Source: Methanosarcinales archaeon
GTDB taxonomy: Archaea; Halobacteriota; UBA148; JAUWXC01
Direction of reading: 5' to 3'
DNA: 64,000 bases
Assembly (NCBI GenBank): GCA_026016205.1
Contig: CP061209.1
Span: forward strand, 822,330-886,329
Shown here: positions 1 to 64,000 of the stretch, piece after piece
How the letters are laid out: each line of letters begins with the position of its first letter
Numbering within the stretch: position 1 is the stretch's first letter
Notes under the pieces: generated by a model
Database searches by the model: none
Told to the model about the DNA's origin: nothing
The model's input: the letters and a program-made list of their open reading frames with translations, nothing else
Program-made: the position numbers and the translations under genes

Positions 1-654
1 CTGGACAAAATGGAGCAGTTGTATGGGAAAAAGATTCATCTATTGACACGAGAAGACGTCGAACAGAGCCCAGAGAAGGTGCTCACTCTGGCAAAAGACG
101 GAAATATCGTTTTTCTGACGGGCGGCGATGTCATGGTTTCCACAACCCATGTTGATCTCAGGCTCAGGGCAGTGGATATGGGCATCAAGACGAGAATAAT
201 TCACGGATTGTCAGTACAATCCGCAGTATGTGGATTGACGGGGCTGCAAAACTATAGATTTGGTAAATCTGCGTCCATTGCATTTCCATATAAAGGGCGG
301 GTGTCAGAGATGCCATACGATACGATTAAGACCAACAAAGGGCATAATCTGCATACGTTATTGTTCCTTGATATCGCAGAAAAATGTATGACAATAAACG
401 AGGCTATTGACATCCTCTTAAGAATCGAAAAGGATAGAAAAGAGGAGGTAGTCAAGGGGATAGGAGTTGGAATCGCGCGTGCTGGCTCAGAAAATCCAGT
501 AGTGAGGGCGGATTATATAGATGGGCTGCGAGAGTATGACTTTGGGGCACCGCTTCATGTCCTAGCAATCCCAGGGCGCCTGCATTTCCTGGAGGCGGAA
601 GCGCTCATCAAGCTTGCTGGCGCGCCCCCGGAGATAGAAAGTGAAATAATTTAA
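1..654 (+). CDS. dph5: Diphthine synthase Dph5 (5' end cut by window edge)
   Basis: S-adenosylmethionine-dependent methyltransferase that builds diphthine on the histidine of translation elongation factor aEF-2. The reading frame is open to the window edge, and the usual N-terminus (about 45 residues) lies outside. Visible family features are the GGDVMVSTTH segment, the RIIHG-S-QSA-CGLTGLQ-Y-FGK stretch and the C-terminal IPGRLHFLEAEAL motif. It is followed 9 bases later by herA, whose start has a GAGGTA ribosome site. dph6, the last enzyme of the same modification, lies 3 kb downstream on the same strand. The identity is clear from family motifs. Confidence 0.95.
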   Translation: MDKMEQLYGKKIHLLTREDVEQSPEKVLTLAKDGNIVFLTGGDVMVSTTHVDLRLRAVDMGIKTRIIHGLSVQSAVCGLTGLQNYRFGKSASIAFPYKGRVSEMPYDTIKTNKGHNLHTLLFLDIAEKCMTINEAIDILLRIEKDRKEEVVKGIGVGIARAGSENPVVRADYIDGLREYDFGAPLHVLAIPGRLHFLEAEALIKLAGAPPEIESEII

Positions 655-663
655 GAGGTAAAA

Positions 664-2148
664 ATGGCCAGAAAATCAATCGGCGTGATATTTGGGGAGA
701 CTACCCCACTGGAGTTCAAATTTGCTGTTGCAGATAGCAGAGCTACCAAAAAGGGGGGCTATGTAAAGGTATGGCATGAGTCAAATGGCTGGGTGCTGGG
801 GCACGTCGTTTCCATGACCAAATCGAGCGATGCCTACTCGTTGAATGCTGCTATTAGCGTTGCAAGCGGAGTGAAAATTGCTGAATCTGGGGGGAAAGTG
901 GTAGCAAAGGTAGCTACTATAGGCTCAAGAGACGAACAGGGGCTGTTGCGCCATCCAAAAACGCCTTTTAACCCTGGAGATAACGTGTATGAGGGCGATA
1001 GAGAATTAATCAGAACAGTGCTCGGTCTCGGTGGGGGGGATGTATACCTGGGCCTATTGGAGGGGCAGGACATGCCGGTCCATCTTGACGTAAACAAGTT
1101 GGTACAAAAACACTGCAGCATTTTAGCCAGGAGCGGGAGCGGAAAGTCATACACTGCAGGCGTTTTGATTGAAGAGCTCCTAGAACAAGAGGTGCCGCTC
1201 TTGGTCATAGACCCGCACGGCGAATACATCTCCTTGAAGCACGAGAATAGTGATACAGCACAGCAAAACCTAATGAAGAAATTTGGCATAGAGCCGAAAG
1301 GATATGCATCACAGGTAATCGTGTATACGCCCGCTAATTTAACGCTCAATCCCGAAGCAGATAAGGTCTTTCGCTTAGATGGCATCAATCTAAGCGCCAG
1401 AAACATAGCCTTGATGCTGCCAACCGATCTCAGCGATACCCAGATGGGCATCCTGTATCATGCCACAAAGATGGTAGAAGAGGAAAAGGGACTCTACACA
1501 ATTGATGATATTATCCTTGCAGTAGGCGAAAGCAGGAGCAGGGCAAAATGGAGCGTAATCAATTCACTTGAGATGCTTAAAGAAACAGGCATATTGTCCA
1601 GTACTCCGACAACGATAGATGAGCTGGTGCAACCGGGAACGGCATCGATCATCGATATGAAGGGGATACCCCCTGACCTGCAAAGCGTCATCGTTGCACG
1701 ACTGTGTGAGAATTTGTTCGCTGCCAGGAAGACAGGAAAGATTCCACCTGCAATGCTCGTAGTAGAAGAAGGGCATAACTTCTGCCCTGAAAGGGGATAT
1801 GGCAAGGCAGCATCAAGCGACATACTAAGAACAATCGCATCAGAAGGGCGGAAATTTGGACTGGGGCTCATGATAATATCCCAGCGACCTGCACGCATCG
1901 ATAAGAATGTCCTGTCCCAGTGCAACACTCAGATTATTATGAAGGTGACGAATCCCAATGACATACAGGCGATTGGCAAGAGCATAGAAGGATTTAGTTC
2001 AGAACTTGAGGTAGATATAAAGAGGCTACCGCCAGGGGTTGCGTTACTGGTCAGCAACGACATAGAACATCCCGTTCTCGTTGACGTACGAATTAGAAAA
2101 AGTTTGCATGGAGGACGGTCAATCAGAATCGTCGGCAGGGGTAGTTGA
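664..2148 (+). CDS. herA: HerA-type hexameric DNA translocase/ATPase
   Basis: Bipolar DNA helicase/translocase of the HerA-FtsK superfamily. In archaea it works with NurA nuclease and Mre11-Rad50 in end resection. An N-terminal HAS-barrel-like region (about residues 1-110) precedes the DUF87 ATPase core. Walker A (SGSGKS) is near residue 158, a Walker B-like LLVIDPHGEY near 180, and the motor segment with EGRKFGLGLMIISQRP near 395-410. The length (494 aa) is normal. No nurA, mre11 or rad50 is adjacent, which is less usual: here herA sits among diphthamide and hypothetical genes. Its TGA overlaps the start of the next gene. Confidence 0.93.
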   Translation: MARKSIGVIFGETTPLEFKFAVADSRATKKGGYVKVWHESNGWVLGHVVSMTKSSDAYSLNAAISVASGVKIAESGGKVVAKVATIGSRDEQGLLRHPKTPFNPGDNVYEGDRELIRTVLGLGGGDVYLGLLEGQDMPVHLDVNKLVQKHCSILARSGSGKSYTAGVLIEELLEQEVPLLVIDPHGEYISLKHENSDTAQQNLMKKFGIEPKGYASQVIVYTPANLTLNPEADKVFRLDGINLSARNIALMLPTDLSDTQMGILYHATKMVEEEKGLYTIDDIILAVGESRSRAKWSVINSLEMLKETGILSSTPTTIDELVQPGTASIIDMKGIPPDLQSVIVARLCENLFAARKTGKIPPAMLVVEEGHNFCPERGYGKAASSDILRTIASEGRKFGLGLMIISQRPARIDKNVLSQCNTQIIMKVTNPNDIQAIGKSIEGFSSELEVDIKRLPPGVALLVSNDIEHPVLVDVRIRKSLHGGRSIRIVGRGS

Positions 2149-2429
2149 GGGTGCCTATACACGTGCTTGAGGAGAAGACGAGTCGCTATAGAGAGTTTCT
2201 TGAAAGGGCGATTAAAGATGTGAAGATTGTAGCACCACATCCGCTACAGGACGTTGCCAATGATTACTTGACAATGGCCAAGTCCTATTGTCAAGATGGT
2301 GTTCACTTTCAAGAAAAAGGAGATATGGTCAATGCACTGGCTTGCTTTAGTTATGGGCATGCATGGCTGGATGCTGGAGCGAGGCTTGGTGTATTCGATG
2401 TTAAAGATAAAACGCTATTTGCAATTTGA
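2145..2429 (+). CDS. DUF357 family small helical protein
   Basis: A 94-residue soluble helical protein resembling the archaeal DUF357 family, recognised by the NDYL-MA-SY--DG--F-E-GD-VNALACFSYGHAWLDAG pattern. Its function is unknown. It starts at TTG 2145, overlapping the herA stop by 4 nt. GTG at 2151 is a possible alternative that removes two residues. The tight coupling suggests co-translation with herA, but that gives no firm functional link. Confidence 0.8.
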   Translation: MRVPIHVLEEKTSRYREFLERAIKDVKIVAPHPLQDVANDYLTMAKSYCQDGVHFQEKGDMVNALACFSYGHAWLDAGARLGVFDVKDKTLFAI

Positions 2430-2438
2430 GGGATAGAA

Positions 2439-2786
2439 ATGGATTACAAAGTGATATTAGAGGCGGCATGGCCCGTCAAAGATGTAAAAACTGTGGATGA
2501 TGCGATGAGCGTTGCCGTTGCAGAGGCAGGGAAAAAATTGAACCCAAAACTGAGCTATGTCGATATTGAGGTTGGAACAACAACGTGCCCTGCATGTGAG
2601 GAGACGTTAAAAAGTGTGTTTATGGCTGCTAACACGGCGCTGGTGGGATTGAAGCTGGAGATGAAGGTGTTCAATGCCGAGAATGAGGAGCATGCATCCA
2701 GAATTACAAAATCCGTAATTGGAAAGGTGCTGAAAAACGTGCCGCTGAAAGTAGTAGAGATTATAGGGATTAAAAAGCGTGAGTGA
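2439..2786 (+). CDS. UPF0212 (DUF555) family protein
   Basis: A 115-residue archaeal protein of the UPF0212 family, function unknown. The diagnostic feature is the TTCPACEE segment (Cys near residues 51 and 54), which could bind a metal, followed by a predicted alpha/beta domain. The start ATG is preceded by GAGGG. It is part of the plus-strand operon, and its TGA overlaps the GTG start of the next gene. Confidence 0.82.
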
Positions 2787-3670
2787 ATATGAAAACCATC
2801 TCAGTTGTCGGACATGTCGCCTTTGACAACATCTTCCGCGTTCCCAGGCTGCCGGAAGCCAACACATCAATTCACATCAAGGAGTGCGAACGATTTTATG
2901 GAGGGGGGGCAGCAAATACTGCTGCTGCCATCGCGCGCCTGGGAGGAAACTGCGAACTTATATCCCCCGTGGGGGCAGATTTCGCCAATTCCGAGTATGA
3001 ATCGCATCTCCGGAAATTAGGCGTGAAACTGAACAAACTCATACGCTTGAATGGTGAAGAGACTGCTAAAGCATACATCTTCACCGATGAGAAGCATAAT
3101 CAAGTCACATATTTCTTTTGGGGCGCGTCCAGACATTTTCCAGAATTAAAAACACCTACGGTGGAAATGGCGCATCTCGTCACTGCCAGCCCGAAATTCA
3201 ACGTCAGGATGGCACAATCAGCAGACTTCATCTCCTTCGACCCTGGACAGGACCTGGCAATGTACTCGAAAAAAGATTTGCTATCAATACTCAGCAAAAC
3301 AAACATACTATTCGCGAATAGGCACGAAATCCAGCGCATATGCAAGATAATCGGTAAATCGTTTCCCGATCTCAAGGAAGATGTGGAGACGGTGGTAATT
3401 ACCTACGATGCAGAGGGGAGCAAGATTTACGCCGACGACGTAATCGAGATACCATCCCTAAAGGTACACTCTATTGACCCAACTGGTGCTGGTGACGGAT
3501 ACAGGGCGGGATTTTTAGTGGGACTGACAAAGAATTACGACCTGGAAACGTGCGGGAAGATTGGCACCACAGTAGCGTCTTTCATCGTTGAGCAAAAGGG
3601 CTGCCAGACAAAACTGCCAGATTGGAAACAGATGAAAGAACGGTATGAGAAGGTATTCGGAGAATTATGA
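2783..3670 (+). CDS. PfkB-family carbohydrate/nucleoside kinase
   Basis: Ribokinase-like (PfkB) kinase that phosphorylates a sugar or nucleoside hydroxyl with ATP. The substrate cannot be read from the sequence. The N-terminal glycine-rich [17 protein letters not shown] motif and the C-terminal [13 protein letters not shown] anion-hole/catalytic motif (general base Asp in GAGD, near residue 232) are both intact. The length (295 aa) is normal. GTG 2783 overlaps the upstream stop as GTGA; ATG 2789, two codons later, is an equally possible start. It is 4-nt coupled to dph6 downstream. Confidence 0.88.
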
Positions 3671-4335
3671 AACTGGCGGCGCTCATTTCGGGCGGAAAGG
3701 ATTCTTCATTTGCCATGTACAAGGCGCTTCAGGCAGGCCATGAGATAACCAATTTGATTGTGATTAAGTCCCAAAATCCAGATTCATACATGTACCACAC
3801 GCCAAACATCCATTTAACCGAATTATTCGCAGAGGCAACAGGGATCCCCCTCATCTCCAAGCTCTCATCTGGCGAAAAAGAGCGAGAAGTGGACGATTTA
3901 AAGATGGCGCTACAACAGATAGAAGTAGATGGCGTCGTGATGGGGGCAATAGAGTCAGAGTACCAGGCATCACGTATAAGGCATGTCTGTGAGTCCCTTG
4001 GATTAGAGATGTATGCTCCGCTCTGGCATCAAGACCCGGAGGCGCTTCTTAGAGAGATGGTAGAGATTTTAGATGTAAGAATCGTCCACGTATCAGCCCT
4101 TGGTCTTGATGAAGATTGGCTGGGGCGCAAGATAGACAGGCGAACGATAGAAGAGTTAAAGGCACTAAAAGAACGATATGGGATACATATTGCAGGCGAG
4201 GGAGGGGAGTACGAGTCCCTGGTGGTGGATGCGCCATTCTTCACAAAGAGGATTGAACTGGTCAAAACCAAAAAGGTCTGGCGCGACAACTACGGCACGC
4301 TGAATGTTCTGGAGGCGGCGCTGGCGGAGAAGTGA
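3667..4335 (+). CDS. dph6: Diphthine--ammonia ligase Dph6
   Basis: ATP-dependent amidase that converts diphthine to diphthamide on aEF-2, the final step of that modification. It has the PP-loop ATPase motif LISGGKDSS (residues 7-15), followed by the MGAI-SEYQ--R and GEGGEYESLVVDAPFF signatures of the Dph6/MJ0570 family. The length (222 aa) is typical of the archaeal single-domain form. ATG overlaps the upstream stop (ATGA) and its own stop overlaps the next GTG. With dph5 at the start of the window, two of the diphthamide genes flank one operon. Confidence 0.92.
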   Translation: MKLAALISGGKDSSFAMYKALQAGHEITNLIVIKSQNPDSYMYHTPNIHLTELFAEATGIPLISKLSSGEKEREVDDLKMALQQIEVDGVVMGAIESEYQASRIRHVCESLGLEMYAPLWHQDPEALLREMVEILDVRIVHVSALGLDEDWLGRKIDRRTIEELKALKERYGIHIAGEGGEYESLVVDAPFFTKRIELVKTKKVWRDNYGTLNVLEAALAEK

Positions 4336-6092
4336 ATATGGGAGAAATAGAAGAGCGCACTGTAGAGCTGACCAAATATATCTTTACGGCGCCGAAGTGG
4401 CCATATTCTCTTCCATTTTTGCTAATATTCTCGATTGTAATAGGGATCGGCGCGCTCAAGTTCGGTCATGGCTGGCTGTGGGGTGCCAAAGCCGGGTTGA
4501 TACTGATTGGTGTGCCGTCGGTCATTTCAGCACTGCTAACGGCCCCAGTTGCCTCAAAATTCGGCGGCACCACAACGCTCAACAGGTCCTCCCTGCTTGC
4601 ATTAGCGTGCACGGTTATCATAGGGGTATTTTGCGGTGCCAGTGCATTTTTTTCAATATTGCTTGACGCTTCGCTGACGTTTGACGCGTATATAATGGCA
4701 CTGAGCATCGTCTTCGCGATGAGAATGTTGGTGTTGCTTGGCACATCAAACAAGAGCATTTGGAGAACGGCGCCTCCAGCATCACTCCAGACGCTGTTTA
4801 GCGGAATCTTTCTTCTGTTCTACGCTCACAACGTAGTCTATTATGTAAACCTGGTGATAGGGTGCGCCATATTCACTCTCGCATGCTACTTGTTCATAAG
4901 GTACGTCGATGCACCTATGAAAAAGTCATTTGGCGTGAGCGGACTCGATTTCATCAAGAGTTTCGTCGCCCAGACCGCTGACGGGCGCTCTGAGATGGAG
5001 GACTTCTTCAGGAAGATGGGGGAGCCAGTGGATGTCCCGGTTACCGTCCTGAATTTTGCAACGAATAGCGAAAGCAAAGCGATGTTCGTAACGACCATGC
5101 TCCATCCAGGACCGATGGGAGAGATTTGTGCAGGGAACCTGCCCGCAAGGATTGCGAACAGTTTAGACGGGACGGTCTTTGTTCCGCACGGCACAGCGTA
5201 TCATGACTTTAATCTAGTTTCAGCGACTGAAATTCAAAAGGTCATTTCGACCGCAAAGAAGGCGCTGGCAGGGGTTAGGTATGCAGGCAAAGGAACCAGA
5301 CCCATCAGGGTTAAAAAGGGAGATGTCACGGTCTTGGGCCAGCGGTTTGGCGATTCTGTGACACTTGTAGCAACGCAGTCCCCTCTGTCCACAGAAGACA
5401 TAGAATTCGCGGTGGGGCTGGCAGCCATATCAGAGGTACGAGTCAAGGGAGCCAAGTACGCTGCACTGATAGATGCACATAACTGTGCTACCGGGAAGAG
5501 CAAGATAATAACGCCAGGAAGCAGGACCTCATACGACATGATAAGAGCTGCATCAGATGCAACAGAGCAGTTACTGGCCATGCCAGAGGGTGAAGTTAAA
5601 ATTGGAATATCCAAAAGGGATGCAATGTATTCCTTAGAAGAGGGCATGGGCAGTCTTGGTGTCAGGGTTGCTGTAATCGAAGTGTTAGGGCAGAGGACAG
5701 CCTATGTGCTAATTGATGGGAACAATATGGTGGCAGGCCTGAGAGAGAAGATTATAAGCGCACTTCCCGTCGACATGGCAGAGGTTATGACCACTGATAC
5801 GCATGTAGTGAATACGGCATCCGGAAAGAACTATGTCGGACTGAAAATAGACCATGGTGAATTAATCAATACGATTAAAGAAATGACCGAAGAGGCGATT
5901 GAAGATTTGGAGCCTGTGCAGGTTGGAATGAACAGCGAATTTGCCGAGGATGTCGTCATCTTTGGTTCACACAGAACAGCGCAGCTCGCGAGCACGGTCA
6001 ATGCGATTATGGCGATGTGTGGCGCTCTCGCAATTTCGATAGTGACCATAGCTCTTGTGCTTGCCATCTTAGCGTTTGCGATGACGTCGTGA
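4332..6092 (+). CDS. DUF2070 family multi-spanning membrane protein
   Basis: A 586-residue archaeal membrane protein of the DUF2070 family, function not established. About six to seven hydrophobic segments lie in residues 20-195, a soluble domain in about 205-545, and a final membrane helix at 560-585. The soluble part carries conserved-looking polar motifs that resemble metal ligands: LHPGPMG (near 257), PHGTAYHDFN (near 285) and DAHN (near 380). The start is GTG 4332 overlapping the dph6 stop, or ATG 4338. It is the last gene of the operon; tRNA-Arg follows convergently. Confidence 0.8.
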   Translation: MNMGEIEERTVELTKYIFTAPKWPYSLPFLLIFSIVIGIGALKFGHGWLWGAKAGLILIGVPSVISALLTAPVASKFGGTTTLNRSSLLALACTVIIGVFCGASAFFSILLDASLTFDAYIMALSIVFAMRMLVLLGTSNKSIWRTAPPASLQTLFSGIFLLFYAHNVVYYVNLVIGCAIFTLACYLFIRYVDAPMKKSFGVSGLDFIKSFVAQTADGRSEMEDFFRKMGEPVDVPVTVLNFATNSESKAMFVTTMLHPGPMGEICAGNLPARIANSLDGTVFVPHGTAYHDFNLVSATEIQKVISTAKKALAGVRYAGKGTRPIRVKKGDVTVLGQRFGDSVTLVATQSPLSTEDIEFAVGLAAISEVRVKGAKYAALIDAHNCATGKSKIITPGSRTSYDMIRAASDATEQLLAMPEGEVKIGISKRDAMYSLEEGMGSLGVRVAVIEVLGQRTAYVLIDGNNMVAGLREKIISALPVDMAEVMTTDTHVVNTASGKNYVGLKIDHGELINTIKEMTEEAIEDLEPVQVGMNSEFAEDVVIFGSHRTAQLASTVNAIMAMCGALAISIVTIALVLAILAFAMTS

Positions 6093-6137
6093 GGGCATCT
6101 AGTCACGCGCATAGATGTCGATGTTCAAAATTAGAGC

Positions 6138-6211
6138 GGACCCGGGGGGATTTGAACCCCCGACATTCGGCTTAGAAGGCCGACGCTCTATCCGGGCTAA
6201 GCCACGGGCCC
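6138..6211 (-). tRNA. tRNA-Arg (anticodon TCT)
   Basis: A complete cloverleaf on the minus strand. The acceptor stem GGGCCCG pairs with CGGGTCC with one G-T pair. The anticodon stem is TCGGC/GCCGA with loop CTTCTAA, giving anticodon TCT (reads AGA). The T stem is GGGGG/CCCCC around TTCAAAT. There is no intron and no encoded CCA. It lies between convergent protein genes. Confidence 0.95.
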
Positions 6212-6255
6212 ATAAGAAATAGTTTCTCTCAAATAATAAATCTTTTTAACTCCAC

Positions 6256-7050
6256 CTACCCATACAAGGGCATCCCCCGTTCCCCAACTTCTCGTTTCTC
6301 TGCCTTTCCGACCTGTTCTGCCAATTTTCTAAATCCCAACTCGATGTGTTCTACTTGCTTGAATAATTTTTCGGTGTCGACGTTCATGCCATACAACGAG
6401 TTTAACACCTTGATAACTTCAATAGCAGCCCTAGGATCTGGGGCTACACCGTAGGCCTCACTTAATAAGCCGATTGCCGGAAAATTGCGCAAACTGCACT
6501 CTGTCATAATGCTTCCGGCTATCCCGGCTACAGTACCCATGCCAAAGATAGGTGCCTTGTTCTTGAGTTTTTTTAGGGCAGAGGGCGTCGTTGCAACACC
6601 AAATACCCTGTGCCTTTGCTTGGTCCGTTCTCGGACAATTTTTGCTATGTCCTCATCCGATGCAACACCATACCTAGAAGTATCAGACATGGTAGCGACG
6701 CCCGTAATCGACACAATCTCTCGCGCATTAATCTGATGCGCCCAATTAACAAGCGCCTTACTAACATCATACGAAATCACCGGAGAAATTGGCACATCAG
6801 AGACTATGACGATTAATTCGTCACCTTCATAAATTCTGGTGGGCACATTTACAAGTCCGGCAAATAAGACAGCTATTGGTGGAAAAAGTTTAGAGTCGAC
6901 CGACCCTATGTGCCTCAACTTTAACTGGTCTATGAGATACTGGCTTACAATATTGCCAACCAGCCCAGTACTAGGAAACCCAACTAGCAGGACAGGGTTT
7001 TTCGATTTGATATTTTTTACGATGAAATTTACCTTCTCGGATTCGTCCAT
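6256..7050 (-). CDS. PAC2-family proteasome assembly chaperone-like protein
   Basis: An archaeal PAC2 fold protein related to PbaA/PbaB, proteasome assembly chaperone homologues. Visible features are the N-terminal NPVLLVGFPSTGLVGNIVSQYLI motif with glycine-rich turns, ITGVA in mid-protein, and FGMGTVAGIAGSI followed by a helical C-terminus. The chosen start is ATG 7050, because GGTGGT lies just upstream; GTG 7065 would add five residues (Met plus Gly-rich). It is an independent unit. No proteasome gene is visible nearby, so the partner is not shown by context. Confidence 0.85.
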   Translation of the reverse strand: MDESEKVNFIVKNIKSKNPVLLVGFPSTGLVGNIVSQYLIDQLKLRHIGSVDSKLFPPIAVLFAGLVNVPTRIYEGDELIVIVSDVPISPVISYDVSKALVNWAHQINAREIVSITGVATMSDTSRYGVASDEDIAKIVRERTKQRHRVFGVATTPSALKKLKNKAPIFGMGTVAGIAGSIMTECSLRNFPAIGLLSEAYGVAPDPRAAIEVIKVLNSLYGMNVDTEKLFKQVEHIELGFRKLAEQVGKAEKREVGERGMPLYG

Positions 7051-7168
7051 CGTACCACCACCCACTTAAACGAAGTATAAGGACATAAGTTCATCGATTT
7101 AATGAAGATTTATTGATTGTAGGCGCATTAAAGAGGGTTAACATATGGCGAAAAAGGCGCGGAAATGA

Positions 7169-9994
7169 TTACTCTATGTAAATCGCCGGCCTGCCCGGAA
7201 TTGCAAATCTCCTCTTGTTCTGAGGGTCATAGTCGGCGTTAACTTCTACTTTGACTCCGACTTCGTGCGCGATAAAGTCCCTGGCCTCCGCAAGTATGTC
7301 GCCCTCGTTTATTCTCATAGACTCCATCCGCTCTGAAGATATCTTCTGAACGAGCGCTGAAACTTCCTTGCCCCGTTTCCTCAACTCTGGGTCTTTCATG
7401 ACCTCCTGTATTGCATCCCTGGCCTCCCTGCCAGCTGCGATATCAAGGACCTTCCATTTCCAGTCCTCTGCGGTATAAATGTATGCGGCCCTCGCATCCT
7501 TTATCCTGGCTACTTCAATAATCTCTTTAATGTCAGAAATCACACATTTGATGTATTCTTCAGCCCTTTCAATGCCTTCATCGACCGCAGATTCGTCGTA
7601 TTGAGGCCACTCTGCTTCCGATATAAAGCCCTCTTTGCCCAGTTTTTCCCATATTTCCTCGCATATGTGCGGCACGAACGATGTTAAAAGCTTGGTCTGC
7701 ACCTCGATGAGCCAATTTATCAATTCTTTGTTGAAACCAGAAGTCCTCTTAGCATACCATTTCAGGTGGGCCTGCAGGTCGAAATATCCCTTATGGATGG
7801 CAGTCCTGAACTCCGTAGCCTCCATCGCTTCCGTAGTTGCCTTGATCGTTCTGTTCACAACCGATTTGAACCATCTATCGATATATTTGGTGTCACTTCT
7901 GCCTTTCCCATAGTTTTCAGTGGCAAATTCGTACCACTGCGCCAGTTTGGAGCCTATGGATCTGGCAAACTCAGTATCCCAGTTGGGATCATCAAGACCT
8001 TCTCCCCCGTACATCAGCGTCAGTCTTGTAGCGTCTGCACCATATCTCTCATGAATCTGCCGCAAGGTGTAGAAATTGCCCTTGGACTTGCTCATTTTGA
8101 CACCGTCAACTTGAATGAAGCCATTGACGCCAATTCCACGCGGCCAGTATTTCTCTGGGAATATGGCAACATGGTTGAAGAGGCAGAAAGTAAGGTGATT
8201 TTGCACAAGGTCCTTGCCCGAATTTCTGAAGTCGAATGGATACCAATACGTAAATTCAGACCTCATTTTCTCCATTAAGGTTGGCAAGATGCCACTTTCT
8301 TTAGCAACGGTTTCTGCGTCCCCCTCGCCAAGAAGTATGTAGTCAAAGACTGCATCACCCAGATTTTCAGCCTTGATACCGTGCTTTTTGTCTTCCAGAC
8401 AATGTGCGATGGTATAATACGCCATGTAAATTGTGGAATCAGAGAGGGATTCTATTACCCATTTTTCATCCCATGGAAGGGGGGTCCCAAGGCCAAACTC
8501 CCTGGTGCATGCCCACTCTCTCAACCAGTCAATGACATATTCGAACTGGCTTCTAACCTTGTCCGGATACAGCGTTACATTGCGCAGAGCTTCGTGCACT
8601 TTTGCCTTCCAATCCGGGTTAGAGTAGTTCAAAAACCATTGATCAGACACGACCTTAACAATACATCTGGCCAAGCAGCGACAGACGACGTCGGCGGATA
8701 AATCATAGAATGTTGTAGCCTTGTTCTCTTTGACTAAATCCCTGGCAAGAGTCTCCTTGACCCTTGAGACAGTTAGACCTGCGTATTTCCCTGTATTTTC
8801 TTTCAGTACGCCGGTATGGAATTCCTTTTTGTAAGTCTCTTTTGTCGCCTCCTCCAACTTTGGATCTGTCTGACTCAATATTCCCATTTTTTCAACAACT
8901 TCAATGGCAGGATGTTTGCCAAAGCCATGCACCTTAATCAGGGAGATTGGTATTATGTCTTTAACCAAGTCAGGAGATATCCCATACTTCTTCGGGTCCT
9001 TCTGAACAGCTCTCAAAGCAACGTAGTCATAGGGCGCATGCGAAGGGACTGACATTACCACCCCAGTTCCGGTCTCTGGTTCGACGAACGGCGCAGGGAG
9101 AATCGGCACTTTTGTTCCGCTAACCTTGTTCGTGCAATACTTGCCCACGAGTTCGTTTTTCTTCAAGTGGCGCAACACCTGCACACTGTGTTTCTGCGCC
9201 TCCAGTTTCTCGACGGTTTCCTTGGACACAATCCAGCGCTCATCGTCGACTTTTATCTCCACATAATCTGCGTCAGGCCTAATCCACAGGTTTGTAACGC
9301 CGAAGGAGGTTTCAGGCCTGTAGGTTGCGGTTGGCAATACCACGCCATCTAACTCGAACTTGATTAAAAACACTTCCTCTGGCGTTACGCCTTCTCCTTC
9401 TAATCTTGCATGATCTCCCACTGGCGAGTTGCACCTGGGGCACCAGACTACAGGGTGCTCGCCCTTTGTGATGTATCCGCCATCTTTTAACTTGCGGAAC
9501 TGCCATTTAATGAACGCATTGTAGTACGGATTTAGAGATGTAGTGATGAACTTTCTGCGCCAGTCCACGCCGACGCCCATGTCTTTTAGGTCCAACATCG
9601 TCTCCCTTGGAAAAAACGAAACCCAGTGTAGTGGGTCTGCGAATTTTGGAACCTCTTCCTGCAGGATGCCCATATCCAGTAGTATCTTTATCTGGCCGGG
9701 CTCATGCTCCGCGATTCGCTGCGCTGCGGCAATAATCGGCGTGCCAGTACAGTGAAATCCAAAAGGGAATAGCACATTATAACCCATCATCCGCTTGTAT
9801 CGTGCAAATACCTCCACCCTCATCAGGGAAAACCCATGCCCCAAGTGGAGAAAACCATTCATGTAGGGATAGGGGAAATTTACGAAAAATTTCTCTTTTG
9901 CCTCATCCACACCTGACTCGAAAATCCGTGCCTCTTCCCATTTATTCTGCCACTTCCTCTCGATCAGTCGCCTGTCAATTCGGTCTGAATTCAA
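7169..9994 (-). CDS. leuS: Leucyl-tRNA synthetase (archaeal type)
   Basis: Class I aminoacyl-tRNA synthetase charging tRNA-Leu. The 941 residues carry the HIGH-type motif HLGH (50-53) and the KMSKS loop near residue 633, with the inserted CP1 editing domain between them and the archaeal/eukaryotic-type C-terminal anticodon and recognition domains after KMSKS. The start is TTG 9994: GGAGGT lies with its last base six bases upstream, and no ATG fits the family N-terminus. It is full length with no disruption. Confidence 0.97.
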   Translation of the reverse strand: MNSDRIDRRLIERKWQNKWEEARIFESGVDEAKEKFFVNFPYPYMNGFLHLGHGFSLMRVEVFARYKRMMGYNVLFPFGFHCTGTPIIAAAQRIAEHEPGQIKILLDMGILQEEVPKFADPLHWVSFFPRETMLDLKDMGVGVDWRRKFITTSLNPYYNAFIKWQFRKLKDGGYITKGEHPVVWCPRCNSPVGDHARLEGEGVTPEEVFLIKFELDGVVLPTATYRPETSFGVTNLWIRPDADYVEIKVDDERWIVSKETVEKLEAQKHSVQVLRHLKKNELVGKYCTNKVSGTKVPILPAPFVEPETGTGVVMSVPSHAPYDYVALRAVQKDPKKYGISPDLVKDIIPISLIKVHGFGKHPAIEVVEKMGILSQTDPKLEEATKETYKKEFHTGVLKENTGKYAGLTVSRVKETLARDLVKENKATTFYDLSADVVCRCLARCIVKVVSDQWFLNYSNPDWKAKVHEALRNVTLYPDKVRSQFEYVIDWLREWACTREFGLGTPLPWDEKWVIESLSDSTIYMAYYTIAHCLEDKKHGIKAENLGDAVFDYILLGEGDAETVAKESGILPTLMEKMRSEFTYWYPFDFRNSGKDLVQNHLTFCLFNHVAIFPEKYWPRGIGVNGFIQVDGVKMSKSKGNFYTLRQIHERYGADATRLTLMYGGEGLDDPNWDTEFARSIGSKLAQWYEFATENYGKGRSDTKYIDRWFKSVVNRTIKATTEAMEATEFRTAIHKGYFDLQAHLKWYAKRTSGFNKELINWLIEVQTKLLTSFVPHICEEIWEKLGKEGFISEAEWPQYDESAVDEGIERAEEYIKCVISDIKEIIEVARIKDARAAYIYTAEDWKWKVLDIAAGREARDAIQEVMKDPELRKRGKEVSALVQKISSERMESMRINEGDILAEARDFIAHEVGVKVEVNADYDPQNKRRFAIPGRPAIYIE

Positions 9995-10033
9995 GGAGTT
10001 ACCTCCATTTTTAGAGCCAATAAAATAGAAGAG

Positions 10034-10642
10034 TTACTCCACCCTGCCAATCTTAATCAGCGAAAGTAGTGGAACCCCCACTATAGAATCCAAGCCCTTC
10101 TTGTCAATCACAACAGCAATGGCAAGTGGCTCTGCACCAAGCTCCCCTAGCAACTCCACCGCTTCGTGGGCAGTAGATCCTGATGTGACTACGTCATCGA
10201 CAATGATGCATTTTTTGCCCTCAATAGAGGCAAAATTATGGCTAATGGTACCCTTTACGTTTTGCTTCTCAGGCTCCCACCGCTGTTTTTTGGGATGAAG
10301 GACTGACAGATCTGCACCCAATTCTTCCGCAACCAGCGTTGCAAATGGGATGCCACTTAAAACAATGCCCACTACGACCTCTATGTTTGCCTCAGGCAGT
10401 GATTCTAGAGCCATATCAGCAAGCGCAGACGAGATGAGACTCATCCTCTGCGAACTCCTGCCTATTTGATTCCAGTTGACAAATATGTCCTTTGGCGCCG
10501 GAGCTTTCTTCTTTTCAGCCCTTGACAGCAGCCAAGTAGCAGTTTCGCGCGATACGTTAAGTTCGTCAGCGATTTCACCTGAACGGAGTCCTTTTTTCTT
10601 CAGTTCCATCGCTTTCCCGATAAGGTCATCAATACCTCTCAT
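10034..10642 (-). CDS. GfcR-like regulator: HTH fused to PRTase domain
   Basis: Orotate-phosphoribosyltransferase-like protein with a sigma70-region-4-like helix-turn-helix (residues 1-45, including GLRSGEIADELNVSRETA) fused to a type I PRTase domain. The PRPP loop IIVDDVVTSGSTA is intact (about 146-158). In haloarchaea this family (GfcR) regulates sugar catabolism genes, while elsewhere it is annotated as PyrE-like. Ligand and targets are not visible here. The gene ends 35 bases from leuS and begins one base after the nob1 stop, so the three may be one operon. Confidence 0.85.
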   Translation of the reverse strand: MRGIDDLIGKAMELKKKGLRSGEIADELNVSRETATWLLSRAEKKKAPAPKDIFVNWNQIGRSSQRMSLISSALADMALESLPEANIEVVVGIVLSGIPFATLVAEELGADLSVLHPKKQRWEPEKQNVKGTISHNFASIEGKKCIIVDDVVTSGSTAHEAVELLGELGAEPLAIAVVIDKKGLDSIVGVPLLSLIKIGRVE

Positions 10643-10643
10643 T

Positions 10644-11126
10644 CTACTCCTTCCTCCTGGTTCTTTTTAATTTAGACCCGCAAACCGAGCATATATCGCC
10701 CTGGGCGAAATACCTGCCACATCCAATACACCGTTTCTTCCATATTAAAACATCCCTGATTTTATGCTGCATGATTGGCTTAATCTGGATCCCAAGCCGA
10801 GATGCCACATTTTGGATTGCATAGTCATCCGTGATGATACATGCGCCTTTACCGATATATTGGAGTGCTTTTGCTAATAAATGTATGTCGGTTTCAGACA
10901 GTACGCCCACGTCCCCGGTTCTTCTAGCAGTCTTCACAACCTCGTCGATGTAACGCTGTTCTGCCGGCTCCACTTTCAGGCCAGTGCTTCTTGCCTGCTC
11001 AAAGAGTGTAATGGACCTTACGTCCTTCAACTCTCTCATCACACCAGGCACCGTGAGTGCCTCTGCACTTCCTATTCGGTACCCGCACACAAAGACCGAG
11101 GAATCCACTATAAGTAAGGCCATCAT
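10644..11126 (-). CDS. nob1: rRNA maturation endonuclease NOB1
   Basis: PIN-domain nuclease that cleaves at the 3' end of 16S rRNA during small-subunit maturation. The N-terminal LLIVDSSVF supplies the first catalytic Asp, with further acidic residues in SETDIHLLA and ITDDYAIQNVA. The C-terminal zinc ribbon is C-x2-C (CIGC) and C-x2-C (CSVC). The start is taken at ATG 11126 (or 11123), where the PIN fold begins. The frame stays open upstream to 11348, but that stretch has no family resemblance and overlaps the histone promoter. Confidence 0.92.
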   Translation of the reverse strand: MMALLIVDSSVFVCGYRIGSAEALTVPGVMRELKDVRSITLFEQARSTGLKVEPAEQRYIDEVVKTARRTGDVGVLSETDIHLLAKALQYIGKGACIITDDYAIQNVASRLGIQIKPIMQHKIRDVLIWKKRCIGCGRYFAQGDICSVCGSKLKRTRRKE

Positions 11127-11204
11127 TTGTTTGATGTGCACGAACAACCCCATAAATCTAATCCTATGCCCAAAACTCTTCATAGAGGGGTCAAAAAAGC
11201 GAAA

Positions 11205-11212
11205 ACTATATA
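11205..11212 (+). promoter_or_regulatory. TATA box of the histone gene
   Basis: CTATATAG in an A/T-rich context, centred about 26 bases before position 11234. Transcription would begin near 11231-11236, either giving a leaderless message from ATG 11234 or a roughly 40-base leader that contains the GGAGGTGG at 11261. Confidence 0.55.
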
Positions 11213-11233
11213 GAGCGCCCCTTAAATCAATAG

Positions 11234-11479
11234 ATGCCGTTATTCGGTGATTTTTATAAAGGAGGTGGGAATACGACTGAATTACCAATTGCACCAGTAG
11301 ATAGGATTGCAAGAAAGGCTGGCGCGGACAGAGTAAGTGACGATGCAAAGGTGGCGTTAGCTAACATATTGGAAGATTATGGGCTCAAAGTATCAGCAGA
11401 GGCTGTGCGCCTGGCAAAACACGCTGGCAGAAAGACGTTGAAGGCAGAGGACATTAAATTAGCAGTACAAAGGCTTTAA
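11234..11479 (+). CDS. Archaeal histone
   Basis: Single histone fold of the HMf/HTz type that wraps DNA as dimers and longer multimers. The core runs from [20 protein letters not shown] to the C-terminal [20 protein letters not shown], ending RL, so there is no tail. The annotated ATG at 11234 adds 13 residues ([13 protein letters not shown]) that family members normally lack. GGAGGTGG (11261-11268) lies inside this extension, and the codon at the family-typical start is ACG (11273), five bases after GAGGTG. No ATG, GTG or TTG occurs in frame there. The true start is therefore either the leaderless ATG 11234 or a non-standard ACG at 11273. Confidence 0.93.
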
Positions 11480-11967
11480 AGCCATATAATGACGCCGATG
11501 CTCGTCATTGTTACGATGATACCGGCGATTAGCACGCCGCTGAGAATGGCTGGAAACGCGTATCTGGCCTTAATTCCAAACACAAGAGCGGCGGCGCAAC
11601 CCGTCCATGCACCCGTGACCGGCAGAGGAATAGCAACGAATAGCGCCAGGGCCAATGCGCCGTATTTTTGAACCGAATTGTTGTACCTCCTGTGTGTCCG
11701 GGCAAACAGCCAGTCGAAGAAATGGTCAAAGGTTCTGGCTCGCCTTAGTTTTGCAGATACAGAATCCAGGAAAAGCAATAGAGGTATGATGGGGAGCATG
11801 TTCCCGACGACCGACAGGAAGTACGCCGTAGCTGGGTCGAGACCGTACACCCCTATAGCAATAGGTATTGCAGCCCTGAGCTCGGCTATAGGAGCCATTG
11901 CGATCAAGACAACAATGACGCTTGAAGGGAGTGCCTGAAACCATTCTACGATATAAGATATGCACAT
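11476..11967 (-). CDS. Small multidrug export family membrane protein (COG2426)
   Basis: A 163-residue integral membrane protein of the Sm_multidrug_ex family, despite its name of unproven function. Four to five hydrophobic segments are visible. The family motif [14 protein letters not shown] lies near residues 26-39 and [12 protein letters not shown] near 112-123, the latter a re-entrant-loop-like signature. It is convergent with the histone gene, the two stops overlapping by 4 nt. Confidence 0.82.
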
Positions 11968-12027
11968 TTACGTCCTCGTGTGAATAAATGTATATAGTAT
12001 CTATAGATATCGTTACCCTATGGCAGG

Positions 12028-12927
12028 GTGAGCGTGATGGAGAACAGGGTAAAACTTGGAGAGAAGGGCGCCAAGGTCGGGGTCTTTGGCAACATAATAC
12101 TGTCCATTTTCAAGCTAATTGTTGGGATAGTATCCAACAGCACTGCAGTCATGGCGGATTCCATGCATTCCCTCTCTGACGTCGCTACTTCGCTCATGGT
12201 CTGGTTTGGAATCAGGATGTCAGATAAACCGCCAGACGAAGAACACCCCTACGGGCATGGTGATGTTGAGCCAATCATGGGCCTGTTGATTTCCGTTGCC
12301 ATTGTATTGGTCGGATTTGAGTTTGCCAGACATGCGATAAACGAGATTTTTACGGGAGTTGTGGCGCCCACACCGCTGGCGGCATATGCAACCGTGTTCG
12401 TAATCATATATAAAGAGGGCATGGCAAGGTATGTCCTAAGCGTTGCTGATAAGATTAAAAGTCCGGCCTTGAAGGCGGATGCCCAGCATCACAGGAGCGA
12501 TGTATATTCATCTATAGCAGTCTTGGTCGGGGTTGTTGGGTCGATATTGTTCTATCCGATTCTGGACCCACTCGCGGGGATTGCCGTATCGCTAATCGTC
12601 ATAAAAATGGGTTTTGATGTAGGCAGAGAGAACATTCAGCATTTAATGGGCACGATTCCCTCGCCAGAGGTAAAAGAGAGAATTGAGCGCCTGGCTCTGA
12701 GCGTCAAAGGGGTTAAAATGGTCCACAATATCCGTATCCATTATTTTGGAGCGTATGCAACAGTCGACCTCCATGTATGCGTAGATGAGTCATTGCTGTT
12801 GAGTGAAGCCCACAAGATAGCACACCATGTACAGAGGAAAATAGTTGAAATCCCAGAGATATCATCTGCCTTGGTTCATGTGGAGCCGTTTGATGTACAC
12901 CATAAAGAAGAACATGCTGAGAAATGA
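12028..12927 (+). CDS. Cation diffusion facilitator (CDF) transporter
   Basis: Divalent metal/proton antiporter that exports Zn, Fe or Mn across the cytoplasmic membrane. The first metal site is MADSMHSLSD (D-x2-H-x3-D) in TM2 and the second is ADAQHHRSDVYSS (H-x3-D) in TM5, so the transport site is complete. The C-terminal cytoplasmic dimerisation domain (about 205-285) includes HNIRIHYFGAYATVDLHV. The length (about 299 aa) is normal. GTG 12028 or ATG 12037 may be the start. Metal selectivity cannot be inferred. Confidence 0.93.
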   Translation: MSVMENRVKLGEKGAKVGVFGNIILSIFKLIVGIVSNSTAVMADSMHSLSDVATSLMVWFGIRMSDKPPDEEHPYGHGDVEPIMGLLISVAIVLVGFEFARHAINEIFTGVVAPTPLAAYATVFVIIYKEGMARYVLSVADKIKSPALKADAQHHRSDVYSSIAVLVGVVGSILFYPILDPLAGIAVSLIVIKMGFDVGRENIQHLMGTIPSPEVKERIERLALSVKGVKMVHNIRIHYFGAYATVDLHVCVDESLLLSEAHKIAHHVQRKIVEIPEISSALVHVEPFDVHHKEEHAEK

Positions 12928-12938
12928 TGCTGTGTCGC

Positions 12939-14108
12939 TCACCTATCGCTAATCTTGGCTTCGTGTAATGACCTTGTGATGAGCGCAGGCACATCCAGCA
13001 TGGCTTCCACTCTGGCCACATCCTTAACTTTCGCAGACGTTGCCGGGCGCCTGGGAACCGCCTTGCACTCTCCTCTAGAGGATGTCGAGATATCAAATGT
13101 TCCAATTTTTTTCGCAAGTGTTACAATCTCGGATTTATCATACCCTATCAACGGGGCGTATATCGGAAAATTGATGCCAACGGATTCAGCGAGCAAATTC
13201 GCAGACGTCTGGGATGCGACCTGCCCCAAGGATGTGCCGGTTACGATTCCATACGCCTTTTCCTTCTTTGCAATCTCAACGGCAATCAAGTACATCATTC
13301 GCTTGCACAGCACGCATGTTAGTTTTGGAGGGCAGTGTTCTTTGATGGACTGCAAGATATGCCCATGTGGTATCTCGTAAACAGTCATGAGATGGTTTGG
13401 CGCCCATCTCTGCAAGATGTCAATGCATTTCGTCGCTTTAATTCTCATCGCATCATCCGAGAATGGAGTGATGTCATAAAACACAGGGATTATTTCACAG
13501 CCTCGTCTCATCATCAGCCACGCCGCCACAGGCGAGTCGATGCCTCCTGATATCAATGCGACCATCTTGCCCTGCGTACCAAGCGGCAGGCCACCAACGC
13601 CTTTGACGATGTTATTATACACGTATGCCCTATCCTGCCTGACCTCGACGAATATCTCATGATCTGGCGAGGTTAGATTCACGCTGACGTTGCACTCCGT
13701 CAAGCGCTCGGCAACAGCAGCACCGCACACCCTTCCGATGTCCTCGCTGGAAAAAGGATGAATGCCCGCCTTGTGAGGGCGAATGGCAAAGGATTCGCCC
13801 TTGCCGATGAGCGCCTCCCCAACGTCTGCCGTTAGTTGTGCTATCGCATTAAGTCTTGGCTCCGTGGAAATCACAGGACTCGCTGATACCACGCCAAACA
13901 CGTTCGCTACGACATCTGCGATGTGCTCGTCAGAGGAGTGGATGAAGATTCTGCCCCAATCCCTCCTGACGTTGGAGTATTCATTCTCGTGAAGTTGAAG
14001 CATTGCCTTGATATTGTCAACTAATGCCCTTTCGTAGCGACTGCGCACCCTGTCGCTTTTCAGCCCAATTTCGCCATACCTGACCAGGATTGCATCGTAG
14101 TTGAGCAT
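12939..14108 (-). CDS. thiI: tRNA 4-thiouridine synthase ThiI (THUMP/PP-loop)
   Basis: Adenylates U8 of tRNA and installs sulfur; in some organisms it also serves thiazole synthesis. An N-terminal ferredoxin-like/THUMP region (about 1-165) is followed by the PP-loop ATPase motif ALISGGIDSPVAAW (near 180). CVLCKRMM provides cysteines near residue 265. No C-terminal rhodanese domain is present, as usual for archaea. ATG 14108 (MLNYDAILVRYGEIGLKS) matches family N-termini; the frame extends 11 codons further upstream. It is divergent from thi4. Confidence 0.93.
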   Translation of the reverse strand: MLNYDAILVRYGEIGLKSDRVRSRYERALVDNIKAMLQLHENEYSNVRRDWGRIFIHSSDEHIADVVANVFGVVSASPVISTEPRLNAIAQLTADVGEALIGKGESFAIRPHKAGIHPFSSEDIGRVCGAAVAERLTECNVSVNLTSPDHEIFVEVRQDRAYVYNNIVKGVGGLPLGTQGKMVALISGGIDSPVAAWLMMRRGCEIIPVFYDITPFSDDAMRIKATKCIDILQRWAPNHLMTVYEIPHGHILQSIKEHCPPKLTCVLCKRMMYLIAVEIAKKEKAYGIVTGTSLGQVASQTSANLLAESVGINFPIYAPLIGYDKSEIVTLAKKIGTFDISTSSRGECKAVPRRPATSAKVKDVARVEAMLDVPALITRSLHEAKISDR

Positions 14109-14218
14109 TGTATCCACACCACTCCTATCCTTCCTGAGCATAGTTTAATCTTGTGGAAACCGGCAAGGATTATCGAAAGGTAAAAAAGACATGACATGCA
14201 TCTGTGCAGTAGGTTAAC

Positions 14219-14974
14219 ATGTTAGATGAAGTAACGATTACCAGGGCAATCGTCGAAGATTTTATGAAAACGTTTGTGGAGTACACAGACGTAGATGTTG
14301 CCATAGTCGGCGCAGGACCGTCCGGCATGGTGGCTGCCAAGTACCTTGCAGAGGGGGGTGCAAAGGTAGCCGTTTTCGAGCGGAAACTCAGCGTTGGTGG
14401 TGGAATGTGGGGCGGTGGTATGATGTTCCCCCGTATTGTGATACAAGACGAGGCGAAACACATATTGGAGGATTTTGAAATCCATTACTGGACGCATAAA
14501 GACGGATATTTTCTTGCAAATTCCATAGAGGTGGTCGGAAAACTCGTAAGCAAGACCATTGCTGCCGGCGCCGAAATATTCAACCTGATGAGTGTGGAAG
14601 ACGTTGTGATCAGGGATGATAAGATAACGGGCGTGGTCATAAACTGGAGCGCTGTCGAGCTGGCGAAGTTGCATGTGGATCCCCTAAGTATTAGGTCCAA
14701 AGTGGTTATCGATGGAACCGGGCACGATGCAGACGTATGCAGAATTGTTGAGAGGAAAATCCCTGGCGCGCTGAAGGTTGTTGGCGAAAAACCCATGTGG
14801 GCAGAGGTAGGGGAGAAGTTTCTCCTAGATGCGACGAAGGAAGTGTATCCAGGACTGATTGTAACAGGAATGGCAGCGAATGCCGTCACAGGAGGTCCGA
14901 GGATGGGGCCCATATTTGGTGGCATGATGCTTTCAGGTGAAAAGGCCGCAAAACTGGCGCTATCTAAGTTGTAG
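14219..14974 (+). CDS. thi4: Thiazole synthase Thi4 (archaeal, sulfide-using type)
   Basis: Makes the thiazole half of thiamine from NAD and glycine. The N-terminal FAD/NAD-binding motif VAIVGAGPSGMVAAKYL is intact, followed by GGGMWGGGMMFPRIV. The residue that is a sulfur-donating Cys in suicide yeast Thi4 is His here (KLHVDPLSI, near residue 150), which in characterised archaeal enzymes goes with catalytic use of free sulfide. The length (251 aa) is usual. The divergent neighbour thiI may share the intergenic promoter region. I saw no thiamine riboswitch in the leader. Confidence 0.93.
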   Translation: MLDEVTITRAIVEDFMKTFVEYTDVDVAIVGAGPSGMVAAKYLAEGGAKVAVFERKLSVGGGMWGGGMMFPRIVIQDEAKHILEDFEIHYWTHKDGYFLANSIEVVGKLVSKTIAAGAEIFNLMSVEDVVIRDDKITGVVINWSAVELAKLHVDPLSIRSKVVIDGTGHDADVCRIVERKIPGALKVVGEKPMWAEVGEKFLLDATKEVYPGLIVTGMAANAVTGGPRMGPIFGGMMLSGEKAAKLALSKL

Positions 14975-15028
14975 CGTGTTGAAAACTTTTAAATACGACG
15001 TCGATAAGTTAATCTGTGGGGTGGGGAA

Positions 15029-15346
15029 GTGAATTATCTCGACGTCTTGAATTTATACTATGTTGGAGTTGCAATTATCGTCCTGTTTTTCACGTTATAT
15101 AGTTCTGTGAACTTTCGGAGGACTGGCAAGAAGATACTAAAGGCGAGGATTTTCTTAAATGATGACATCCTGAGCAAAACGTGGGCATATGGCGTAGTCA
15201 TAGGAATATCATTCGCCGTTCATGAAATCCTCAGTTCGTCTATGATTGCCTGCCATCCTCCGTACCTCTGCGAGATAATGAAACTCGTCTTCTTGACCGC
15301 GTTGCTGGGGCTGATATACGAGTGGTACGACTTCGGAAGGTTTTAG
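15029..15346 (+). CDS. Small membrane protein, unknown
   Basis: A 105-residue protein with three hydrophobic segments (about residues 9-25, 52-72 and 82-99) and a basic loop between the first and second, suggesting the N-terminus outside and the loop inside. It starts at GTG after GGGGTGGGG. I do not recognise a family. It lies 54 bases after thi4, and its 3' end just overlaps the convergent adenosine-specific kinase gene. Confidence 0.6.
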
Positions 15347-15825
15347 AACTTATATCCGATTTTTCGCAGGAATTCTTTTCGCTCTTCTACGTCTTTTTGT
15401 GTTTCAATGCCCTTTGCACTGGCGCCATCGACAACGCCGATGATTGCCTTTCCCATTTCAGTTTTTACCACCAGCACTTCAACCGGATTGGAAGTGGCGC
15501 AGTAGATGCCGCAAACCTCTGGTGTGCTTTTTATGGCGTTCAGCACGTTGATGGGATACGCCTCCTTTAAGAATATCAGAAAGCTGTGTCCTGCACCTAT
15601 CCTTAAGGCGTTTTCTGCTGCAGCCTTCTTCAGCTCTGGATCATTGCCCTCACACCTCACCAGGCAGGGGCCAGATGCTTCGCAGAAGGCGATGCCAAAC
15701 TTCGCGCCCGGAACTGTATTCACAATCGCCTCATACAGGTCTTCCACGGTCTTGATGAAGTGCGACTGGCCCAAAATTAGATTGGCGCCAGATGGTATAT
15801 CTATTTTAACGGTTTGAATCTCCAT
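15343..15825 (-). CDS. Adenosine-specific kinase family protein (DUF355)
   Basis: A 160-residue protein of the archaeal/bacterial DUF355 family. One crystallised member binds adenosine or ADP, and this is the basis of the family name. Motifs visible are the N-terminal [33 protein letters not shown], the central GAGHSF, the C-terminal CATSNPVEV and GIIGVVDG-like VVDGASAKG. The start ATG 15825 has GAGGTG exactly five bases upstream, a clean example of the ribosome-site spacing used in this genome. Confidence 0.85.
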
Positions 15826-15873
15826 GCCTACACCTCAATAAACATATTTATCAACGCTCGGCCTTTTAATTAT

Positions 15874-16926
15874 ATGCCCATGTCCAGAACAGGCGTCGTA
15901 TATCATGATGATTATCTGAAGCACGAGACCGGAGAGCATCCAGAGCAGAAGGAGCGCCTGATTGCCATAATGAAATTGCTCAAGGAAACTGGTGCGCTGA
16001 AAAAGCTAACGCGCATCGCTCCGAAAAAGGCAACTACTGAGCAAATAGGGTATGTGCATGATGCCTCCTACATCGAGAATGTGCGAGGACTCTGCCAGAG
16101 CGGTAGAGGGATGTTAGATTCTGATACCATATTATCCCAAGATTCTTACGAGGTTGCGCTTTTGGCAAGCGGAGGGGTTATGAGCGCTGTTGATGTTGTC
16201 ATAGACGATTTGAATAACGCCTTTGCGCTCATCCGTCCGCCAGGTCATCACGCGGAGGCTTCGCAGGGAATGGGATTCTGCATATTCAATAACGTTGCGA
16301 TAGCGGCGCGCTATGCCCAAAGGCAACACAAACTGAAAAGAATTCTCATCGTAGACTGGGACGTGCATCACGGCAACGGCACCCAGCACATCTTTTATGA
16401 CGATGCCTCAGTTCTGTACTTTTCCATCCATCAGAGTCCCTTCTATCCAGGAACTGGAAAGACGGATGAAATCGGCACTGGTGATGGAAAGGGTTTTACG
16501 GTAAATGTCCCACTGCCGCGAGGGATGGGGGATGCAGGATACACCTACGTATTCAATGAAATTCTAATTCCAATCGCCCTCGAATTTCGTCCTGAACTGG
16601 TTTTAATCTCCGCTGGGCAGGATGCTCATTTCGCCGACCCCATAGGAGGGATGAACGTAACTGCAAAGGGATTCGATCAGCTTGCCGGCATAGTCAAATC
16701 AATCGCGAACTCGACATGTGAAGGGAGAATAGTTGCAGCGCTGGAGGGAGGATATGACCTGACCGCGCTACCATATTCGGTTTTATCCATCCTCAACTCG
16801 TTTGGGGATTTGGGCATGGACATAAAAGAGCCGATGGCTACTCCAAAAGACGAATTATCAGGCCAAGTCAGGGAAAGGGTAAAAGAAGTCAAAGAGGCGC
16901 AGAAGGAGTGTTGGCCTATCTCTTAA
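15874..16926 (+). CDS. Histone deacetylase / AcuC-like deacetylase
   Basis: Zinc hydrolase of the arginase/HDAC fold that removes acetyl groups from lysine, polyamines or related substrates. The catalytic His pair is in RPPGHHAEASQGMGFC (near residue 118), and the zinc ligands are in VDWDVHHGNGTQHIFY (near 157) and SAGQDAHFADP (near 250). All key residues are present. ATG 15874 is chosen because it begins the family N-terminus; an A/T-rich TATTTAT element 26 bases upstream suggests a leaderless message. The substrate is unknown; a histone gene lies 4.4 kb away. Confidence 0.92.
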   Translation: MPMSRTGVVYHDDYLKHETGEHPEQKERLIAIMKLLKETGALKKLTRIAPKKATTEQIGYVHDASYIENVRGLCQSGRGMLDSDTILSQDSYEVALLASGGVMSAVDVVIDDLNNAFALIRPPGHHAEASQGMGFCIFNNVAIAARYAQRQHKLKRILIVDWDVHHGNGTQHIFYDDASVLYFSIHQSPFYPGTGKTDEIGTGDGKGFTVNVPLPRGMGDAGYTYVFNEILIPIALEFRPELVLISAGQDAHFADPIGGMNVTAKGFDQLAGIVKSIANSTCEGRIVAALEGGYDLTALPYSVLSILNSFGDLGMDIKEPMATPKDELSGQVRERVKEVKEAQKECWPIS

Positions 16927-18259
16927 AATACTTCCTCAGAAAAATTCTGAAGTCTTTATCGTCCGTCTTGTCCATCCCGCTTATCCTGGTGATTTGCGCG
17001 CCCTTCAGCACGTGATACCCCTTTCCAATCGCCTCCGATACGTGCTTTCCCAGCCCGCAGGTTTCCAGTTGGGATTTAAGCAAATCTTTTGCCCTAGTAT
17101 GCGCCCTGGAAATCTCCACAACATATGTCCCATCTTCAATGTAAGGATGAAGGTTATCGTGCTTCGTTTTAAATTTCTCGGCATGCGCCGCCGACCCAAC
17201 AGGTGGACCGACATGCTTTTTGATGTTCGGGAGCGTTGCCACTTCCATCTCCAGCAGGATAATTGACTTTGCACCAGACCAAACGCCGCTTCTGGACACC
17301 TTGAAATCATTCCTATGAAGTAAGTCTTCTATGGACCTGGCTGCCTTGTACAATTGAGGATAGAGTATATCATCCACGACATTCGGCGTATCAAACACGA
17401 CTGCAAGCAACTCTGTTCCCCTGCGCTTCAACTCCTGGGCTAGCCCCTTATCGGTGAGTGGTTTTAGTGGCAGGGGGAAAAAGAAATGAATGCTGGGGCT
17501 CTTTAGAAATTCCCTCGACGCGTCAACAAACGTGCAAAAGTTGTCCAGCGACACGGCCGCTGCAACGTTCCTGGATGGGTCAACGGGGTCAATGATGGCC
17601 AGCGGGGCATCATGCTCGAGAGTTCTGTGATTTTCTATATCAATAACGATGTCCCTGCGCCATTTACTCGCATTTTGCACCACATCAAGGAAGGATTTGT
17701 ATTTGATGATGAGAAGTTCGCAGAGGTAACCAGAGAACCCCATCGTCTTTAACTCTGAGCCGTAGACGCCTATGCCCTTCATGAATTGTTTGAGCAGGCG
17801 CGCCTCATCCTCCAACCCCTTGATTTTCTTCTTAACGTACTCATTATGAAACGGTGTCCGGTCCACAGCAGACCGTATAGCAGAGGCATCCCGCACCTCA
17901 AAGCATGGGACTATATCCACTTGGTATTCGCCAAAAAACGCCCGAATGTATGGATGTTCTGCATACCTCTCCTCGTATTTTGGTGCGACCTTTTTGGCTA
18001 TCTCCAGCCCCAGCGACTCGAGCGTTTCGTCTGTCGCAGATTCCGGGAACATGATGAATATGTCAAGGTCCCTGTCGCCGGAAATCCACGTGTTTCTCGC
18101 TGCCGAGCCAACCAGCAAGGCGTGCGCCTCAACGCCAAGTTCTTTTGCGGTTGCGTTGACTTCGGCGATGATTTGATTGGTCAGTCTCTGCAATACTTCC
18201 TCTTCATTTTTGCCAGGCGTGACCTTTCGCAGCACCTGAGAGCGCGCCTTATCAATCAC
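16916..18259 (-). CDS. cca: CCA-adding enzyme, archaeal class I
   Basis: Adds the CCA end to tRNAs without a nucleic acid template. The nucleotidyltransferase signature GSAARNTWISGDRDLDIFI (near residues 51-69) has both catalytic aspartates, and the third acidic residue is in VDIVPCF. Body, neck and tail domains follow to 447 aa, normal for the family. It is needed here because neither tRNA in the window encodes CCA. It overlaps the thpR stop by 4 nt and is tail-to-tail with the deacetylase gene by 11 nt. Confidence 0.96.
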   Translation of the reverse strand: MIDKARSQVLRKVTPGKNEEEVLQRLTNQIIAEVNATAKELGVEAHALLVGSAARNTWISGDRDLDIFIMFPESATDETLESLGLEIAKKVAPKYEERYAEHPYIRAFFGEYQVDIVPCFEVRDASAIRSAVDRTPFHNEYVKKKIKGLEDEARLLKQFMKGIGVYGSELKTMGFSGYLCELLIIKYKSFLDVVQNASKWRRDIVIDIENHRTLEHDAPLAIIDPVDPSRNVAAAVSLDNFCTFVDASREFLKSPSIHFFFPLPLKPLTDKGLAQELKRRGTELLAVVFDTPNVVDDILYPQLYKAARSIEDLLHRNDFKVSRSGVWSGAKSIILLEMEVATLPNIKKHVGPPVGSAAHAEKFKTKHDNLHPYIEDGTYVVEISRAHTRAKDLLKSQLETCGLGKHVSEAIGKGYHVLKGAQITRISGMDKTDDKDFRIFLRKYFKR

Positions 18260-18795
18260 AATCTCACCTCGTGCAGGGCTTCGTAGATTGGCCCTTTTGG
18301 CGTCAACGTGCTCTTTTTAAGTATGATGTGGTCGACTTTCATCGTCCCTACCTCAACATCAGATAAATCTTTAATAGTGCTAACCAACTGCCCTTTCTGA
18401 TCCATGGGAAGATGTTTAACCCTGGCTATGGTTGCGTGCGCCGCAAAGCGGTTATCTCTCTTAAATCCCAGCGGCTGGAGCGCTTCCTCCACAGCAGTAT
18501 GCAGGTGATCAAAATCGCCCTCTGCACCAACCCAGATGACGTTTATGTGTCTTAAACTGGGAAAAACGCCAACACCCCTTACCTCGGCTTCAAAAGGAGA
18601 TACATGCACATTCTGCAACGCATCGCTTATTGGCTTGATTTGCGCCTCTTCTATATCGCCCAGGAATTTTAGCGTGATATGCACCTGTTCAGGCTTTACC
18701 ACTTTCACACCGTAGTTTGAAAAGTGCTGCTGGAGCTCTGCCACCTTTTTCGTTAGAGCTGCTGGAAAATCCACTGCAATAAAAGTTCTGATCAT
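18256..18795 (-). CDS. thpR: RNA 2',3'-cyclic phosphodiesterase (LigT/ThpR)
   Basis: 2H phosphoesterase that opens 2',3'-cyclic phosphates on RNA, and in vitro joins tRNA halves with a 2'-5' bond. The two H-x-T/S-x motifs are HITLKF (near residue 41) and HATIAR (near 130). The 179-residue length is typical. It is coupled by 4-nt overlaps to the genes on both sides, giving an RNA 3'-end operon with cca. Confidence 0.93.
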   Translation of the reverse strand: MIRTFIAVDFPAALTKKVAELQQHFSNYGVKVVKPEQVHITLKFLGDIEEAQIKPISDALQNVHVSPFEAEVRGVGVFPSLRHINVIWVGAEGDFDHLHTAVEEALQPLGFKRDNRFAAHATIARVKHLPMDQKGQLVSTIKDLSDVEVGTMKVDHIILKKSTLTPKGPIYEALHEVRL

Positions 18796-19373
18796 TCTAC
18801 TCCCAATCTCAGCTGCTGATACCGCGGGTATAGCCCGCTAAGGTCCACCACTTCCCTTATGACACCAGCAAGGATTTCTGCCCCGGTTTCTATGATGGGA
18901 TTGTTTCCCTTGTTGACGAAATCATAGGCGGGATCATCTAATGGGATGTTGATTTTCTTCACCATTGCCCTGTATTCCTTTAGATGCGGGTCTTTGGATT
19001 TTCTGGTCCATTCGGTAGCCATAGGCGATAGTCCGATCGATCGTAACTCCTGTTCAAAGCAGGGCCTTCTGAAGAGGGTGGATAGCACATAAACTCCAAC
19101 GGCAAAGCGCTCGTTTGGCTCTATATCTGGCAAGCGCTCGCCTACAAGGGCATATATATCCTTACCCTTGCCACCGACATAGGAATATACCTTGGAGGGA
19201 GGGATATCCTCTTCTACTAGGTGCCCCAGGTCTCTTAGGGCTCTCAGGTATCCTGTCAGGATTAACCTGTGCTGATCGTAACCTTGTTTCTTGATCTGGC
19301 GGGTTATGCCACTAATCGAGAGCTTCTTTGCCCCCAGTATCTTGGCCAGAGTATCATAGAATTTCTGCTCCAT
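18792..19373 (-). CDS. Hypothetical protein with N-terminal winged-helix-like region
   Basis: A 193-residue soluble protein. The first 90 residues (AKKLSISGITRQIKKQGYDQHRLILTGYLRALRDLGH) look like a winged-helix domain that could bind DNA or RNA. The rest is helical, with a conserved-looking CFEQELRSIGL and DPAYDFVNKGNNP segment. I do not recognise the family with confidence. A GGTGGA ribosome site precedes ATG. It is the first gene of the operon with thpR and cca, so a role near RNA processing is possible but inferred. Confidence 0.7.
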   Translation of the reverse strand: MEQKFYDTLAKILGAKKLSISGITRQIKKQGYDQHRLILTGYLRALRDLGHLVEEDIPPSKVYSYVGGKGKDIYALVGERLPDIEPNERFAVGVYVLSTLFRRPCFEQELRSIGLSPMATEWTRKSKDPHLKEYRAMVKKINIPLDDPAYDFVNKGNNPIIETGAEILAGVIREVVDLSGLYPRYQQLRLGVE

Positions 19374-19510
19374 ATTTCCACCAGGACGTTAACTGATAAC
19401 AGATGTAGTCAACTTGTTACCAGATTTGATAAAACTTTCTATTTTTTATTACCAAACCTGATGTTAAAAATCGTTTTAAACTGCCGCCAATATAACTCTG
19501 AAGGGACATT

Positions 19511-19777
19511 ATGCTTAACTCCACCATGCTCAAAACAATTAATAAGGATAAGGAAGAGGTGGTAGTCTACACTACAGAAAGCTGCCCAAGGTGCGAACAG
19601 TTAAAGCGTTCATTGAAGTCGGACGGAGTGCACTACAAAGAGGCGGATATGTCCACCCCTGCAGCACTCGCCGAGCTGAGGGCGAATGGGGTATTCAGTA
19701 CATCTGCGCCAGTGCTGAAGGTTGGAGAGCGATTATTTACATCCAAGGACTTGTTTGAAGGAGAGGAGTCGGATTGA
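19511..19777 (+). CDS. Glutaredoxin-like protein, NrdH type
   Basis: An 88-residue thioredoxin-fold protein with redox motif CPRC (VVYTTESCPRCEQL, near residues 24-27) and the cis-Pro region TSAPVLKVGERLF. It overlaps the start of nrdD by 4 nt. In Methanosarcina barkeri a protein of this kind is the electron donor to class III ribonucleotide reductase, and the gene order supports the same job here. ATG 19526 is an alternative start. Confidence 0.88.
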   Translation: MLNSTMLKTINKDKEEVVVYTTESCPRCEQLKRSLKSDGVHYKEADMSTPAALAELRANGVFSTSAPVLKVGERLFTSKDLFEGEESD

Positions 19778-22044
19778 GCACAGATATTAACGTAATCCAG
19801 AAAACACTTGAGGGTGCAGAAGCGCCCACAATGCCCAAGATTAGAACATCCGATGGACACATCTTGGATTGGGACAGAGAGGCTATCGTCAGACAGTTGC
19901 TGAAGGAAACAAAACTCAGCGAGGAGTTTTACGGCATCCCCCCCATCGATGAAGAGACAGCTAGAGAGGTGGCAAAGAAGGCGGAAAAGCGCATCAGGGC
20001 GATAGGAGTGAAATACCTCTCTGGGCCGCTGGTAAGAGAGATTGTAAATGTAATTCTGTTGGAAGATTATCACCAGGAATGGCGGAACATTTCCACAAGG
20101 GTTGGCACGCCAGTATATGATGCCCATATGATAGACACAGGCAACGGCTTCGAAGCGAATGAGAATGCGAACCTGCAGGACAATGCCGAAACTTCGCACA
20201 AGAAGAAGGCAGATAAGATTTCAAAAGAGCAATATTTGTTATTGCTGCCCCCCCACCTATCCGATGCACACCTGAACGGGGACATTCACATACATGATTT
20301 AGAATACCTTGGCACACGCGGTTTCTGCCAAGATTGGGACCTGCGGTACTTCTTTTATTATGGATTGATGCCGGACGGCTCTGGCACGAAGGCGAGCGTT
20401 GCAGGTCCGGCAAAGAAGACGGAGGTTGCAATACTGCATGCAGTAAAGGCACTAGGCAGCGCGCAAACGAATTTTGCGGGCGGACAGGGCTTCTACAATT
20501 TCCTGACGTTTTTAGCCCCCTATTTAGAGGGTCTTTCATATGAAGAGATAGAACAATTGATGCAGATGTTCGTCTACGAAATGACGCAGATGATGGTGGC
20601 CAGGGGAGGGCAAATCGTCTTCAGTTCTGTGCAGCTCACCCCAGGAGTTCCCCAAATATGGAAGGACAAGCCCGCCGTATATAAGGGAAAAGTGTGGAAT
20701 GGCGAACAGGCGCCACTTAGAATATATAGGGAATTTGAACGAGAGGTTCGGCTGGCGTTCAAAGCGCTGATGAACGTCATGTTGAAGGGCGATTACTGGG
20801 GCAAGCCGTTTAACTTCCCCAAGCCCGAAATCTCCATCGAGCCCGATTTCATGACCGAGGATGAGGAGTTTAACAGAGCCCATCCAGAGTTGCCGACCTA
20901 TGATGGATTGTATGACCTTGCATTCGAACTGGCGGCAAAATACGGCTCGCCTTACTTTGACAATCAGCTGCCGGAGTACAGGGGTGCTGGAAAGGGCATT
21001 TCGTGCTATCAATGTTGCGCCTACCAGTTCTCCACTACTGCTGAAGACGATGACGACTTTGAAAACAAACTGTATTTTAGAGATGGCAAACATTTCTCCA
21101 TGGGCGCATGGCAGGTCGTCTCGGTCAACTGTCCCAGGGCGGCGTATAGGGCAGAATATGATGATGAGAGATTGTTCAGCGAGCTGAAGCGATTGATGGA
21201 TGTCGCCATCGAATTGTTCAAGGTCAAGAAAAAGTGGATGAACATCGTAATCAAGAACAACAGGATGCCATTCGTCGTGCAGCGCCCGAAGGATTCTCTC
21301 ACAGGCAAGAAGGGGGATGTGGCAGTTTATACACAGGACCTCGTTTACACGATTGGCGTTGTTGGAATAAACGAGATGGTTCAACATCACATAGGTGCAC
21401 AGCTGCATGAATCCCAGGAAGCGTTCAAACTCGCGATAAGAGCGATGACTGAGATGGAGTTCTATACTAAAGAATTGAGTGAAAAACACAACATGACAAT
21501 CGCGTTAGCCAGAACGCCGGCTGAAACGACAGCACAGCGATTTGCGGTATCAGACCTTTTACATAGCGATTTTGCAACCTTTGCCGAAAAAGTCATCAAA
21601 GGCGATGTAGAAAAGGCAAAATCCCTCACAAAAGAGACGAGAGATCTGCCAATCTATTACACCAATGGCACACACGTATTTCCAGGTGCAAACATATCGC
21701 TTATCGACAGGATTAACATCGAACACGCGTTCTTCCCCATCGTGGATGGAGGGGATATCCTGCATATATTCATGGGTGAGTCGACTCCGGATCCAAAAGG
21801 GCTGAAGGAGCTCGCCATGAACATCGCAAAGAACACGCAGGCTGGCTATTTTGCGTTTACAAGGGACATGACCCTCTGCATGGATGATTTCCACGTCGAA
21901 GCCGGTTTACAGGAGACGTGCAGCAACTGCGGGTCGAGCAACGTTGAGCACCTATCACGTGTAACTGGCTATATCCAGGCTGTATCAGGATGGAATGCTG
22001 CCAAGAAGCAGGAGTTGAAGGATAGGGTGAAGTATGAGATTTGA
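19774..22044 (+). CDS. nrdD: Anaerobic (class III) ribonucleoside-triphosphate reductase
   Basis: Glycyl-radical enzyme that makes dNTPs under anaerobic conditions. An N-terminal ATP cone (about 15-110) gives allosteric control. The catalytic barrel contains GISCYQCCAYQ (near 408), and the radical loop is RVTGY with the glycine near residue 731, followed by the conserved SGWNAAKKQEL tail. The C-terminal zinc-site cysteines read LCMDD and CSNC, so only three of the four usual cysteines are seen, with Asp in the place of the second. The start is TTG 19774, overlapping the redoxin gene. Confidence 0.95.
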   Translation: MSTDINVIQKTLEGAEAPTMPKIRTSDGHILDWDREAIVRQLLKETKLSEEFYGIPPIDEETAREVAKKAEKRIRAIGVKYLSGPLVREIVNVILLEDYHQEWRNISTRVGTPVYDAHMIDTGNGFEANENANLQDNAETSHKKKADKISKEQYLLLLPPHLSDAHLNGDIHIHDLEYLGTRGFCQDWDLRYFFYYGLMPDGSGTKASVAGPAKKTEVAILHAVKALGSAQTNFAGGQGFYNFLTFLAPYLEGLSYEEIEQLMQMFVYEMTQMMVARGGQIVFSSVQLTPGVPQIWKDKPAVYKGKVWNGEQAPLRIYREFEREVRLAFKALMNVMLKGDYWGKPFNFPKPEISIEPDFMTEDEEFNRAHPELPTYDGLYDLAFELAAKYGSPYFDNQLPEYRGAGKGISCYQCCAYQFSTTAEDDDDFENKLYFRDGKHFSMGAWQVVSVNCPRAAYRAEYDDERLFSELKRLMDVAIELFKVKKKWMNIVIKNNRMPFVVQRPKDSLTGKKGDVAVYTQDLVYTIGVVGINEMVQHHIGAQLHESQEAFKLAIRAMTEMEFYTKELSEKHNMTIALARTPAETTAQRFAVSDLLHSDFATFAEKVIKGDVEKAKSLTKETRDLPIYYTNGTHVFPGANISLIDRINIEHAFFPIVDGGDILHIFMGESTPDPKGLKELAMNIAKNTQAGYFAFTRDMTLCMDDFHVEAGLQETCSNCGSSNVEHLSRVTGYIQAVSGWNAAKKQELKDRVKYEI

Positions 22045-22145
22045 GTTCCCCCAAATAAAACCATATTAGATAATTTAAAGTCCTGTGGTGTTAACAACTC
22101 ATAGCGCGCGATGGCGCGATAAAAAGGCAAAATGAGCGTGATTTT

Positions 22146-22877
22146 GTGAGGGCGAATTTTGGCGGCATTGTTCACATATCAACCGTAGACTGGTACGGCA
22201 AGGTTGCCATGGTTATATTTTTCAGAGGTTGCCCATTTAGATGTCCTTACTGCCAGAACTACGCTCTCCTGAAGGAGGAGAACTTCGTTGATGTGGAGAC
22301 GATTGAGGCAGAAATTAAAAAGGCAAAAAAATTCGTAAGTGCTGTCGTCTTCTCCGGCGGAGAGCCGTTAGCGCAGCCTGAGCAAATAAAGCATCTGGCA
22401 AAATTTGCGAAAGACCTGGGACTTCTAGTTGGCGTGGAAACCAACGGATACTATCCAGAGCAACTCAAGGAATTGATAGACGCAAGACTGATTGACAGGG
22501 TCTTCCTAGATGTCAAGGCGCCGCTATCCCCGGAAAAATATGAGAAGGTAGCAGGCGTCAGCGATGGAAACGTCGTCGCCCTGGTGAAACGCTCTCTCGA
22601 AGTCTGCAAGAACTTTGACCTGGAAGTCAGGACGACGATTTTCAAGGGCCTCATCTTTAATGAAGAAGACATTAAAGCAATCGCAGAAGGGATATCGTCT
22701 TATGGGAATATCCCATACGTCCTCCAGCAGGGCAGACCTGAGCAGGCATGGAGCGAGGAATTGAAGCAGCATAATCCGCCAAGCAGAGAATATCTTCTGG
22801 CGTTGGGGAAGATTGCTAAACAATATCTTAAAAAGGTGAAAATCAGGACAAAGGAGTTTGGTGAGGAATCAGTTTGA
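22146..22877 (+). CDS. nrdG: Anaerobic RNR activating radical SAM enzyme
   Basis: Radical SAM activase that generates the glycyl radical on NrdD. The [4Fe-4S] motif is C-x3-C-x2-C in GCPFRCPYC (Cys 29, 33, 36), followed by the SAM-binding FSGGEPLAQ. The 243-residue length is closer to the archaeal/longer NrdG or PflA-like form than to short bacterial NrdG, but adjacency to nrdD makes the role likely. It starts at GTG 22146 and overlaps the next start by 4 nt. Confidence 0.88.
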   Translation: MRANFGGIVHISTVDWYGKVAMVIFFRGCPFRCPYCQNYALLKEENFVDVETIEAEIKKAKKFVSAVVFSGGEPLAQPEQIKHLAKFAKDLGLLVGVETNGYYPEQLKELIDARLIDRVFLDVKAPLSPEKYEKVAGVSDGNVVALVKRSLEVCKNFDLEVRTTIFKGLIFNEEDIKAIAEGISSYGNIPYVLQQGRPEQAWSEELKQHNPPSREYLLALGKIAKQYLKKVKIRTKEFGEESV

Positions 22878-23419
22878 AGGTTATTGGATTTGTGGGCCTG
22901 CCAGCGTCGGGAAAGACAGAGGCAGCCAAAGTGGCGCAGGAACTTGGTATCCCAATCATTAGGATGGGAGATGTCGTGCGCGAAGAGGTAAAAAGAAGAG
23001 GGCTGGATATCACCGAGGAGAACGTTGGAAAGGTGGCGAATGATATTAGGGCCAAAGAAGGCATGGGCGCGGTAGCCGAGCGCTGTGTTCCACTTATCAA
23101 GACAATGGATGAGGATATAGTCGTAGTCGATGGTCTGCGCGGAGGCGCAGAAGCAGAGGCATACAAGAAGGCATTTGACGCCCAATTTACGTTGATTGCG
23201 ATACTTGCTTCCCAGAAAAACAGATTCGCGCGCGCACTTGCACGAAAAAGGAGCGATGATGTAGTTGACTGGGAAGGATTCAAACAGAAAGATGATAGGG
23301 AGTTGCGCTGGGGGCTGAAAGAAGCCATAAGGATGGCAAATGTGTTGATAGACAACAACGGCACCCTGGAGGAGTTTAGAGAGAATGTCAGAGCAGCCCT
23401 GGAAGGGGTCAAGAGCTAA
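22874..23419 (+). CDS. UPF0200 P-loop kinase-like protein
   Basis: A 181-residue AAA/adenylate-kinase-like nucleotide-binding protein of the UPF0200 family, distantly related to dephospho-CoA kinase. The Walker A motif GLPASGKTEAA (residues 8-18) is intact. VVVDGLRGGAEAEAY and an Arg-rich lid ARALARKRSDD are visible. The substrate is unknown. It starts at TTG 22874, coupled to nrdG; the following UPF0201 gene overlaps its 3' end. Confidence 0.82.
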   Translation: MKVIGFVGLPASGKTEAAKVAQELGIPIIRMGDVVREEVKRRGLDITEENVGKVANDIRAKEGMGAVAERCVPLIKTMDEDIVVVDGLRGGAEAEAYKKAFDAQFTLIAILASQKNRFARALARKRSDDVVDWEGFKQKDDRELRWGLKEAIRMANVLIDNNGTLEEFRENVRAALEGVKS

Positions 23420-23780
23420 GGTCTGGGCACCCATATATGCGACGGAGAGCGTGGAGAGTGTGCAAAAGGCGATCACAAATATTTTCCCGGATGCCCGGCT
23501 CAACTTTGAGGAGAGTAAACTGATTGGAGATGCTTCCCTGGATAAATTACAGGAGTTGTTCAGGAAACAGAAGATACGTGACTCTGCCAGGACAGTGCTT
23601 CTCAACAGCAAAAGAGGGAATAAAATTGAGTTCGACCTCAACAAGCAGGTTGCGTTTGTGGGCAAAGTGAATCTTGAAAAGGGTCCGCTGGGAAGCATTC
23701 ATGTGAGCGTCGAAACTGATGACCCGGAGGAATTGATAGGGTGGCTTGTATCTTCAAGTGAGGTGAAACATGAGGATTAG
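23385..23780 (+). CDS. UPF0201 family putative RNA-binding protein
   Basis: A protein of about 131 residues with two alpha/beta halves, of the archaeal UPF0201/COG1325 family, which has been described as an exosome-linked RNA-binding fold. No function has been demonstrated. UPF0200 and UPF0201 are common neighbours in archaea. ATG 23385 lies inside the UPF0200 gene and gives an unusual leading segment; the family N-terminus begins around KVWAPIYATES at about 23418, where no standard start is found although GGAAGGGG lies just before. The start is uncertain. Confidence 0.78.
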   Translation: MSEQPWKGSRAKVWAPIYATESVESVQKAITNIFPDARLNFEESKLIGDASLDKLQELFRKQKIRDSARTVLLNSKRGNKIEFDLNKQVAFVGKVNLEKGPLGSIHVSVETDDPEELIGWLVSSSEVKHED

Positions 23781-24525
23781 TTTTTCATCCCTGGCTACGA
23801 CCAATAACCCGTTTGAGTGGGTGTATAAGTTAGAGGAGATGGGGTTTAGCGGCTGGGAAATTGTTGGTGAGGGCAGGCAGAAGCTCACAGAGGATGTGGG
23901 CAAAAAAATCAAGGAAGTGCAGGAGGCTACAAATCTAGAATTCACGGTACACCTGCCTTTCTCTGACCTGAATCTCGCTAGTCTGAATCAAGGGATATGG
24001 GATGAGACTATGAGGCAAATGAACGGCGCCATACGCTCGGTAGGAGATTTCACGGACCTGATGGTCGTGCATCCCGGGCACCTTTCGCCCTTGGGAGCGG
24101 AATTGCCTGACAAGGCGTGGAAGCAGAACATTGTCGGTATACAAAAACTATGCGACGTTGCAAAGGATTATAACGTCACAATATGCGTGGAGAACATGCC
24201 AGACATTGGATTTCTGTTCGGCAAGTTCCCGGAAGAGTTAGTAGGCATGGTAGAAAATGTGGACAGGGAGAATGTTGGCATCGCCCTTGACATAGGGCAT
24301 GCCAATCTTGTGGGCAAATTGGATGAGTTTTTAAATTTGGAGGCAAAACATGTCCACATACATGACAATCTTGGCAAGAGAGATGACCATCTTCCGCTTG
24401 GGCGCGGCATGATAGATTGGAAGATGGTGATGAAAAAATTAAAAGACCACAAGGGCAGGTTTGTCATCGAGGCTAGAACCTTGGAAGAAGGAGAAGAAAG
24501 CCTGAAATACCTAAGACGGCTTTGA
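23770..24525 (+). CDS. Sugar phosphate isomerase/epimerase-like TIM barrel
   Basis: A 251-residue AP-endonuclease-2/xylose-isomerase-like TIM barrel. Putative metal ligands are visible: VHPGH (near 97-101), CVENMP with Glu (near 140), ALDIGHAN (near 175), HVHIHDN (near 198) and a C-terminal VIEART. Either a sugar isomerase or a deoxyribose-phosphate endonuclease-like activity is possible; the short form is common in archaea and unassigned. It overlaps UPF0201 by 11 nt and has GAGGTG four bases before ATG. Its 3' end overlaps the convergent gene by 15 nt. Confidence 0.82.
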   Translation: MRISFSSLATTNNPFEWVYKLEEMGFSGWEIVGEGRQKLTEDVGKKIKEVQEATNLEFTVHLPFSDLNLASLNQGIWDETMRQMNGAIRSVGDFTDLMVVHPGHLSPLGAELPDKAWKQNIVGIQKLCDVAKDYNVTICVENMPDIGFLFGKFPEELVGMVENVDRENVGIALDIGHANLVGKLDEFLNLEAKHVHIHDNLGKRDDHLPLGRGMIDWKMVMKKLKDHKGRFVIEARTLEEGEESLKYLRRL

Positions 24526-25704
24526 TGTGCATAGCTCAATCAATCGCTTCTCGCCGCTGCGCGGCCCTCTGGCAATGATCAAATCTCCCGCCTTAGTGAT
24601 GGTTTTTCCACCTGGGCGATATACCCACGTATCTGCTCTTCTAATAGCCAGAACGAACATGCCGGTTTCTGTTTCCAGCCTCAACGCCTTCAATGTATTT
24701 CCATCAACTTTAGAGGCGTCTTTTACCTCTATTTTGGCGATAATTTCACCTGACTCCTTGATTGCGAGCATGAATACAGGATGGAGTTTGATGTCCCTCA
24801 AAACAACATCCGCGATTTCGTCAGCTGCATCTGAGATGACCTCTGAGGATGTTGCAAGATGCAACAATCCTCTCAGGCTATTTACATCATCGACATGCTT
24901 TGACGCTGCCAATACCCAGTGCTCTAACTCATATTTCATTTCGTCTATCTGGGCTTCTAATATCTCCACCTCGTGCGCGATCTCCTCGTTGTAAAAAAGT
25001 AGGGCGGAATAAGCAAGCCCGACCGCCAGTTCTGATAGATTTTTCATCTCGATGATGGCATCTACGGCTTTAGTAAGATCATTCAACAATCTCCTCTTCT
25101 TGGGGGGCTTGAACTCACATTTATCCCCTGTGGCCAATTTACATAACATCGCCACCCCTTCATCCGGTCCCTTGGCGAATAAAACGTCGCCCGCCTCCAT
25201 GGCCGTCTTTTTATTGGGGTCATATACCCACTCCGCGTTACGTCTGAGCGCTATGACCACCATGCCAGTCTTCGTTTCTAGTTTGAACTCACCCAGAGTT
25301 TTTCCAGTGAGGGAGGATTTTTCGCTAATCCTGACGCGTGTGACGGTTTCTTCTGCACTTGGAATTGCAATTTTCAACTCAGGAGGGAGACCCAATTCCC
25401 TGAGTACGATGTTGGCAATATCTCCCGCTGCGTTGGATATTTTTCCAGCAGCAGAGGCTATCTGTAGCACGCCAGAAAGCTCCTCTGCCTCCTCTATGCG
25501 CCTGGCACCCAGCATCGCTGTTATGCGTGCATGATAGCTCATAACGTCCATCTCCTCCTCAAGCCGAAGCACTTCTTCGGCGATGTCCTTGCTGTCATAC
25601 AGAACAGCGGAATACGCCAGGTCCACCATCAATTCGGAGATGTCCTTCATGTGTTTCAGAAGGTTTTTCATGCCCTGTGGTTCATATTCGATTTCTTCAG
25701 TCAT
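24511..25704 (-). CDS. Duplicated PhoU-like/RCK_C regulator (COG3273 type)
   Basis: A cytoplasmic protein of 397 residues built as two tandem copies of the same unit. Each has an alpha-helical PhoU-like bundle (about 10-105 and 215-305) followed by an RCK_C/TrkA-C ligand-binding domain (about 110-200 and 310-395, each with LETKTGM/LETETGM then the AIRR and AGD-L-A-GP signatures). It lies downstream of two half-size MgtE/SLC41 permeases, consistent with a regulatory subunit sensing nucleotide or ion. ATG 25704 is chosen over 25719 as MTEEIEYEP fits better. Confidence 0.85.
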   Translation of the reverse strand: MTEEIEYEPQGMKNLLKHMKDISELMVDLAYSAVLYDSKDIAEEVLRLEEEMDVMSYHARITAMLGARRIEEAEELSGVLQIASAAGKISNAAGDIANIVLRELGLPPELKIAIPSAEETVTRVRISEKSSLTGKTLGEFKLETKTGMVVIALRRNAEWVYDPNKKTAMEAGDVLFAKGPDEGVAMLCKLATGDKCEFKPPKKRRLLNDLTKAVDAIIEMKNLSELAVGLAYSALLFYNEEIAHEVEILEAQIDEMKYELEHWVLAASKHVDDVNSLRGLLHLATSSEVISDAADEIADVVLRDIKLHPVFMLAIKESGEIIAKIEVKDASKVDGNTLKALRLETETGMFVLAIRRADTWVYRPGGKTITKAGDLIIARGPRSGEKRLIELCTSKPS

Positions 25705-25750
25705 ACCAATCCCAATCATTCACTGTGGTTAATAAATGCTTTTCTCCAAT

Positions 25751-26317
25751 TCATAACACCGCCATGATGACGACAAACAGTATCAGGATGCCAAACACAT
25801 CACAAACACTGGTAACTATGGGGATCGTCGTATCATCGGGGTCTATGCCTTTTTTGTACGAAAGAAATGCAGCCAAGACTGTTGTGATGATGACAATTAA
25901 GATGAGTAAAACGCCTGATATGGAAGATATCAGGACCATTTTAATCAAACCAACGCTCTCAAAGCCCATTAAAACGCAGAATAGGTGCCCTAAAATCCCG
26001 ATTGCAAAGAATGAAAGTACACCAACAATGGAAACGCCAAGCACGTCGCTTCTCAACACAGGGTCGGTTGGCGTGAGGCTGATAACACCAAGGTGGAGCG
26101 CAGACGTAATCCGAGAGCTGAGTATGGCGCCTAGATTTCCGCCCATGCCAATCGTGACCGGGATTAACACGAACAATCCAGGGAACGTGAACAGGATACT
26201 CTTAAAGGTGTCGAGAGCCAGCCCAGATAAAATTCCAAGGACGGCACAAAATGTGAGCAGGGGGAGCGCGGTTTTCATGATTCTTATGGCATTGTACCTT
26301 TTCACCAAGAGCGTCAA
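25751..26317 (-). CDS. Half-size MgtE/SLC41-type divalent cation permease
   Basis: A 188-residue membrane protein with five hydrophobic segments, corresponding to only the membrane domain of MgtE (COG1824). The ion-path motif appears as PVTIGMGGNLGAILSSRI (near 55-70), and a second acidic region is IDPDDTTIPIVTSVCDVFG near 155-175. It starts 1 nt from the end of its paralogue upstream, so the two are probably co-translated and pair to form one channel. There is no N or CBS domain; regulation probably comes from the adjacent PhoU/RCK_C protein. Confidence 0.88.
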   Translation of the reverse strand: MTLLVKRYNAIRIMKTALPLLTFCAVLGILSGLALDTFKSILFTFPGLFVLIPVTIGMGGNLGAILSSRITSALHLGVISLTPTDPVLRSDVLGVSIVGVLSFFAIGILGHLFCVLMGFESVGLIKMVLISSISGVLLILIVIITTVLAAFLSYKKGIDPDDTTIPIVTSVCDVFGILILFVVIMAVL

Positions 26318-26318
26318 C

Positions 26319-26918
26319 TTACACCACTCCCATGATAATTCTCACTGCTATGAAGAACGCGAGCACCGTAAGCACGTCTCCGGCAGAGGTCACCATTGGC
26401 CCCATGACATTATCGGGATCAATTCCATGTTTGAATATCGTGAATGCAAATATCATAACCAAACCGATTAGTATGAATGCTGATAGCGCCCAAACCGTCA
26501 GAGATATTGCTGCCAGAGAAACTATGCCAATGCACTCTCTACCAAGCGCCAGCGTCATGGCATAAGCGAGAAACGCGATTACAACTGCCATTGTCGCCCC
26601 TTCTCCCAGCGACGCTATAACGCTGTGTACAAGGTTCTCATCGCCCCTCAAGTCCGGCTTGATGATGCCTTGGTGTAAAGCAGACCCAAGCCTGGAGCCG
26701 AATGCACCGGCTATGCTGCCCCGCATTCCCAACAACGGTGGGATTAACACGAGCAGACCTGGAAGAGCGCTCAGCGCATCCTCCATGCTTGCGAGAACGA
26801 CACCAGCGAATAGACCAGATATGATGCATACCAGGAGTGGCAGAGAGGACTGTTTAATAATAAAACGCACGCTAACGTACTCTTCTAGATATTTCGCCCC
26901 TTGCTCTTTATCCACCAT
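26319..26918 (-). CDS. Half-size MgtE/SLC41-type divalent cation permease (paralogue)
   Basis: A 199-residue paralogue of the next gene. A short charged N-terminus (MVDKEQGAKYLEEYVSVR) precedes five membrane segments. Matching motifs are PPLLGMRGSIAGAFGSRLGSALHQG (near 67-90) and IDPDNVMGPMVTSAGD (near 170-185), the acidic residues that line the pore in MgtE. With its partner it forms the two halves of an SLC41-like pseudo-dimer. It is the first gene of a three-gene minus-strand operon. Confidence 0.88.
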   Translation of the reverse strand: MVDKEQGAKYLEEYVSVRFIIKQSSLPLLVCIISGLFAGVVLASMEDALSALPGLLVLIPPLLGMRGSIAGAFGSRLGSALHQGIIKPDLRGDENLVHSVIASLGEGATMAVVIAFLAYAMTLALGRECIGIVSLAAISLTVWALSAFILIGLVMIFAFTIFKHGIDPDNVMGPMVTSAGDVLTVLAFFIAVRIIMGVV

Positions 26919-26987
26919 CTATGGTTTGTATCGCCCATTTCTTATTTAAGTGATTTGAAAAAGAGGTGAGCAGATTCAAAAGCGAGG

Positions 26988-27170
26988 TCATTCTTTCTCT
27001 ATGAATATGAGATAGTAAGAGAATAAGGCGACAAATGATAGACATATCAAGGATGCTGTAAACGATCCGAGCCAGCCCCAGACTGTGAACATAGTTCCTA
27101 CAATAAAAAGAATAGATGCAAAAAGAAAGGCCGTGTGTGAATAGTGTATAAGTTTTAGGATATTGCCCAT
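26988..27170 (-). CDS. Small two-helix membrane protein, unknown
   Basis: About 60 residues starting at ATG 27170 (MGNILKLIHYSHTAF), which is preceded by GGGTGAT at suitable spacing. The frame is open upstream to 27209, but that part has no ribosome site. Two hydrophobic helices (about residues 10-30 and 35-54) are separated by a short GW-LGSF turn, and the charged tail ends IEKE. I do not recognise a family. Confidence 0.55.
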   Translation of the reverse strand: MGNILKLIHYSHTAFLFASILFIVGTMFTVWGWLGSFTASLICLSFVALFSYYLIFIEKE

Positions 27171-27296
27171 AACATCACCCGACCGCCATTCTGCATTCTT
27201 ACAATACATTCTTTAATATATCTATCATTATATAAATACCATCGTGTATATAAATATTTCCTTGTTTGCCTCTGGTCGCTCAATAAAACCCAGATA

Positions 27297-27410
27297 TTAT
27301 CCTGGTTTTTCTTCTTTCCCTTCTTCGCCTTTTTCCTTCTTTTTGACCATCTTGGGCTTCTTCCAGGATTCCAGCATCTCTTTTAACTCTTTGATGGGTC
27401 CAAGTCTCAT
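27297..27410 (-). CDS. Possible 37-residue Lys/Glu-rich microprotein
   Basis: A very short frame starting at ATG 27410 with MRLGPIKELKEMLESWKKPK, then a run of Lys and Glu ending KPG. The composition is typical of a small charged archaeal protein, not of random sequence, but the upstream ribosome site (GGTATCC) is weak. It sits in the gap between two other small minus-strand genes. No family is recognised; it may be non-coding. Confidence 0.35.
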   Translation of the reverse strand: MRLGPIKELKEMLESWKKPKMVKKKEKGEEGKEEKPG

Positions 27411-27439
27411 GGATACCTAAAAAGTCTTTTTCAAATAAA

Positions 27440-27649
27440 TCAGTTGGGTCGCTTCAGCGAGCGAAATATGGCACCACTTGTATGGAAAATGTGCTCAATT
27501 GTTTTTACGTATCCCTTATACATACTCTCATTCATTTTTAGGATAGGGCCCTGAATGAACCAGAGAAATGCCGCTGCTACCCTCTCATATGCGCTACTTA
27601 CGGCCCTGTCGAGTTTCACTGCGAACCGCAGTATGGATGAAATTTTCAT
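27440..27649 (-). CDS. Small hypothetical protein
   Basis: A 69-residue basic protein (MKISSILRFAVKLDRAVSSAY at the start) with one moderately hydrophobic amphipathic stretch around residues 22-40 that could be a peripheral membrane helix. ATG is preceded by a strong GGAGGGG ribosome site, which is the main support for coding. I do not recognise a family. Confidence 0.55.
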   Translation of the reverse strand: MKISSILRFAVKLDRAVSSAYERVAAAFLWFIQGPILKMNESMYKGYVKTIEHIFHTSGAIFRSLKRPN

Positions 27650-27722
27650 CTTCCCCCTCCTACTTCTTTATAAATTGATAAAAATTGTGCTGTTGAAGAA
27701 TATAAGGATTTTGCACAACATC

Positions 27723-28355
27723 CTACACATATTTTAAGATGCCCCTGAGGTCATGCACCACTACAGATGCGTGTTTAAGCAGTTCTGAATCAGGATTGAA
27801 GGCGATGCCCAATCCGGCACATCTTAGGAATGTGATGTCATACCTGCTATCACCCACAGCAACGCATTTTGCAGTTGGTATATGCAATTTCTGCGTTAGG
27901 TTGCAAAGGGCTTCATCCTTCTTGACAACGTCCACATTGAGTATTTCTTCGCCGGTCAGGCAGCCTTCTGCATCGCAGACTAAATCGTTCGCCACTACAT
28001 GCTCAATTCCCAATCTACCTGCAACACTTCGTGCCATGGCATTAAGTCCACCGGTGATAATGGCAGTTTTCACGCCCCTGCTCTTGAGATCTTTTACGAC
28101 TTGCGCCGCATAGGGCATTAACTCGTAGTTGGACAGTACGTCTGTGATTTGCTGCATCGTGGGCCTAAAAGGGTGCCAAAGGGCAGCGTCCCTCCGCATA
28201 AACTCGGCATAATCTATCCTCCCCTTGACATACTCTTTCAGGTTTCCCATTGCCAGCTCTATGGTGCCAAAATGCCTGTGCAACGTTCCCCATGAATTTC
28301 TTTCCTTGACAAGAGTTCCGTCCATATCAAATGCAATAAGTTCGTATCGCGGCAT
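27723..28355 (-). CDS. HAD phosphatase, phosphoserine-phosphatase-like
   Basis: A 210-residue haloacid dehalogenase hydrolase of the SerB subgroup. Motif I is FDMDGTLV (Asp 9 and 11), motif II is IITGG (near 99), motif III Lys is in VVKKDEAL, and motif IV is GDSRYDITFL (near 168). The four-helix cap lies between motifs I and II. It probably dephosphorylates phosphoserine or a related small phosphate ester; the substrate is inferred from family resemblance only. The next gene upstream ends 6 bases before its start. Confidence 0.85.
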   Translation of the reverse strand: MPRYELIAFDMDGTLVKERNSWGTLHRHFGTIELAMGNLKEYVKGRIDYAEFMRRDAALWHPFRPTMQQITDVLSNYELMPYAAQVVKDLKSRGVKTAIITGGLNAMARSVAGRLGIEHVVANDLVCDAEGCLTGEEILNVDVVKKDEALCNLTQKLHIPTAKCVAVGDSRYDITFLRCAGLGIAFNPDSELLKHASVVVHDLRGILKYV

Positions 28356-28361
28356 GATAAA

Positions 28362-28730
28362 CTACGCCTTTACACGAAGTGCTTCATTCTCTTTCTTTGG
28401 CGCATTCTTGACGAACCTGTTCTCTAATTTAAAAGCATAAAAAAAGACGGGTGCCCCTTCTGGAACGTTTCGCCACAGAGACGTATCAATGCATTCCGCC
28501 CCTAATTCATCAACAAGACCTTGATATGTAGCCGCTTCTATCCTGTAGATGCGTATTGCAAAATTTTCAAGCGCCCCGCTCTGCTTGTTTCTCACCCTGT
28601 AGATGCCTTTGTTGTAAAATTTGTCTGAGATGAATGTGCAGCTCCCGCTTTGGAGCGTTTCCTGGATTCGCAACGAGTCGAGAGGGATTAGATGTCCAAC
28701 CCGGCTGAGTTCTACCTGAAATTCATCCAT
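28362..28730 (-). CDS. Hypothetical protein upstream of SerB-like gene
   Basis: A 122-residue soluble protein, mixed alpha/beta with a basic C-terminus (ending ALRVKA) and no recognisable catalytic motif. It is co-directional with the SerB-like phosphatase, 6 bases apart, so the two are likely co-transcribed. I do not recognise the family. Confidence 0.6.
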   Translation of the reverse strand: MDEFQVELSRVGHLIPLDSLRIQETLQSGSCTFISDKFYNKGIYRVRNKQSGALENFAIRIYRIEAATYQGLVDELGAECIDTSLWRNVPEGAPVFFYAFKLENRFVKNAPKKENEALRVKA

Positions 28731-28780
28731 GCAAAAATAAATTAGGATTGTGCATATTTATAGATTCCGAGTTTGGTCCT

Positions 28781-29695
28781 CTATTTCGGATACGGAATTA
28801 CAATTTCTATGAATTCCTTCGCAATGGATGTGTTCTTGAAGACTGTCTTTGCTTCCTTCAATAATGGGGTTGCGTCTTCAGAATAGCGTGAGCTGATGTG
28901 GACCAACACAAGCTCTTTTACACCCGCTTTGGATGCAACCGTTGCAGCTTCTTTTGCCGTAGAATGCCCGGATTCAATTGCCCAGTCTTGTAGATCGTCG
29001 CTTAAAGTGCCGTCATGTATGAGCAAGTTTGCATCCTTCGCTGCTTCTATCACGGCGCTACAGGGCCTTGTGTCGCCGGTGTAAACGATTTTTCTCCCAA
29101 GTCTCGAAGGACCTACAACCTGCTCTGGCTTGATTTCCTTGCCAGCAACGAACACGGATTTGCCTGAATGTAATTTCGAGAACAATGGGCCTGGTGGAAC
29201 GCCCAATTCGATGGCTTTTTCCCTATCAAATCTACCCAGCAATGGCTTTTCGTCTAACACATATCCGATACTTGGAACGCCGTGGTCGGTTTTTATCGCC
29301 CTAACCGTATATTCAGGGTGTTCAACGACGTCACCTGGTTTGAGCTCGTGGTCTTCAATCTTGAAACTCAGTTTGTAGTAGCCTAATCCGATAAGTACCT
29401 TAACAAGTTCGCGAATCCATTTGGGTCCGTAGATGTGCAGTGGTTCGGTTCTCCCCTGGAAGCTCATGGTTTGTATCAGCCCAGGGACGCCAAGAAAGTG
29501 GTCCCCATGATAATGCGTGATAAAGATAGATGTGAGATTCATCATTCCTGTTTTTGCCCTCATCATCTGCTGCTGTGTCCCCTCGCCACAGTCGAACAAA
29601 AGGAGTTCTCCCTTTCGATTGACCATGACGGCGGAGGGATTTCTATTAGGTGTTGGGAGGGAGCCCCCTGTGCCAAGGAATATCACTTTGAGCGT
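28781..29695 (-). CDS. rnz: Ribonuclease Z (tRNA 3' endonuclease)
   Basis: Metallo-beta-lactamase endonuclease that trims tRNA 3' trailers before CCA addition. The zinc motif is FITHYHGDHFLG, followed by downstream HDGT and GHSTA ligands, and the N-terminal LGTGGSLPTPNRNPSA matches archaeal enzymes. The first standard start is GTG at 29686, which would give MIFLGTGG and lose three residues. The family-typical start (M-L-K-V-I-F-L-G) falls on ACG at 29695, exactly five bases after GAGGTG (29706-29701), which overlaps the stop of the upstream methyltransferase gene. I report the ACG start as likely but unproven. Confidence 0.92.
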   Translation of the reverse strand, partial: TLKVIFLGTGGSLPTPNRNPSAVMVNRKGELLLFDCGEGTQQQMMRAKTGMMNLTSIFITHYHGDHFLGVPGLIQTMSFQGRTEPLHIYGPKWIRELVKVLIGLGYYKLSFKIEDHELKPGDVVEHPEYTVRAIKTDHGVPSIGYVLDEKPLLGRFDREKAIELGVPPGPLFSKLHSGKSVFVAGKEIKPEQVVGPSRLGRKIVYTGDTRPCSAVIEAAKDANLLIHDGTLSDDLQDWAIESGHSTAKEAATVASKAGVKELVLVHISSRYSEDATPLLKEAKTVFKNTSIAKEFIEIVIPYPK

Positions 29696-29699
29696 AACA

Positions 29700-30710
29700 T
29701 CACCTCATTTTCTCAAGACGAATTATCCGGCGGGTCAAACTTTTATGAACCCGCTGCCGATGGTGCCCGATGGTTGTGAAACCTGCATCCTCTGCAATTT
29801 TTTCTATGGGAATTTGTGACACCACTACGGCTTTGTTACCCGGCCGGAGGATACGATGTATTTCCTTTAATGAGCAATCATATAAATCTTCCAGTGATCT
29901 GGCCCTAAACAAGGCTGACCTGCCATACGGCGGATCCGTCACAACCGCATCCACTGAGTTGTCAGCCAATCCTAGATTGCGGGCATCGCCGATCATCAAC
30001 TCACCACCTATGCCATAGTGCCGTAGATTTGTGTTGGCGCCAAGTACCATCTTGCGCTGTACATCTGCGCCGATGCACCTGGCGCCGGTCAGCCCTGCCT
30101 CGATTAGTATACCTCCAGTCCCGCAGAAGGGATCCAGTAATGTTCCTCCTTCGCAGATAGAAGAAATATTCACCAGGGCCCTTGCTACCCGCGGCAATAA
30201 TGCTCCTGGGTGGAAAAATAGTCTGCGATGGGGGCGCCTGGATTCGTACTGGGTCCTGTCCACAGAATACATCAATTTGCCGAATGCACATTTGCCTTGA
30301 GTGAGAACGAGGCGGAACACCACGTCAGGATTTTTGAGATCAACCCTATAGCCTCGCTTGTAAATAATGGCACCTGCCTGCTTCTCCAGGTCCGAGATAT
30401 TAAGCACGTGTTCCTTGACCTGCCGGGCCCTAACGCAAAAGGTTTCGTCCTTTTTGAGGTTTAAATCCACAGTGCCAACTAAATCGGCGATTGAATCAGT
30501 GTCGGCAGGACAAAACCCGAGCACCTCTAAGATATTGTGAGTCATGGCAAGGCGTGATGCAATGGACGGCATCTCCTCGATTTCGATGATGAAGAGCATA
30601 TCCAAATCAGCAACTTCTTTAAAGCACGTGTCAAATGCCTCTAAGCAGCCTAAAACCTCTGCCTTGGGCAGCGTTTCATGCTCACCTGACAGCTCAAATG
30701 CGACCTTCAT
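29700..30710 (-). CDS. tRNA (guanine-N2) methyltransferase, Trm11/TrmG10 type
   Basis: Methylates N2 of G10 in tRNA using S-adenosylmethionine. An N-terminal THUMP-containing region (about 1-165) is followed by a Rossmann methyltransferase with LDPFCGTGGILIEA (SAM motif I, near 195) and VVTDPPYGRSA (catalytic DPPY, near 262). ATG 30710 (MKVAFELSGEHETLPKAE) matches family N-termini; the frame runs 9 codons further upstream. Its end carries the ribosome site for rnz, so two tRNA-processing steps are co-transcribed. Confidence 0.92.
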   Translation of the reverse strand: MKVAFELSGEHETLPKAEVLGCLEAFDTCFKEVADLDMLFIIEIEEMPSIASRLAMTHNILEVLGFCPADTDSIADLVGTVDLNLKKDETFCVRARQVKEHVLNISDLEKQAGAIIYKRGYRVDLKNPDVVFRLVLTQGKCAFGKLMYSVDRTQYESRRPHRRLFFHPGALLPRVARALVNISSICEGGTLLDPFCGTGGILIEAGLTGARCIGADVQRKMVLGANTNLRHYGIGGELMIGDARNLGLADNSVDAVVTDPPYGRSALFRARSLEDLYDCSLKEIHRILRPGNKAVVVSQIPIEKIAEDAGFTTIGHHRQRVHKSLTRRIIRLEKMR

Positions 30711-30742
30711 GGTGGCAATATATTGCACATAGACCACTTAAG

Positions 30743-30752
30743 TTTATATAAG
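30743..30752 (+). promoter_or_regulatory. TATA box upstream of tbp
   Basis: TTTATATAAG about 26 bases before 30773, giving a predicted leader of about 20 bases that contains AGGTG before the tbp ATG at 30792. Confidence 0.6.
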
Positions 30753-30791
30753 GCGGAAAAAAGTAAAGACCTTGTGTATTAGGTGTTGTAC

Positions 30792-31355
30792 ATGCTCTCC
30801 CCCATGCACGTGAAAAAAAGCATTAGAATCGAGAATGTCGTTGCGTCCACGGCAATAGGGCAAGAGATAGACCTCAAGTCGATTGCAGGTAGACTTGAAG
30901 ACGCGGAATATGAGCCAAAACGGTTCCCGGGCCTGGTATATAGAACTAAGAGCCCCAAAACTGCTGCACTGATATTTAGATCTGGAAAGGTCGTATGCAC
31001 GGGTGCGAAGAGCGTAGGAGATGTTGCCGGAGGGCTGAAAAAAGTCTTCAAAAAGATGAGGGAGATTGGCATCGATGTTAAAGAAAACCCGATAACGATT
31101 CAAAACATCGTTGCATCCGCTGACCTTGAGGAGGAGTTAAACCTGAATGCGATAGCCATCGGCTTGGGCTTGGAGAATGTCGAATACGAGCCTGAGCAGT
31201 TTCCAGGGCTGGTATACAGGTTATCAGAGCCAAAGGTAGTGATATTATTATTTGGGTCCGGCAAGTTGGTAATCACTGGCGGTAAGAGGATAGAGGACGT
31301 TGAGGCGGCAGTGGAAAAAATTGCAAAGGATTTGGAAGGATTAAATATCTTGTGA
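30792..31355 (+). CDS. tbp: TATA-box-binding protein
   Basis: General transcription factor that binds the TATA element and recruits TFB and RNA polymerase. It has two direct repeats of about 90 residues ([10 protein letters not shown]...[11 protein letters not shown] and [11 protein letters not shown]...[11 protein letters not shown]), each ending in the FGSGK-V-TG type motif ([13 protein letters not shown] and [13 protein letters not shown]). In the first repeat the usual F-x-S-G reads FRSG. ATG 30792 is chosen because AGGTG lies upstream; GTG 30783 and ATG 30804 are alternatives. The typical acidic C-terminal tail is short. Confidence 0.95.
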
Positions 31356-31361
31356 CTGGCC

Positions 31362-32026
31362 ATGAGCGAACTATGCGATATATTATGGGAAGCTTATGAG
31401 GGTTGCGGCGAACAATACAAGACATATACACAACCCATATCAAAGTATATCAGAGAACACCCTAAATCCACTCTAGCTCTGGCATTCTTGGCCGGCATTA
31501 TATGTGGCGGCATACTACAATCGGATATCGCCAAACTGCTGATAGTTACCTTGGCCGGTGGAGTCCCTGGCGCAATCTCCCTTGGAACGCTGATGGGGAT
31601 GCACCCGGTTACCTGTGCATTGATAGCAGTTGCTGCCAATTTCGTCGTTGCCGCAGCAGCAATAAATTTCCTGTACTTCATAGAAAAAGAGCCAAAGGTT
31701 GCGATAATCGTGAACAGGATTAGAGGGCGTTTTTCTGGCTTCTTGGAGCCATTTATGAGATTTGCTGGGGAGAAGGGCGTTTTTCTTTCTATAGTGCTGT
31801 TCACATTTGGCATAGGCCTGACAACGGTGTTCATAGTTGATTTGATTAAGGCGGATATACAAGATGCAAAGAAGGCGATACTACTTGGACTCGTCCTGGC
31901 AGCAGTTTTCTGGATAATAGTGTACCAGGTCTTGGTGACCGTCATACCGCCAACAGTCGTATCCATGGTAATCGTCGCTACCATACTTCTTATGGTATTC
32001 TATTCCAGGATAAGGGAGTGGGTTCT

Positions 32027-32054
<28 letters not shown>
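31362..32054 (+). CDS. Polytopic membrane protein, unknown
   Basis: A 230-residue protein with about five to six hydrophobic segments (near 38-58, 60-75, 82-108, 145-165, 175-200 and 200-215) and a Cys-containing cytosolic N-terminus. The glycine-rich AGGVPGAISLGTLMGMHP lies near residue 65. I do not recognise the family with confidence. It follows tbp by 6 bases and overlaps ogt by 37 nt, so it is probably one transcription unit. Confidence 0.65.
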
Positions 32055-32921
<867 letters not shown>

Positions 32922-32925
32922 TTAA

Positions 32926-33894
32926 TTATTTTTTCTTAAGCGATGGTATGATTTCTCTGCCTATTAGTTTAATGGCAGCAGATTTATCTGGACCGATTGG
33001 CGAGCCGATTACGACCTGCGTAACGCCTAGCTCGTACAGTTCATGAATCCTTTGAAGGCAGTGCTCCGGTGAGCCATGGATGGAAAATGCATTGGCCATT
33101 TTGTCTGTAACAGACGCAAACGCTGTGTGATAATCGCCCCTTGCAAGGGCAGTTCTAATATTCAGTGCCGTTTCAAGACTTATTCCATGCCGCTCCAATA
33201 TGAATTTCGGCGTGCCCGCAACAATGTAGGCGACGATTGGCAATACGGCTTCCTTTGCCTTTTTTTCGTCCAGGTCAACAGAAAAGCTCGTGTACGCGGC
33301 TATGTCAAAGCCCTTCTTTGCGTGCTTTAGCCTTGAAATTGCATACTTAAAATCCAGAGGATGAGAGGCGTTGATTAAAACTCCATCTCCGATGAGGCTT
33401 GCTGTTTCGAGCATCCTGGGACCTTGAGCACCTATATAGATAGGTATCTTTGAGGCGGGGCAAGTCAACTGCGCACCATTCAGCTTGAAAAATTCGCCAT
33501 TAAACGTAACGCGCTCGCCTGTCAACAGGCACCTGATGATTTTTACTGCTTCCTTCAACCTTGCTACAGGTTTCTCGCGATGAATACCTATTGACGCCAG
33601 TGTGGTTTCATCGCCAGCGCCAACACCGAGCATGGCTCGCCCGCCAGAGGCTTCATCAAGGGAGGCTACTGCAGATGCTGTCAGTGCAGGATGGATGTGA
33701 TATGGATTCGTGGCACCTGGGCCAAGTTTAACTTTTTTAGTCTTCCCTGCCAACAAGGATAATGCCACATAGGCGTTTCTGTTGTTGTAGTGGTCCGTAA
33801 CCCAAACTGCGTCAAATCCGCATTCTTCCGCAAGAACGGCATGTGAAACCAGCTCGCTCAGCGGGATGTTTGGAACAAATTCAATACCAAGCAT
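32926..33894 (-). CDS. mer: F420-dependent methylenetetrahydromethanopterin reductase
   Basis: Interconverts methylene- and methyl-tetrahydromethanopterin with coenzyme F420, a central C1 step in methanogenesis and its reverse. It is a bacterial-luciferase-like TIM barrel of 322 residues. The N-terminal FVPNIPLSELVSHAVLAEE, GPGATNPYHIHPALTASAVASLDE near 58 and RAMLGVGAGDETTLASIGI near 86 are characteristic of Mer and not of generic luciferase-like reductases. Its presence argues against lineages that lack mer and use MetF instead. Confidence 0.93.
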   Translation of the reverse strand: MLGIEFVPNIPLSELVSHAVLAEECGFDAVWVTDHYNNRNAYVALSLLAGKTKKVKLGPGATNPYHIHPALTASAVASLDEASGGRAMLGVGAGDETTLASIGIHREKPVARLKEAVKIIRCLLTGERVTFNGEFFKLNGAQLTCPASKIPIYIGAQGPRMLETASLIGDGVLINASHPLDFKYAISRLKHAKKGFDIAAYTSFSVDLDEKKAKEAVLPIVAYIVAGTPKFILERHGISLETALNIRTALARGDYHTAFASVTDKMANAFSIHGSPEHCLQRIHELYELGVTQVVIGSPIGPDKSAAIKLIGREIIPSLKKK

Positions 33895-33932
33895 GAAACC
33901 ACCATATTAAGATAGTTCTTGAATTAAAAAGG

Positions 33933-34685
33933 CTACCGTTTCAATCTAATGTGCACCTGACCGGAAACGCGCAAGTTAAGCGCTTTTGTTGCACTGCCCT
34001 CTCTCAGGGAAATTTCAAGAAAACCATGACTCCCAACCGTGAGCAATAGCTCAGACGCATCCGCATACGTCCTTACGAATGGCATCCGCTGGCCGCATAC
34101 TTCCGCCTCGTCGCCATAGCGCAGGTGCTGCAGGGCAAGCGAGCCCGGAATGTTGGTTATGATGTTCCCAAACCCGTCAATGTAAATGACTTCGCCGCTC
34201 AGCGCTTCATTGGATGCTTCCACCTTGCCAAAGTCAAGGTTTATGAAATCGTCTATCGGTTTGAATCTTGAAATGCCATAGTCCTTTGACAATTCTGCCG
34301 CCACAGGAGCGAAAACATCCCTGCCATGAAATGTGGCTGACTTTGGTGGCGCATATTTGATCTCGTGCACCGTAAAATCCCCAAGGTTTCTCGCTGCCGG
34401 AATTAGAAGACCATTATCAGGGCCCACAAGATATTGCTCACCCGCTTTAATCACCAGCGCGCGTCTCTTCGTGCCAACGCCGGGGTCGATGACCGCTACG
34501 TGAATCGTTTTATCTGGAAATTCCTTGGCAGCATACATCAGCGCGAATGCGCCCGCCCTGACGTTCTGGGGCGGAACGTTGTGCGAGATGTCGATGATTG
34601 TGGCATTGGGATTAATTTTAAGAATAACGGCCTTCATCAGCGCGGGATATAAATCCCCGAAGTCCGTGAGCAAGGTGAGTATAGG
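33933..34685 (-). CDS. S-adenosylmethionine hydrolase (DUF62 family)
   Basis: Cleaves S-adenosylmethionine to adenosine and methionine; related to fluorinases and chlorinases. The N-terminal LLTDFGDLYPALMKAVI, the central IHVAVIDPGVGTKRRALVI (near 70) and GPDNGLL signatures of the SAM hydroxide adenosyltransferase family are intact, as is the C-terminal barrel with IDGFGNIITNIP. ATG 34685 (MPILTLLTDFGD) is preferred to the upstream GTG or ATG options, which add 17 residues of unrelated sequence. Confidence 0.9.
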   Translation of the reverse strand, partial: PILTLLTDFGDLYPALMKAVILKINPNATIIDISHNVPPQNVRAGAFALMYAAKEFPDKTIHVAVIDPGVGTKRRALVIKAGEQYLVGPDNGLLIPAARNLGDFTVHEIKYAPPKSATFHGRDVFAPVAAELSKDYGISRFKPIDDFINLDFGKVEASNEALSGEVIYIDGFGNIITNIPGSLALQHLRYGDEAEVCGQRMPFVRTYADASELLLTVGSHGFLEISLREGSATKALNLRVSGQVHIRLKR

Positions 34686-34787
34686 CATGGTTACACTACT
34701 TTCGTTTATCTCATTATCGACACGTATATTAAGCATCTCCTTAAACCATCGATTTTAAAGTTCAAAAGTGTGTAACTAGAAGTAAGA

Positions 34788-35039
34788 ATGTTAGAGATAA
34801 GAGTGAGAGTCGGACCAAAAGGACAGGTAGTTATTCCACAAGTGTTCAGGAGGGCACTAAAAATAGCCCCCAAATCTGAGGTAATTTTCAAGTTAGAAGG
34901 CAACAGGCTCATCATCAAAAAACCAAGAAAGGATGTAATCAAGACCTTCGAAATGATTGCAAAGTCCCAGCCCAGGTTCACCAGAAAAATGCATCCGCAT
35001 GAGACGTACGAAGAGAAACTTGCGGCGAGGTTAGGATGA
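34788..35039 (+). CDS. AbrB/MazE-type antitoxin (partner broken)
   Basis: An 83-residue swapped-hairpin AbrB DNA-binding protein (RVRVGPKGQVVIPQVFRRAL at the start) with a C-terminal toxin-binding tail (HPHETYEEKLAARLG). This is the standard layout of a VapB-like antitoxin. Its stop overlaps by 4 nt an ATG that begins a PIN-toxin-like N-terminus, but that frame ends after 15 residues, so the antitoxin is now an orphan. Confidence 0.85.
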   Translation: MLEIRVRVGPKGQVVIPQVFRRALKIAPKSEVIFKLEGNRLIIKKPRKDVIKTFEMIAKSQPRFTRKMHPHETYEEKLAARLG

Positions 35040-35083
35040 TATACATAGACTCAATGGTGCCCATCTATGTGATTTTGTATTAA
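35036..35083 (+). pseudogene. Truncated VapC/PIN toxin remnant
   Basis: The frame begins ATG ATA TAC ATA GAC and encodes MIYIDSMVPIYVILY, the usual beta-1 strand of a PIN domain with its first catalytic Asp, then stops at TAA (35081). The 4-nt overlap with the antitoxin gene is exactly what an intact vapBC would show. No continuation of the PIN domain is found in the following 60 bases, so most of the toxin has been deleted. Confidence 0.6.
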
Positions 35084-35146
35084 CTGCCGAAAAGAATAAA
35101 TAGTATATACAATAACTTTTATGTGAGTTAATGTAAGTGATATAAT

Positions 35147-35350
35147 ATGCAATGCGAATTTCAACCCTCAAAACATGCCAAGGATCAGATGGTCCTTAGG
35201 GGCATTTCAAAAAGGGAGGTTTTGAATTGTATCTTGAAAGGAGCAAAAAGGTTGCAGGAAAAAAAGATCGTTGGCATCTTCGGAAAATTGGAGGTTGTCT
35301 TTCAGAAGAGACCTTGTCATTATTATATCATAACAACTTACTGGAGGTGA
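35147..35350 (+). CDS. DUF4258-type toxin-like small protein
   Basis: A 67-residue protein with the DUF4258 pattern SKHAKDQMVLRGISKREVLNCILKG, followed by a beta-rich C-terminus. This family resembles small RNase toxins of the RelE/MqsR kind and is often paired with a YgiT-type zinc-finger gene, as here four bases downstream. A TATA-like AGTATATACAA at about 35102-35112 could drive the pair. The toxin role is inferred from context. Confidence 0.75.
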   Translation: MQCEFQPSKHAKDQMVLRGISKREVLNCILKGAKRLQEKKIVGIFGKLEVVFQKRPCHYYIITTYWR

Positions 35351-35354
35351 ATTG

Positions 35355-35681
35355 ATGAAGTGCCCTATATGTGAAGAAGGTATGGAAAGAAAAAAGGTCC
35401 CATATACTATAGGAAGTGTTAAGCTCGGCACCTTTGAGGCAGATGTTTGCTCGTCTTGTGGTGAAATATTCTTTACAGAGAAGTCGTCTGATGCTATAGA
35501 TAGGAAGGCAAAGGAATTGGGAGTTTGGGGGCTTGAGAAAAAAGGGAGAATAGGATATTCTGGAAATTCTCTCATCGTGAGAATCCCGAAAAAAGTGGCC
35601 GAATTCATGAAGCTGAAAAAAGGAGAGGGAATTCTCATCAAGCCTGAAGATAAAAAGCGGCTGGTCATCGAGATAGAGTAA
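35355..35681 (+). CDS. YgiT-type zinc finger fused to AbrB-like domain (antitoxin)
   Basis: A 108-residue protein whose N-terminus has two Cys pairs (CPIC and CSSC) of the YgiT/MqsA zinc finger, and whose C-terminus (GYSGNSLIVRIPKKVAEFMKL onward) is an AbrB-like DNA-binding hairpin. MqsA antitoxins normally carry an HTH domain here, so this is a different DNA-binding module on the same zinc finger. ATG 35355 lies exactly five bases after GAGGTG. It is probably the antitoxin of the upstream DUF4258 protein. Confidence 0.82.
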   Translation: MKCPICEEGMERKKVPYTIGSVKLGTFEADVCSSCGEIFFTEKSSDAIDRKAKELGVWGLEKKGRIGYSGNSLIVRIPKKVAEFMKLKKGEGILIKPEDKKRLVIEIE

Positions 35682-35704
35682 TTGATTACTGAAAAATGCC
35701 GCAG

Positions 35705-36607
35705 TCACACCATATTCCTCAATCCAGCTTTCTCTACTATTTCCAATGCTCTTATGCGTTCCCCGGAGCTCAAGCGCCTGTTGATCTCAGGATGCTGATG
35801 TGCCTTGTAATAGGGCATGTACTGAAACATGAGGTTGAACCGCACCCCAGGCATGTGCTTCGCAACCCATGCAACAAGTGGCTTCGTACAGCATTCGAGA
35901 TGATTGGGCAACACAAGATGCCGTATAATAACATCCGCATCCTCACGCGCTAACAGGAGGTTTCGTGTAGTAATGTCCCAGTAATTGTTTACGTTCGAGT
36001 GTTTTTTCGCGCACTCGTCATTTCCATACCTGAAATCCGCTAAATAGACATCTATCACGCCACTCAACAACTCCATCGCCTCAGTGGAGCAGTACATATT
36101 AGAATTCCATATCACGGGCGTGTTTACGTTGCATTTGTCCATGATTTGTAATATGGTGTGCAGGTGCGGCGTTGGGTCGCCGCCAACGAAGTTTACATTT
36201 TTCGCACCCTGATAGTTTCTCATTGCAATAATCTCTGCCATCCTCGCTGGCAAAACAGGCGTTCCCGACGTTGGAGCAGTCGATATATCCCAGTTCTGGC
36301 AATAGACGCATGAAAAGGTGCAGCCCGTGAAGAAAATCGTGTGCGATGGCACCAATTCTGGCCCCTCGCCATAATGGAGAAACTCTGAGGCATAGTACGA
36401 GACTGCCTCAACGCCGCAGTATCCGACTTCGTGCTCTAGCCGGTTCACATCACAGCGCCGCTCACAGAAATGGCAGTGCCGCAGTATTTCATTTGCCTTT
36501 TCTATTTTCGCGCTTAATGACGATGTTCGCTTTGCAAGCAGATATTTCGCTAAACACTTCCCGCTCAAAACGTCAAAATACCGCCCAATTCTTTGTACCT
36601 GCGACAT
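35705..36607 (-). CDS. Radical SAM protein, PflX-like (COG1313)
   Basis: A 300-residue radical SAM enzyme. The cluster motif is FTGCTFSCVYCQNW (C-x3-C-x2-C near residues 95-102), preceded by a Cys-rich N-terminal region (CHFCERRCDVNRLEHEVGYCG) that may bind another cluster, and VGGDPTPHL corresponds to the SAM-binding GGE motif. The family is annotated PflX and is of unknown substrate. It starts three bases after the lonB stop, so it is likely co-transcribed with lonB. Confidence 0.86.
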   Translation of the reverse strand: MSQVQRIGRYFDVLSGKCLAKYLLAKRTSSLSAKIEKANEILRHCHFCERRCDVNRLEHEVGYCGVEAVSYYASEFLHYGEGPELVPSHTIFFTGCTFSCVYCQNWDISTAPTSGTPVLPARMAEIIAMRNYQGAKNVNFVGGDPTPHLHTILQIMDKCNVNTPVIWNSNMYCSTEAMELLSGVIDVYLADFRYGNDECAKKHSNVNNYWDITTRNLLLAREDADVIIRHLVLPNHLECCTKPLVAWVAKHMPGVRFNLMFQYMPYYKAHQHPEINRRLSSGERIRALEIVEKAGLRNMV

Positions 36608-36610
36608 AGC

Positions 36611-38491
36611 TTAATGTGGTACCGCTTTGTCTGGTAGCGCAATCCCAATCCTGGCTTCAGAGGCGAACTTTTGTAGACGTTTGAGCAAACCACCTTTTCT
36701 TCTGCCAACGAGACTGTGTTCAAGAACGTCATTGATTGACGCTACAGGAATAATTTTAATTGTATCCTTGTACTTGTCCTCGATCAGCACATCATTTTCA
36801 TTTGCCTTTGGAATCAATACCGTTTTAATGCCAGATTTGGCAGCTGCCTCAATTTTATATGTCACACCTCCAACTGGCAATACCTCACCCCTAACAGACA
36901 AAGAGCCTGTCATCGCAACGCTCTGGTCGATAGGGACACCTTCGAGTGCAGATAGGACGGCTGTAGCGACGGAGATGGATGCACTATCACCTTCCACGCC
37001 TTCATAGGTTCCAATGAACTGGATGTGAATGTCCTTGTTCGAGATATCATGGCCGGTGAACTTCTTAAAGAATGCCGAGACGTTTTGCACCGACTCTCTG
37101 GCTATATCCTGGAGCTGACCGGTGGCGATAACTTTTCCCTCTTCCTTTGACTGAGCAGGCGTCACCTCTGCGACGATGGGGAGAACTACCCCCGAGTCAC
37201 CGCCAACAATAGCAAGTCCATTCACCCTGCCAATCTCTGCGCCCTTGCTTCTGAACATTTTGTAATCCGTTCTTTGTTCGAGATATCTATCTGCTGCCTG
37301 CTGCTCTATGGAGCGGGACATCTTCTTGGCATTCCTGACGTGCTCGGCTGTCGTGAGTTCGGCGCCTTCGGCGCTGGCAATATCGCCGGCAACCCTGACC
37401 AACCCGCCAAGGTCTCTCAGCTTTAGGGTTAACCGGCCTTTTCGACCGGAGCGCCGTCGCGCCTCTAGGATGATTTCCCTAACCGCATCTGTAGTAAAGT
37501 GAGGAATCTTTTTGTCTTTCTTCACTTCCTGCGCGACAAATCTGACCAATTTGCGCCGATTCTCTGGCGTGTCATCCATGGTATCCCGCACGTAGACTTC
37601 ATAGCCATATCCCTTTATTCTTGAGCGCAACGCGGGATGCATCTCTTTTATTGATTCAAGATTGCCGGCAGCCACCATGATAAAGTCACACGGCACGGGC
37701 TCTGTTTTAACCATCGCTCCTGAGCTGCGTTCAGACTGTCCGGTAATCGAATATTCGCCTTCCTGCAAAGCGGTAAGCAGGCTATACTGTGACTCGGGTC
37801 GCAGGAGGTTGATTTCATCGATGAAGAGGACACCTTTATGCGCCTTATGAATGGCTCCTGCCTCTACCCTATCGTGAGCTGGCGTCTCAAGCCCTCCTGA
37901 CTGGAAGGGGTCGTGTCTTACATCCCCTAACAGGGCACCTGAATGCGAGCCGGTAGCATCGATGTATGGAGCAGTATCCTTGCCTTCGCCTGATACTAAC
38001 AACTTAGGAACAAGCGCTTCTTCTCTTGGCGTAACATACCTGAGCGCAACAAAGATGAGGACGGCGGCAATGATTCCAAAAAGCAGTTGATTTGTAATAA
38101 TGGAGTATATGAGGATTGCCATGACGAATAGCATGTACATCAGACTGCGCATCTGGGTTTTCTTTCGTGCCTCTGCTCTGTGAGATTCGACGATTTGCTT
38201 TCCTTTCCCAGCAGGAACGACCCTAACCCTTGGATTGTTGTTATCATCGGGATTATAATAGACCAAAACATCCTGCATCTCTTCTTTCGGGAGAAGTTCA
38301 GCCATAGCCTTAGCTAACATCGATTTACCGGTTCCCGGCGTACCGATTAGCATCACATGGCGGCGCTGCTTGGCCGCCTTTTTTACCACTTCGACCGCGT
38401 GCTCCTGACCTATGACCTGGTCGACCAAAATCTCGGGCACCTTGATGTCGCTGGTCGCAGTTATTTCCAGTCCGCCCAAAACATCATCCAT
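36611..38491 (-). CDS. lonB: Membrane-anchored archaeal Lon protease (LonB)
   Basis: ATP-dependent protease of the archaeal cytoplasmic membrane. AAA+ Walker A is GTPGTGKS (50-57). Two membrane helices (about 112-150) are inserted between Walker A and Walker B, a hallmark of LonB, and GVLFIDEINLL is Walker B (near 225). The C-terminal protease domain carries the catalytic Ser in EGDSASIS (near 500) and Lys in GGVTYKIEAA (near 543). It is full length at 626 residues. Confidence 0.96.
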   Translation of the reverse strand: MDDVLGGLEITATSDIKVPEILVDQVIGQEHAVEVVKKAAKQRRHVMLIGTPGTGKSMLAKAMAELLPKEEMQDVLVYYNPDDNNNPRVRVVPAGKGKQIVESHRAEARKKTQMRSLMYMLFVMAILIYSIITNQLLFGIIAAVLIFVALRYVTPREEALVPKLLVSGEGKDTAPYIDATGSHSGALLGDVRHDPFQSGGLETPAHDRVEAGAIHKAHKGVLFIDEINLLRPESQYSLLTALQEGEYSITGQSERSSGAMVKTEPVPCDFIMVAAGNLESIKEMHPALRSRIKGYGYEVYVRDTMDDTPENRRKLVRFVAQEVKKDKKIPHFTTDAVREIILEARRRSGRKGRLTLKLRDLGGLVRVAGDIASAEGAELTTAEHVRNAKKMSRSIEQQAADRYLEQRTDYKMFRSKGAEIGRVNGLAIVGGDSGVVLPIVAEVTPAQSKEEGKVIATGQLQDIARESVQNVSAFFKKFTGHDISNKDIHIQFIGTYEGVEGDSASISVATAVLSALEGVPIDQSVAMTGSLSVRGEVLPVGGVTYKIEAAAKSGIKTVLIPKANENDVLIEDKYKDTIKIIPVASINDVLEHSLVGRRKGGLLKRLQKFASEARIGIALPDKAVPH

Positions 38492-38547
38492 CGTTGTCCT
38501 CTATATGATTGGAATCTACAATATAATATCTTTCTGGCTGACGTGCT

Positions 38548-39861
38548 TTACCTCTCAAGGGCGTCAAGGGCAAGCGTTAGTATATCAACCACCGATGACA
38601 CAGGGGGCGCATAACAGGTCTCGATGTGTCGCAGTTGCCCACATGTCGCTCCGCTTTTAATCATAAATGATAGCGCATCAATCCTCTCTTTCACGCCCTC
38701 CTCAGAGATGAGCTGTGCACCAATTAATCGTTCCTCTGCGAATAGCAGCTTGGCACAAATCTTTTTCCCACCAGGATAACAATGCGCCCTGGTCAATCCA
38801 TGCGCCTTTCCTTCAGTTGGCACCAATCCCGCCTGCTTGGCAGCATACGAGGTCAATCCAACAGATCCAACCTGAAGACCTGCAATAACTGATATGACTG
38901 GGTTTACGGCAGGAGCAAATATTGCATCCCCCCCACAGACATTCTCTGCCACAACCCTGGCCTGCTGGACAGCTGTTCCCCCCAGCATACTGAGTGCGGG
39001 GCTAGCGGTTATATGATGGGCAACTTCTACACAGCCCCCTGCAGCATAGACGCTTGCGCTCTTGGCCACGCGCATGGAAGGGGCAACTTGTATGCCTCCT
39101 GTTTCGCCAATTTTAATGCCCGCCTGCTTAGCAAGGCCGACGTTTGGCTTTATGCCATGGGATATGATTACCAAATCTGCCGGGATTACCTCTTTGCCAA
39201 CGGTAACAAATTCCACATGTTCGGGGCCGTTAATCGAGCCAAGTGGAGATCCTGTGATGACCTTCGCACCCAAACTTTCCAGCTTATTTTGAACGATGGT
39301 CGTCATATCCGGGTCAAGATACCCAGGGAGTAGATACGGTGACGGTGCCACCATCGTGGTGTTGATTCCAGAGGTGATTAACGCCGATGCGATTTCAAGG
39401 GTTGCAGGGTCCGCACCTGCCACTACAGCATTTGTCGCATTTTTCATGGCTTCCTTGATTTTTTTACCATCCTCAATGCTTTTAATGAAAAAAACGCCAT
39501 TTTTGTCGATGCCGGGTATCTGCGGAATGTCGTGGGCAACACCGGTCGCTATCACGAGGTGGCCATAAGCACGTTTCTCGCCTTCAACGATGATGGAATT
39601 ATTCTCAATGTCGATGGCAGTGACCTCTGTGTTGGTGCGCAGATCAATGCTCTTGTCCTTGTAATAGGCGAAATCATGCATCATAAGGTCTTCAAAAGAG
39701 GTTATGTCGCCAGACAAAACAAAGGAGATGTCACGCGGGGAATATGCCACGTATTGATCCTTGGTAAAAAGGGTGATTCCTATATTAGGGTCTTTTTCGC
39801 GAACGTACGAAGCAACTGACGCCCCGGCGATTCCGCTGCCAATAATCACAAGTTCTGGCAT
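38548..39861 (-). CDS. CoA-disulfide-reductase/NADH-oxidase-like flavoprotein lacking redox residues
   Basis: A 437-residue protein aligned end to end with the CoADR/Nox family: N-terminal FAD fold (VIIGSGIAGASVASY), middle NAD domain, and C-terminal dimer domain ending YAPPVSSVVDILTLAL. Three expected features are missing. The redox-active Cys (normally in a PCGIPY-like segment) is Arg in SPRDISF near residue 44; the NAD glycine loop GGG-IG is GADPAT near 150; the FAD Asp of AAGDC is Gly in AAGGC near 272. The fold is preserved and the frame intact, so it is probably functional in another role. Confidence 0.8.
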   Translation of the reverse strand: MPELVIIGSGIAGASVASYVREKDPNIGITLFTKDQYVAYSPRDISFVLSGDITSFEDLMMHDFAYYKDKSIDLRTNTEVTAIDIENNSIIVEGEKRAYGHLVIATGVAHDIPQIPGIDKNGVFFIKSIEDGKKIKEAMKNATNAVVAGADPATLEIASALITSGINTTMVAPSPYLLPGYLDPDMTTIVQNKLESLGAKVITGSPLGSINGPEHVEFVTVGKEVIPADLVIISHGIKPNVGLAKQAGIKIGETGGIQVAPSMRVAKSASVYAAGGCVEVAHHITASPALSMLGGTAVQQARVVAENVCGGDAIFAPAVNPVISVIAGLQVGSVGLTSYAAKQAGLVPTEGKAHGLTRAHCYPGGKKICAKLLFAEERLIGAQLISEEGVKERIDALSFMIKSGATCGQLRHIETCYAPPVSSVVDILTLALDALER

Positions 39862-39954
39862 GACATCAACTTATTAAACACCTTGTTTATAATATTGTTG
39901 CATTAAAAAGCCTAAAGTTTATAATAATAAAGACGATTATGCGTAGGGGTTAAT

Positions 39955-40794
39955 GTGAAAATCATTGGAGGGTCAGCATCGCAGTTGCTCGCAAGCAGGG
40001 TTGCGTCCAGATTGGGCTGCGAACTTATTAGGGTTGAGTACAAACGGTTCCCTGATGGCGAATCGTACGTGCGCGTGCAGGACGATATCGATGAGGTTTT
40101 GATAATCCAGAGTACAGTCGTAGATAGTGATTGGATTTGCCTGCTGCAGTTGATCGATGCATGCGAGGGTGCGAAGCATATTAGAGTAGTGATACCGTAT
40201 GTTGGATACGCGCGCCAAGACAGCCAGTCGCACCCGGGGGAGGCAATAAGCGCAAGGGCCTTGGCAAAAACCGTTCATGTAGCTGAAATTTTCACGATAA
40301 ACATCCACAATCCATCCATCCTGAAGTATTTTAGCGGAAAGGTACGCGATTTGGATGCGGCGCCCTCCATCGGAAGATATGTCAGTTCCCTTAAACTTAA
40401 CAAGCCCATCATAATCGCGCCTGATGATGGAGCAAGGGCACTGGCTGAATCCGCTGCCTTAAACCTCGGCATCGATTTTGATGTTTTAGAAAAGAAGCGG
40501 CTGAGTGGCGATGAAGTTGAGATAAAGGCAAAGCATCTTGACGTTACGGATAGGGATGTCGTCATAATAGATGACATAATCTCAACCGGCGGAACGATGG
40601 CAGAGACGATTGAATTGCTCAGAAGGCAAAAGCCGAACGACATCTATGCAGCTTGCGTACACCCAGTACTCGTGAGGGATGCGGTTAGCAGACTATTTCA
40701 GGCAGGCGCAAAGGATGTTATCGCAACAGACACTATTGAAAAAGGCGTAAGCGTCGTCAGCGTTGCGCCGATAATTGCCGAAGCGCTTAAGTGA
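39955..40794 (+). CDS. prs: Ribose-phosphate pyrophosphokinase
   Basis: Makes PRPP from ribose 5-phosphate and ATP for nucleotide, histidine and tryptophan synthesis. The N-terminal YKRFPDGESYVR, QDSQSHPGEAISARALAK and the PRPP loop VVIIDDIISTGGTMAET (near 203-218) are all intact. The length of 279 residues is the archaeal short form. It starts at GTG 39955 and is followed 21 bases later by rtcA. Confidence 0.95.
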   Translation: MKIIGGSASQLLASRVASRLGCELIRVEYKRFPDGESYVRVQDDIDEVLIIQSTVVDSDWICLLQLIDACEGAKHIRVVIPYVGYARQDSQSHPGEAISARALAKTVHVAEIFTINIHNPSILKYFSGKVRDLDAAPSIGRYVSSLKLNKPIIIAPDDGARALAESAALNLGIDFDVLEKKRLSGDEVEIKAKHLDVTDRDVVIIDDIISTGGTMAETIELLRRQKPNDIYAACVHPVLVRDAVSRLFQAGAKDVIATDTIEKGVSVVSVAPIIAEALK

Positions 40795-40815
40795 TTCGCC
40801 CTGGGAGCAGGCACA

Positions 40816-41814
40816 ATGCTGGAGATAGATGGTTCGCATGGAGAGGGTGGGGGGCAGATTCTCAGAACATCAGTTGCGCTCGCTGCCTTGACCGGAAAAA
40901 GTGTCAAAATTAAAAACATAAGAGCAAGTAGATCAAAACCTGGACTTGCTCCACAGCACCTGGAAGCGGTGCGCTGTATGTCATCGCTGACGGATGCAGA
41001 TGTCAGTGGATTGACGTTAGGGTCAACAGAGATAACATTTGCCCCCAAGGGAATTAAGGGAGGCGACCATGAGATTGATATAGGCACAGCAGGCAGCATC
41101 CCCCTTCTTTTGGAGTGCGTCATGCCTGCAGCCACACGTGCGGAGGATGTTCTTTCCTTGCACATAAGAGGGGGAACAGATGTTAGATGGGCGCCGTCAA
41201 TCGACTATATAAGATATGTTTTCCTGCCAGCAATAGCCAAAATGGGTTATAGCGCTGAGATCGAGGTTGTCCGGAGGGGTTATTACCCGCGTGGCGGGGG
41301 CCTTGTCAGAGCAGTCATCCATCCTTCGGGGCTGAAGGGTGTTGAGTTTACACTTCCGGAAGAAATTAAGATAGGGGGTATCTCCCATAGCTCGCGTCTG
41401 CCAGAACATGTTGCGCTCAGGCAGGCAGCGTCTGCAAAACAGATTTTAAGCGATGTGGGATACGATGCATCAATATCCATCGAGACCAATAACTATGAAT
41501 CCACCGGCAGCGGCATCACGCTCTGGTGCGATAACATCGGTGGATGTGCGATTGGCGAGAGGGGCAAGCCTGCCGAGGAGGTTGGTAAAGAGGCAGCAGA
41601 ATTCCTCTTGGGAGAACTAAACTCAGGTGCAAGCGTTGACGTGCATCTCGCGGACCAACTCATACCGTACATGGCGCTAGCCAAAGGCAAATCGGGCATT
41701 ACGGTAAGAGAGCTTACAGTGCACACGAAAACGAATATCTGGGTGGTAGAGCAGTTTTTAGACGTAGAGTTTGACGCGCACGAAAATGAACTTGTCAAGA
41801 TCGTTAAGAGATGA
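40816..41814 (+). CDS. rtcA: RNA 3'-terminal phosphate cyclase
   Basis: Converts RNA 3'-phosphate to 2',3'-cyclic phosphate with ATP. The signature EIDGSHGEGGGQILRTSVALA is at residues 3-23, and the catalytic His is in HLADQLIPYMAL (near 275). The length of 332 residues is usual. Its stop overlaps by 11 nt with the convergent kptA gene, which removes 2'-phosphates. Confidence 0.95.
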   Translation: MLEIDGSHGEGGGQILRTSVALAALTGKSVKIKNIRASRSKPGLAPQHLEAVRCMSSLTDADVSGLTLGSTEITFAPKGIKGGDHEIDIGTAGSIPLLLECVMPAATRAEDVLSLHIRGGTDVRWAPSIDYIRYVFLPAIAKMGYSAEIEVVRRGYYPRGGGLVRAVIHPSGLKGVEFTLPEEIKIGGISHSSRLPEHVALRQAASAKQILSDVGYDASISIETNNYESTGSGITLWCDNIGGCAIGERGKPAEEVGKEAAEFLLGELNSGASVDVHLADQLIPYMALAKGKSGITVRELTVHTKTNIWVVEQFLDVEFDAHENELVKIVKR

Positions 41815-42433
41815 TTTCTAAGAACGTTGGCGGAATAATCTCTGAGAGGCAGATTTGGTCGCTGACGTTCATTATCTTGATTCCACTTTCCTGTGCTTGT
41901 TTGGCATTTATGATTATCACAATGGGCTGATCGGTCCTATATTTCGCAACCCTGATCGCTTCGTCAAAACTGGTGCTTAGATGGAGATACCTCTGATTGA
42001 CGGGCTTCAGACCGACCTCGAGGATTCTGCCTGCTTCCTCCTCTGTCGTGCCATAGTACAGCTCTGGCCGCTCATTAAGGGGGAAATCCAGATCGACGTT
42101 AACCGAGTGCGCGTACCTTGCCCTGATCTTGTCCTCACTTATTTCGTATCTGCCCTTGACGTCGGATTCTATCAGCGCGAAAAGATGTTCCCTGTAAAAC
42201 CACCTATACCTGTCTTCCAGTGCAGTAATTAAAGACTCCACATCCACCCATCCTCGTTTGTCCATCTCAAGATACAACTTTTCTGGAAAGTGCCGCAGTG
42301 CACCTGACACCATCTTTCCTAGCTGGGTCGTCCTTCCCTCATCCAGAATTGGTCGTCCGGCCTGATCGCATTGACATTTCTCGCCCCTGAAATATCCATG
42401 AGTGGGGCACATCCTTATTTGATCTGTTTCCAT
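41804..42433 (-). CDS. kptA: RNA 2'-phosphotransferase KptA/Tpt1
   Basis: Transfers the 2'-phosphate of spliced RNA to NAD. The N-terminal CPTHGYFRGEKCQCD (four Cys/His) forms a small zinc-binding element found in archaeal members. The core has MVSGALRHFPEKLYLEMDKRGWVD, ARYAHSVNVDL and YYGTTEEEAGRIL with RYLHLSTS downstream, the NAD-binding and catalytic residues of the family. It is 209 residues, complete, and convergent with rtcA. Confidence 0.92.
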   Translation of the reverse strand: METDQIRMCPTHGYFRGEKCQCDQAGRPILDEGRTTQLGKMVSGALRHFPEKLYLEMDKRGWVDVESLITALEDRYRWFYREHLFALIESDVKGRYEISEDKIRARYAHSVNVDLDFPLNERPELYYGTTEEEAGRILEVGLKPVNQRYLHLSTSFDEAIRVAKYRTDQPIVIIINAKQAQESGIKIMNVSDQICLSEIIPPTFLEIIS

Positions 42434-42480
42434 TTTTAGTCCTCCTAAAGATGTGAAGTAGAAATATTACGTTTTGCCAT

Positions 42481-43659
42481 CTATGTTAAGGTTCTGGTGA
42501 TATCTTTGATTACGTCCACCAATGCGTCCACTTCTTCCTGAGTATTGTATAGCGCAAAAGATGCACGGACCGAGCCGTGAATGCCTAAAAACTGGTGGGC
42601 TGGCATGGCACAGTGATGGCCACTCCTCGTGCAAATTCCATGCTCATCGAGCATCGTTGACACGTCATGAGAATCCATCGATGCGACGTTGAATGAAACC
42701 ACTCCCGCTCGTTCTGATGGACCGTATACCTCGACGTTCGGCAGTTCTGCTAAACGGGATGCTGCATCCCGCGCCAGCGATGTTACATGATGCTCTATGT
42801 CGGTTATGCCAACGTTTTCCACATATTCTACGGCGGCGCCCAGCCCGATTATGCCAGGTATGTTAGGAGTACCGGGTTCGAAGCATGCTGGGGACTCGTC
42901 CAGTTCAAAGGAGTCTCTGGTGACTGATTTGATGGCTCCGCCCCCTGAATACACGGGTTCGAGTTGGTCTGGATGCTTAACATACAACACGCCAGTGCCA
43001 GGAGGGGCCAACAATCCTTTATGACCTGGAAATGCCAGAAAGTCGCAGTCCAGTTTTTCAACGTCCATGGGCATGTGCCCCAAGGATTGCGCTCCATCTA
43101 CCAGGAGTGCTGCGCCGTTCTCATGTGCAATCTTGGCAATTTCTTGAATGTTCAAAATCGAGCCGAAGACGTTTGAGATGTGCGTAATTGCGATTAATTT
43201 CGTGCGCTCCGTAATCGCTTCCTCGATTGATTCCGGACTTAAAATGCCCTGCCGGTCAGACTCAATGACAGTTACTTCAACGCCTTTGGGACGGAGCCTG
43301 AGCCATGGAAGGAAATTGGAATGATGCTCGAGAATGCTCGTGATGATGTGGTCACCTTTTGACCATTTCATCCCCAAGGCGACCATGTTGATGGCTTCAG
43401 TGGTATTTTTGGTGAAAATCGTCTGGCACTCCTTTGCGCCCATGAATTTCGCAACTTTTCTTCGCGCCCCATCATATCGCTCGGTCGTCGTCCTCGCGAG
43501 TTTGTATGCTCCGCGCCCATAGTTGGAAGCGTATTCGAAGAAGTACTCGTTCATCGCCTCTACGACGGGCCTTGGTGTCTGTGATGTGGCGGCACTGTCG
43601 AGATATATCACGCGGTCAAGAACCGGGAAATCCTTCCTGAGTTGCATGACGTCGTACAT
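42481..43659 (-). CDS. Cysteine desulfurase (SufS/CsdA type)
   Basis: PLP enzyme that releases sulfur from cysteine for Fe-S clusters and thiolation. PLP Lys is in FPGHKGLLAP (near residue 218), the His that stacks the ring is in LEHHSNFLPW (near 118), and the sulfur-carrying Cys is in RSGHHCAMP (near 350). The length of 392 residues is normal. It lies 48 bases downstream of kptA's start region and next to larE, a sulfur-transfer enzyme, on the same strand. Confidence 0.9.
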   Translation of the reverse strand: MYDVMQLRKDFPVLDRVIYLDSAATSQTPRPVVEAMNEYFFEYASNYGRGAYKLARTTTERYDGARRKVAKFMGAKECQTIFTKNTTEAINMVALGMKWSKGDHIITSILEHHSNFLPWLRLRPKGVEVTVIESDRQGILSPESIEEAITERTKLIAITHISNVFGSILNIQEIAKIAHENGAALLVDGAQSLGHMPMDVEKLDCDFLAFPGHKGLLAPPGTGVLYVKHPDQLEPVYSGGGAIKSVTRDSFELDESPACFEPGTPNIPGIIGLGAAVEYVENVGITDIEHHVTSLARDAASRLAELPNVEVYGPSERAGVVSFNVASMDSHDVSTMLDEHGICTRSGHHCAMPAHQFLGIHGSVRASFALYNTQEEVDALVDVIKDITRTLT

Positions 43660-43707
43660 GAGACTTAGGAATATATCTTGAGATTAGAAATATGTTGCGA
43701 GTTGTTT

Positions 43708-44475
43708 TCATACTCGTAATTTATGTGAGATTCGTTCAAAGCCAATTTCTCTGAACTTTTTTAGAATTCCATCTGCATTTGTTATGATGATTTGCATATC
43801 GTCCTTATACAACTCCATGCATGCCAAGTTGCCGTTATGCCTGACCCTGATGTCGGTGATCCCCTTGCTTCGCAGGAATTCTTCTGCATCTCTTATCTGG
43901 CGCAGTTTATCCTTCGTGATTCTCTGCCCGCAAGGTATGCGCGTGGCCATGCAGGACTCGGATGGCTTGTTCGCATTGGGCAGATTCAGGCGAACTGCCA
44001 TCTCCTTTGCCTCTGATTTAGATACGCCAAAATCGAGCAGGGGTGTGAAAACGTCAAATTCTTTCAGCGCCCTGTAGCCAGGCCGGTTTTCATCAAGGTC
44101 GGATGCGTTGGTCCCATCCACGATGGTACTCGTGCCGGCAACTTTCCCCAACGCTGACAGCATGCGCTTCTTGCAGTGATAGCACCTATCGGGCGGGTTT
44201 TGCACGAATTTTGGGTGAGCGAGCATATCCAACTTTACAATCCTGTGCGGGATTCCTATCTCGGCGGCGACTTGCTTCGTGCCTTCCAGCTCCCTAGGAG
44301 AGGACAATCCCGAGTCTATCGTGATGGCTGACGCTCTTTCAGCCAGGGCATCATATGCCAGAGAGGCCACGACAGAACTGTCAACTCCACCTGAAAATGC
44401 AACTAAAACGTCGCGCTTCTGTGCCAGCGCTGCCCTGATTTTATCCATTTTTTTTGCTATATTATCGGCTTTCAT
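43708..44475 (-). CDS. larE: LarE-like sulfur transferase with three cysteines
   Basis: PP-loop enzyme that adds sulfur to the nickel-pincer nucleotide precursor of lactate racemase and relatives. The ATP motif is AFSGGVDSSVVA (near 27). Cys 175 (ESCMATRIPCG) matches the sulfur-donating Cys of characterised LarE; Cys 182 and Cys 219 are also present, a set associated with LarE forms that bind a [4Fe-4S] cluster. No larB, larC or larA is visible in the window. glmM is divergent. Confidence 0.87.
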   Translation of the reverse strand: MKADNIAKKMDKIRAALAQKRDVLVAFSGGVDSSVVASLAYDALAERASAITIDSGLSSPRELEGTKQVAAEIGIPHRIVKLDMLAHPKFVQNPPDRCYHCKKRMLSALGKVAGTSTIVDGTNASDLDENRPGYRALKEFDVFTPLLDFGVSKSEAKEMAVRLNLPNANKPSESCMATRIPCGQRITKDKLRQIRDAEEFLRSKGITDIRVRHNGNLACMELYKDDMQIIITNADGILKKFREIGFERISHKLRV

Positions 44476-44518
44476 ATCGGCAAAATTATCTATAAGGGCT
44501 CAGGTATTAATTACTTAC

Positions 44519-45853
44519 ATGGTTTGGAGACCGACTTTTGGAACAAATGGCATCCGGGGCATTGTAAATGAAGAGTTGACGCCTGAGATTGCGCTGAGAC
44601 TGTGCCTAAGTCTGGGAACGCTGTGCAGCGGAGATATTGCGATAGGGAGAGATACGCGAGTCTCAGGGGAGATGATTAAGAGCGCTGCAATGTCTGGCTT
44701 ACTGGCAACGGGAAACAAGGTCATCAACCTCGGCATTGCACCCAGTCCTGCGATTCAGTATTATGTAAAGCATAACGCGGATGCTGGCGTCATCGTAACG
44801 GCGTCGCACAATCCCAAGGAATACAATGGCCTGAAGTTTATAGACGGGGCGGGCATGGAGTTCAGCAGGGAGCATGAGAAAGAGGTTGAAAAGGCCTATA
44901 ATAAAGGCGAATTCAAGATGGTTAAGTGGAGCGAAACCGGGGAGTTAACCACAGCCAATGCAATTCCAGATTACAAAGAGGGCATCAAGAAATTGGTCGA
45001 TGTTGAAAATATCAAGGGCAGAAAGTTCAAGGTTGTAGTGGACGCAGGAAATGGTGCGGCGTGCGGGGTAACGTCTGCTCTTTTGCGCGAACTTGGATGT
45101 GAGGTAATTGAGATAAACGCAGAACCGGATGGAACGTTTCCAGGAAGACCTCCTGAGCCGACCGGTGATGTGTTGGGAGATTCGATGGCGACGGTTAAAA
45201 AGAGCGGGGCAGACTTCGGCGTTGCCTATGATGGCGATGCCGACAGGGCAGTCTTTGTAGATGAACGTGGTGAATTCGTCAGCGAGGATGTGCTGCTTGC
45301 GATATTCGCGAAGAGCGCGCTGGAAAGAAAAAAGGGAGTTGTCGTAACGCCCGTGAGCTCGTCGTCATGCGTTGCTGAGGTTGTTGAACATTGTGGCGGG
45401 GAGATCGTTTGGACACCTGTGGGGAGCATATACGTCGCGAGAAAGATGATTGAGACGAGGGCGGTTTTCGGCGGCGAGGGGAACGGTGGCCTGATTTTCC
45501 CAGAACATCAGTATTGCAGGGATGGTGGCGCAGCAGCGGCAAAGATGCTTGAAATGCTATGCGCTGGAAAAACTCTGTCAGAGTTCGCGGATGAGATTCC
45601 CAGATATTACCACATAAAGGAGAAACTGAGGGTTAAGGACAAAAACGAGGTGATGGAGAATGTCAAGGATGCCGCCAGAGGCAAGGTGGACACGACTGAT
45701 GGCGTAAAGATTTGGCATGATGATGGCTGGGTGCTGGTTCGCGCCTCTGGAACCGAGCCCATAATTAGAGTATTCGCGGAGTCAAAATCACAGAAGAGGG
45801 CAAAGGAATTGCTGCAGGAAGGGATCGAACTGGTCAAACGGGCGAGTGGGTGA
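44519..45853 (+). CDS. glmM: Phosphoglucosamine/phosphomannomutase
   Basis: Alpha-D-phosphohexomutase that moves phosphate between C1 and C6 of hexosamine or hexose. The active Ser is in VTASHNPKEYNG (near residue 96), the Mg loop is AYDGDADRA (near 239), the sugar motif GGEGNGGL is near 320, and the phosphate loop RASGTEPIIRVFAE lies at the C-terminus. ATG 44519 (MVWRPTFGTNGIRG) is the family start; the frame extends 80 codons upstream but is antisense to larE. A TATCTATAA element suggests a leaderless message. Confidence 0.92.
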   Translation: MVWRPTFGTNGIRGIVNEELTPEIALRLCLSLGTLCSGDIAIGRDTRVSGEMIKSAAMSGLLATGNKVINLGIAPSPAIQYYVKHNADAGVIVTASHNPKEYNGLKFIDGAGMEFSREHEKEVEKAYNKGEFKMVKWSETGELTTANAIPDYKEGIKKLVDVENIKGRKFKVVVDAGNGAACGVTSALLRELGCEVIEINAEPDGTFPGRPPEPTGDVLGDSMATVKKSGADFGVAYDGDADRAVFVDERGEFVSEDVLLAIFAKSALERKKGVVVTPVSSSSCVAEVVEHCGGEIVWTPVGSIYVARKMIETRAVFGGEGNGGLIFPEHQYCRDGGAAAAKMLEMLCAGKTLSEFADEIPRYYHIKEKLRVKDKNEVMENVKDAARGKVDTTDGVKIWHDDGWVLVRASGTEPIIRVFAESKSQKRAKELLQEGIELVKRASG

Positions 45854-46749
45854 ATTTGCAGAAGAAAATAATGGTCACAGGGTGCAGTGGATTTATCGGC
45901 ACCCATCTGGCCAGGCGATTGCTGAATGATGGGTTTCATGTAATCGGATATGATATGAACAAATCGTCGATTGCTGACCCCAATTTTGAGTTCATCCAGG
46001 GCGACATACTTGACATGGAAAAACTGCAGAAGAGCATGGATGGATGCGAAAGCGTGTTTCACCTTGCAGCCCAGACGTCTGTTCCAAAATCAACTTCAGA
46101 CCCATTTCACGACTTCAAGACAAACGCAGAGGGCGTCTTCAACGTGCTTCTCGCTGCAAAAGAGCAAGGTGCCAAGGTCATCTATACGTCCACCTCCACG
46201 GTGTATGGGCTTGCAGACATGCCGACCAATGAGTCTCAAACGCTGAAGCCAATCTCGTTCTATGGGGCATCCAAGGCAGCAGGCGACTTATATTGCTTTG
46301 CATTTCACCATACCTTCGGATTGGACACGGCCATACTCAGATTGTACAATGTATATGGTCCGGGCAACAGCAAGGGCGTGATGTATGACTTGTTCAAGAA
46401 GCTGGAGCGCGATCCATCGCATCTGGAGGTCATCGGAACCGGGCTGCAGAGGAAGGATTACGTCTATATCGATGATGTGATTGATGCCCTTCTGGTTGCA
46501 TACGAGAGGGGCGTGTCCGGCGAGGCGTACAACGTTGGCAACGGCGTCTCCACGACCGTGAACGATGTCGTGAGAATCATCCTCGATGTCTTGCAATTGC
46601 GCCCGGAGATCACGTATACGGGTCAATCCTGGAAGGGGGATGTGGAGTCTGCGCAGGCCGATATTTCTAAATTTAAAAGTTTGGGATGGCACCCAAAGGT
46701 CAGCATAGAGGACGGAATCAGAAGGACGTATGAGTGGCTTAAAGATTAA
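45850..46749 (+). CDS. NAD-dependent epimerase/dehydratase (UDP-sugar epimerase-like)
   Basis: A short-chain dehydrogenase of the extended family acting on nucleotide sugars. The NAD motif TGCSGFIGTHLARRLL is at about residues 10-25, the catalytic Ser/Thr in TSTSTVYG, and YGASKAAGD gives the Y-x3-K pair (near 138-142). The C-terminal domain has YVYIDDVIDALLVA. It is 299 residues, coupled by 4 nt to glmM, so both probably supply activated sugars for surface glycans; the exact product is not clear. Confidence 0.88.
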   Translation: MNLQKKIMVTGCSGFIGTHLARRLLNDGFHVIGYDMNKSSIADPNFEFIQGDILDMEKLQKSMDGCESVFHLAAQTSVPKSTSDPFHDFKTNAEGVFNVLLAAKEQGAKVIYTSTSTVYGLADMPTNESQTLKPISFYGASKAAGDLYCFAFHHTFGLDTAILRLYNVYGPGNSKGVMYDLFKKLERDPSHLEVIGTGLQRKDYVYIDDVIDALLVAYERGVSGEAYNVGNGVSTTVNDVVRIILDVLQLRPEITYTGQSWKGDVESAQADISKFKSLGWHPKVSIEDGIRRTYEWLKD

Positions 46750-47249
46750 CGGTCTCTGCTCATTTGCTCTGCTTCCTCTAAAACCCTACCGTAAACCGTT
46801 ATGTCAATTCTAAAGCCAGAGTCAATCAATTTTTTAAGCAAAACTTTAAATTCACTAAGATTGATCGTCTCCTTCTTTAAAGCCTCCAAAAGAACTCCTA
46901 ACGTTCCAGTAAAAGTAAGTCCGAGAAATTCAGCGGCAATTCTTGCTCTCTTGTCATCCAGAATAATCAAATCGGCTTTTTTCTCCATAGCCAAAAGCAG
47001 TGCATGTTCTTCCCCTTTATGGATGTTCAAATCGCTTAAATTTTTGTTATGTATGTGAACCTCTTCGGTTTTTATAAATCCTCTCTTGAGAAAATCGGTG
47101 ACCTCTTCAGGAAAATCTGCTTTCTTTGCTACGATCTCTTTAAAAGCTGCCCTTGGTATGTGAATTTCTCCATAAAGTGATTTAAGCAGGTCAAGCCTTT
47201 TTATCTTCGAGAGAAAAATTAATGGGGATGTATTGGATACTACTAGCAC
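46746..47249 (-). CDS. DUF3368 PIN-like toxin
   Basis: A 167-residue PIN-related nuclease of the DUF3368 family. The N-terminal VSNTSPLIFLSKI supplies the first acidic position region, with GEEHALLLA and IILDDKRARIAAE bearing further acidic residues. It overlaps by 7 nt the upstream UPF0175 gene, the usual partner order (antitoxin first). It is convergent with the epimerase gene, stops overlapping by 4 nt. Confidence 0.86.
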   Translation of the reverse strand: MLVVSNTSPLIFLSKIKRLDLLKSLYGEIHIPRAAFKEIVAKKADFPEEVTDFLKRGFIKTEEVHIHNKNLSDLNIHKGEEHALLLAMEKKADLIILDDKRARIAAEFLGLTFTGTLGVLLEALKKETINLSEFKVLLKKLIDSGFRIDITVYGRVLEEAEQMSRDR

Positions 47250-47566
47250 TTTTTAATCCTCTTCAGATCTTTTTCAAGTTCCTGCAGGTCGTAGTTTATG
47301 GTTATCCCCTTTGAGGATAAAATTTCAATCATTTCCCACAGGTTACGTCCTGCTATCTCTGCTGCTTTCCACAGGGAGACTTTACCCTCTTCGTATAGGT
47401 CCAATGCATAATCAACCTTGTATTCCTGCAAGGATTTGTGAATGAGTTTCCTGATAAAGGTTGCCTTGTCTAGGTGCTCTTTTTTTGTGAACTCTTCTAT
47501 TTCTTTCACGTCCTCAGGGAAGAGGCGCGTGGATATGGTTATAGCCTTGGTCGTCATTTTTATCAC
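47243..47566 (-). CDS. UPF0175-like antitoxin with ribbon-helix-helix N-terminus
   Basis: A 107-residue protein: N-terminal RHH-like segment (ISTRLFPEDVKEIEEFTKKE) then the UPF0175 helix-turn-helix pattern ALDLYEEGKVSLWKAAEIAG-NLWEMIEIL. It is the likely DNA-binding antitoxin for the overlapping DUF3368 toxin. A TTTAATTAAATG A/T-rich region immediately upstream (47574-47585) is the probable promoter. Confidence 0.85.
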   Translation of the reverse strand: MIKMTTKAITISTRLFPEDVKEIEEFTKKEHLDKATFIRKLIHKSLQEYKVDYALDLYEEGKVSLWKAAEIAGRNLWEMIEILSSKGITINYDLQELEKDLKRIKKC

Positions 47567-47754
47567 GTCTACATTTTAATTAAATGTAAACATCTTATTT
47601 AAGACTTTTGATAAGAGAGATTTGGAGATTCTGCAAAACATATTTGAATTGTTGAAACACGAGTAGTATAATCTAATTGCAACTATCCAAACTTTATCGT
47701 AGAAGTTTCTTAAGGATTAGAAATAAAAAAATATAGAAAGAAGGGGTGAAAATT

Positions 47755-48024
47755 TTAGTAGACGTGCTCTCGATGATCAACCCAATTGAGGTAGACTATT
47801 TTCTCTGTTTCATTGGGTGTGAATATGAGGCGATACATCTTTGCTATTCTTGTTGACTTTTTACCGTGTAACTCGCCGGAAAGCCAACCGCCTACATGCA
47901 ATGGATCTTCCTGTAACCGTTTGATTTTCTTGTCAAGTTCCTCAAGGGCTTTCTTATTCTTTCTGATGATTTTGAGGGACTCAAGAAAAGTATCTGTTCG
48001 CTTGACGGTCCAAGTCATGTTCAC
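47755..48024 (-). CDS. RelE/ParE-family toxin
   Basis: An 89-residue RelE-type mRNA interferase: TWTVKRTDTFLESLKIIRKN, IKRLQEDPLHVGGWLSGEL--KKSTRIAKMYRLIF and the C-terminal VYLNWVDHREHVY, where Arg, His and Tyr are the usual catalytic positions. It overlaps its antitoxin gene by 4 nt. Just downstream is a T-rich stretch resembling the terminators of the neighbouring surface-protein genes. Confidence 0.9.
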   Translation of the reverse strand: MNMTWTVKRTDTFLESLKIIRKNKKALEELDKKIKRLQEDPLHVGGWLSGELHGKKSTRIAKMYRLIFTPNETEKIVYLNWVDHREHVY

Positions 48025-48236
48025 AGCTCGTCAAGCAAATCTTTAACAGAAGTAACTTCCCTAACCCGACCTGCTTTAACATCCCGGTCGCTTTTACGGA
48101 GTGCTTCCATCGTTTTTGGATTGCTAAGAATTTCAACTGAGTCAATGAGTAATTCGATGTCTTCTCGCGTAACCATCTTCTCTTCCATCCTCTTTAGCCC
48201 TTGGTATACATCTTCAATTGTAACTAAACCAGTCAT
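48021..48236 (-). CDS. RelE-associated antitoxin
   Basis: A 71-residue acidic helical protein (MTGLVTIEDVYQGLKRMEEK at the start, ending VKDLLDEL). The C-terminal half (SDRDVKAGRVREVTSVKDLLDEL) matches toxin-wrapping tails of RelB-like antitoxins. No DNA-binding fold is evident. It is assigned by pairing with the overlapping RelE gene. Confidence 0.78.
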   Translation of the reverse strand: MTGLVTIEDVYQGLKRMEEKMVTREDIELLIDSVEILSNPKTMEALRKSDRDVKAGRVREVTSVKDLLDEL

Positions 48237-48390
48237 ATTCTTTCATTTAGATTCGTGCCCATATAATCATTTCGACCTACATATTAGTAATCTTGGGTAT
48301 TAACAACGCACGATATATGCCTAGTGCTGATTCCTTGTCAGTCTTTTTACTTGTAACATAAAAAAGCCAAAAAGGATAAAAAAATAGAGG

Positions 48391-48411
48391 AGAAGGGAAT
48401 TAGTCCCTTCT
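48391..48411 (-). terminator. Hairpin terminator after the 411-aa surface protein gene
   Basis: Inverted repeat AGAAGGGA / TCCCTTCT (8 bp, 5-nt loop). On the minus-strand transcript it is followed by a pyrimidine-rich stretch with a run of seven T. It lies 25 bases after the stop of the gene ending at 48436. Confidence 0.65.
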
Positions 48412-48435
48412 TAGCCATATATTTTCAGCTTTGTT

Positions 48436-49671
48436 TTATTCTTCGCGTCTGAGCACTAAGTATGCTACCGCAAGAAGTCCTGCGATGGCAAACACAGCCT
48501 CAAAGCCTGGTGTCGTTGGTGGTGTTGCTGTTGCTGTTGCTGTTGCTGTTGCGGTTGCGGTTGCGGTCACGACTGCTTCCGGCGTTGGTGTAACACGACT
48601 GCCCGCAACCCGTCTCAGTATTGTTATCGTCCCTGTTTTCGAATTCCCAGCAGAATCAGTTGCCTCCACTGTTACGAGGTTACTTCCGGTTGACAAACTG
48701 ACCGATAGCGAGTATGGAATATCGTTCCCATCTAATGTTCCCAAGGATGCTGAGGCTCCATTAACTGTAACTTCTGTTATCGGTGAGCCTGTTCCATATG
48801 CTGTCCCAGAGATCGTCGTAGTAGTGGAATATGTAGATGTGCCCATTGAGCTTGAAACCGTTAGAGTTGGATTTGTGTTGTCAACTTTAACCTCTAGTTG
48901 TACCGTGTTGTTAAAAAAAGATACATTATCATAGGCGGTCACATTGAGATTGTATGTTCCATCCGCAGCGTTTACCTCAACAGAACTGTTGACCCAGTTG
49001 TCTGTGGCTCCATCCTTTGTGAGAATAATCGTGCCCGCACCTATCGCAGAGGCGTCCACCGTAGCATTCTTGACTCCAGAGACGTTGTCAGTTATCGTGG
49101 CATTCAACGTAATTTTAGTGCCGTTGTTGGCAGCGGTTTGATCCCCGAGGTAATCAGTCGGATTAGCAACTACAGACGGCTCTGCGTTATCGATTGTGGT
49201 GTTACCAAGTGGATTCCCTGGAGGATCTGGTGTGACCGTTATATTCACCCCAGTCACAGAGGTCACATTTGCATCAACTATGTTACTATCAGTCGCTGTT
49301 GAGCTTATATCATAGTTCACTGTAACCCACTCGCCTCCAGCAACGCTAACACTACCGGTAACGTCTACCACATTAGCATCCCATGTCGTATTGTATCCAA
49401 GTAGTGTACCGCCGACAAAAACGCTAATGTTAACAACGTCAGCAGACGCGTCTCCCTCGAATTTGACTTGAACAACTTCAACTGTTGCAGGTGTTTGTGG
49501 AGTTACGGTTACATTAAACTTAAGTATCGAAACATTAGTAGTACCTACTTTCACATAAGGTGGTGTTATATCCTCAGTAACCGCACCCACCGGCATCACA
49601 AACACAACAAAAACGGAGAGCACTAAAATCGCTGTCAGCACTGTTATTGAGACTTTCCCATTACCTTCCAT
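48436..49671 (-). CDS. PGF-CTERM surface protein with Ig-like domains
   Basis: A secreted protein of 411 residues. Signal peptide residues 1-30 end at PVGAV; two to three beta-sandwich domains follow (a cohesin-like region at about 35-150 and Ig-like at 170-370, Asn/Thr-rich with many N-x-S/T sites). Then comes a (TA)n linker, PPTTPGFEAVFAIAGLLAV and a basic tail LRREE. The PGF-CTERM signal is processed by archaeosortase A and lipid-linked in studied archaea. Its C-terminal DNA is nearly identical to that of the next surface gene. The ribosome site GGAGGGG lies in a short CCCCT/AGGGG hairpin. Confidence 0.88.
   Translation of the reverse strand: MEGNGKVSITVLTAILVLSVFVVFVMPVGAVTEDITPPYVKVGTTNVSILKFNVTVTPQTPATVEVVQVKFEGDASADVVNISVFVGGTLLGYNTTWDANVVDVTGSVSVAGGEWVTVNYDISSTATDSNIVDANVTSVTGVNITVTPDPPGNPLGNTTIDNAEPSVVANPTDYLGDQTAANNGTKITLNATITDNVSGVKNATVDASAIGAGTIILTKDGATDNWVNSSVEVNAADGTYNLNVTAYDNVSFFNNTVQLEVKVDNTNPTLTVSSSMGTSTYSTTTTISGTAYGTGSPITEVTVNGASASLGTLDGNDIPYSLSVSLSTGSNLVTVEATDSAGNSKTGTITILRRVAGSRVTPTPEAVVTATATATATATATATPPTTPGFEAVFAIAGLLAVAYLVLRREE
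48524..48565. repeat. GTTGCT/GTTGCG hexanucleotide repeat (7 units)
   Basis: Four GTTGCT units followed by three GTTGCG units without interruption, encoding the alternating Ala-Thr linker on the minus strand. Hexamer units keep the frame whatever the copy number, so length variation would change only linker length. Confidence 0.9.
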
Positions 49672-49716
49672 TAAATCTCCCCTCCTAAGGGGTCTTACAG
49701 TAGTTTACATTATGAC

Positions 49717-49726
49717 TATATAAAAA
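49717..49726 (-). promoter_or_regulatory. TATA box of the 411-aa surface protein gene
   Basis: On the minus strand TTTTTATATA, about 50 bases upstream of the ATG at 49671, leaving a leader of about 25 bases that contains the GGAGGGGAG ribosome site. Confidence 0.5.
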
Positions 49727-49836
49727 CTTATTCGATGATAGTCCTTTTCGAATTTTCGAGCCGTCTCGATGATTAAAATGAGGATGTCGCAATATAGTAA
49801 TCTAACAACAAAGAATCAAAAAATAAAAAATATAGA

Positions 49837-49860
49837 AAGAAGGGATTTTCATCCCTTCTT
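49837..49860 (-). terminator. Hairpin terminator after the 720-aa S-layer-type gene
   Basis: Perfect 10-bp inverted repeat AAGAAGGGAT / ATCCCTTCTT with a 4-nt loop, followed on the minus-strand transcript by TCTATATTTTTTATTTTTT. It begins about 20 bases after the stop codon at 49881. Confidence 0.7.
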
Positions 49861-49880
49861 ATTTTAGTTTGTTTACCGTT

Positions 49881-52043
<2,163 letters not shown>

Positions 52044-52115
52044 TATTTATTTAACCTCCTTTAGTTTATTTCTTGGTCCCACATGGAACCTTTTCTTGAA
52101 GAGTGATATGTTATC

Positions 52116-52127
52116 TCTTATATAGAC
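52116..52127 (-). promoter_or_regulatory. TATA box of the S-layer-type gene
   Basis: Minus-strand TCTATATAAGAG, centred near 52121. Transcription would start near 52095, giving a leader of about 50 bases with AAAGGAGGTT at 52062-52053. Confidence 0.65.
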
Positions 52128-52280
52128 TTTTGCGTCTGTCCCACTTCCGAAGGAATGGGCATCGCAAAGACATCGTTGTCGTTTCAAAAATCGCCTAAAC
52201 ATTTAGACAATTGTCGAAACGGTCCTCACCCTCCTAATCCCGTCATTTTGGGTTATAAATCACTATTAGACCTATTCTCT

Positions 52281-52346
52281 TTTAAAGCTTTTGTGGTTCT
52301 TGGTGATTATCCGCCATATTTCTCTGATTTTCTAAAAATTGTCGAT
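52281..52346 (+). repeat. Direct repeat copy A flanking toxin-antitoxin block
   Basis: A 66-base segment (from TTTAAAGCTTTTGTGGTT to TTTTCTAAAAATTGTCGAT) that recurs at 54430-54485 with a 10-base gap and about six substitutions. This copy lies in the intergenic region between the S-layer promoter and the vapBC promoter. The remainder of the 52044-52397 gap holds those two promoters and no gene that I can see. Confidence 0.7.
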
Positions 52347-52360
52347 GCAAACAAAAGGGT

Positions 52361-52390
52361 TTATATCTGTGTGCACATATGTGTGCACAG
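52361..52390 (+). promoter_or_regulatory. vapBC promoter with tandem TGTGCACA operators
   Basis: A TTATATC TATA-like element (52361-52367) is followed by two copies of the palindrome TGTGCACA (52370-52377 and 52382-52389), 12 bases apart and lying between the TATA box and the predicted transcription start near 52390. That placement fits autorepression by the RHH antitoxin encoded at 52398. Confidence 0.6.
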
Positions 52391-52397
52391 ATTAAAG

Positions 52398-52619
52398 ATG
52401 ACCAAGACCATTTCGCTGTCCGATGAGGCGTATGATATACTGAAGAGGATGAAAACAGGAAAGGAGAGCTTCTCGGACACCATCAAGAAATTAGCCGGAA
52501 GAGGGAAGTTGAGCGAGGTTCTGGACCTCTACCCGGAGATAACGGACAAGGAGTACGAGAAATCAGCCAAGGAGTTAAGAAAGAAGATAGATGCCAGGCT
52601 GAAGGACATGGGACTATGA
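52398..52619 (+). CDS. vapB: VapB-type antitoxin
   Basis: A 73-residue protein starting MTKTISLSDEAYDILKRMKT, the classical archaeal VapB pattern of an RHH-like DNA-binding N-terminus with GKESFSDTIKKLAGRGKL and a Lys/Glu toxin-binding tail. ATG 52398 is chosen because it follows the predicted transcription start; the open frame upstream runs through the promoter and operators. It overlaps vapC by 4 nt. Confidence 0.9.
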   Translation: MTKTISLSDEAYDILKRMKTGKESFSDTIKKLAGRGKLSEVLDLYPEITDKEYEKSAKELRKKIDARLKDMGL

Positions 52620-53023
52620 AGTGCCTTGACACGACGTACTTTGTCGATTTAGTCAGAAAACCGTCCGCCATCAGGGACATAACAACGAGATTGGATGAGG
52701 AGGACAGGTGTGCCACGACCGTTTTTAACGTCTATGAGGCACTATTTGGAAGTTATGCGGTGGACGATGCTAAGGGCGAGAAGATACGAGAGAAGATAAG
52801 CAAAGCCGCCAATAGGTTGGAAGTCCTGGAATTCCGTTATGTGGATGCATTGAAGGCAGCCGAGATAGGCGGAGCATTACTAAAAAAGAAAAAAGTAGTC
52901 GGTGCAGATGCCATCACGGCTGCGATTGCAATAAACAACGGCTGCGAGGCGGTTGTCACGAGGAACAAGAAGCATTTCGGGTGGATAAAAGACCTAACCG
53001 GCTTGGAAGTTGAGACGTACTAA
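52616..53023 (+). CDS. vapC: VapC PIN-domain toxin
   Basis: A 135-residue PIN ribonuclease. The first Asp is in CLDTTYFVDL, a conserved Glu in FNVYEALFG, then GADAITAAIA and VVTRNKKHFG provide the remaining acidic and structural positions. All catalytic residues look present. It is paired with the overlapping VapB. Confidence 0.92.
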   Translation: MKCLDTTYFVDLVRKPSAIRDITTRLDEEDRCATTVFNVYEALFGSYAVDDAKGEKIREKISKAANRLEVLEFRYVDALKAAEIGGALLKKKKVVGADAITAAIAINNGCEAVVTRNKKHFGWIKDLTGLEVETY

Positions 53024-53051
53024 TCAAGGTCCAAAAGATTTTTATATTGTG

Positions 53052-53069
53052 AATTCCCAAATGGGAATT
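53052..53069 (+). promoter_or_regulatory. Palindromic operator of the AbrB/PIN module
   Basis: AATTCCCA / TGGGAATT, a perfect 8-bp inverted repeat with a 2-base centre, located directly after a TTTTTATATTG TATA element (53038-53048) and just before the antitoxin ATG at 53079. It is a likely binding site for the AbrB antitoxin. Confidence 0.6.
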
Positions 53070-53078
53070 GTGATTAGT

Positions 53079-53306
53079 ATGGAAGCGAAGATGCATTCCG
53101 GAAAATTGTACATACCGAAGAGATTTCTCAAGGCATTGAACATCCAACCCGACTCCGAGATAGAGGTTGAATTAGAGAACGATCATATAGTCATCAGACC
53201 AAGCGTAGGGGTGGATAAAGGAGCTAAGAGATTATTAGAGCTACTAAAAAATCCGCCATATGGATTGGCAGAGGATAAGGAGTACTCATATGAAGATATT
53301 GATTGA
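53079..53306 (+). CDS. AbrB-type antitoxin
   Basis: A 75-residue swapped-hairpin protein (MEAKMHSGKLYIPKRFLKAL at the start) with DSEIEVELENDHIVIRPS completing the AbrB fold and an acidic C-terminal tail (EDKEYSYEDID) for toxin binding. ATG 53079 follows the TATA box and operator; ATG 53061 lies inside the operator and is less likely. It overlaps the PIN gene by 17 nt. Confidence 0.85.
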   Translation: MEAKMHSGKLYIPKRFLKALNIQPDSEIEVELENDHIVIRPSVGVDKGAKRLLELLKNPPYGLAEDKEYSYEDID

Positions 53307-53763
53307 TACTGAAATATGGGCGTATGCGTACAAGAAGCCAAAGAAGGACTGGTTCGAGAGTGAAAAGGAATACGATAAGCAGATATCTTTGCATGAACTT
53401 GCAGGGGAGTTTGTGAAGGATAAGCTCATGAATGATGTTATATTCATGTCGCATCAAGAGATCGCAGAGATATGGCATGTTTTAACCATGCGAGGGAGAA
53501 GAATTCCGGGGGATGTGGCCTATGATATCATCAAAGCCCTACTTGACACAAGCACCGTGATTCAAGTGGGAATTACAAAAAGCGATGTTACCAAGGCTAT
53601 TGAGCTCAGCAAGGAAACGAAAATACATATATGGGACTTTTTAGTGGTTCTTCCGTGCGAACAATTAGATAGGATTTATACAATGGATGAGCATTTCAGG
53701 CACAAAGCCTTTCAAGAGATTGCCCCAGTTGAGAACCCGCTGGGCGTGTGGTTAACGATGTGA
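53290..53763 (+). CDS. PIN-domain toxin
   Basis: A 157-residue PIN protein starting MKILIDTEIWAYAYKKPKKD; the first Asp is at residue 6, SHQEIAEIWHVL gives the conserved Glu, IHIWDFLV the third acidic site and YTMDEHF the last. It is longer than average because of an insertion after the first strand (EKEYDKQISLHELAGEFVKDK). It is paired with the overlapping AbrB antitoxin. Confidence 0.87.
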   Translation: MKILIDTEIWAYAYKKPKKDWFESEKEYDKQISLHELAGEFVKDKLMNDVIFMSHQEIAEIWHVLTMRGRRIPGDVAYDIIKALLDTSTVIQVGITKSDVTKAIELSKETKIHIWDFLVVLPCEQLDRIYTMDEHFRHKAFQEIAPVENPLGVWLTM

Positions 53764-53778
53764 AGATGTCACGGCGAG

Positions 53779-54186
53779 CTACTTCTCAAGCCTGATGATG
53801 TCATTGAATTTATCATAATGAGCATCCTGCGAGTAAATCTCCTTTATCCTCATCTTCCGCATGGTTAAGACATGATGTGCATCTATGAAGTCAATATCGT
53901 ATTTATCGTAAAGTTCCAGGATCTTATCTGATATGGCGTGATTTTCCGCCCCGATCAATTTCAAGCCACTGCAACCTAAAAATGCTGACAGGTACTCCCT
54001 TATCTTGTTTTTGGGCTTTTTTGCCCTCTCAAGTACGTGCGCAATCTCTGCCAATGTAAATATCGTCGTGATAGCTTTCTCCCTTCCATCCGATATCCTC
54101 AGCATTATTTCTCGCATATCGTCGAGCTTCGCCTTTGGCGCTCTGAGCATAACGCCAAGTGGAATGGAGGCATCGAGATATCTCAT
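53779..54186 (-). CDS. PIN-domain toxin
   Basis: A 135-residue VapC-like nuclease: MRYLDASIPLGVML carries the first Asp, FTLAEIAHVLERA the conserved Glu, and DIDFIDAHHVLTMR and YSQDAHYDKF the last acidic residues. It overlaps the antitoxin by 4 nt and is convergent with the preceding PIN gene. Confidence 0.9.
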   Translation of the reverse strand: MRYLDASIPLGVMLRAPKAKLDDMREIMLRISDGREKAITTIFTLAEIAHVLERAKKPKNKIREYLSAFLGCSGLKLIGAENHAISDKILELYDKYDIDFIDAHHVLTMRKMRIKEIYSQDAHYDKFNDIIRLEK

Positions 54187-54404
54187 TCCTCCTCGTGAGC
54201 AAAAGCCTCATGCATAAGTTTCACAGGGTCGTCTGCAAAGCCCTCTAAACACCCTTCACATACCTCAACGAAGTTTTTCTTGTGTCTGACCAGTTTTATC
54301 TCGCAGGCTATCTCATCTTTTGGCCCTATGTTCTGTTCAGCCCGTACCTCAGCAGGAATTAGTATCCTGCCCTTATCGTCCACGGTTCCCACAAATTCAT
54401 CCAT
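54183..54404 (-). CDS. AbrB-type antitoxin
   Basis: A 73-residue protein starting MDEFVGTVDDKGRILIPAEV, a standard AbrB DNA-binding hairpin, with a C-terminal tail FADDPVKLMHEAFAHEEE. ATG 54404 is preferred to the upstream 54428 because TTTAAATA lies 26 bases before it, which predicts a leaderless message starting at this codon. A CEGC pair near residue 50 is unusual for this family. Confidence 0.86.
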   Translation of the reverse strand: MDEFVGTVDDKGRILIPAEVRAEQNIGPKDEIACEIKLVRHKKNFVEVCEGCLEGFADDPVKLMHEAFAHEEE

Positions 54405-54429
54405 ATTTCCCACTATAGAAATATTCATA

Positions 54430-54485
54430 TTTAAAACTTTTGTGGTTATTCGCTATGTTTCTCCGATTTTCTAAAAATCGTCGAT
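54430..54485 (+). repeat. Direct repeat copy B flanking toxin-antitoxin block
   Basis: A 56-base relative of the segment at 52281-52346, in the same orientation, lacking ten internal bases. It abuts the promoter of the minus-strand AbrB gene. Confidence 0.7.
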
Positions 54486-54580
54486 TTTGATGGTTGATGA
54501 TTAAGTTTGCTGTTTAAGGTGAGCGAAAAAGGCATAAAAGCAAGCGTTTGCCAGATAAAAGACTTATCTCATTAGGCATA

Positions 54581-54985
54581 TTATAGTTCAGCGGGCAACT
54601 TTACCTCGATTTCTGCTATTTTTCTAAACATTTCATCCCTCGTAACCAAGACACATCTGTGAACTTTGCATGTAGAGGCGATCATCGCATCTGGAAGTCT
54701 CGCCTTATATTTGGCTCTGATTATTGCTGCTTCTTTCGCGATGGACAAGTCTACATCGATGATCGTGAAGTTGTTAATAGCCCTTATGTCTACGAGAAAT
54801 CTTTCTCCTTTTTCGATTTCCCCTCTGGAGTGGAAGCCGCTCAGAATCTCTGCTACGCAGATCACAGAGGTGAATCCAACATGTTTCCCCCTATGAATGT
54901 TTTCGAATAGTCTCTTCGCTAGTTGATAATTTTCTTCTTCGTTCAGAATGCTCAGGAAGATGTTGGCGTCTATAAATAGCCTCAT
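54581..54985 (-). CDS. PIN-domain toxin
   Basis: A 134-residue VapC-like nuclease: MRLFIDANIFLSIL with the first Asp, SVICVAEILSGF with the conserved Glu, RLPDAMIAST with the third Asp and VTRDEMFRKI at the end. ATG 54985 is chosen because MRLFIDAN is the usual start. It follows its AbrB antitoxin, whose stop at 54990 is 4 bases upstream. Confidence 0.9.
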   Translation of the reverse strand: MRLFIDANIFLSILNEEENYQLAKRLFENIHRGKHVGFTSVICVAEILSGFHSRGEIEKGERFLVDIRAINNFTIIDVDLSIAKEAAIIRAKYKARLPDAMIASTCKVHRCVLVTRDEMFRKIAEIEVKLPAEL

Positions 54986-54989
54986 GCGA

Positions 54990-55244
54990 TTACTTCTCTC
55001 GTTCTTTGCCTGTTCTGTGCTCCCATTCATCCCTCATTTGCATCTGGTACTCCAGACTCTTTCCAAATATGCCCTTCCCCAGTCCAACAAGGTCTGCTAT
55101 TGGATTCTTTGGAGCTTTCTTCAACACGATCTTCTCGTCTTCAATGTCGAATACCACTTTTTCCCCTGTCTTGATGTCCAGCAGTCTTCTCAGCCGTTGG
55201 GGGATGGTGACCTGCCCCTTCTTTGTGATTTTGCTGCACTCCAT
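54990..55244 (-). CDS. AbrB-type antitoxin
   Basis: An 84-residue protein starting MECSKITKKGQVTIPQRLRR, the most canonical AbrB/MazE hairpin in the window, with a C-terminal arm YQMQMRDEWEHRTGKEREK. It is autoregulated, judging by the inverted repeat immediately upstream of its start. Confidence 0.9.
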   Translation of the reverse strand: MECSKITKKGQVTIPQRLRRLLDIKTGEKVVFDIEDEKIVLKKAPKNPIADLVGLGKGIFGKSLEYQMQMRDEWEHRTGKEREK

Positions 55245-55249
55245 GATAT

Positions 55250-55271
55250 AGTATTACTGTTTGGTAATACT
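55250..55271 (-). promoter_or_regulatory. Inverted-repeat operator of the AbrB/PIN module
   Basis: AGTATTAC and GTAATACT, a perfect 8-bp inverted repeat with a 6-base spacer, ending six bases before the antitoxin start at 55244. It is the likely AbrB binding site. The following 140 bases up to 55413 show no gene. Confidence 0.6.
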
Positions 55272-55413
55272 TAAGGGTTTTGGCGTGTCGTATGGTAGTT
55301 AAAAAAACTCGTAAACACTCTTATCGAAAATACTTGCGTGTGCTGAGCTAACTGAAAGTGCGTTAATAACCGATGGACTTAATATTGCAATGAGATTGCA
55401 AAAGACAGCCGAT

Positions 55414-56223
55414 CTATAGCCTCTCCCATCGTCTCTTCTGGTATACCACGACTGCTATGATGAGGATGGCGATTATAATCCCCACATAAATCACGCGGCT
55501 TGTCAAGACCTGGTGCCCAGAGGCACCTCTTGCACTGTCATACGCCCTCACCGCACTGTCATAGGCGTTGTCGGCGGCTGCGATCGACTCGTTCATCGCC
55601 CCTCGAACGTAAAATTCGTTGCTGTTGTTGAAATAAATCTTCGCGGTCTGGAGATATTCCTCCGCCTGGGTTACATCTGCTCCAGCATCGCTGGCATCGG
55701 CGATGGTTTGCTCGGCCTCTACAATCTTGTTCCACGCCCTGTCTTTAGCCTCCTGAGCCTCGTCAATCTGTCCGCTCGTCACATATCTCGTAATCGTATA
55801 TATCGTGCTCAGCGGATCGGGCGCTGTTTGCGTGACTTCTATCAGAACTTTCTCAGTCTTAACCCCTACCGGGGGGGCGTTGCCGCTTAACTTAATCGTT
55901 ACGGTATTGTATTTATGATGGTCGAACACGAAACTAATTTTATTCTTGATATACGTCACAGGTGCTTCATCATTCATGATGATGTTCCAGATAGGGTTTA
56001 CCAACTCCGTTCGCAGCTCAAGCCTCGTTGCCCCTTCTAGACTCGGGGTCGTTTCCTTCAGAACGAGTTGTGTGAACACATCTCCGCCGACGATCAAATC
56101 ACCGCTCGGGGTGACAGTCTCGGACTCAAACTTGAAATTGGTCTCCGCGAGAACGGGTGTCGCGAGGGAGAGTAAAATCAGGATTGCCAATGCGAATGCA
56201 CCCAATCTAGCGCCTCTCATCAT
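55414..56223 (-). CDS. Secreted, C-terminally anchored protein next to cetZ
   Basis: 269 residues: signal peptide 1-26 (ending VLAET), a beta-rich domain to about 145, a helical region (about 150-238, AQEAKDRAWNKIVEAEQTIA and further Ala-rich heptads), a membrane helix at 245-263 (YVGIIIAILIIAVVVY) and a basic end KRRWERL. The topology puts the domains outside the cell. It starts 10 bases after cetZ, so it is co-transcribed with it. I do not recognise the family. Confidence 0.75.
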   Translation of the reverse strand: MMRGARLGAFALAILILLSLATPVLAETNFKFESETVTPSGDLIVGGDVFTQLVLKETTPSLEGATRLELRTELVNPIWNIIMNDEAPVTYIKNKISFVFDHHKYNTVTIKLSGNAPPVGVKTEKVLIEVTQTAPDPLSTIYTITRYVTSGQIDEAQEAKDRAWNKIVEAEQTIADASDAGADVTQAEEYLQTAKIYFNNSNEFYVRGAMNESIAAADNAYDSAVRAYDSARGASGHQVLTSRVIYVGIIIAILIIAVVVYQKRRWERL

Positions 56224-56233
56224 ATCACACCAG

Positions 56234-57412
56234 TTAGAACAACGGCTTAAGCGATTTATCCGTGTCCATCAACTTGTCGTACTTCTTGCCGCTCTTGTTG
56301 GCAACCTCTTTAATGCTATCCTGCGCATCAACCGCAAGTTTCTGCAATTCCTTAACCCTTGGAATCTCAGACACGCCAGACAAAAGGACCACGGCAGCCA
56401 CATACCTGCTGGTAGGAATGGGATAATCGCCGCCCCTGACTTCTGTGCCGTCTATCATATCCTCGATCCACACCTTTGCCCGGTCTATCCCCTTCCTGTT
56501 CAACTCGTCTGGAGGGCCTGCCAGTAACACCAGGGCCCTTTCAGCAGACCCGACGTCGCACTGCAGCGTTAATCGACCCATAACCGCTCTTCGCACCAGG
56601 GATGTTATTCGTGTGGTAGCGTCAAGTGTCTCTATAGATGCCTTTTTCCGTTTGAACAAACTAGAGATTATATTAGAAAGGGAGCCGCTTTTGATGGGCA
56701 ACTCCTCCCTTGCATAACCAATCACCGAGATGCCTCCGCCTTTTAATGTGTTGATTATTTCGGAGGTGTCAACAACCAACTGGCCCACGCCGCTTCTCTC
56801 AAACCTTTCGCCCGCACCAATGAGGATGCCGAATCGCCTCACAACCTCATCATTCATAGATGCATAAGCGTCCTTAAGCGTCTCGCCTTCCTTCTTCCAC
56901 AACTCATTATCGAATAAGAAGAGATTGTCGACCTCTTTTGCCAGTGTCATGAAACTCCTGGCTGCGTTCAGGGTGTAGAGTCCACCCTCCTCCTTTGCCG
57001 GTAAAAGCCCAAGGGCATAGACGGGTTCGCTATACAGTGTTTTTAATCTGCGCGCCAGGACAGGTGCGCCACCAGAGCCGGTACCGCCACCCAGCCCGGC
57101 AACAATTAGAAATGCATCAATTTTATGAGTTCCCCTCTTATCAATGGCGCTCTGCACCGTATAGATTTCATCAGTGGCTATTTTTGCACCAAGTTCGTTG
57201 TCTGCCCCTACGCCATGGCCTTTCACAATAGATTGCCCTATTAATACCCTATCCTCCATAGGTATATTCTTTACACCCATGAGATCTGCCTTGGCCGTGT
57301 TGATGCACATCGCCCTTTCAATGCTATGCTGACCCGTTCGCTTATCATACTCTACAAAAAGGTCTATTATCCTTCCGCCTGCTTGTCCATAACCGATTAC
57401 GAACAGTTTCAT
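56234..57412 (-). CDS. cetZ: CetZ-like tubulin/FtsZ superfamily GTPase
   Basis: A cytoskeletal GTPase of the CetZ (FtsZ3-like) group, whose haloarchaeal members control cell shape. The 392 residues carry the N-terminal nucleotide loop FVIGYGQAGGRIIDLF, where FtsZ has GVGGGG-N, the tubulin signature GLGGGTGSGGAP (108-114), and NTAKADLMGV and NDEVVRRFGILIGAGERF downstream. No FtsZ C-terminal SepF-binding peptide is seen. It has its own TATA box, 80 bases upstream. The neighbours suggest a membrane-linked shape or division function. Confidence 0.9.
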   Translation of the reverse strand: MKLFVIGYGQAGGRIIDLFVEYDKRTGQHSIERAMCINTAKADLMGVKNIPMEDRVLIGQSIVKGHGVGADNELGAKIATDEIYTVQSAIDKRGTHKIDAFLIVAGLGGGTGSGGAPVLARRLKTLYSEPVYALGLLPAKEEGGLYTLNAARSFMTLAKEVDNLFLFDNELWKKEGETLKDAYASMNDEVVRRFGILIGAGERFERSGVGQLVVDTSEIINTLKGGGISVIGYAREELPIKSGSLSNIISSLFKRKKASIETLDATTRITSLVRRAVMGRLTLQCDVGSAERALVLLAGPPDELNRKGIDRAKVWIEDMIDGTEVRGGDYPIPTSRYVAAVVLLSGVSEIPRVKELQKLAVDAQDSIKEVANKSGKKYDKLMDTDKSLKPLF

Positions 57413-57490
57413 TTATATCCTCTCACTAATTGTAAGTGTACCATCTCTTCTTTGACTGCTAATTATGGATATAGATAGGATATACCACCC

Positions 57491-57500
57491 TATATAAATG
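57491..57500 (-). promoter_or_regulatory. TATA box of cetZ
   Basis: Minus-strand CATTTATATA, predicting a start near 57470 and a leader of about 60 bases with GAGGATA just before ATG 57412. It lies just before the stop of the PRC-barrel gene, so cetZ can be transcribed on its own as well as by read-through. Confidence 0.5.
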
Positions 57501-57505
57501 TATTT

Positions 57506-58213
57506 TTAATGGGACTTGTCATGGCGAAGGATAAGATACTCATTGTAAGCGTTTGTTAGCCTAACAGCATCAACCGGCATCAACGCATGCCTGTCATCAA
57601 TCGTGGGCAACTTGGATGCGTCAACGCCTTTTTCCAATTTTACAATTATGCCCAATAAACTCAAAGTTGTGTTATCAAAAATGATGTCGCGTACTGTTCC
57701 CACAAGAGTGCCATCACCGTATATGACGCTCTGCCCTAACAAAGTCTTCGCAGATGCTCCAGGGGGTGCATCTTTATATTGATGCAGCAGGGATTCAACC
57801 AACCGGTCCCTTTTATCAAACATGTCTATGTTTATCCCCAGGAGTTTTGCGGGCCCCACAAGGTCCACGACGTCGCCTAGGCGGGTAAATTCCTCTTTAA
57901 AGCTGTACAGCATTGCATACACCAGGCACTGTGCATATGCAAACGGATAGTCCTTTGCAAATTTGCCATGAATTTTTCTGGCCCTTGCATCCTCGGGATT
58001 GCGGAGAAAGTCGTCTGCTATCTCCTTGACCTTGGACGCAAAGACGGCCTCTGCGTCTGACTCCTTCTTTAACGCACCAACAGCCCTCGGGATTGCAAAT
58101 TTGATGTAATGTTCCAGGGACCTCTCGTCCACTGGCTCGAGTAGAAAATTCCAGGGAAACAGTCGCGATTGTAGATAGTTAAAGGCCTTATCTGCGCTTA
58201 GTTTTATCGACAT
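57506..58213 (-). CDS. PRC-barrel protein upstream of cetZ
   Basis: 235 residues: an N-terminal all-helical part (1-155) and a C-terminal PRC-barrel (about 158-230, LLGQSVIYGDGTLVGTVRDIIFD then LLGIIVKLEKG). PRC-barrel proteins of the CdpB type act in archaeal cell division by binding SepF. A related architecture beside cetZ suggests a partner of the cytoskeletal GTPase. That link is inferred; the helical part is unrecognised. It overlaps the upstream gene by 26 nt. Confidence 0.8.
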   Translation of the reverse strand: MSIKLSADKAFNYLQSRLFPWNFLLEPVDERSLEHYIKFAIPRAVGALKKESDAEAVFASKVKEIADDFLRNPEDARARKIHGKFAKDYPFAYAQCLVYAMLYSFKEEFTRLGDVVDLVGPAKLLGINIDMFDKRDRLVESLLHQYKDAPPGASAKTLLGQSVIYGDGTLVGTVRDIIFDNTTLSLLGIIVKLEKGVDASKLPTIDDRHALMPVDAVRLTNAYNEYLILRHDKSH

Positions 58214-59105
58214 GGTATTTCCTTATGAACGTGATAATCTGCTGTATTTTTGGTTTATCTTCTTCAACTGGAGCGGGGGCCTCCATACTGCAGAGCTTCC
58301 ATGCCCACCTTCCAAAATCCGTTACTTCGTACTTATCGCCATGCTTCTCGACCAGGGGACATTCCCATTCATCCTGCACCAGATACTTTAGCCCCTCTTC
58401 AAGCCTCTTATTATACATATCGGTTACGAGATCCTTGTATTCCTCATCCTCAATGTCACAGATTTCCTGAAGTTCCTTTAAAGTCAGTGCAGATTTTGAG
58501 TCGACTAAGATATTAAAAGCGATAAAGGCGTAGTCCTTTTCTTTAAGGCGCTGCCAGCTTATATCCACCTGATTTGGTATCCCCAGCACCTTTTTCGCCG
58601 ATTCCTGGAGGATTGTAGTCACATAATTGAGAGAGCTGAGCGCTACAAGGTCACTGACCTCCTGGGCTTTGAGGTGTATGCCCTTGGCAGATATGTCCGC
58701 ATTTTTAAACTCAAGCTTGGATTGGGGTTTGTCAAAGAATATGTCCGTTATTGCCATGAAATAGTCCTTGGAAATCGGTTCATGCTCGCTGTCATAGGGG
58801 AATATATCGCCCCTTCTTTGGTCCAGACTGGGAGCAAAATCGGATGTCAACTCGAGGAGTTCAGATATGACTTCAGAGATGTTCGCATAAGCACCCTCTG
58901 TTTCGCTCGTAATCGCTTTCAGTTCACGTGCCTTCTTCTCTAAGTCCAACCTTAATTTGCCGGTGATGCCTTTTTCGAGTAACTTTTCAATCTCTTCTAA
59001 CTCCTTCCTCTTGTTATCCATTTCTTCGGCATCGATGTCCTTCTTAAGAGACCGGTATTTTTCGGCCAGGGTGTTTATCCGTTCGTTAAAGGCAACCTTA
59101 CTCAT
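58188..59105 (-). CDS. Coiled-coil protein with C-terminal winged-helix region
   Basis: 305 residues. Residues 1-90 form a charged coiled coil (NERINTLAEKYRSLKKDIDA onward), 95-200 is a mixed region, and about 205-275 resembles a winged helix (ALTLKELQEICDIEDEEYKD, YEVTDFGRWAW). The last 25 residues are basic. It could be a DNA-associated structural protein. It is the first gene of the cetZ cluster, overlapping the PRC-barrel gene. I do not recognise the family. Confidence 0.72.
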   Translation of the reverse strand: MSKVAFNERINTLAEKYRSLKKDIDAEEMDNKRKELEEIEKLLEKGITGKLRLDLEKKARELKAITSETEGAYANISEVISELLELTSDFAPSLDQRRGDIFPYDSEHEPISKDYFMAITDIFFDKPQSKLEFKNADISAKGIHLKAQEVSDLVALSSLNYVTTILQESAKKVLGIPNQVDISWQRLKEKDYAFIAFNILVDSKSALTLKELQEICDIEDEEYKDLVTDMYNKRLEEGLKYLVQDEWECPLVEKHGDKYEVTDFGRWAWKLCSMEAPAPVEEDKPKIQQIITFIRKYHVDKTKRR

Positions 59106-59161
59106 AGCACATCTCCATCGGTAACATAAATTACTAGGTGAGGTATATAATAGTTGTTAGT

Positions 59162-60364
59162 ATGAAATACATGGCACTCGTCGGAGATGGAATGGCCGAT
59201 TACCCCTTAGAGGAGTTAAACGGCAAGACGCCCCTGCAGGCTGCCTATACGCCAAACATGGATTTCATCGCAGGCAATGGAAGGAATGGTGTCGTAAGGA
59301 CCGTGCCAGAGGGCATGGTGCCCGGTAGTGACATCGCGAATTTATCCATCATGGGCTATGACCCAAGGAAATATTATCCGGGCAGGGGACCTCTCGAGGC
59401 TGCAAGCATGGGCATTTCTCTTGACAGGGATGAAGTGGCATTCAGGTGCAATCTCGTAACCGTGAAAAATGGCGTGCTCATCGATTACAGCGCGGGACAT
59501 ATTTCAAGCGAAGAGGCGCGAACCTTAATCGAATACCTCGATGAAAAATTGGATGGCAATGCCCGCTTTTATCCGGGGGTTAGTTACAGGCACATACTGG
59601 TGCTCAAAGGGAGTGAAGATGTGACGTGCACGCCCCCACACGACATTGTTGAGCGCCCCATCGAAGAATATTTGCCCATGGGCAGGGATGCGGAAATTTT
59701 GAGGAAACTGATGCATAACTCCGTCCAGCTTTTAGAAGACCATGAGGTCAACGTAAAACGAGGAGGAGAGAGCAAAAATCCTGCCAACATGATATGGCCC
59801 TGGAGTCCTGGAAAATCGCCAAATATGCCATCCTTTGAGGAAAAATTTGGCGTCAGGGGCTCTGTAATTGCGGCGGTTGACCTGATAAAGGGCATCGGTA
59901 AATGCATTGGGCTTAAAGTCATCGACGTGCCGGGCGCCACCGGATACCTGGACACCAATTATGGGGGGAAGGCTGATTATGCGCTCAGGTCTCTTGTTGA
60001 TGGAGACTTTTGCTTCGTGCACGTGGAGGCCCCGGATGAGGCGGGGCACAGCGGAGACATGGAAGCAAAGATAAAAGCCATAGAGAACTTTGACGAAAAG
60101 GTTGTTGGGAGGGTGCTAAGGGGGCTGAAGAGATACGATGAATACAAGATTATGGTATTGCCAGACCACCCAACGCCGATTTCGATTAGAACGCATACCT
60201 GCGACGAAGTCCCATTCGCCATCTTCTCGCCAAGTGAGGCTGCAGACGATGTGGAAAGGTTCGACGAATTCTCTGCTAGAAGGGGCTCTTTGGGAGCGAT
60301 TGAAGGGAGAGAACTGATGGAACTTTTCATTAAAGGAGAGAGGTTGTATGAAAAAAGCATCTAA
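59162..60364 (+). CDS. apgM: Cofactor-independent phosphoglycerate mutase (archaeal ApgM)
   Basis: Interconverts 3- and 2-phosphoglycerate using two metal ions. The N-terminal LVGDGMADYP gives the first metal Asp, and the phosphorylated Ser is in GSDIANLSIMGYDP (near 55). C-terminal HVEAPDEAGHSGD, LPDHPTPISIRTH supply further metal ligands. ATG 59162 (MKYMALVGDGMAD) matches the family; the frame is open 8 codons upstream. It overlaps the next gene by 17 nt. Confidence 0.94.
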   Translation: MKYMALVGDGMADYPLEELNGKTPLQAAYTPNMDFIAGNGRNGVVRTVPEGMVPGSDIANLSIMGYDPRKYYPGRGPLEAASMGISLDRDEVAFRCNLVTVKNGVLIDYSAGHISSEEARTLIEYLDEKLDGNARFYPGVSYRHILVLKGSEDVTCTPPHDIVERPIEEYLPMGRDAEILRKLMHNSVQLLEDHEVNVKRGGESKNPANMIWPWSPGKSPNMPSFEEKFGVRGSVIAAVDLIKGIGKCIGLKVIDVPGATGYLDTNYGGKADYALRSLVDGDFCFVHVEAPDEAGHSGDMEAKIKAIENFDEKVVGRVLRGLKRYDEYKIMVLPDHPTPISIRTHTCDEVPFAIFSPSEAADDVERFDEFSARRGSLGAIEGRELMELFIKGERLYEKSI

Positions 60365-60893
60365 AATCGCACTTATCTTATTTATAGCAGCAATAGTAGT
60401 GGCATCTGCACTCTTATATGCTGGGCATGACGCGAGCGGTCCTGCGCCGACACCGACTCCTACGCCAACCCTGCCAGAGGGGCATCCGCCGATACCGAGT
60501 GCGAGAATAAAAACGATATCATTCGACAAGGACACGTATTATGCTGGTGATACAGTGGTCGCAATACTGGAAGTGGAGAATACAGGAGATGCAAGCATCA
60601 CCTCTGAAAGAGTCGATATCAGGGCCACATGCACGAGGTTAGATGACCCCATTGCAAACTTTGCCCTTCAATTCAAAAGCGAGGAAGAGAGAACGACGAC
60701 CTACCCCGTGGAATTTTCTGAGCTGATAGAGCCGGGACAAACAGGAACGTTGGCTGCTGCTTTTAACACGCCGGCAGAGGTAGAGGTGAGCGGGACAAAA
60801 GTAAGCCTGGCAGGCGATTACAACATAATGGCAACACTGAGCGTGGACGGCGTAACCGTAGACGCAAAGGAGTTGACGTTAACTCTTCATTGA
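60348..60893 (+). CDS. Membrane-anchored protein with Ig-like domain
   Basis: 181 residues: a basic start (MKKASK), an N-terminal membrane helix (7-25) with no clear cleavage site, a Pro-Thr linker (PAPTPTPTPTLP) and one beta-sandwich domain (about 52-180) of the CARDB/Ig-like kind seen in archaeal surface proteins. It is probably anchored by its N-terminus with the domain outside. Coupled to apgM by overlap and to cofE by 9 bases, which may be only operon packing. Confidence 0.75.
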   Translation: MKKASKIALILFIAAIVVASALLYAGHDASGPAPTPTPTPTLPEGHPPIPSARIKTISFDKDTYYAGDTVVAILEVENTGDASITSERVDIRATCTRLDDPIANFALQFKSEEERTTTYPVEFSELIEPGQTGTLAAAFNTPAEVEVSGTKVSLAGDYNIMATLSVDGVTVDAKELTLTLH

Positions 60894-60902
60894 GGTGTGG
60901 TT

Positions 60903-61664
60903 TTGCATATGGAGGCATTTACCGTCCAGAGAATTCCCTTGATTCGAGAGGGGGATGACGTTGGCACGATTATATCCAACTCCGCGCAATTAGAAGATAG
61001 AGATATAATCGTCATTGCATCCTCGATTGTCGCAAAGTCAGAAGGGAGGGTGCTTCGGCTGGAGGATGTTACGCCGGGCGCTGAGGCAAAACGAATCGCG
61101 CGCGTGAACGACGAAGATGCGAGATTTGTCCAAGTGGTCTTGAATGAGAGTGAAGAGGTGCTAATCGAGAGCCCGTTCATGTTGACTCAGACTCATACAG
61201 GGCACATCTGCGTGAATGCTGGCGCGGATAGGTCCAATGTAGAGGGTGGATTCGTTTTATTATTGCCAAAAGACCCTGATGGAAGCGCGAAGAGGATTAG
61301 GGATGCGATTAAAAGGGAAACTAACAAGCATGTCTGCGTGATTATCGCCGATACCTGTGGCAGGCCATTCAGGATAGGACAGACCGGCATCGCAATTGGA
61401 TGCGCTGGCATTTCGCCAACAAAGGACTGGAGAGGAGAAAAAGACCTGTTCGGCAGGACGTTAGAGGCAACTAATGAGGTGGTCATCGACGAACTGGCGG
61501 GCTTTGCAAATCTGATGATGGGGGAAGGAAAAGATGCAACTCCAGTGGTGATAATCCGTGGCGCAAAGTGGCAGGAGAGCGAGGAGGGGGGTCGCGAAAT
61601 TCACAGGCCAGACACTGAGGATTTGATTAAGATGGCTCTCAGGGCAAGTAAAGATAGGCGATAA
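60903..61664 (+). CDS. cofE: Coenzyme F420-0:L-glutamate ligase
   Basis: Adds gamma-linked glutamates to F420-0 using GTP. Motifs include VIASSIVAKSEGR, QTHTGHICVNAGADRSNVEGGF and IIADTCGRPFRIGQTGIAIG, all characteristic of CofE. The start is TTG 60903, exactly five bases after GAGGTG; ATG 60909 and GTG 60897 are alternatives. F420 is the cofactor of mer in this window. Confidence 0.95.
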   Translation: MHMEAFTVQRIPLIREGDDVGTIISNSAQLEDRDIIVIASSIVAKSEGRVLRLEDVTPGAEAKRIARVNDEDARFVQVVLNESEEVLIESPFMLTQTHTGHICVNAGADRSNVEGGFVLLLPKDPDGSAKRIRDAIKRETNKHVCVIIADTCGRPFRIGQTGIAIGCAGISPTKDWRGEKDLFGRTLEATNEVVIDELAGFANLMMGEGKDATPVVIIRGAKWQESEEGGREIHRPDTEDLIKMALRASKDRR

Positions 61665-61707
61665 GGGGTTTGTTTTAAAGCATATTTTATAATCGTAATG
61701 CTAAACC

Positions 61708-62106
61708 CTAAAGGTCTTCCTGCCTCTTGTTCACCCAGTACCAGATTGTCTGCGCAGAAATATTTCTCTTAACCTTATCCGAGATGTGTTTGGCTATTTT
61801 TTCGTATCCCCATCTCTTTTGCGCCCTTAGCTTCCTCGCATCCTTAACAAGGTTCCAGTCATAACGGTCTGCATATCCCACCAGTCTTTTAATGCCGTGC
61901 ATACCCAGCATGGTGTGCACGAATGGGTGCAGACTGTCAACGATACTGGGGGGGAATTGCAACGCCTTCACGTTTTTCCTCGTTCGTATAATCTCGCCGA
62001 TGTCCTGCAAACTCATCTTGTAGCCGATGTGGACCGCAGTGGCATCCTTAGGAATCTTCTTGATATCCTCTTTTCGATAAACGACAAAATTCACTTCTTC
62101 TATCAT
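61708..62106 (-). CDS. DUF1699 family protein
   Basis: 132 residues resembling DUF1699, a small family known mainly from Methanosarcinales. An N-terminal alpha/beta part (DATAVHIGYKMSLQDIGEII) precedes a C-terminal helix-turn-helix-like region (KRWGYEKIAKHISDKVKRNISAQTI) that suggests nucleic acid binding. TATA-like TTTATATTTAATAAATG precedes it. Function unknown. Confidence 0.75.
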   Translation of the reverse strand: MIEEVNFVVYRKEDIKKIPKDATAVHIGYKMSLQDIGEIIRTRKNVKALQFPPSIVDSLHPFVHTMLGMHGIKRLVGYADRYDWNLVKDARKLRAQKRWGYEKIAKHISDKVKRNISAQTIWYWVNKRQEDL

Positions 62107-62173
62107 GTCATCTCCTGATATATCTCATATTATTTATATTTAATAAATGTTGGCAAATTTTTAGAGGCAGAAA

Positions 62174-62291
62174 TGCCCCAGCCGGGATTTGAACCCGGGT
62201 CTTAGACTGTCTGCACAGACTTTTTGATCAAACTTTTTGGTAAAAAGTTTGTGCCGCAGGCCTAAAGGATAGTCCACTACCCTACTAGGGC
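62174..62291 (-). tRNA. tRNA-Arg (anticodon GCG) with 45-nt intron
   Basis: Minus-strand tRNA interrupted in the anticodon loop. The acceptor is GCCCTAG / CTGGGGC with discriminator A; the T stem is CCGGG / CCCGG around TTCAAAT; the anticodon stem is TAGGC / GTCTA. After splicing the loop reads CTGCGGA, so the anticodon is GCG. The two 3-nt bulges GGC and ACA flank a 4-bp CTGC/GCAG helix, a canonical bulge-helix-bulge. No CCA is encoded. Confidence 0.9.
62209..62253 (-). other. tRNA-Arg(GCG) intron
   Basis: A 45-nt intron between positions 37 and 38, the canonical archaeal site, bounded by the bulge-helix-bulge cleaved by the tRNA splicing endonuclease. It contains an internal hairpin CAAACTTTTT / AAAAAGTTTG with a 3-nt loop. 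Confidence 0.85.
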
Positions 62292-62336
62292 GCATTTATA
62301 CTATAACATATTATAACATTCATAAACCTGTCGTGG

Positions 62337-63470
62337 TCATTTGTCCAGCGTTCTCACAATTCTAGCGATGTCGTTTCCCACATCCGATGTTTTGGATGCG
62401 CCGCCCATATCAGGCGTCCTGACTTTGCCCTCTTTGATGTTTTGCCCTATCGCCCTCAGCACAGAACCTGCTGCCTCTTTCTCGCCCAGGTGTTCTAACA
62501 GCATCGCACCAGCCCAGATTGTAGCAATTGGATTTGCCTTCTGCATGCCCTTGTACTTTGGCGCAGAACCATGAATTGGCTCGAACATGCTCGTTCCCTC
62601 AGGATTGATGTTTCCACCCGGCGCGAGCCCCATGCCGCCCTGAATCATCGCACCCAAATCGGTGATGATATCACCAAACATGTTAGGCGTAACCACCACA
62701 TCGAACCACTCTGGATTCTTCACGAACCACATTGTAATCGCATCCACATAGTTAAAGTCGGTCTTAACATCAGGATAGTCAGTCGCAACCTTCCTGAAAA
62801 TCTCGCGCCAGAAGCCGTATATGTCTGGCAGCACATTCGCCTTGTCAACGCTGGAAAGATGTTTTTTCCTCTCCCTAGAGAGTTCGAACGCATATCGAAT
62901 GACGCGTTCTGTGCCTTTCCTGCTAATCAGCCCAATCTGATATGCGATTTCATCAGCATCCGAATCAATGTCAATGTCAAACTTGACCTTGTACAATTTC
63001 CGCACAACTTCCAATTCTTGATGGGTCCTGCCCTCTTTTGCCCCACCGCCAATTCCAATATAGAAGTCTTCAGTATTCTCCCTCACGACGACGAAGTCAA
63101 TGTCATCAGGTCCCTTGTCCTTCAAAGGCGTCCAGATGCCCTCTAACAACTTGATGGGTCTGAGATTGATATACTGGTCGAAGTAAAATCTCATCGCCAG
63201 TAGAATACCCTTTTCTAGTATGCCCGGCTCGATCCTATCATCACCTACCGCACCCAGATAAAGCGCCCTGTATTTTTCCAGCTCGCGCAACGTATCCTCT
63301 GGCATCAACTCGCCAGTCGCCAGGTAATGGTCTGCTCCATGCGGATAGTCAATCCACTCCAGCTCAAAGCCATGTTTTTCTGATGCTGCATCCAGAACCT
63401 TTTTGCCTTCGGCTATTACCTCTGGCCCTATGCCGTCTCCGGCTATAACAGGGACTTTATACTGTGCCAT
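62337..63470 (-). CDS. leuB: 3-isopropylmalate dehydrogenase-type enzyme
   Basis: NAD-dependent beta-decarboxylating dehydrogenase. The 377 residues have [15 protein letters not shown] at the N-terminus, [16 protein letters not shown] near 130, [25 protein letters not shown] and [13 protein letters not shown]. These fit isopropylmalate, isocitrate or homoisocitrate dehydrogenase; the RENTEDFY form is shared with archaeal LeuB/AksF-like enzymes, so the substrate is uncertain. ATG 63470 is chosen over the upstream 63497 as it begins the family sequence. Confidence 0.85.
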
Positions 63471-63511
63471 GATTATTCTCCTCTTTGAACGTCTCACTAA
63501 TAAGCACTACT

Positions 63512-63958
63512 TCACAATAACCCTTCTAGTTTTTGTTTCCAGTTTCTCGTTTTTAAATCGACCCACTTGTCACCAAAAATTTTGTATTTATTGTCTGTAC
63601 TTAAAATGGCTGACACATCACACTTTTGAGTGGTGGCCATGTATATTGAGTCAAACGGCGTTGCGCCGACTTCAGTCGAAATAGCGCACCCCTCGTGAAC
63701 AACGAGATCGTCCATTTGAACAAAATCAATCGGTAGGTCTCGAAGATTTGTGATGGCTTCAAAAATTAAGCCTATGTCCTGATCCCTATAGAATACGAGG
63801 TATATCTCTAATAAGGCAGCGGACGAGGTAACGAGAGTTATGTCTTTGTTTTGCGCCATCGTTAGAATCTGCTTGGCAATCGGCTTCAGCCAGTCGCTCT
63901 TCTTCAAATACGCGATTAAGATATCTGATTCGACAAAAACTCTTTTACTCAGAGACAT
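63512..63958 (-). CDS. PIN-domain toxin
   Basis: A 148-residue VapC-like nuclease starting MSLSKRVFVESDILIAYLKK; the first acidic residues are in VESDILIAYL, then SAALLEIYLVF, TPFDSIYMATTQ and LSTDNKYKIF. ATG 63958 lies inside the 3' end of the upstream gene (14-nt overlap), the usual toxin-after-antitoxin arrangement. Confidence 0.83.
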   Translation of the reverse strand: MSLSKRVFVESDILIAYLKKSDWLKPIAKQILTMAQNKDITLVTSSAALLEIYLVFYRDQDIGLIFEAITNLRDLPIDFVQMDDLVVHEGCAISTEVGATPFDSIYMATTQKCDVSAILSTDNKYKIFGDKWVDLKTRNWKQKLEGLL

Positions 63959-64000
63959 ACCTCGCAAAGGTCTTGGCTTTTTTTATGGCTACCTTCTTCA
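63945..64000 (-). CDS. 3' end of the antitoxin gene upstream of the last PIN toxin (partial)
   Basis: Only the last 17 codons are inside the window (KKVAIKKAKTFARYVSE, then TAA at 63947-63945). It is basic and Lys-rich and overlaps the toxin start by 14 nt, so it is most likely the cognate antitoxin. The family cannot be told from this fragment. Confidence 0.5.
   Translation of the reverse strand, partial: KKVAIKKAKTFARYVSE

Follow-up and report, generated by a model that had tools for sequence, protein, structure and literature searches.

The window, a stretch of 64,000 nucleotides, belongs to a genome that consists of a single contig of 987 kb (completeness 87%) and whose closest named relatives carry the label Methanocellales archaeon. 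Four minus-strand open reading frames lie head to tail in it, and both the ORF list and the sequence confirmed the coordinates assigned to them in the preliminary description (Table 1). In reading order, they encode a predicted coiled-coil and winged-helix protein (W), a PRC-barrel protein (P), CetZ and a predicted secreted membrane protein (M). The spacing is 93 nt between P and cetZ and 10 nt between cetZ and M. Here and in most of the relatives' loci, a TATA-like box sits just past the stop codon of P; thus, the head-to-tail order need not correspond to a single transcript, and a single four-gene operon was not adopted as a model because this box lies between P and cetZ. Its position suggests that cetZ and M may be transcribed from a promoter of their own. 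Beside the cluster, a dense run of small gene pairs resembling VapBC-type toxin-antitoxin modules was observed (positions 52155-55244 of the window), and next to this run lies a gene (49881-52043) for a 720-aa secreted protein, possibly of the surface-layer type, with a PGF-CTERM-like sorting signal at its end.

Table 1 Features of the W-P-cetZ-M locus (positions in the window)
Feature	Position	Strand	Basis or remark
W gene, 305 aa, coiled-coil and winged-helix protein (predicted)	58188..59105	-	ORF; no family match; AF2
W residues 6-88, long helices (predicted coiled coil)	58842..59090	-	AF2 model
W residues 179-272, winged-helix-like domain (predicted)	58290..58571	-	AF2 model; charge
W/P reading-frame overlap, 26 nt	58188..58213	-	ORF coordinates
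P gene, 235 aa, N-terminal helical domain and C-terminal PRC-barrel	57506..58213	-	Pfam; AF2
P residues 1-150, domain made of helices only, PWN and PFA..Q motifs invariant	57764..58213	-	Sequence; AF2
P residues 155-224, PRC-barrel	57542..57751	-	Pfam; Foldseek
TATA-like box TTTATATA between P and cetZ	57491..57498	-	Possible separate promoter for cetZ-M
cetZ, 392 aa	56234..57412	-	Pfam, PDB match
CetZ C-terminal tail SLKPLF	56237..56254	-	Part of conserved (P/S)L(F/I/V) end
M gene, 269 aa, secreted single-pass membrane protein (predicted)	55414..56223	-	ORF; across the phylum, homologues directly follow cetZ
M residues 1-26, predicted signal peptide	56146..56223	-	Sequence
M residues ~243-260, transmembrane helix	55444..55497	-	Sequence; hydropathy scan of homologues
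M residues 261-269, short tail, basic and predicted to be cytoplasmic, end RRWERL	55417..55443	-	Tail comparison; charge

The product of cetZ belongs to the CetZ family. It matches the Pfam domains CetZ_C (E=8.4e-68) and Tubulin (E=9.6e-30), the GGGTGSG motif of the Tubulin/FtsZ GTPase domain is present at residues 108-114, and the score against the NCBIfam ftsZ equivalog was 86 bits (cut-off 295), indicating a CetZ-specific C-terminal domain and not FtsZ. The best PDB chain was 4b46 (E=1.3e-143), with a pairwise identity of 56% over 386 residues, and the identity to 4b45 was 48%. Both chains are labelled just FtsZ in the PDB search; we take them to be CetZ1 and CetZ2 of Haloferax volcanii, respectively. 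Nearly all of the 138 CetZ proteins compared share a (P/S)L(F/I/V) ending: 88 end in PLF, 23 in SLF and 18 in PLI or PLV, and 8 carry one extra residue after LF. The tails of CetZ1 and CetZ2 are described as negatively charged in the main text of a published survey (PMC9856176), and no description of the terminal motif was found in the literature searched. Several CetZ copies per genome were seen in some Methanophagales (G179, G141, G199 and G278); some of these copies match the profile only from position 1 to ~361 and are perhaps tail-less. Directly 5' of cetZ in another genome (G218, L105:7286-8305), there is a gene for a 339-aa CetZ-like protein without the GGGTGSG nucleotide-binding motif, as if it were a non-hydrolysing partner of CetZ.

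The two non-PRC partners had been regarded as unrecognised families, and our searches agree: neither W nor M has a credible Pfam or NCBIfam match (Pfam, also run on all homologues of both, gave weak, scattered matches below the cut-offs), and PDB profile searches with either protein produced no meaningful match. Isocitrate dehydrogenase and designed-protein matches in these PDB searches were dismissed as composition or coiled-coil noise, and a LegC2/C7 NCBIfam match to W (19.5 bits, cut-off 350) was dismissed as a coiled-coil artefact. In the AF2 model of W (pLDDT 82), the predicted parts are long helices at the N-terminus, a domain of mixed structure in the middle and a winged helix; a Foldseek search with this model returned nothing below E=0.4 and no convincing structural match. 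The product of the fourth gene has the features by which we define the M family, namely, an N-terminal signal, one C-terminal membrane helix, a short tail and a gene located behind cetZ. M is poorly conserved in sequence (about 25% between families). Some tail motif is present in most of the 104 M proteins compared, the commonest ending being (W/Y/F)D(E/K/R)L plus one residue; the ending is RW(E/G)RL in the window's relatives and KRG(I/V)Y in Methanophagales, and the tail is basic in the W-bearing lineages.

In P, the AF2 model (pLDDT 88) predicts an all-helical domain followed by a PRC-barrel, and residues 155-224 match Pfam PRC above the cut-off (E=1.6e-6). The top nine Foldseek matches of the PRC domain were all to 8onw or 8qzo (E about 1e-5), and a profile match to 8qzo had E=1.5e-13; these entries, the A. 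fulgidus PRC1/PRC2 and CdpB1/CdpB2 heterodimers, are the nearest solved structures. However, P departs from the CdpB architecture, in which the PRC domain comes without a large extra domain, by the 150-residue helical domain in front, and its gene adjoins cetZ. Elsewhere, the host genome encodes SepF and has two genes each for FtsZ and for small PRC proteins; P is thus no replacement for CdpB, and its role as the cell's CdpB substitute was rejected because of the two small PRC genes. None of W, P, CetZ and M matches the SepF domain PF04472. A fourth PRC-like domain of the host genome lies inside a 593-aa open frame (G000:C1:608586-608768).

Homologues of W were searched for in 394 genomes of the phylum and were found in 55. 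In 45 of these, W, P and cetZ adjoin one another with order and orientation unchanged, and M follows in 43; such agreement among 43 genomes indicates that the cluster is not due to chance. The contiguous cluster spans six families, three in the window's order and three others (search labels f8, f26 and f32), with Methanophagales (ANME-1) included. According to a scan of named genomes, most W homologues occur in records labelled Methanophagales (ANME-1), Methanocellales, Methanosarcinales or Syntrophoarchaeum, and one sits in a Nitrosotalea-labelled record, probably owing to a binning error. Among the ten non-contiguous cases, five break off at a contig end (G072, G097, G155, G244 and G297, with a partial CetZ at the contig end in the last two), and G117 has a fragment of W at a contig end. 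W-P and cetZ-M occupy two separate places in G033, G082 and G146, cetZ and M still being together, and in G287 (66% complete), a convergent MutS-like gene occupies the expected place of cetZ. The preliminary description would have been contradicted by partners found mostly without cetZ; instead, W was found only in CetZ-containing genomes except for four incomplete assemblies, which are G287 and the three with W-P at a contig end (G072, G097 and G155). Within family f8, CetZ was detected in 34 of the 37 W-bearing genomes versus none of the 10 genomes with P but without W, an association that involves few independent lineages, the latter group comprising two genera only, and whose Fisher p-value is not to be read literally.

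Because the M profile matched proteins directly behind cetZ in haloarchaea-like genomes, 60 more cetZ loci were taken by CetZ match alone, and the downstream gene was inspected (40 haloarchaea-like and 20 Archaeoglobales-like loci, classes inferred from gene content and CetZ identity). An M-like protein, scored by an N-terminal signal, a C-terminal membrane helix and a short tail, was encoded directly 3' of cetZ in 34 of the 60 loci (23/40 and 11/20, respectively); a minority of these calls came from the listed features and the tail, the score against the first M profile not being significant. M is the most widely conserved cetZ partner of the three; this membrane protein, and not the PRC protein, is the deeply conserved one. 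The junction of the CetZ1-type gene with M is usually an overlap of 22-37 nt or a gap of ~10 nt. Haloferax-like species are among the haloarchaea-like loci with M abutting or overlapping the 3' end of cetZ; the closest of them combine a (P/S)LF tail with M directly downstream, and in three loci, CetZ is 98-99% identical to 4b46 and M is present with a 31-nt overlap. The gene beside H. volcanii cetZ1 is presumably HVO_2203, for which a literature search found no paper. In 17 of the 40 haloarchaea-like and 9 of the 20 Archaeoglobales-like loci, M is absent behind cetZ, and CetZ can thus probably work without it there; the next gene in the usual order (cofC-like or UbiX-like) generally comes straight after cetZ in such loci. 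The adjacency of cetZ and M was also seen in Methanomicrobiales-like and Methanocella-like loci, which were selected by M-profile match and left out of the counts. W, in contrast, was not found in the haloarchaea-like genomes of the 394-genome scan, a difference between haloarchaeal CetZ1 loci and that of the window. The data support an old cetZ-M pair to which W-P was added as a partly independent unit.

Other associations of W and P concern cell division genes. In 21 distinct Methanophagales genomes, ftsZ divergently adjoins W (three of these examples were confirmed by the NCBIfam ftsZ model). Ten Methanophagales genomes possess P, lack W and have no CetZ match at 1e-60; in the CetZ-free loci examined, P is followed by a MutS-like protein (its MutS_V match falls slightly short of the Pfam threshold) and a winged-helix protein, and three of these loci adjoin FtsZ. 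Since these ten genomes retain P without CetZ, P is not a dedicated CetZ partner; what stands of the PRC protein's suggested partnership is that P is a real, conserved neighbour whose PRC domain is nearest to CdpB1/CdpB2. The MutS_V-like ATPase is also weakly similar to MutS2 and KamC, its winged-helix neighbour has an AAA_assoc_C domain, and the three genes form an apparent operon at L106, L107, L108, L109, L110 and L198-L203, which represent CetZ-free genomes plus a second P copy in G102. In a few genomes (L069, L070, L074 and L075), a MutS-like gene comes after W-P-cetZ-M.

Conserved cetZ neighbours were surveyed by Brown and Duggin (2023), whose main text lists nolA, cof, pur, pilus and nad genes, with nolA, cof and pur genes described beside haloarchaeal cetZ1, and reports few neighbourhood similarities in Archaeoglobales, Methanomicrobiales and Methanosarcinales (PMC9856176). 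That main text does not mention M, W or P, and the term "PRC" is absent from it (PMC9856176). The preliminary description knew of no account of such a membrane-to-cytoskeleton assembly, and no description of the cluster was found in the literature searched; CetZ itself is already known, and the partner families W, P and M appear to be undescribed.

How might these proteins work together? We interpret the locus as two joined units, cetZ-M and W-P, in which CetZ and M would form an envelope-coupling unit and W and P a lineage-specific adaptor, and we assign this reading a probability of about 0.5. We infer a type-I topology for M: a beta-rich and helical domain would lie outside the cell, a single helix would cross the membrane, and the short basic tail would be in the cytoplasm. 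The most likely role of M is to link polymers of CetZ with the membrane and the surface of the cell, and its tail would meet CetZ directly or indirectly, perhaps at the (P/S)L(F/I/V) C-terminus. In favour of the two-unit model are the conserved gene order, the restriction of W to genomes with CetZ (incomplete assemblies apart), the M genes behind cetZ in 34 of 60 loci, the three genomes in which cetZ-M stays together apart from W-P, the conserved tails, the CdpB-like PRC domain, the neighbouring ftsZ and the acidic winged helix. The different ending of ANME-1 M proteins (KRGIY versus WDELG) was counted against it, as were the loci lacking M, the low sequence conservation of M, the persistence of P without CetZ, the TATA-like element and the failure to find W in haloarchaea-like genomes. 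The proposed role resembles that of SepF, the archaeal membrane anchor of FtsZ (PMC8178401, PMC8187382), in providing a membrane link for a tubulin-family filament, but M is predicted to span the membrane and to have an outer domain, and the genome's own SepF lies elsewhere. P would act as a PRC-barrel adaptor with a fold related to CdpB and W as a coiled-coil and acidic winged-helix scaffold, the two most likely assembling in the cytoplasm into a complex by which CetZ is organised in Methanophagales and their relatives; this complex may also coordinate CetZ with FtsZ. Only tentatively do we extend this to the proposal that CetZ1-type tubulins throughout the phylum have M as a dedicated transmembrane partner tying the cytoskeleton to the surface and that, in ANME-1 and relatives, W-P joins CetZ and FtsZ in one locus, perhaps one machine.

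The partial independence of W-P allows a different interpretation, in which W-P is an independent unit related to division or the chromosome and linked to FtsZ or to the MutS-like ATPase; it would simply be a neighbour of cetZ-M, the latter being the only functional CetZ unit. That P has FtsZ, the MutS-like ATPase or both beside it in genomes without CetZ fits this interpretation, as do the three genomes with W-P apart from cetZ-M, the possible promoter between P and cetZ, and the resemblance of the PRC domain to division proteins. We nevertheless consider it rather unlikely, because W tracks CetZ in f8 (the comparison group, of two genera, not being independent) and the adjacency has been preserved across six families. 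That the gene order has persisted simply through slow genome rearrangement, with no functional link, is improbable: most W-bearing genomes do come from few related orders, but what flanks the four genes changes from family to family, whereas the four remain together, and the surroundings of the adjacent cetZ-M pair likewise vary among the Haloarchaea, Archaeoglobales-like and Methanomicrobiales-like genomes that have it.

We attach similarly little probability to the idea that W, as a winged-helix protein, regulates transcription of the locus and has P for a co-factor. The winged-helix-like fold, the weak similarity to the replication terminator protein in Foldseek (E=0.43) and the upstream region common to W and the divergent gene in most loci would suit such a regulator. 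However, the winged-helix domain is acidic, with a net charge of -9 in the window and a mean of -6.6 over 30 homologues, which speaks against a plain DNA-binding role; moreover, W has a long predicted coiled coil, and no DNA-binding family matched at its cut-off.

The gene directly behind cetZ1 in Haloferax-like species, which is conserved in distant methanogens and Archaeoglobales-like genomes, provides a specific candidate in organisms that are amenable to genetics. The presence of M behind cetZ in culturable, genetically modifiable haloarchaea makes the link between the cytoskeleton and the cell surface testable now, and the tails of CetZ and M are short motifs that can be mutated. P provides an example of a PRC fold similar to that of CdpB in a context other than the known one with FtsZ and SepF, and the W-P genes, together with their adjacency to ftsZ, offer a first handle on the cytoskeleton of the uncultured ANME-1 archaea.
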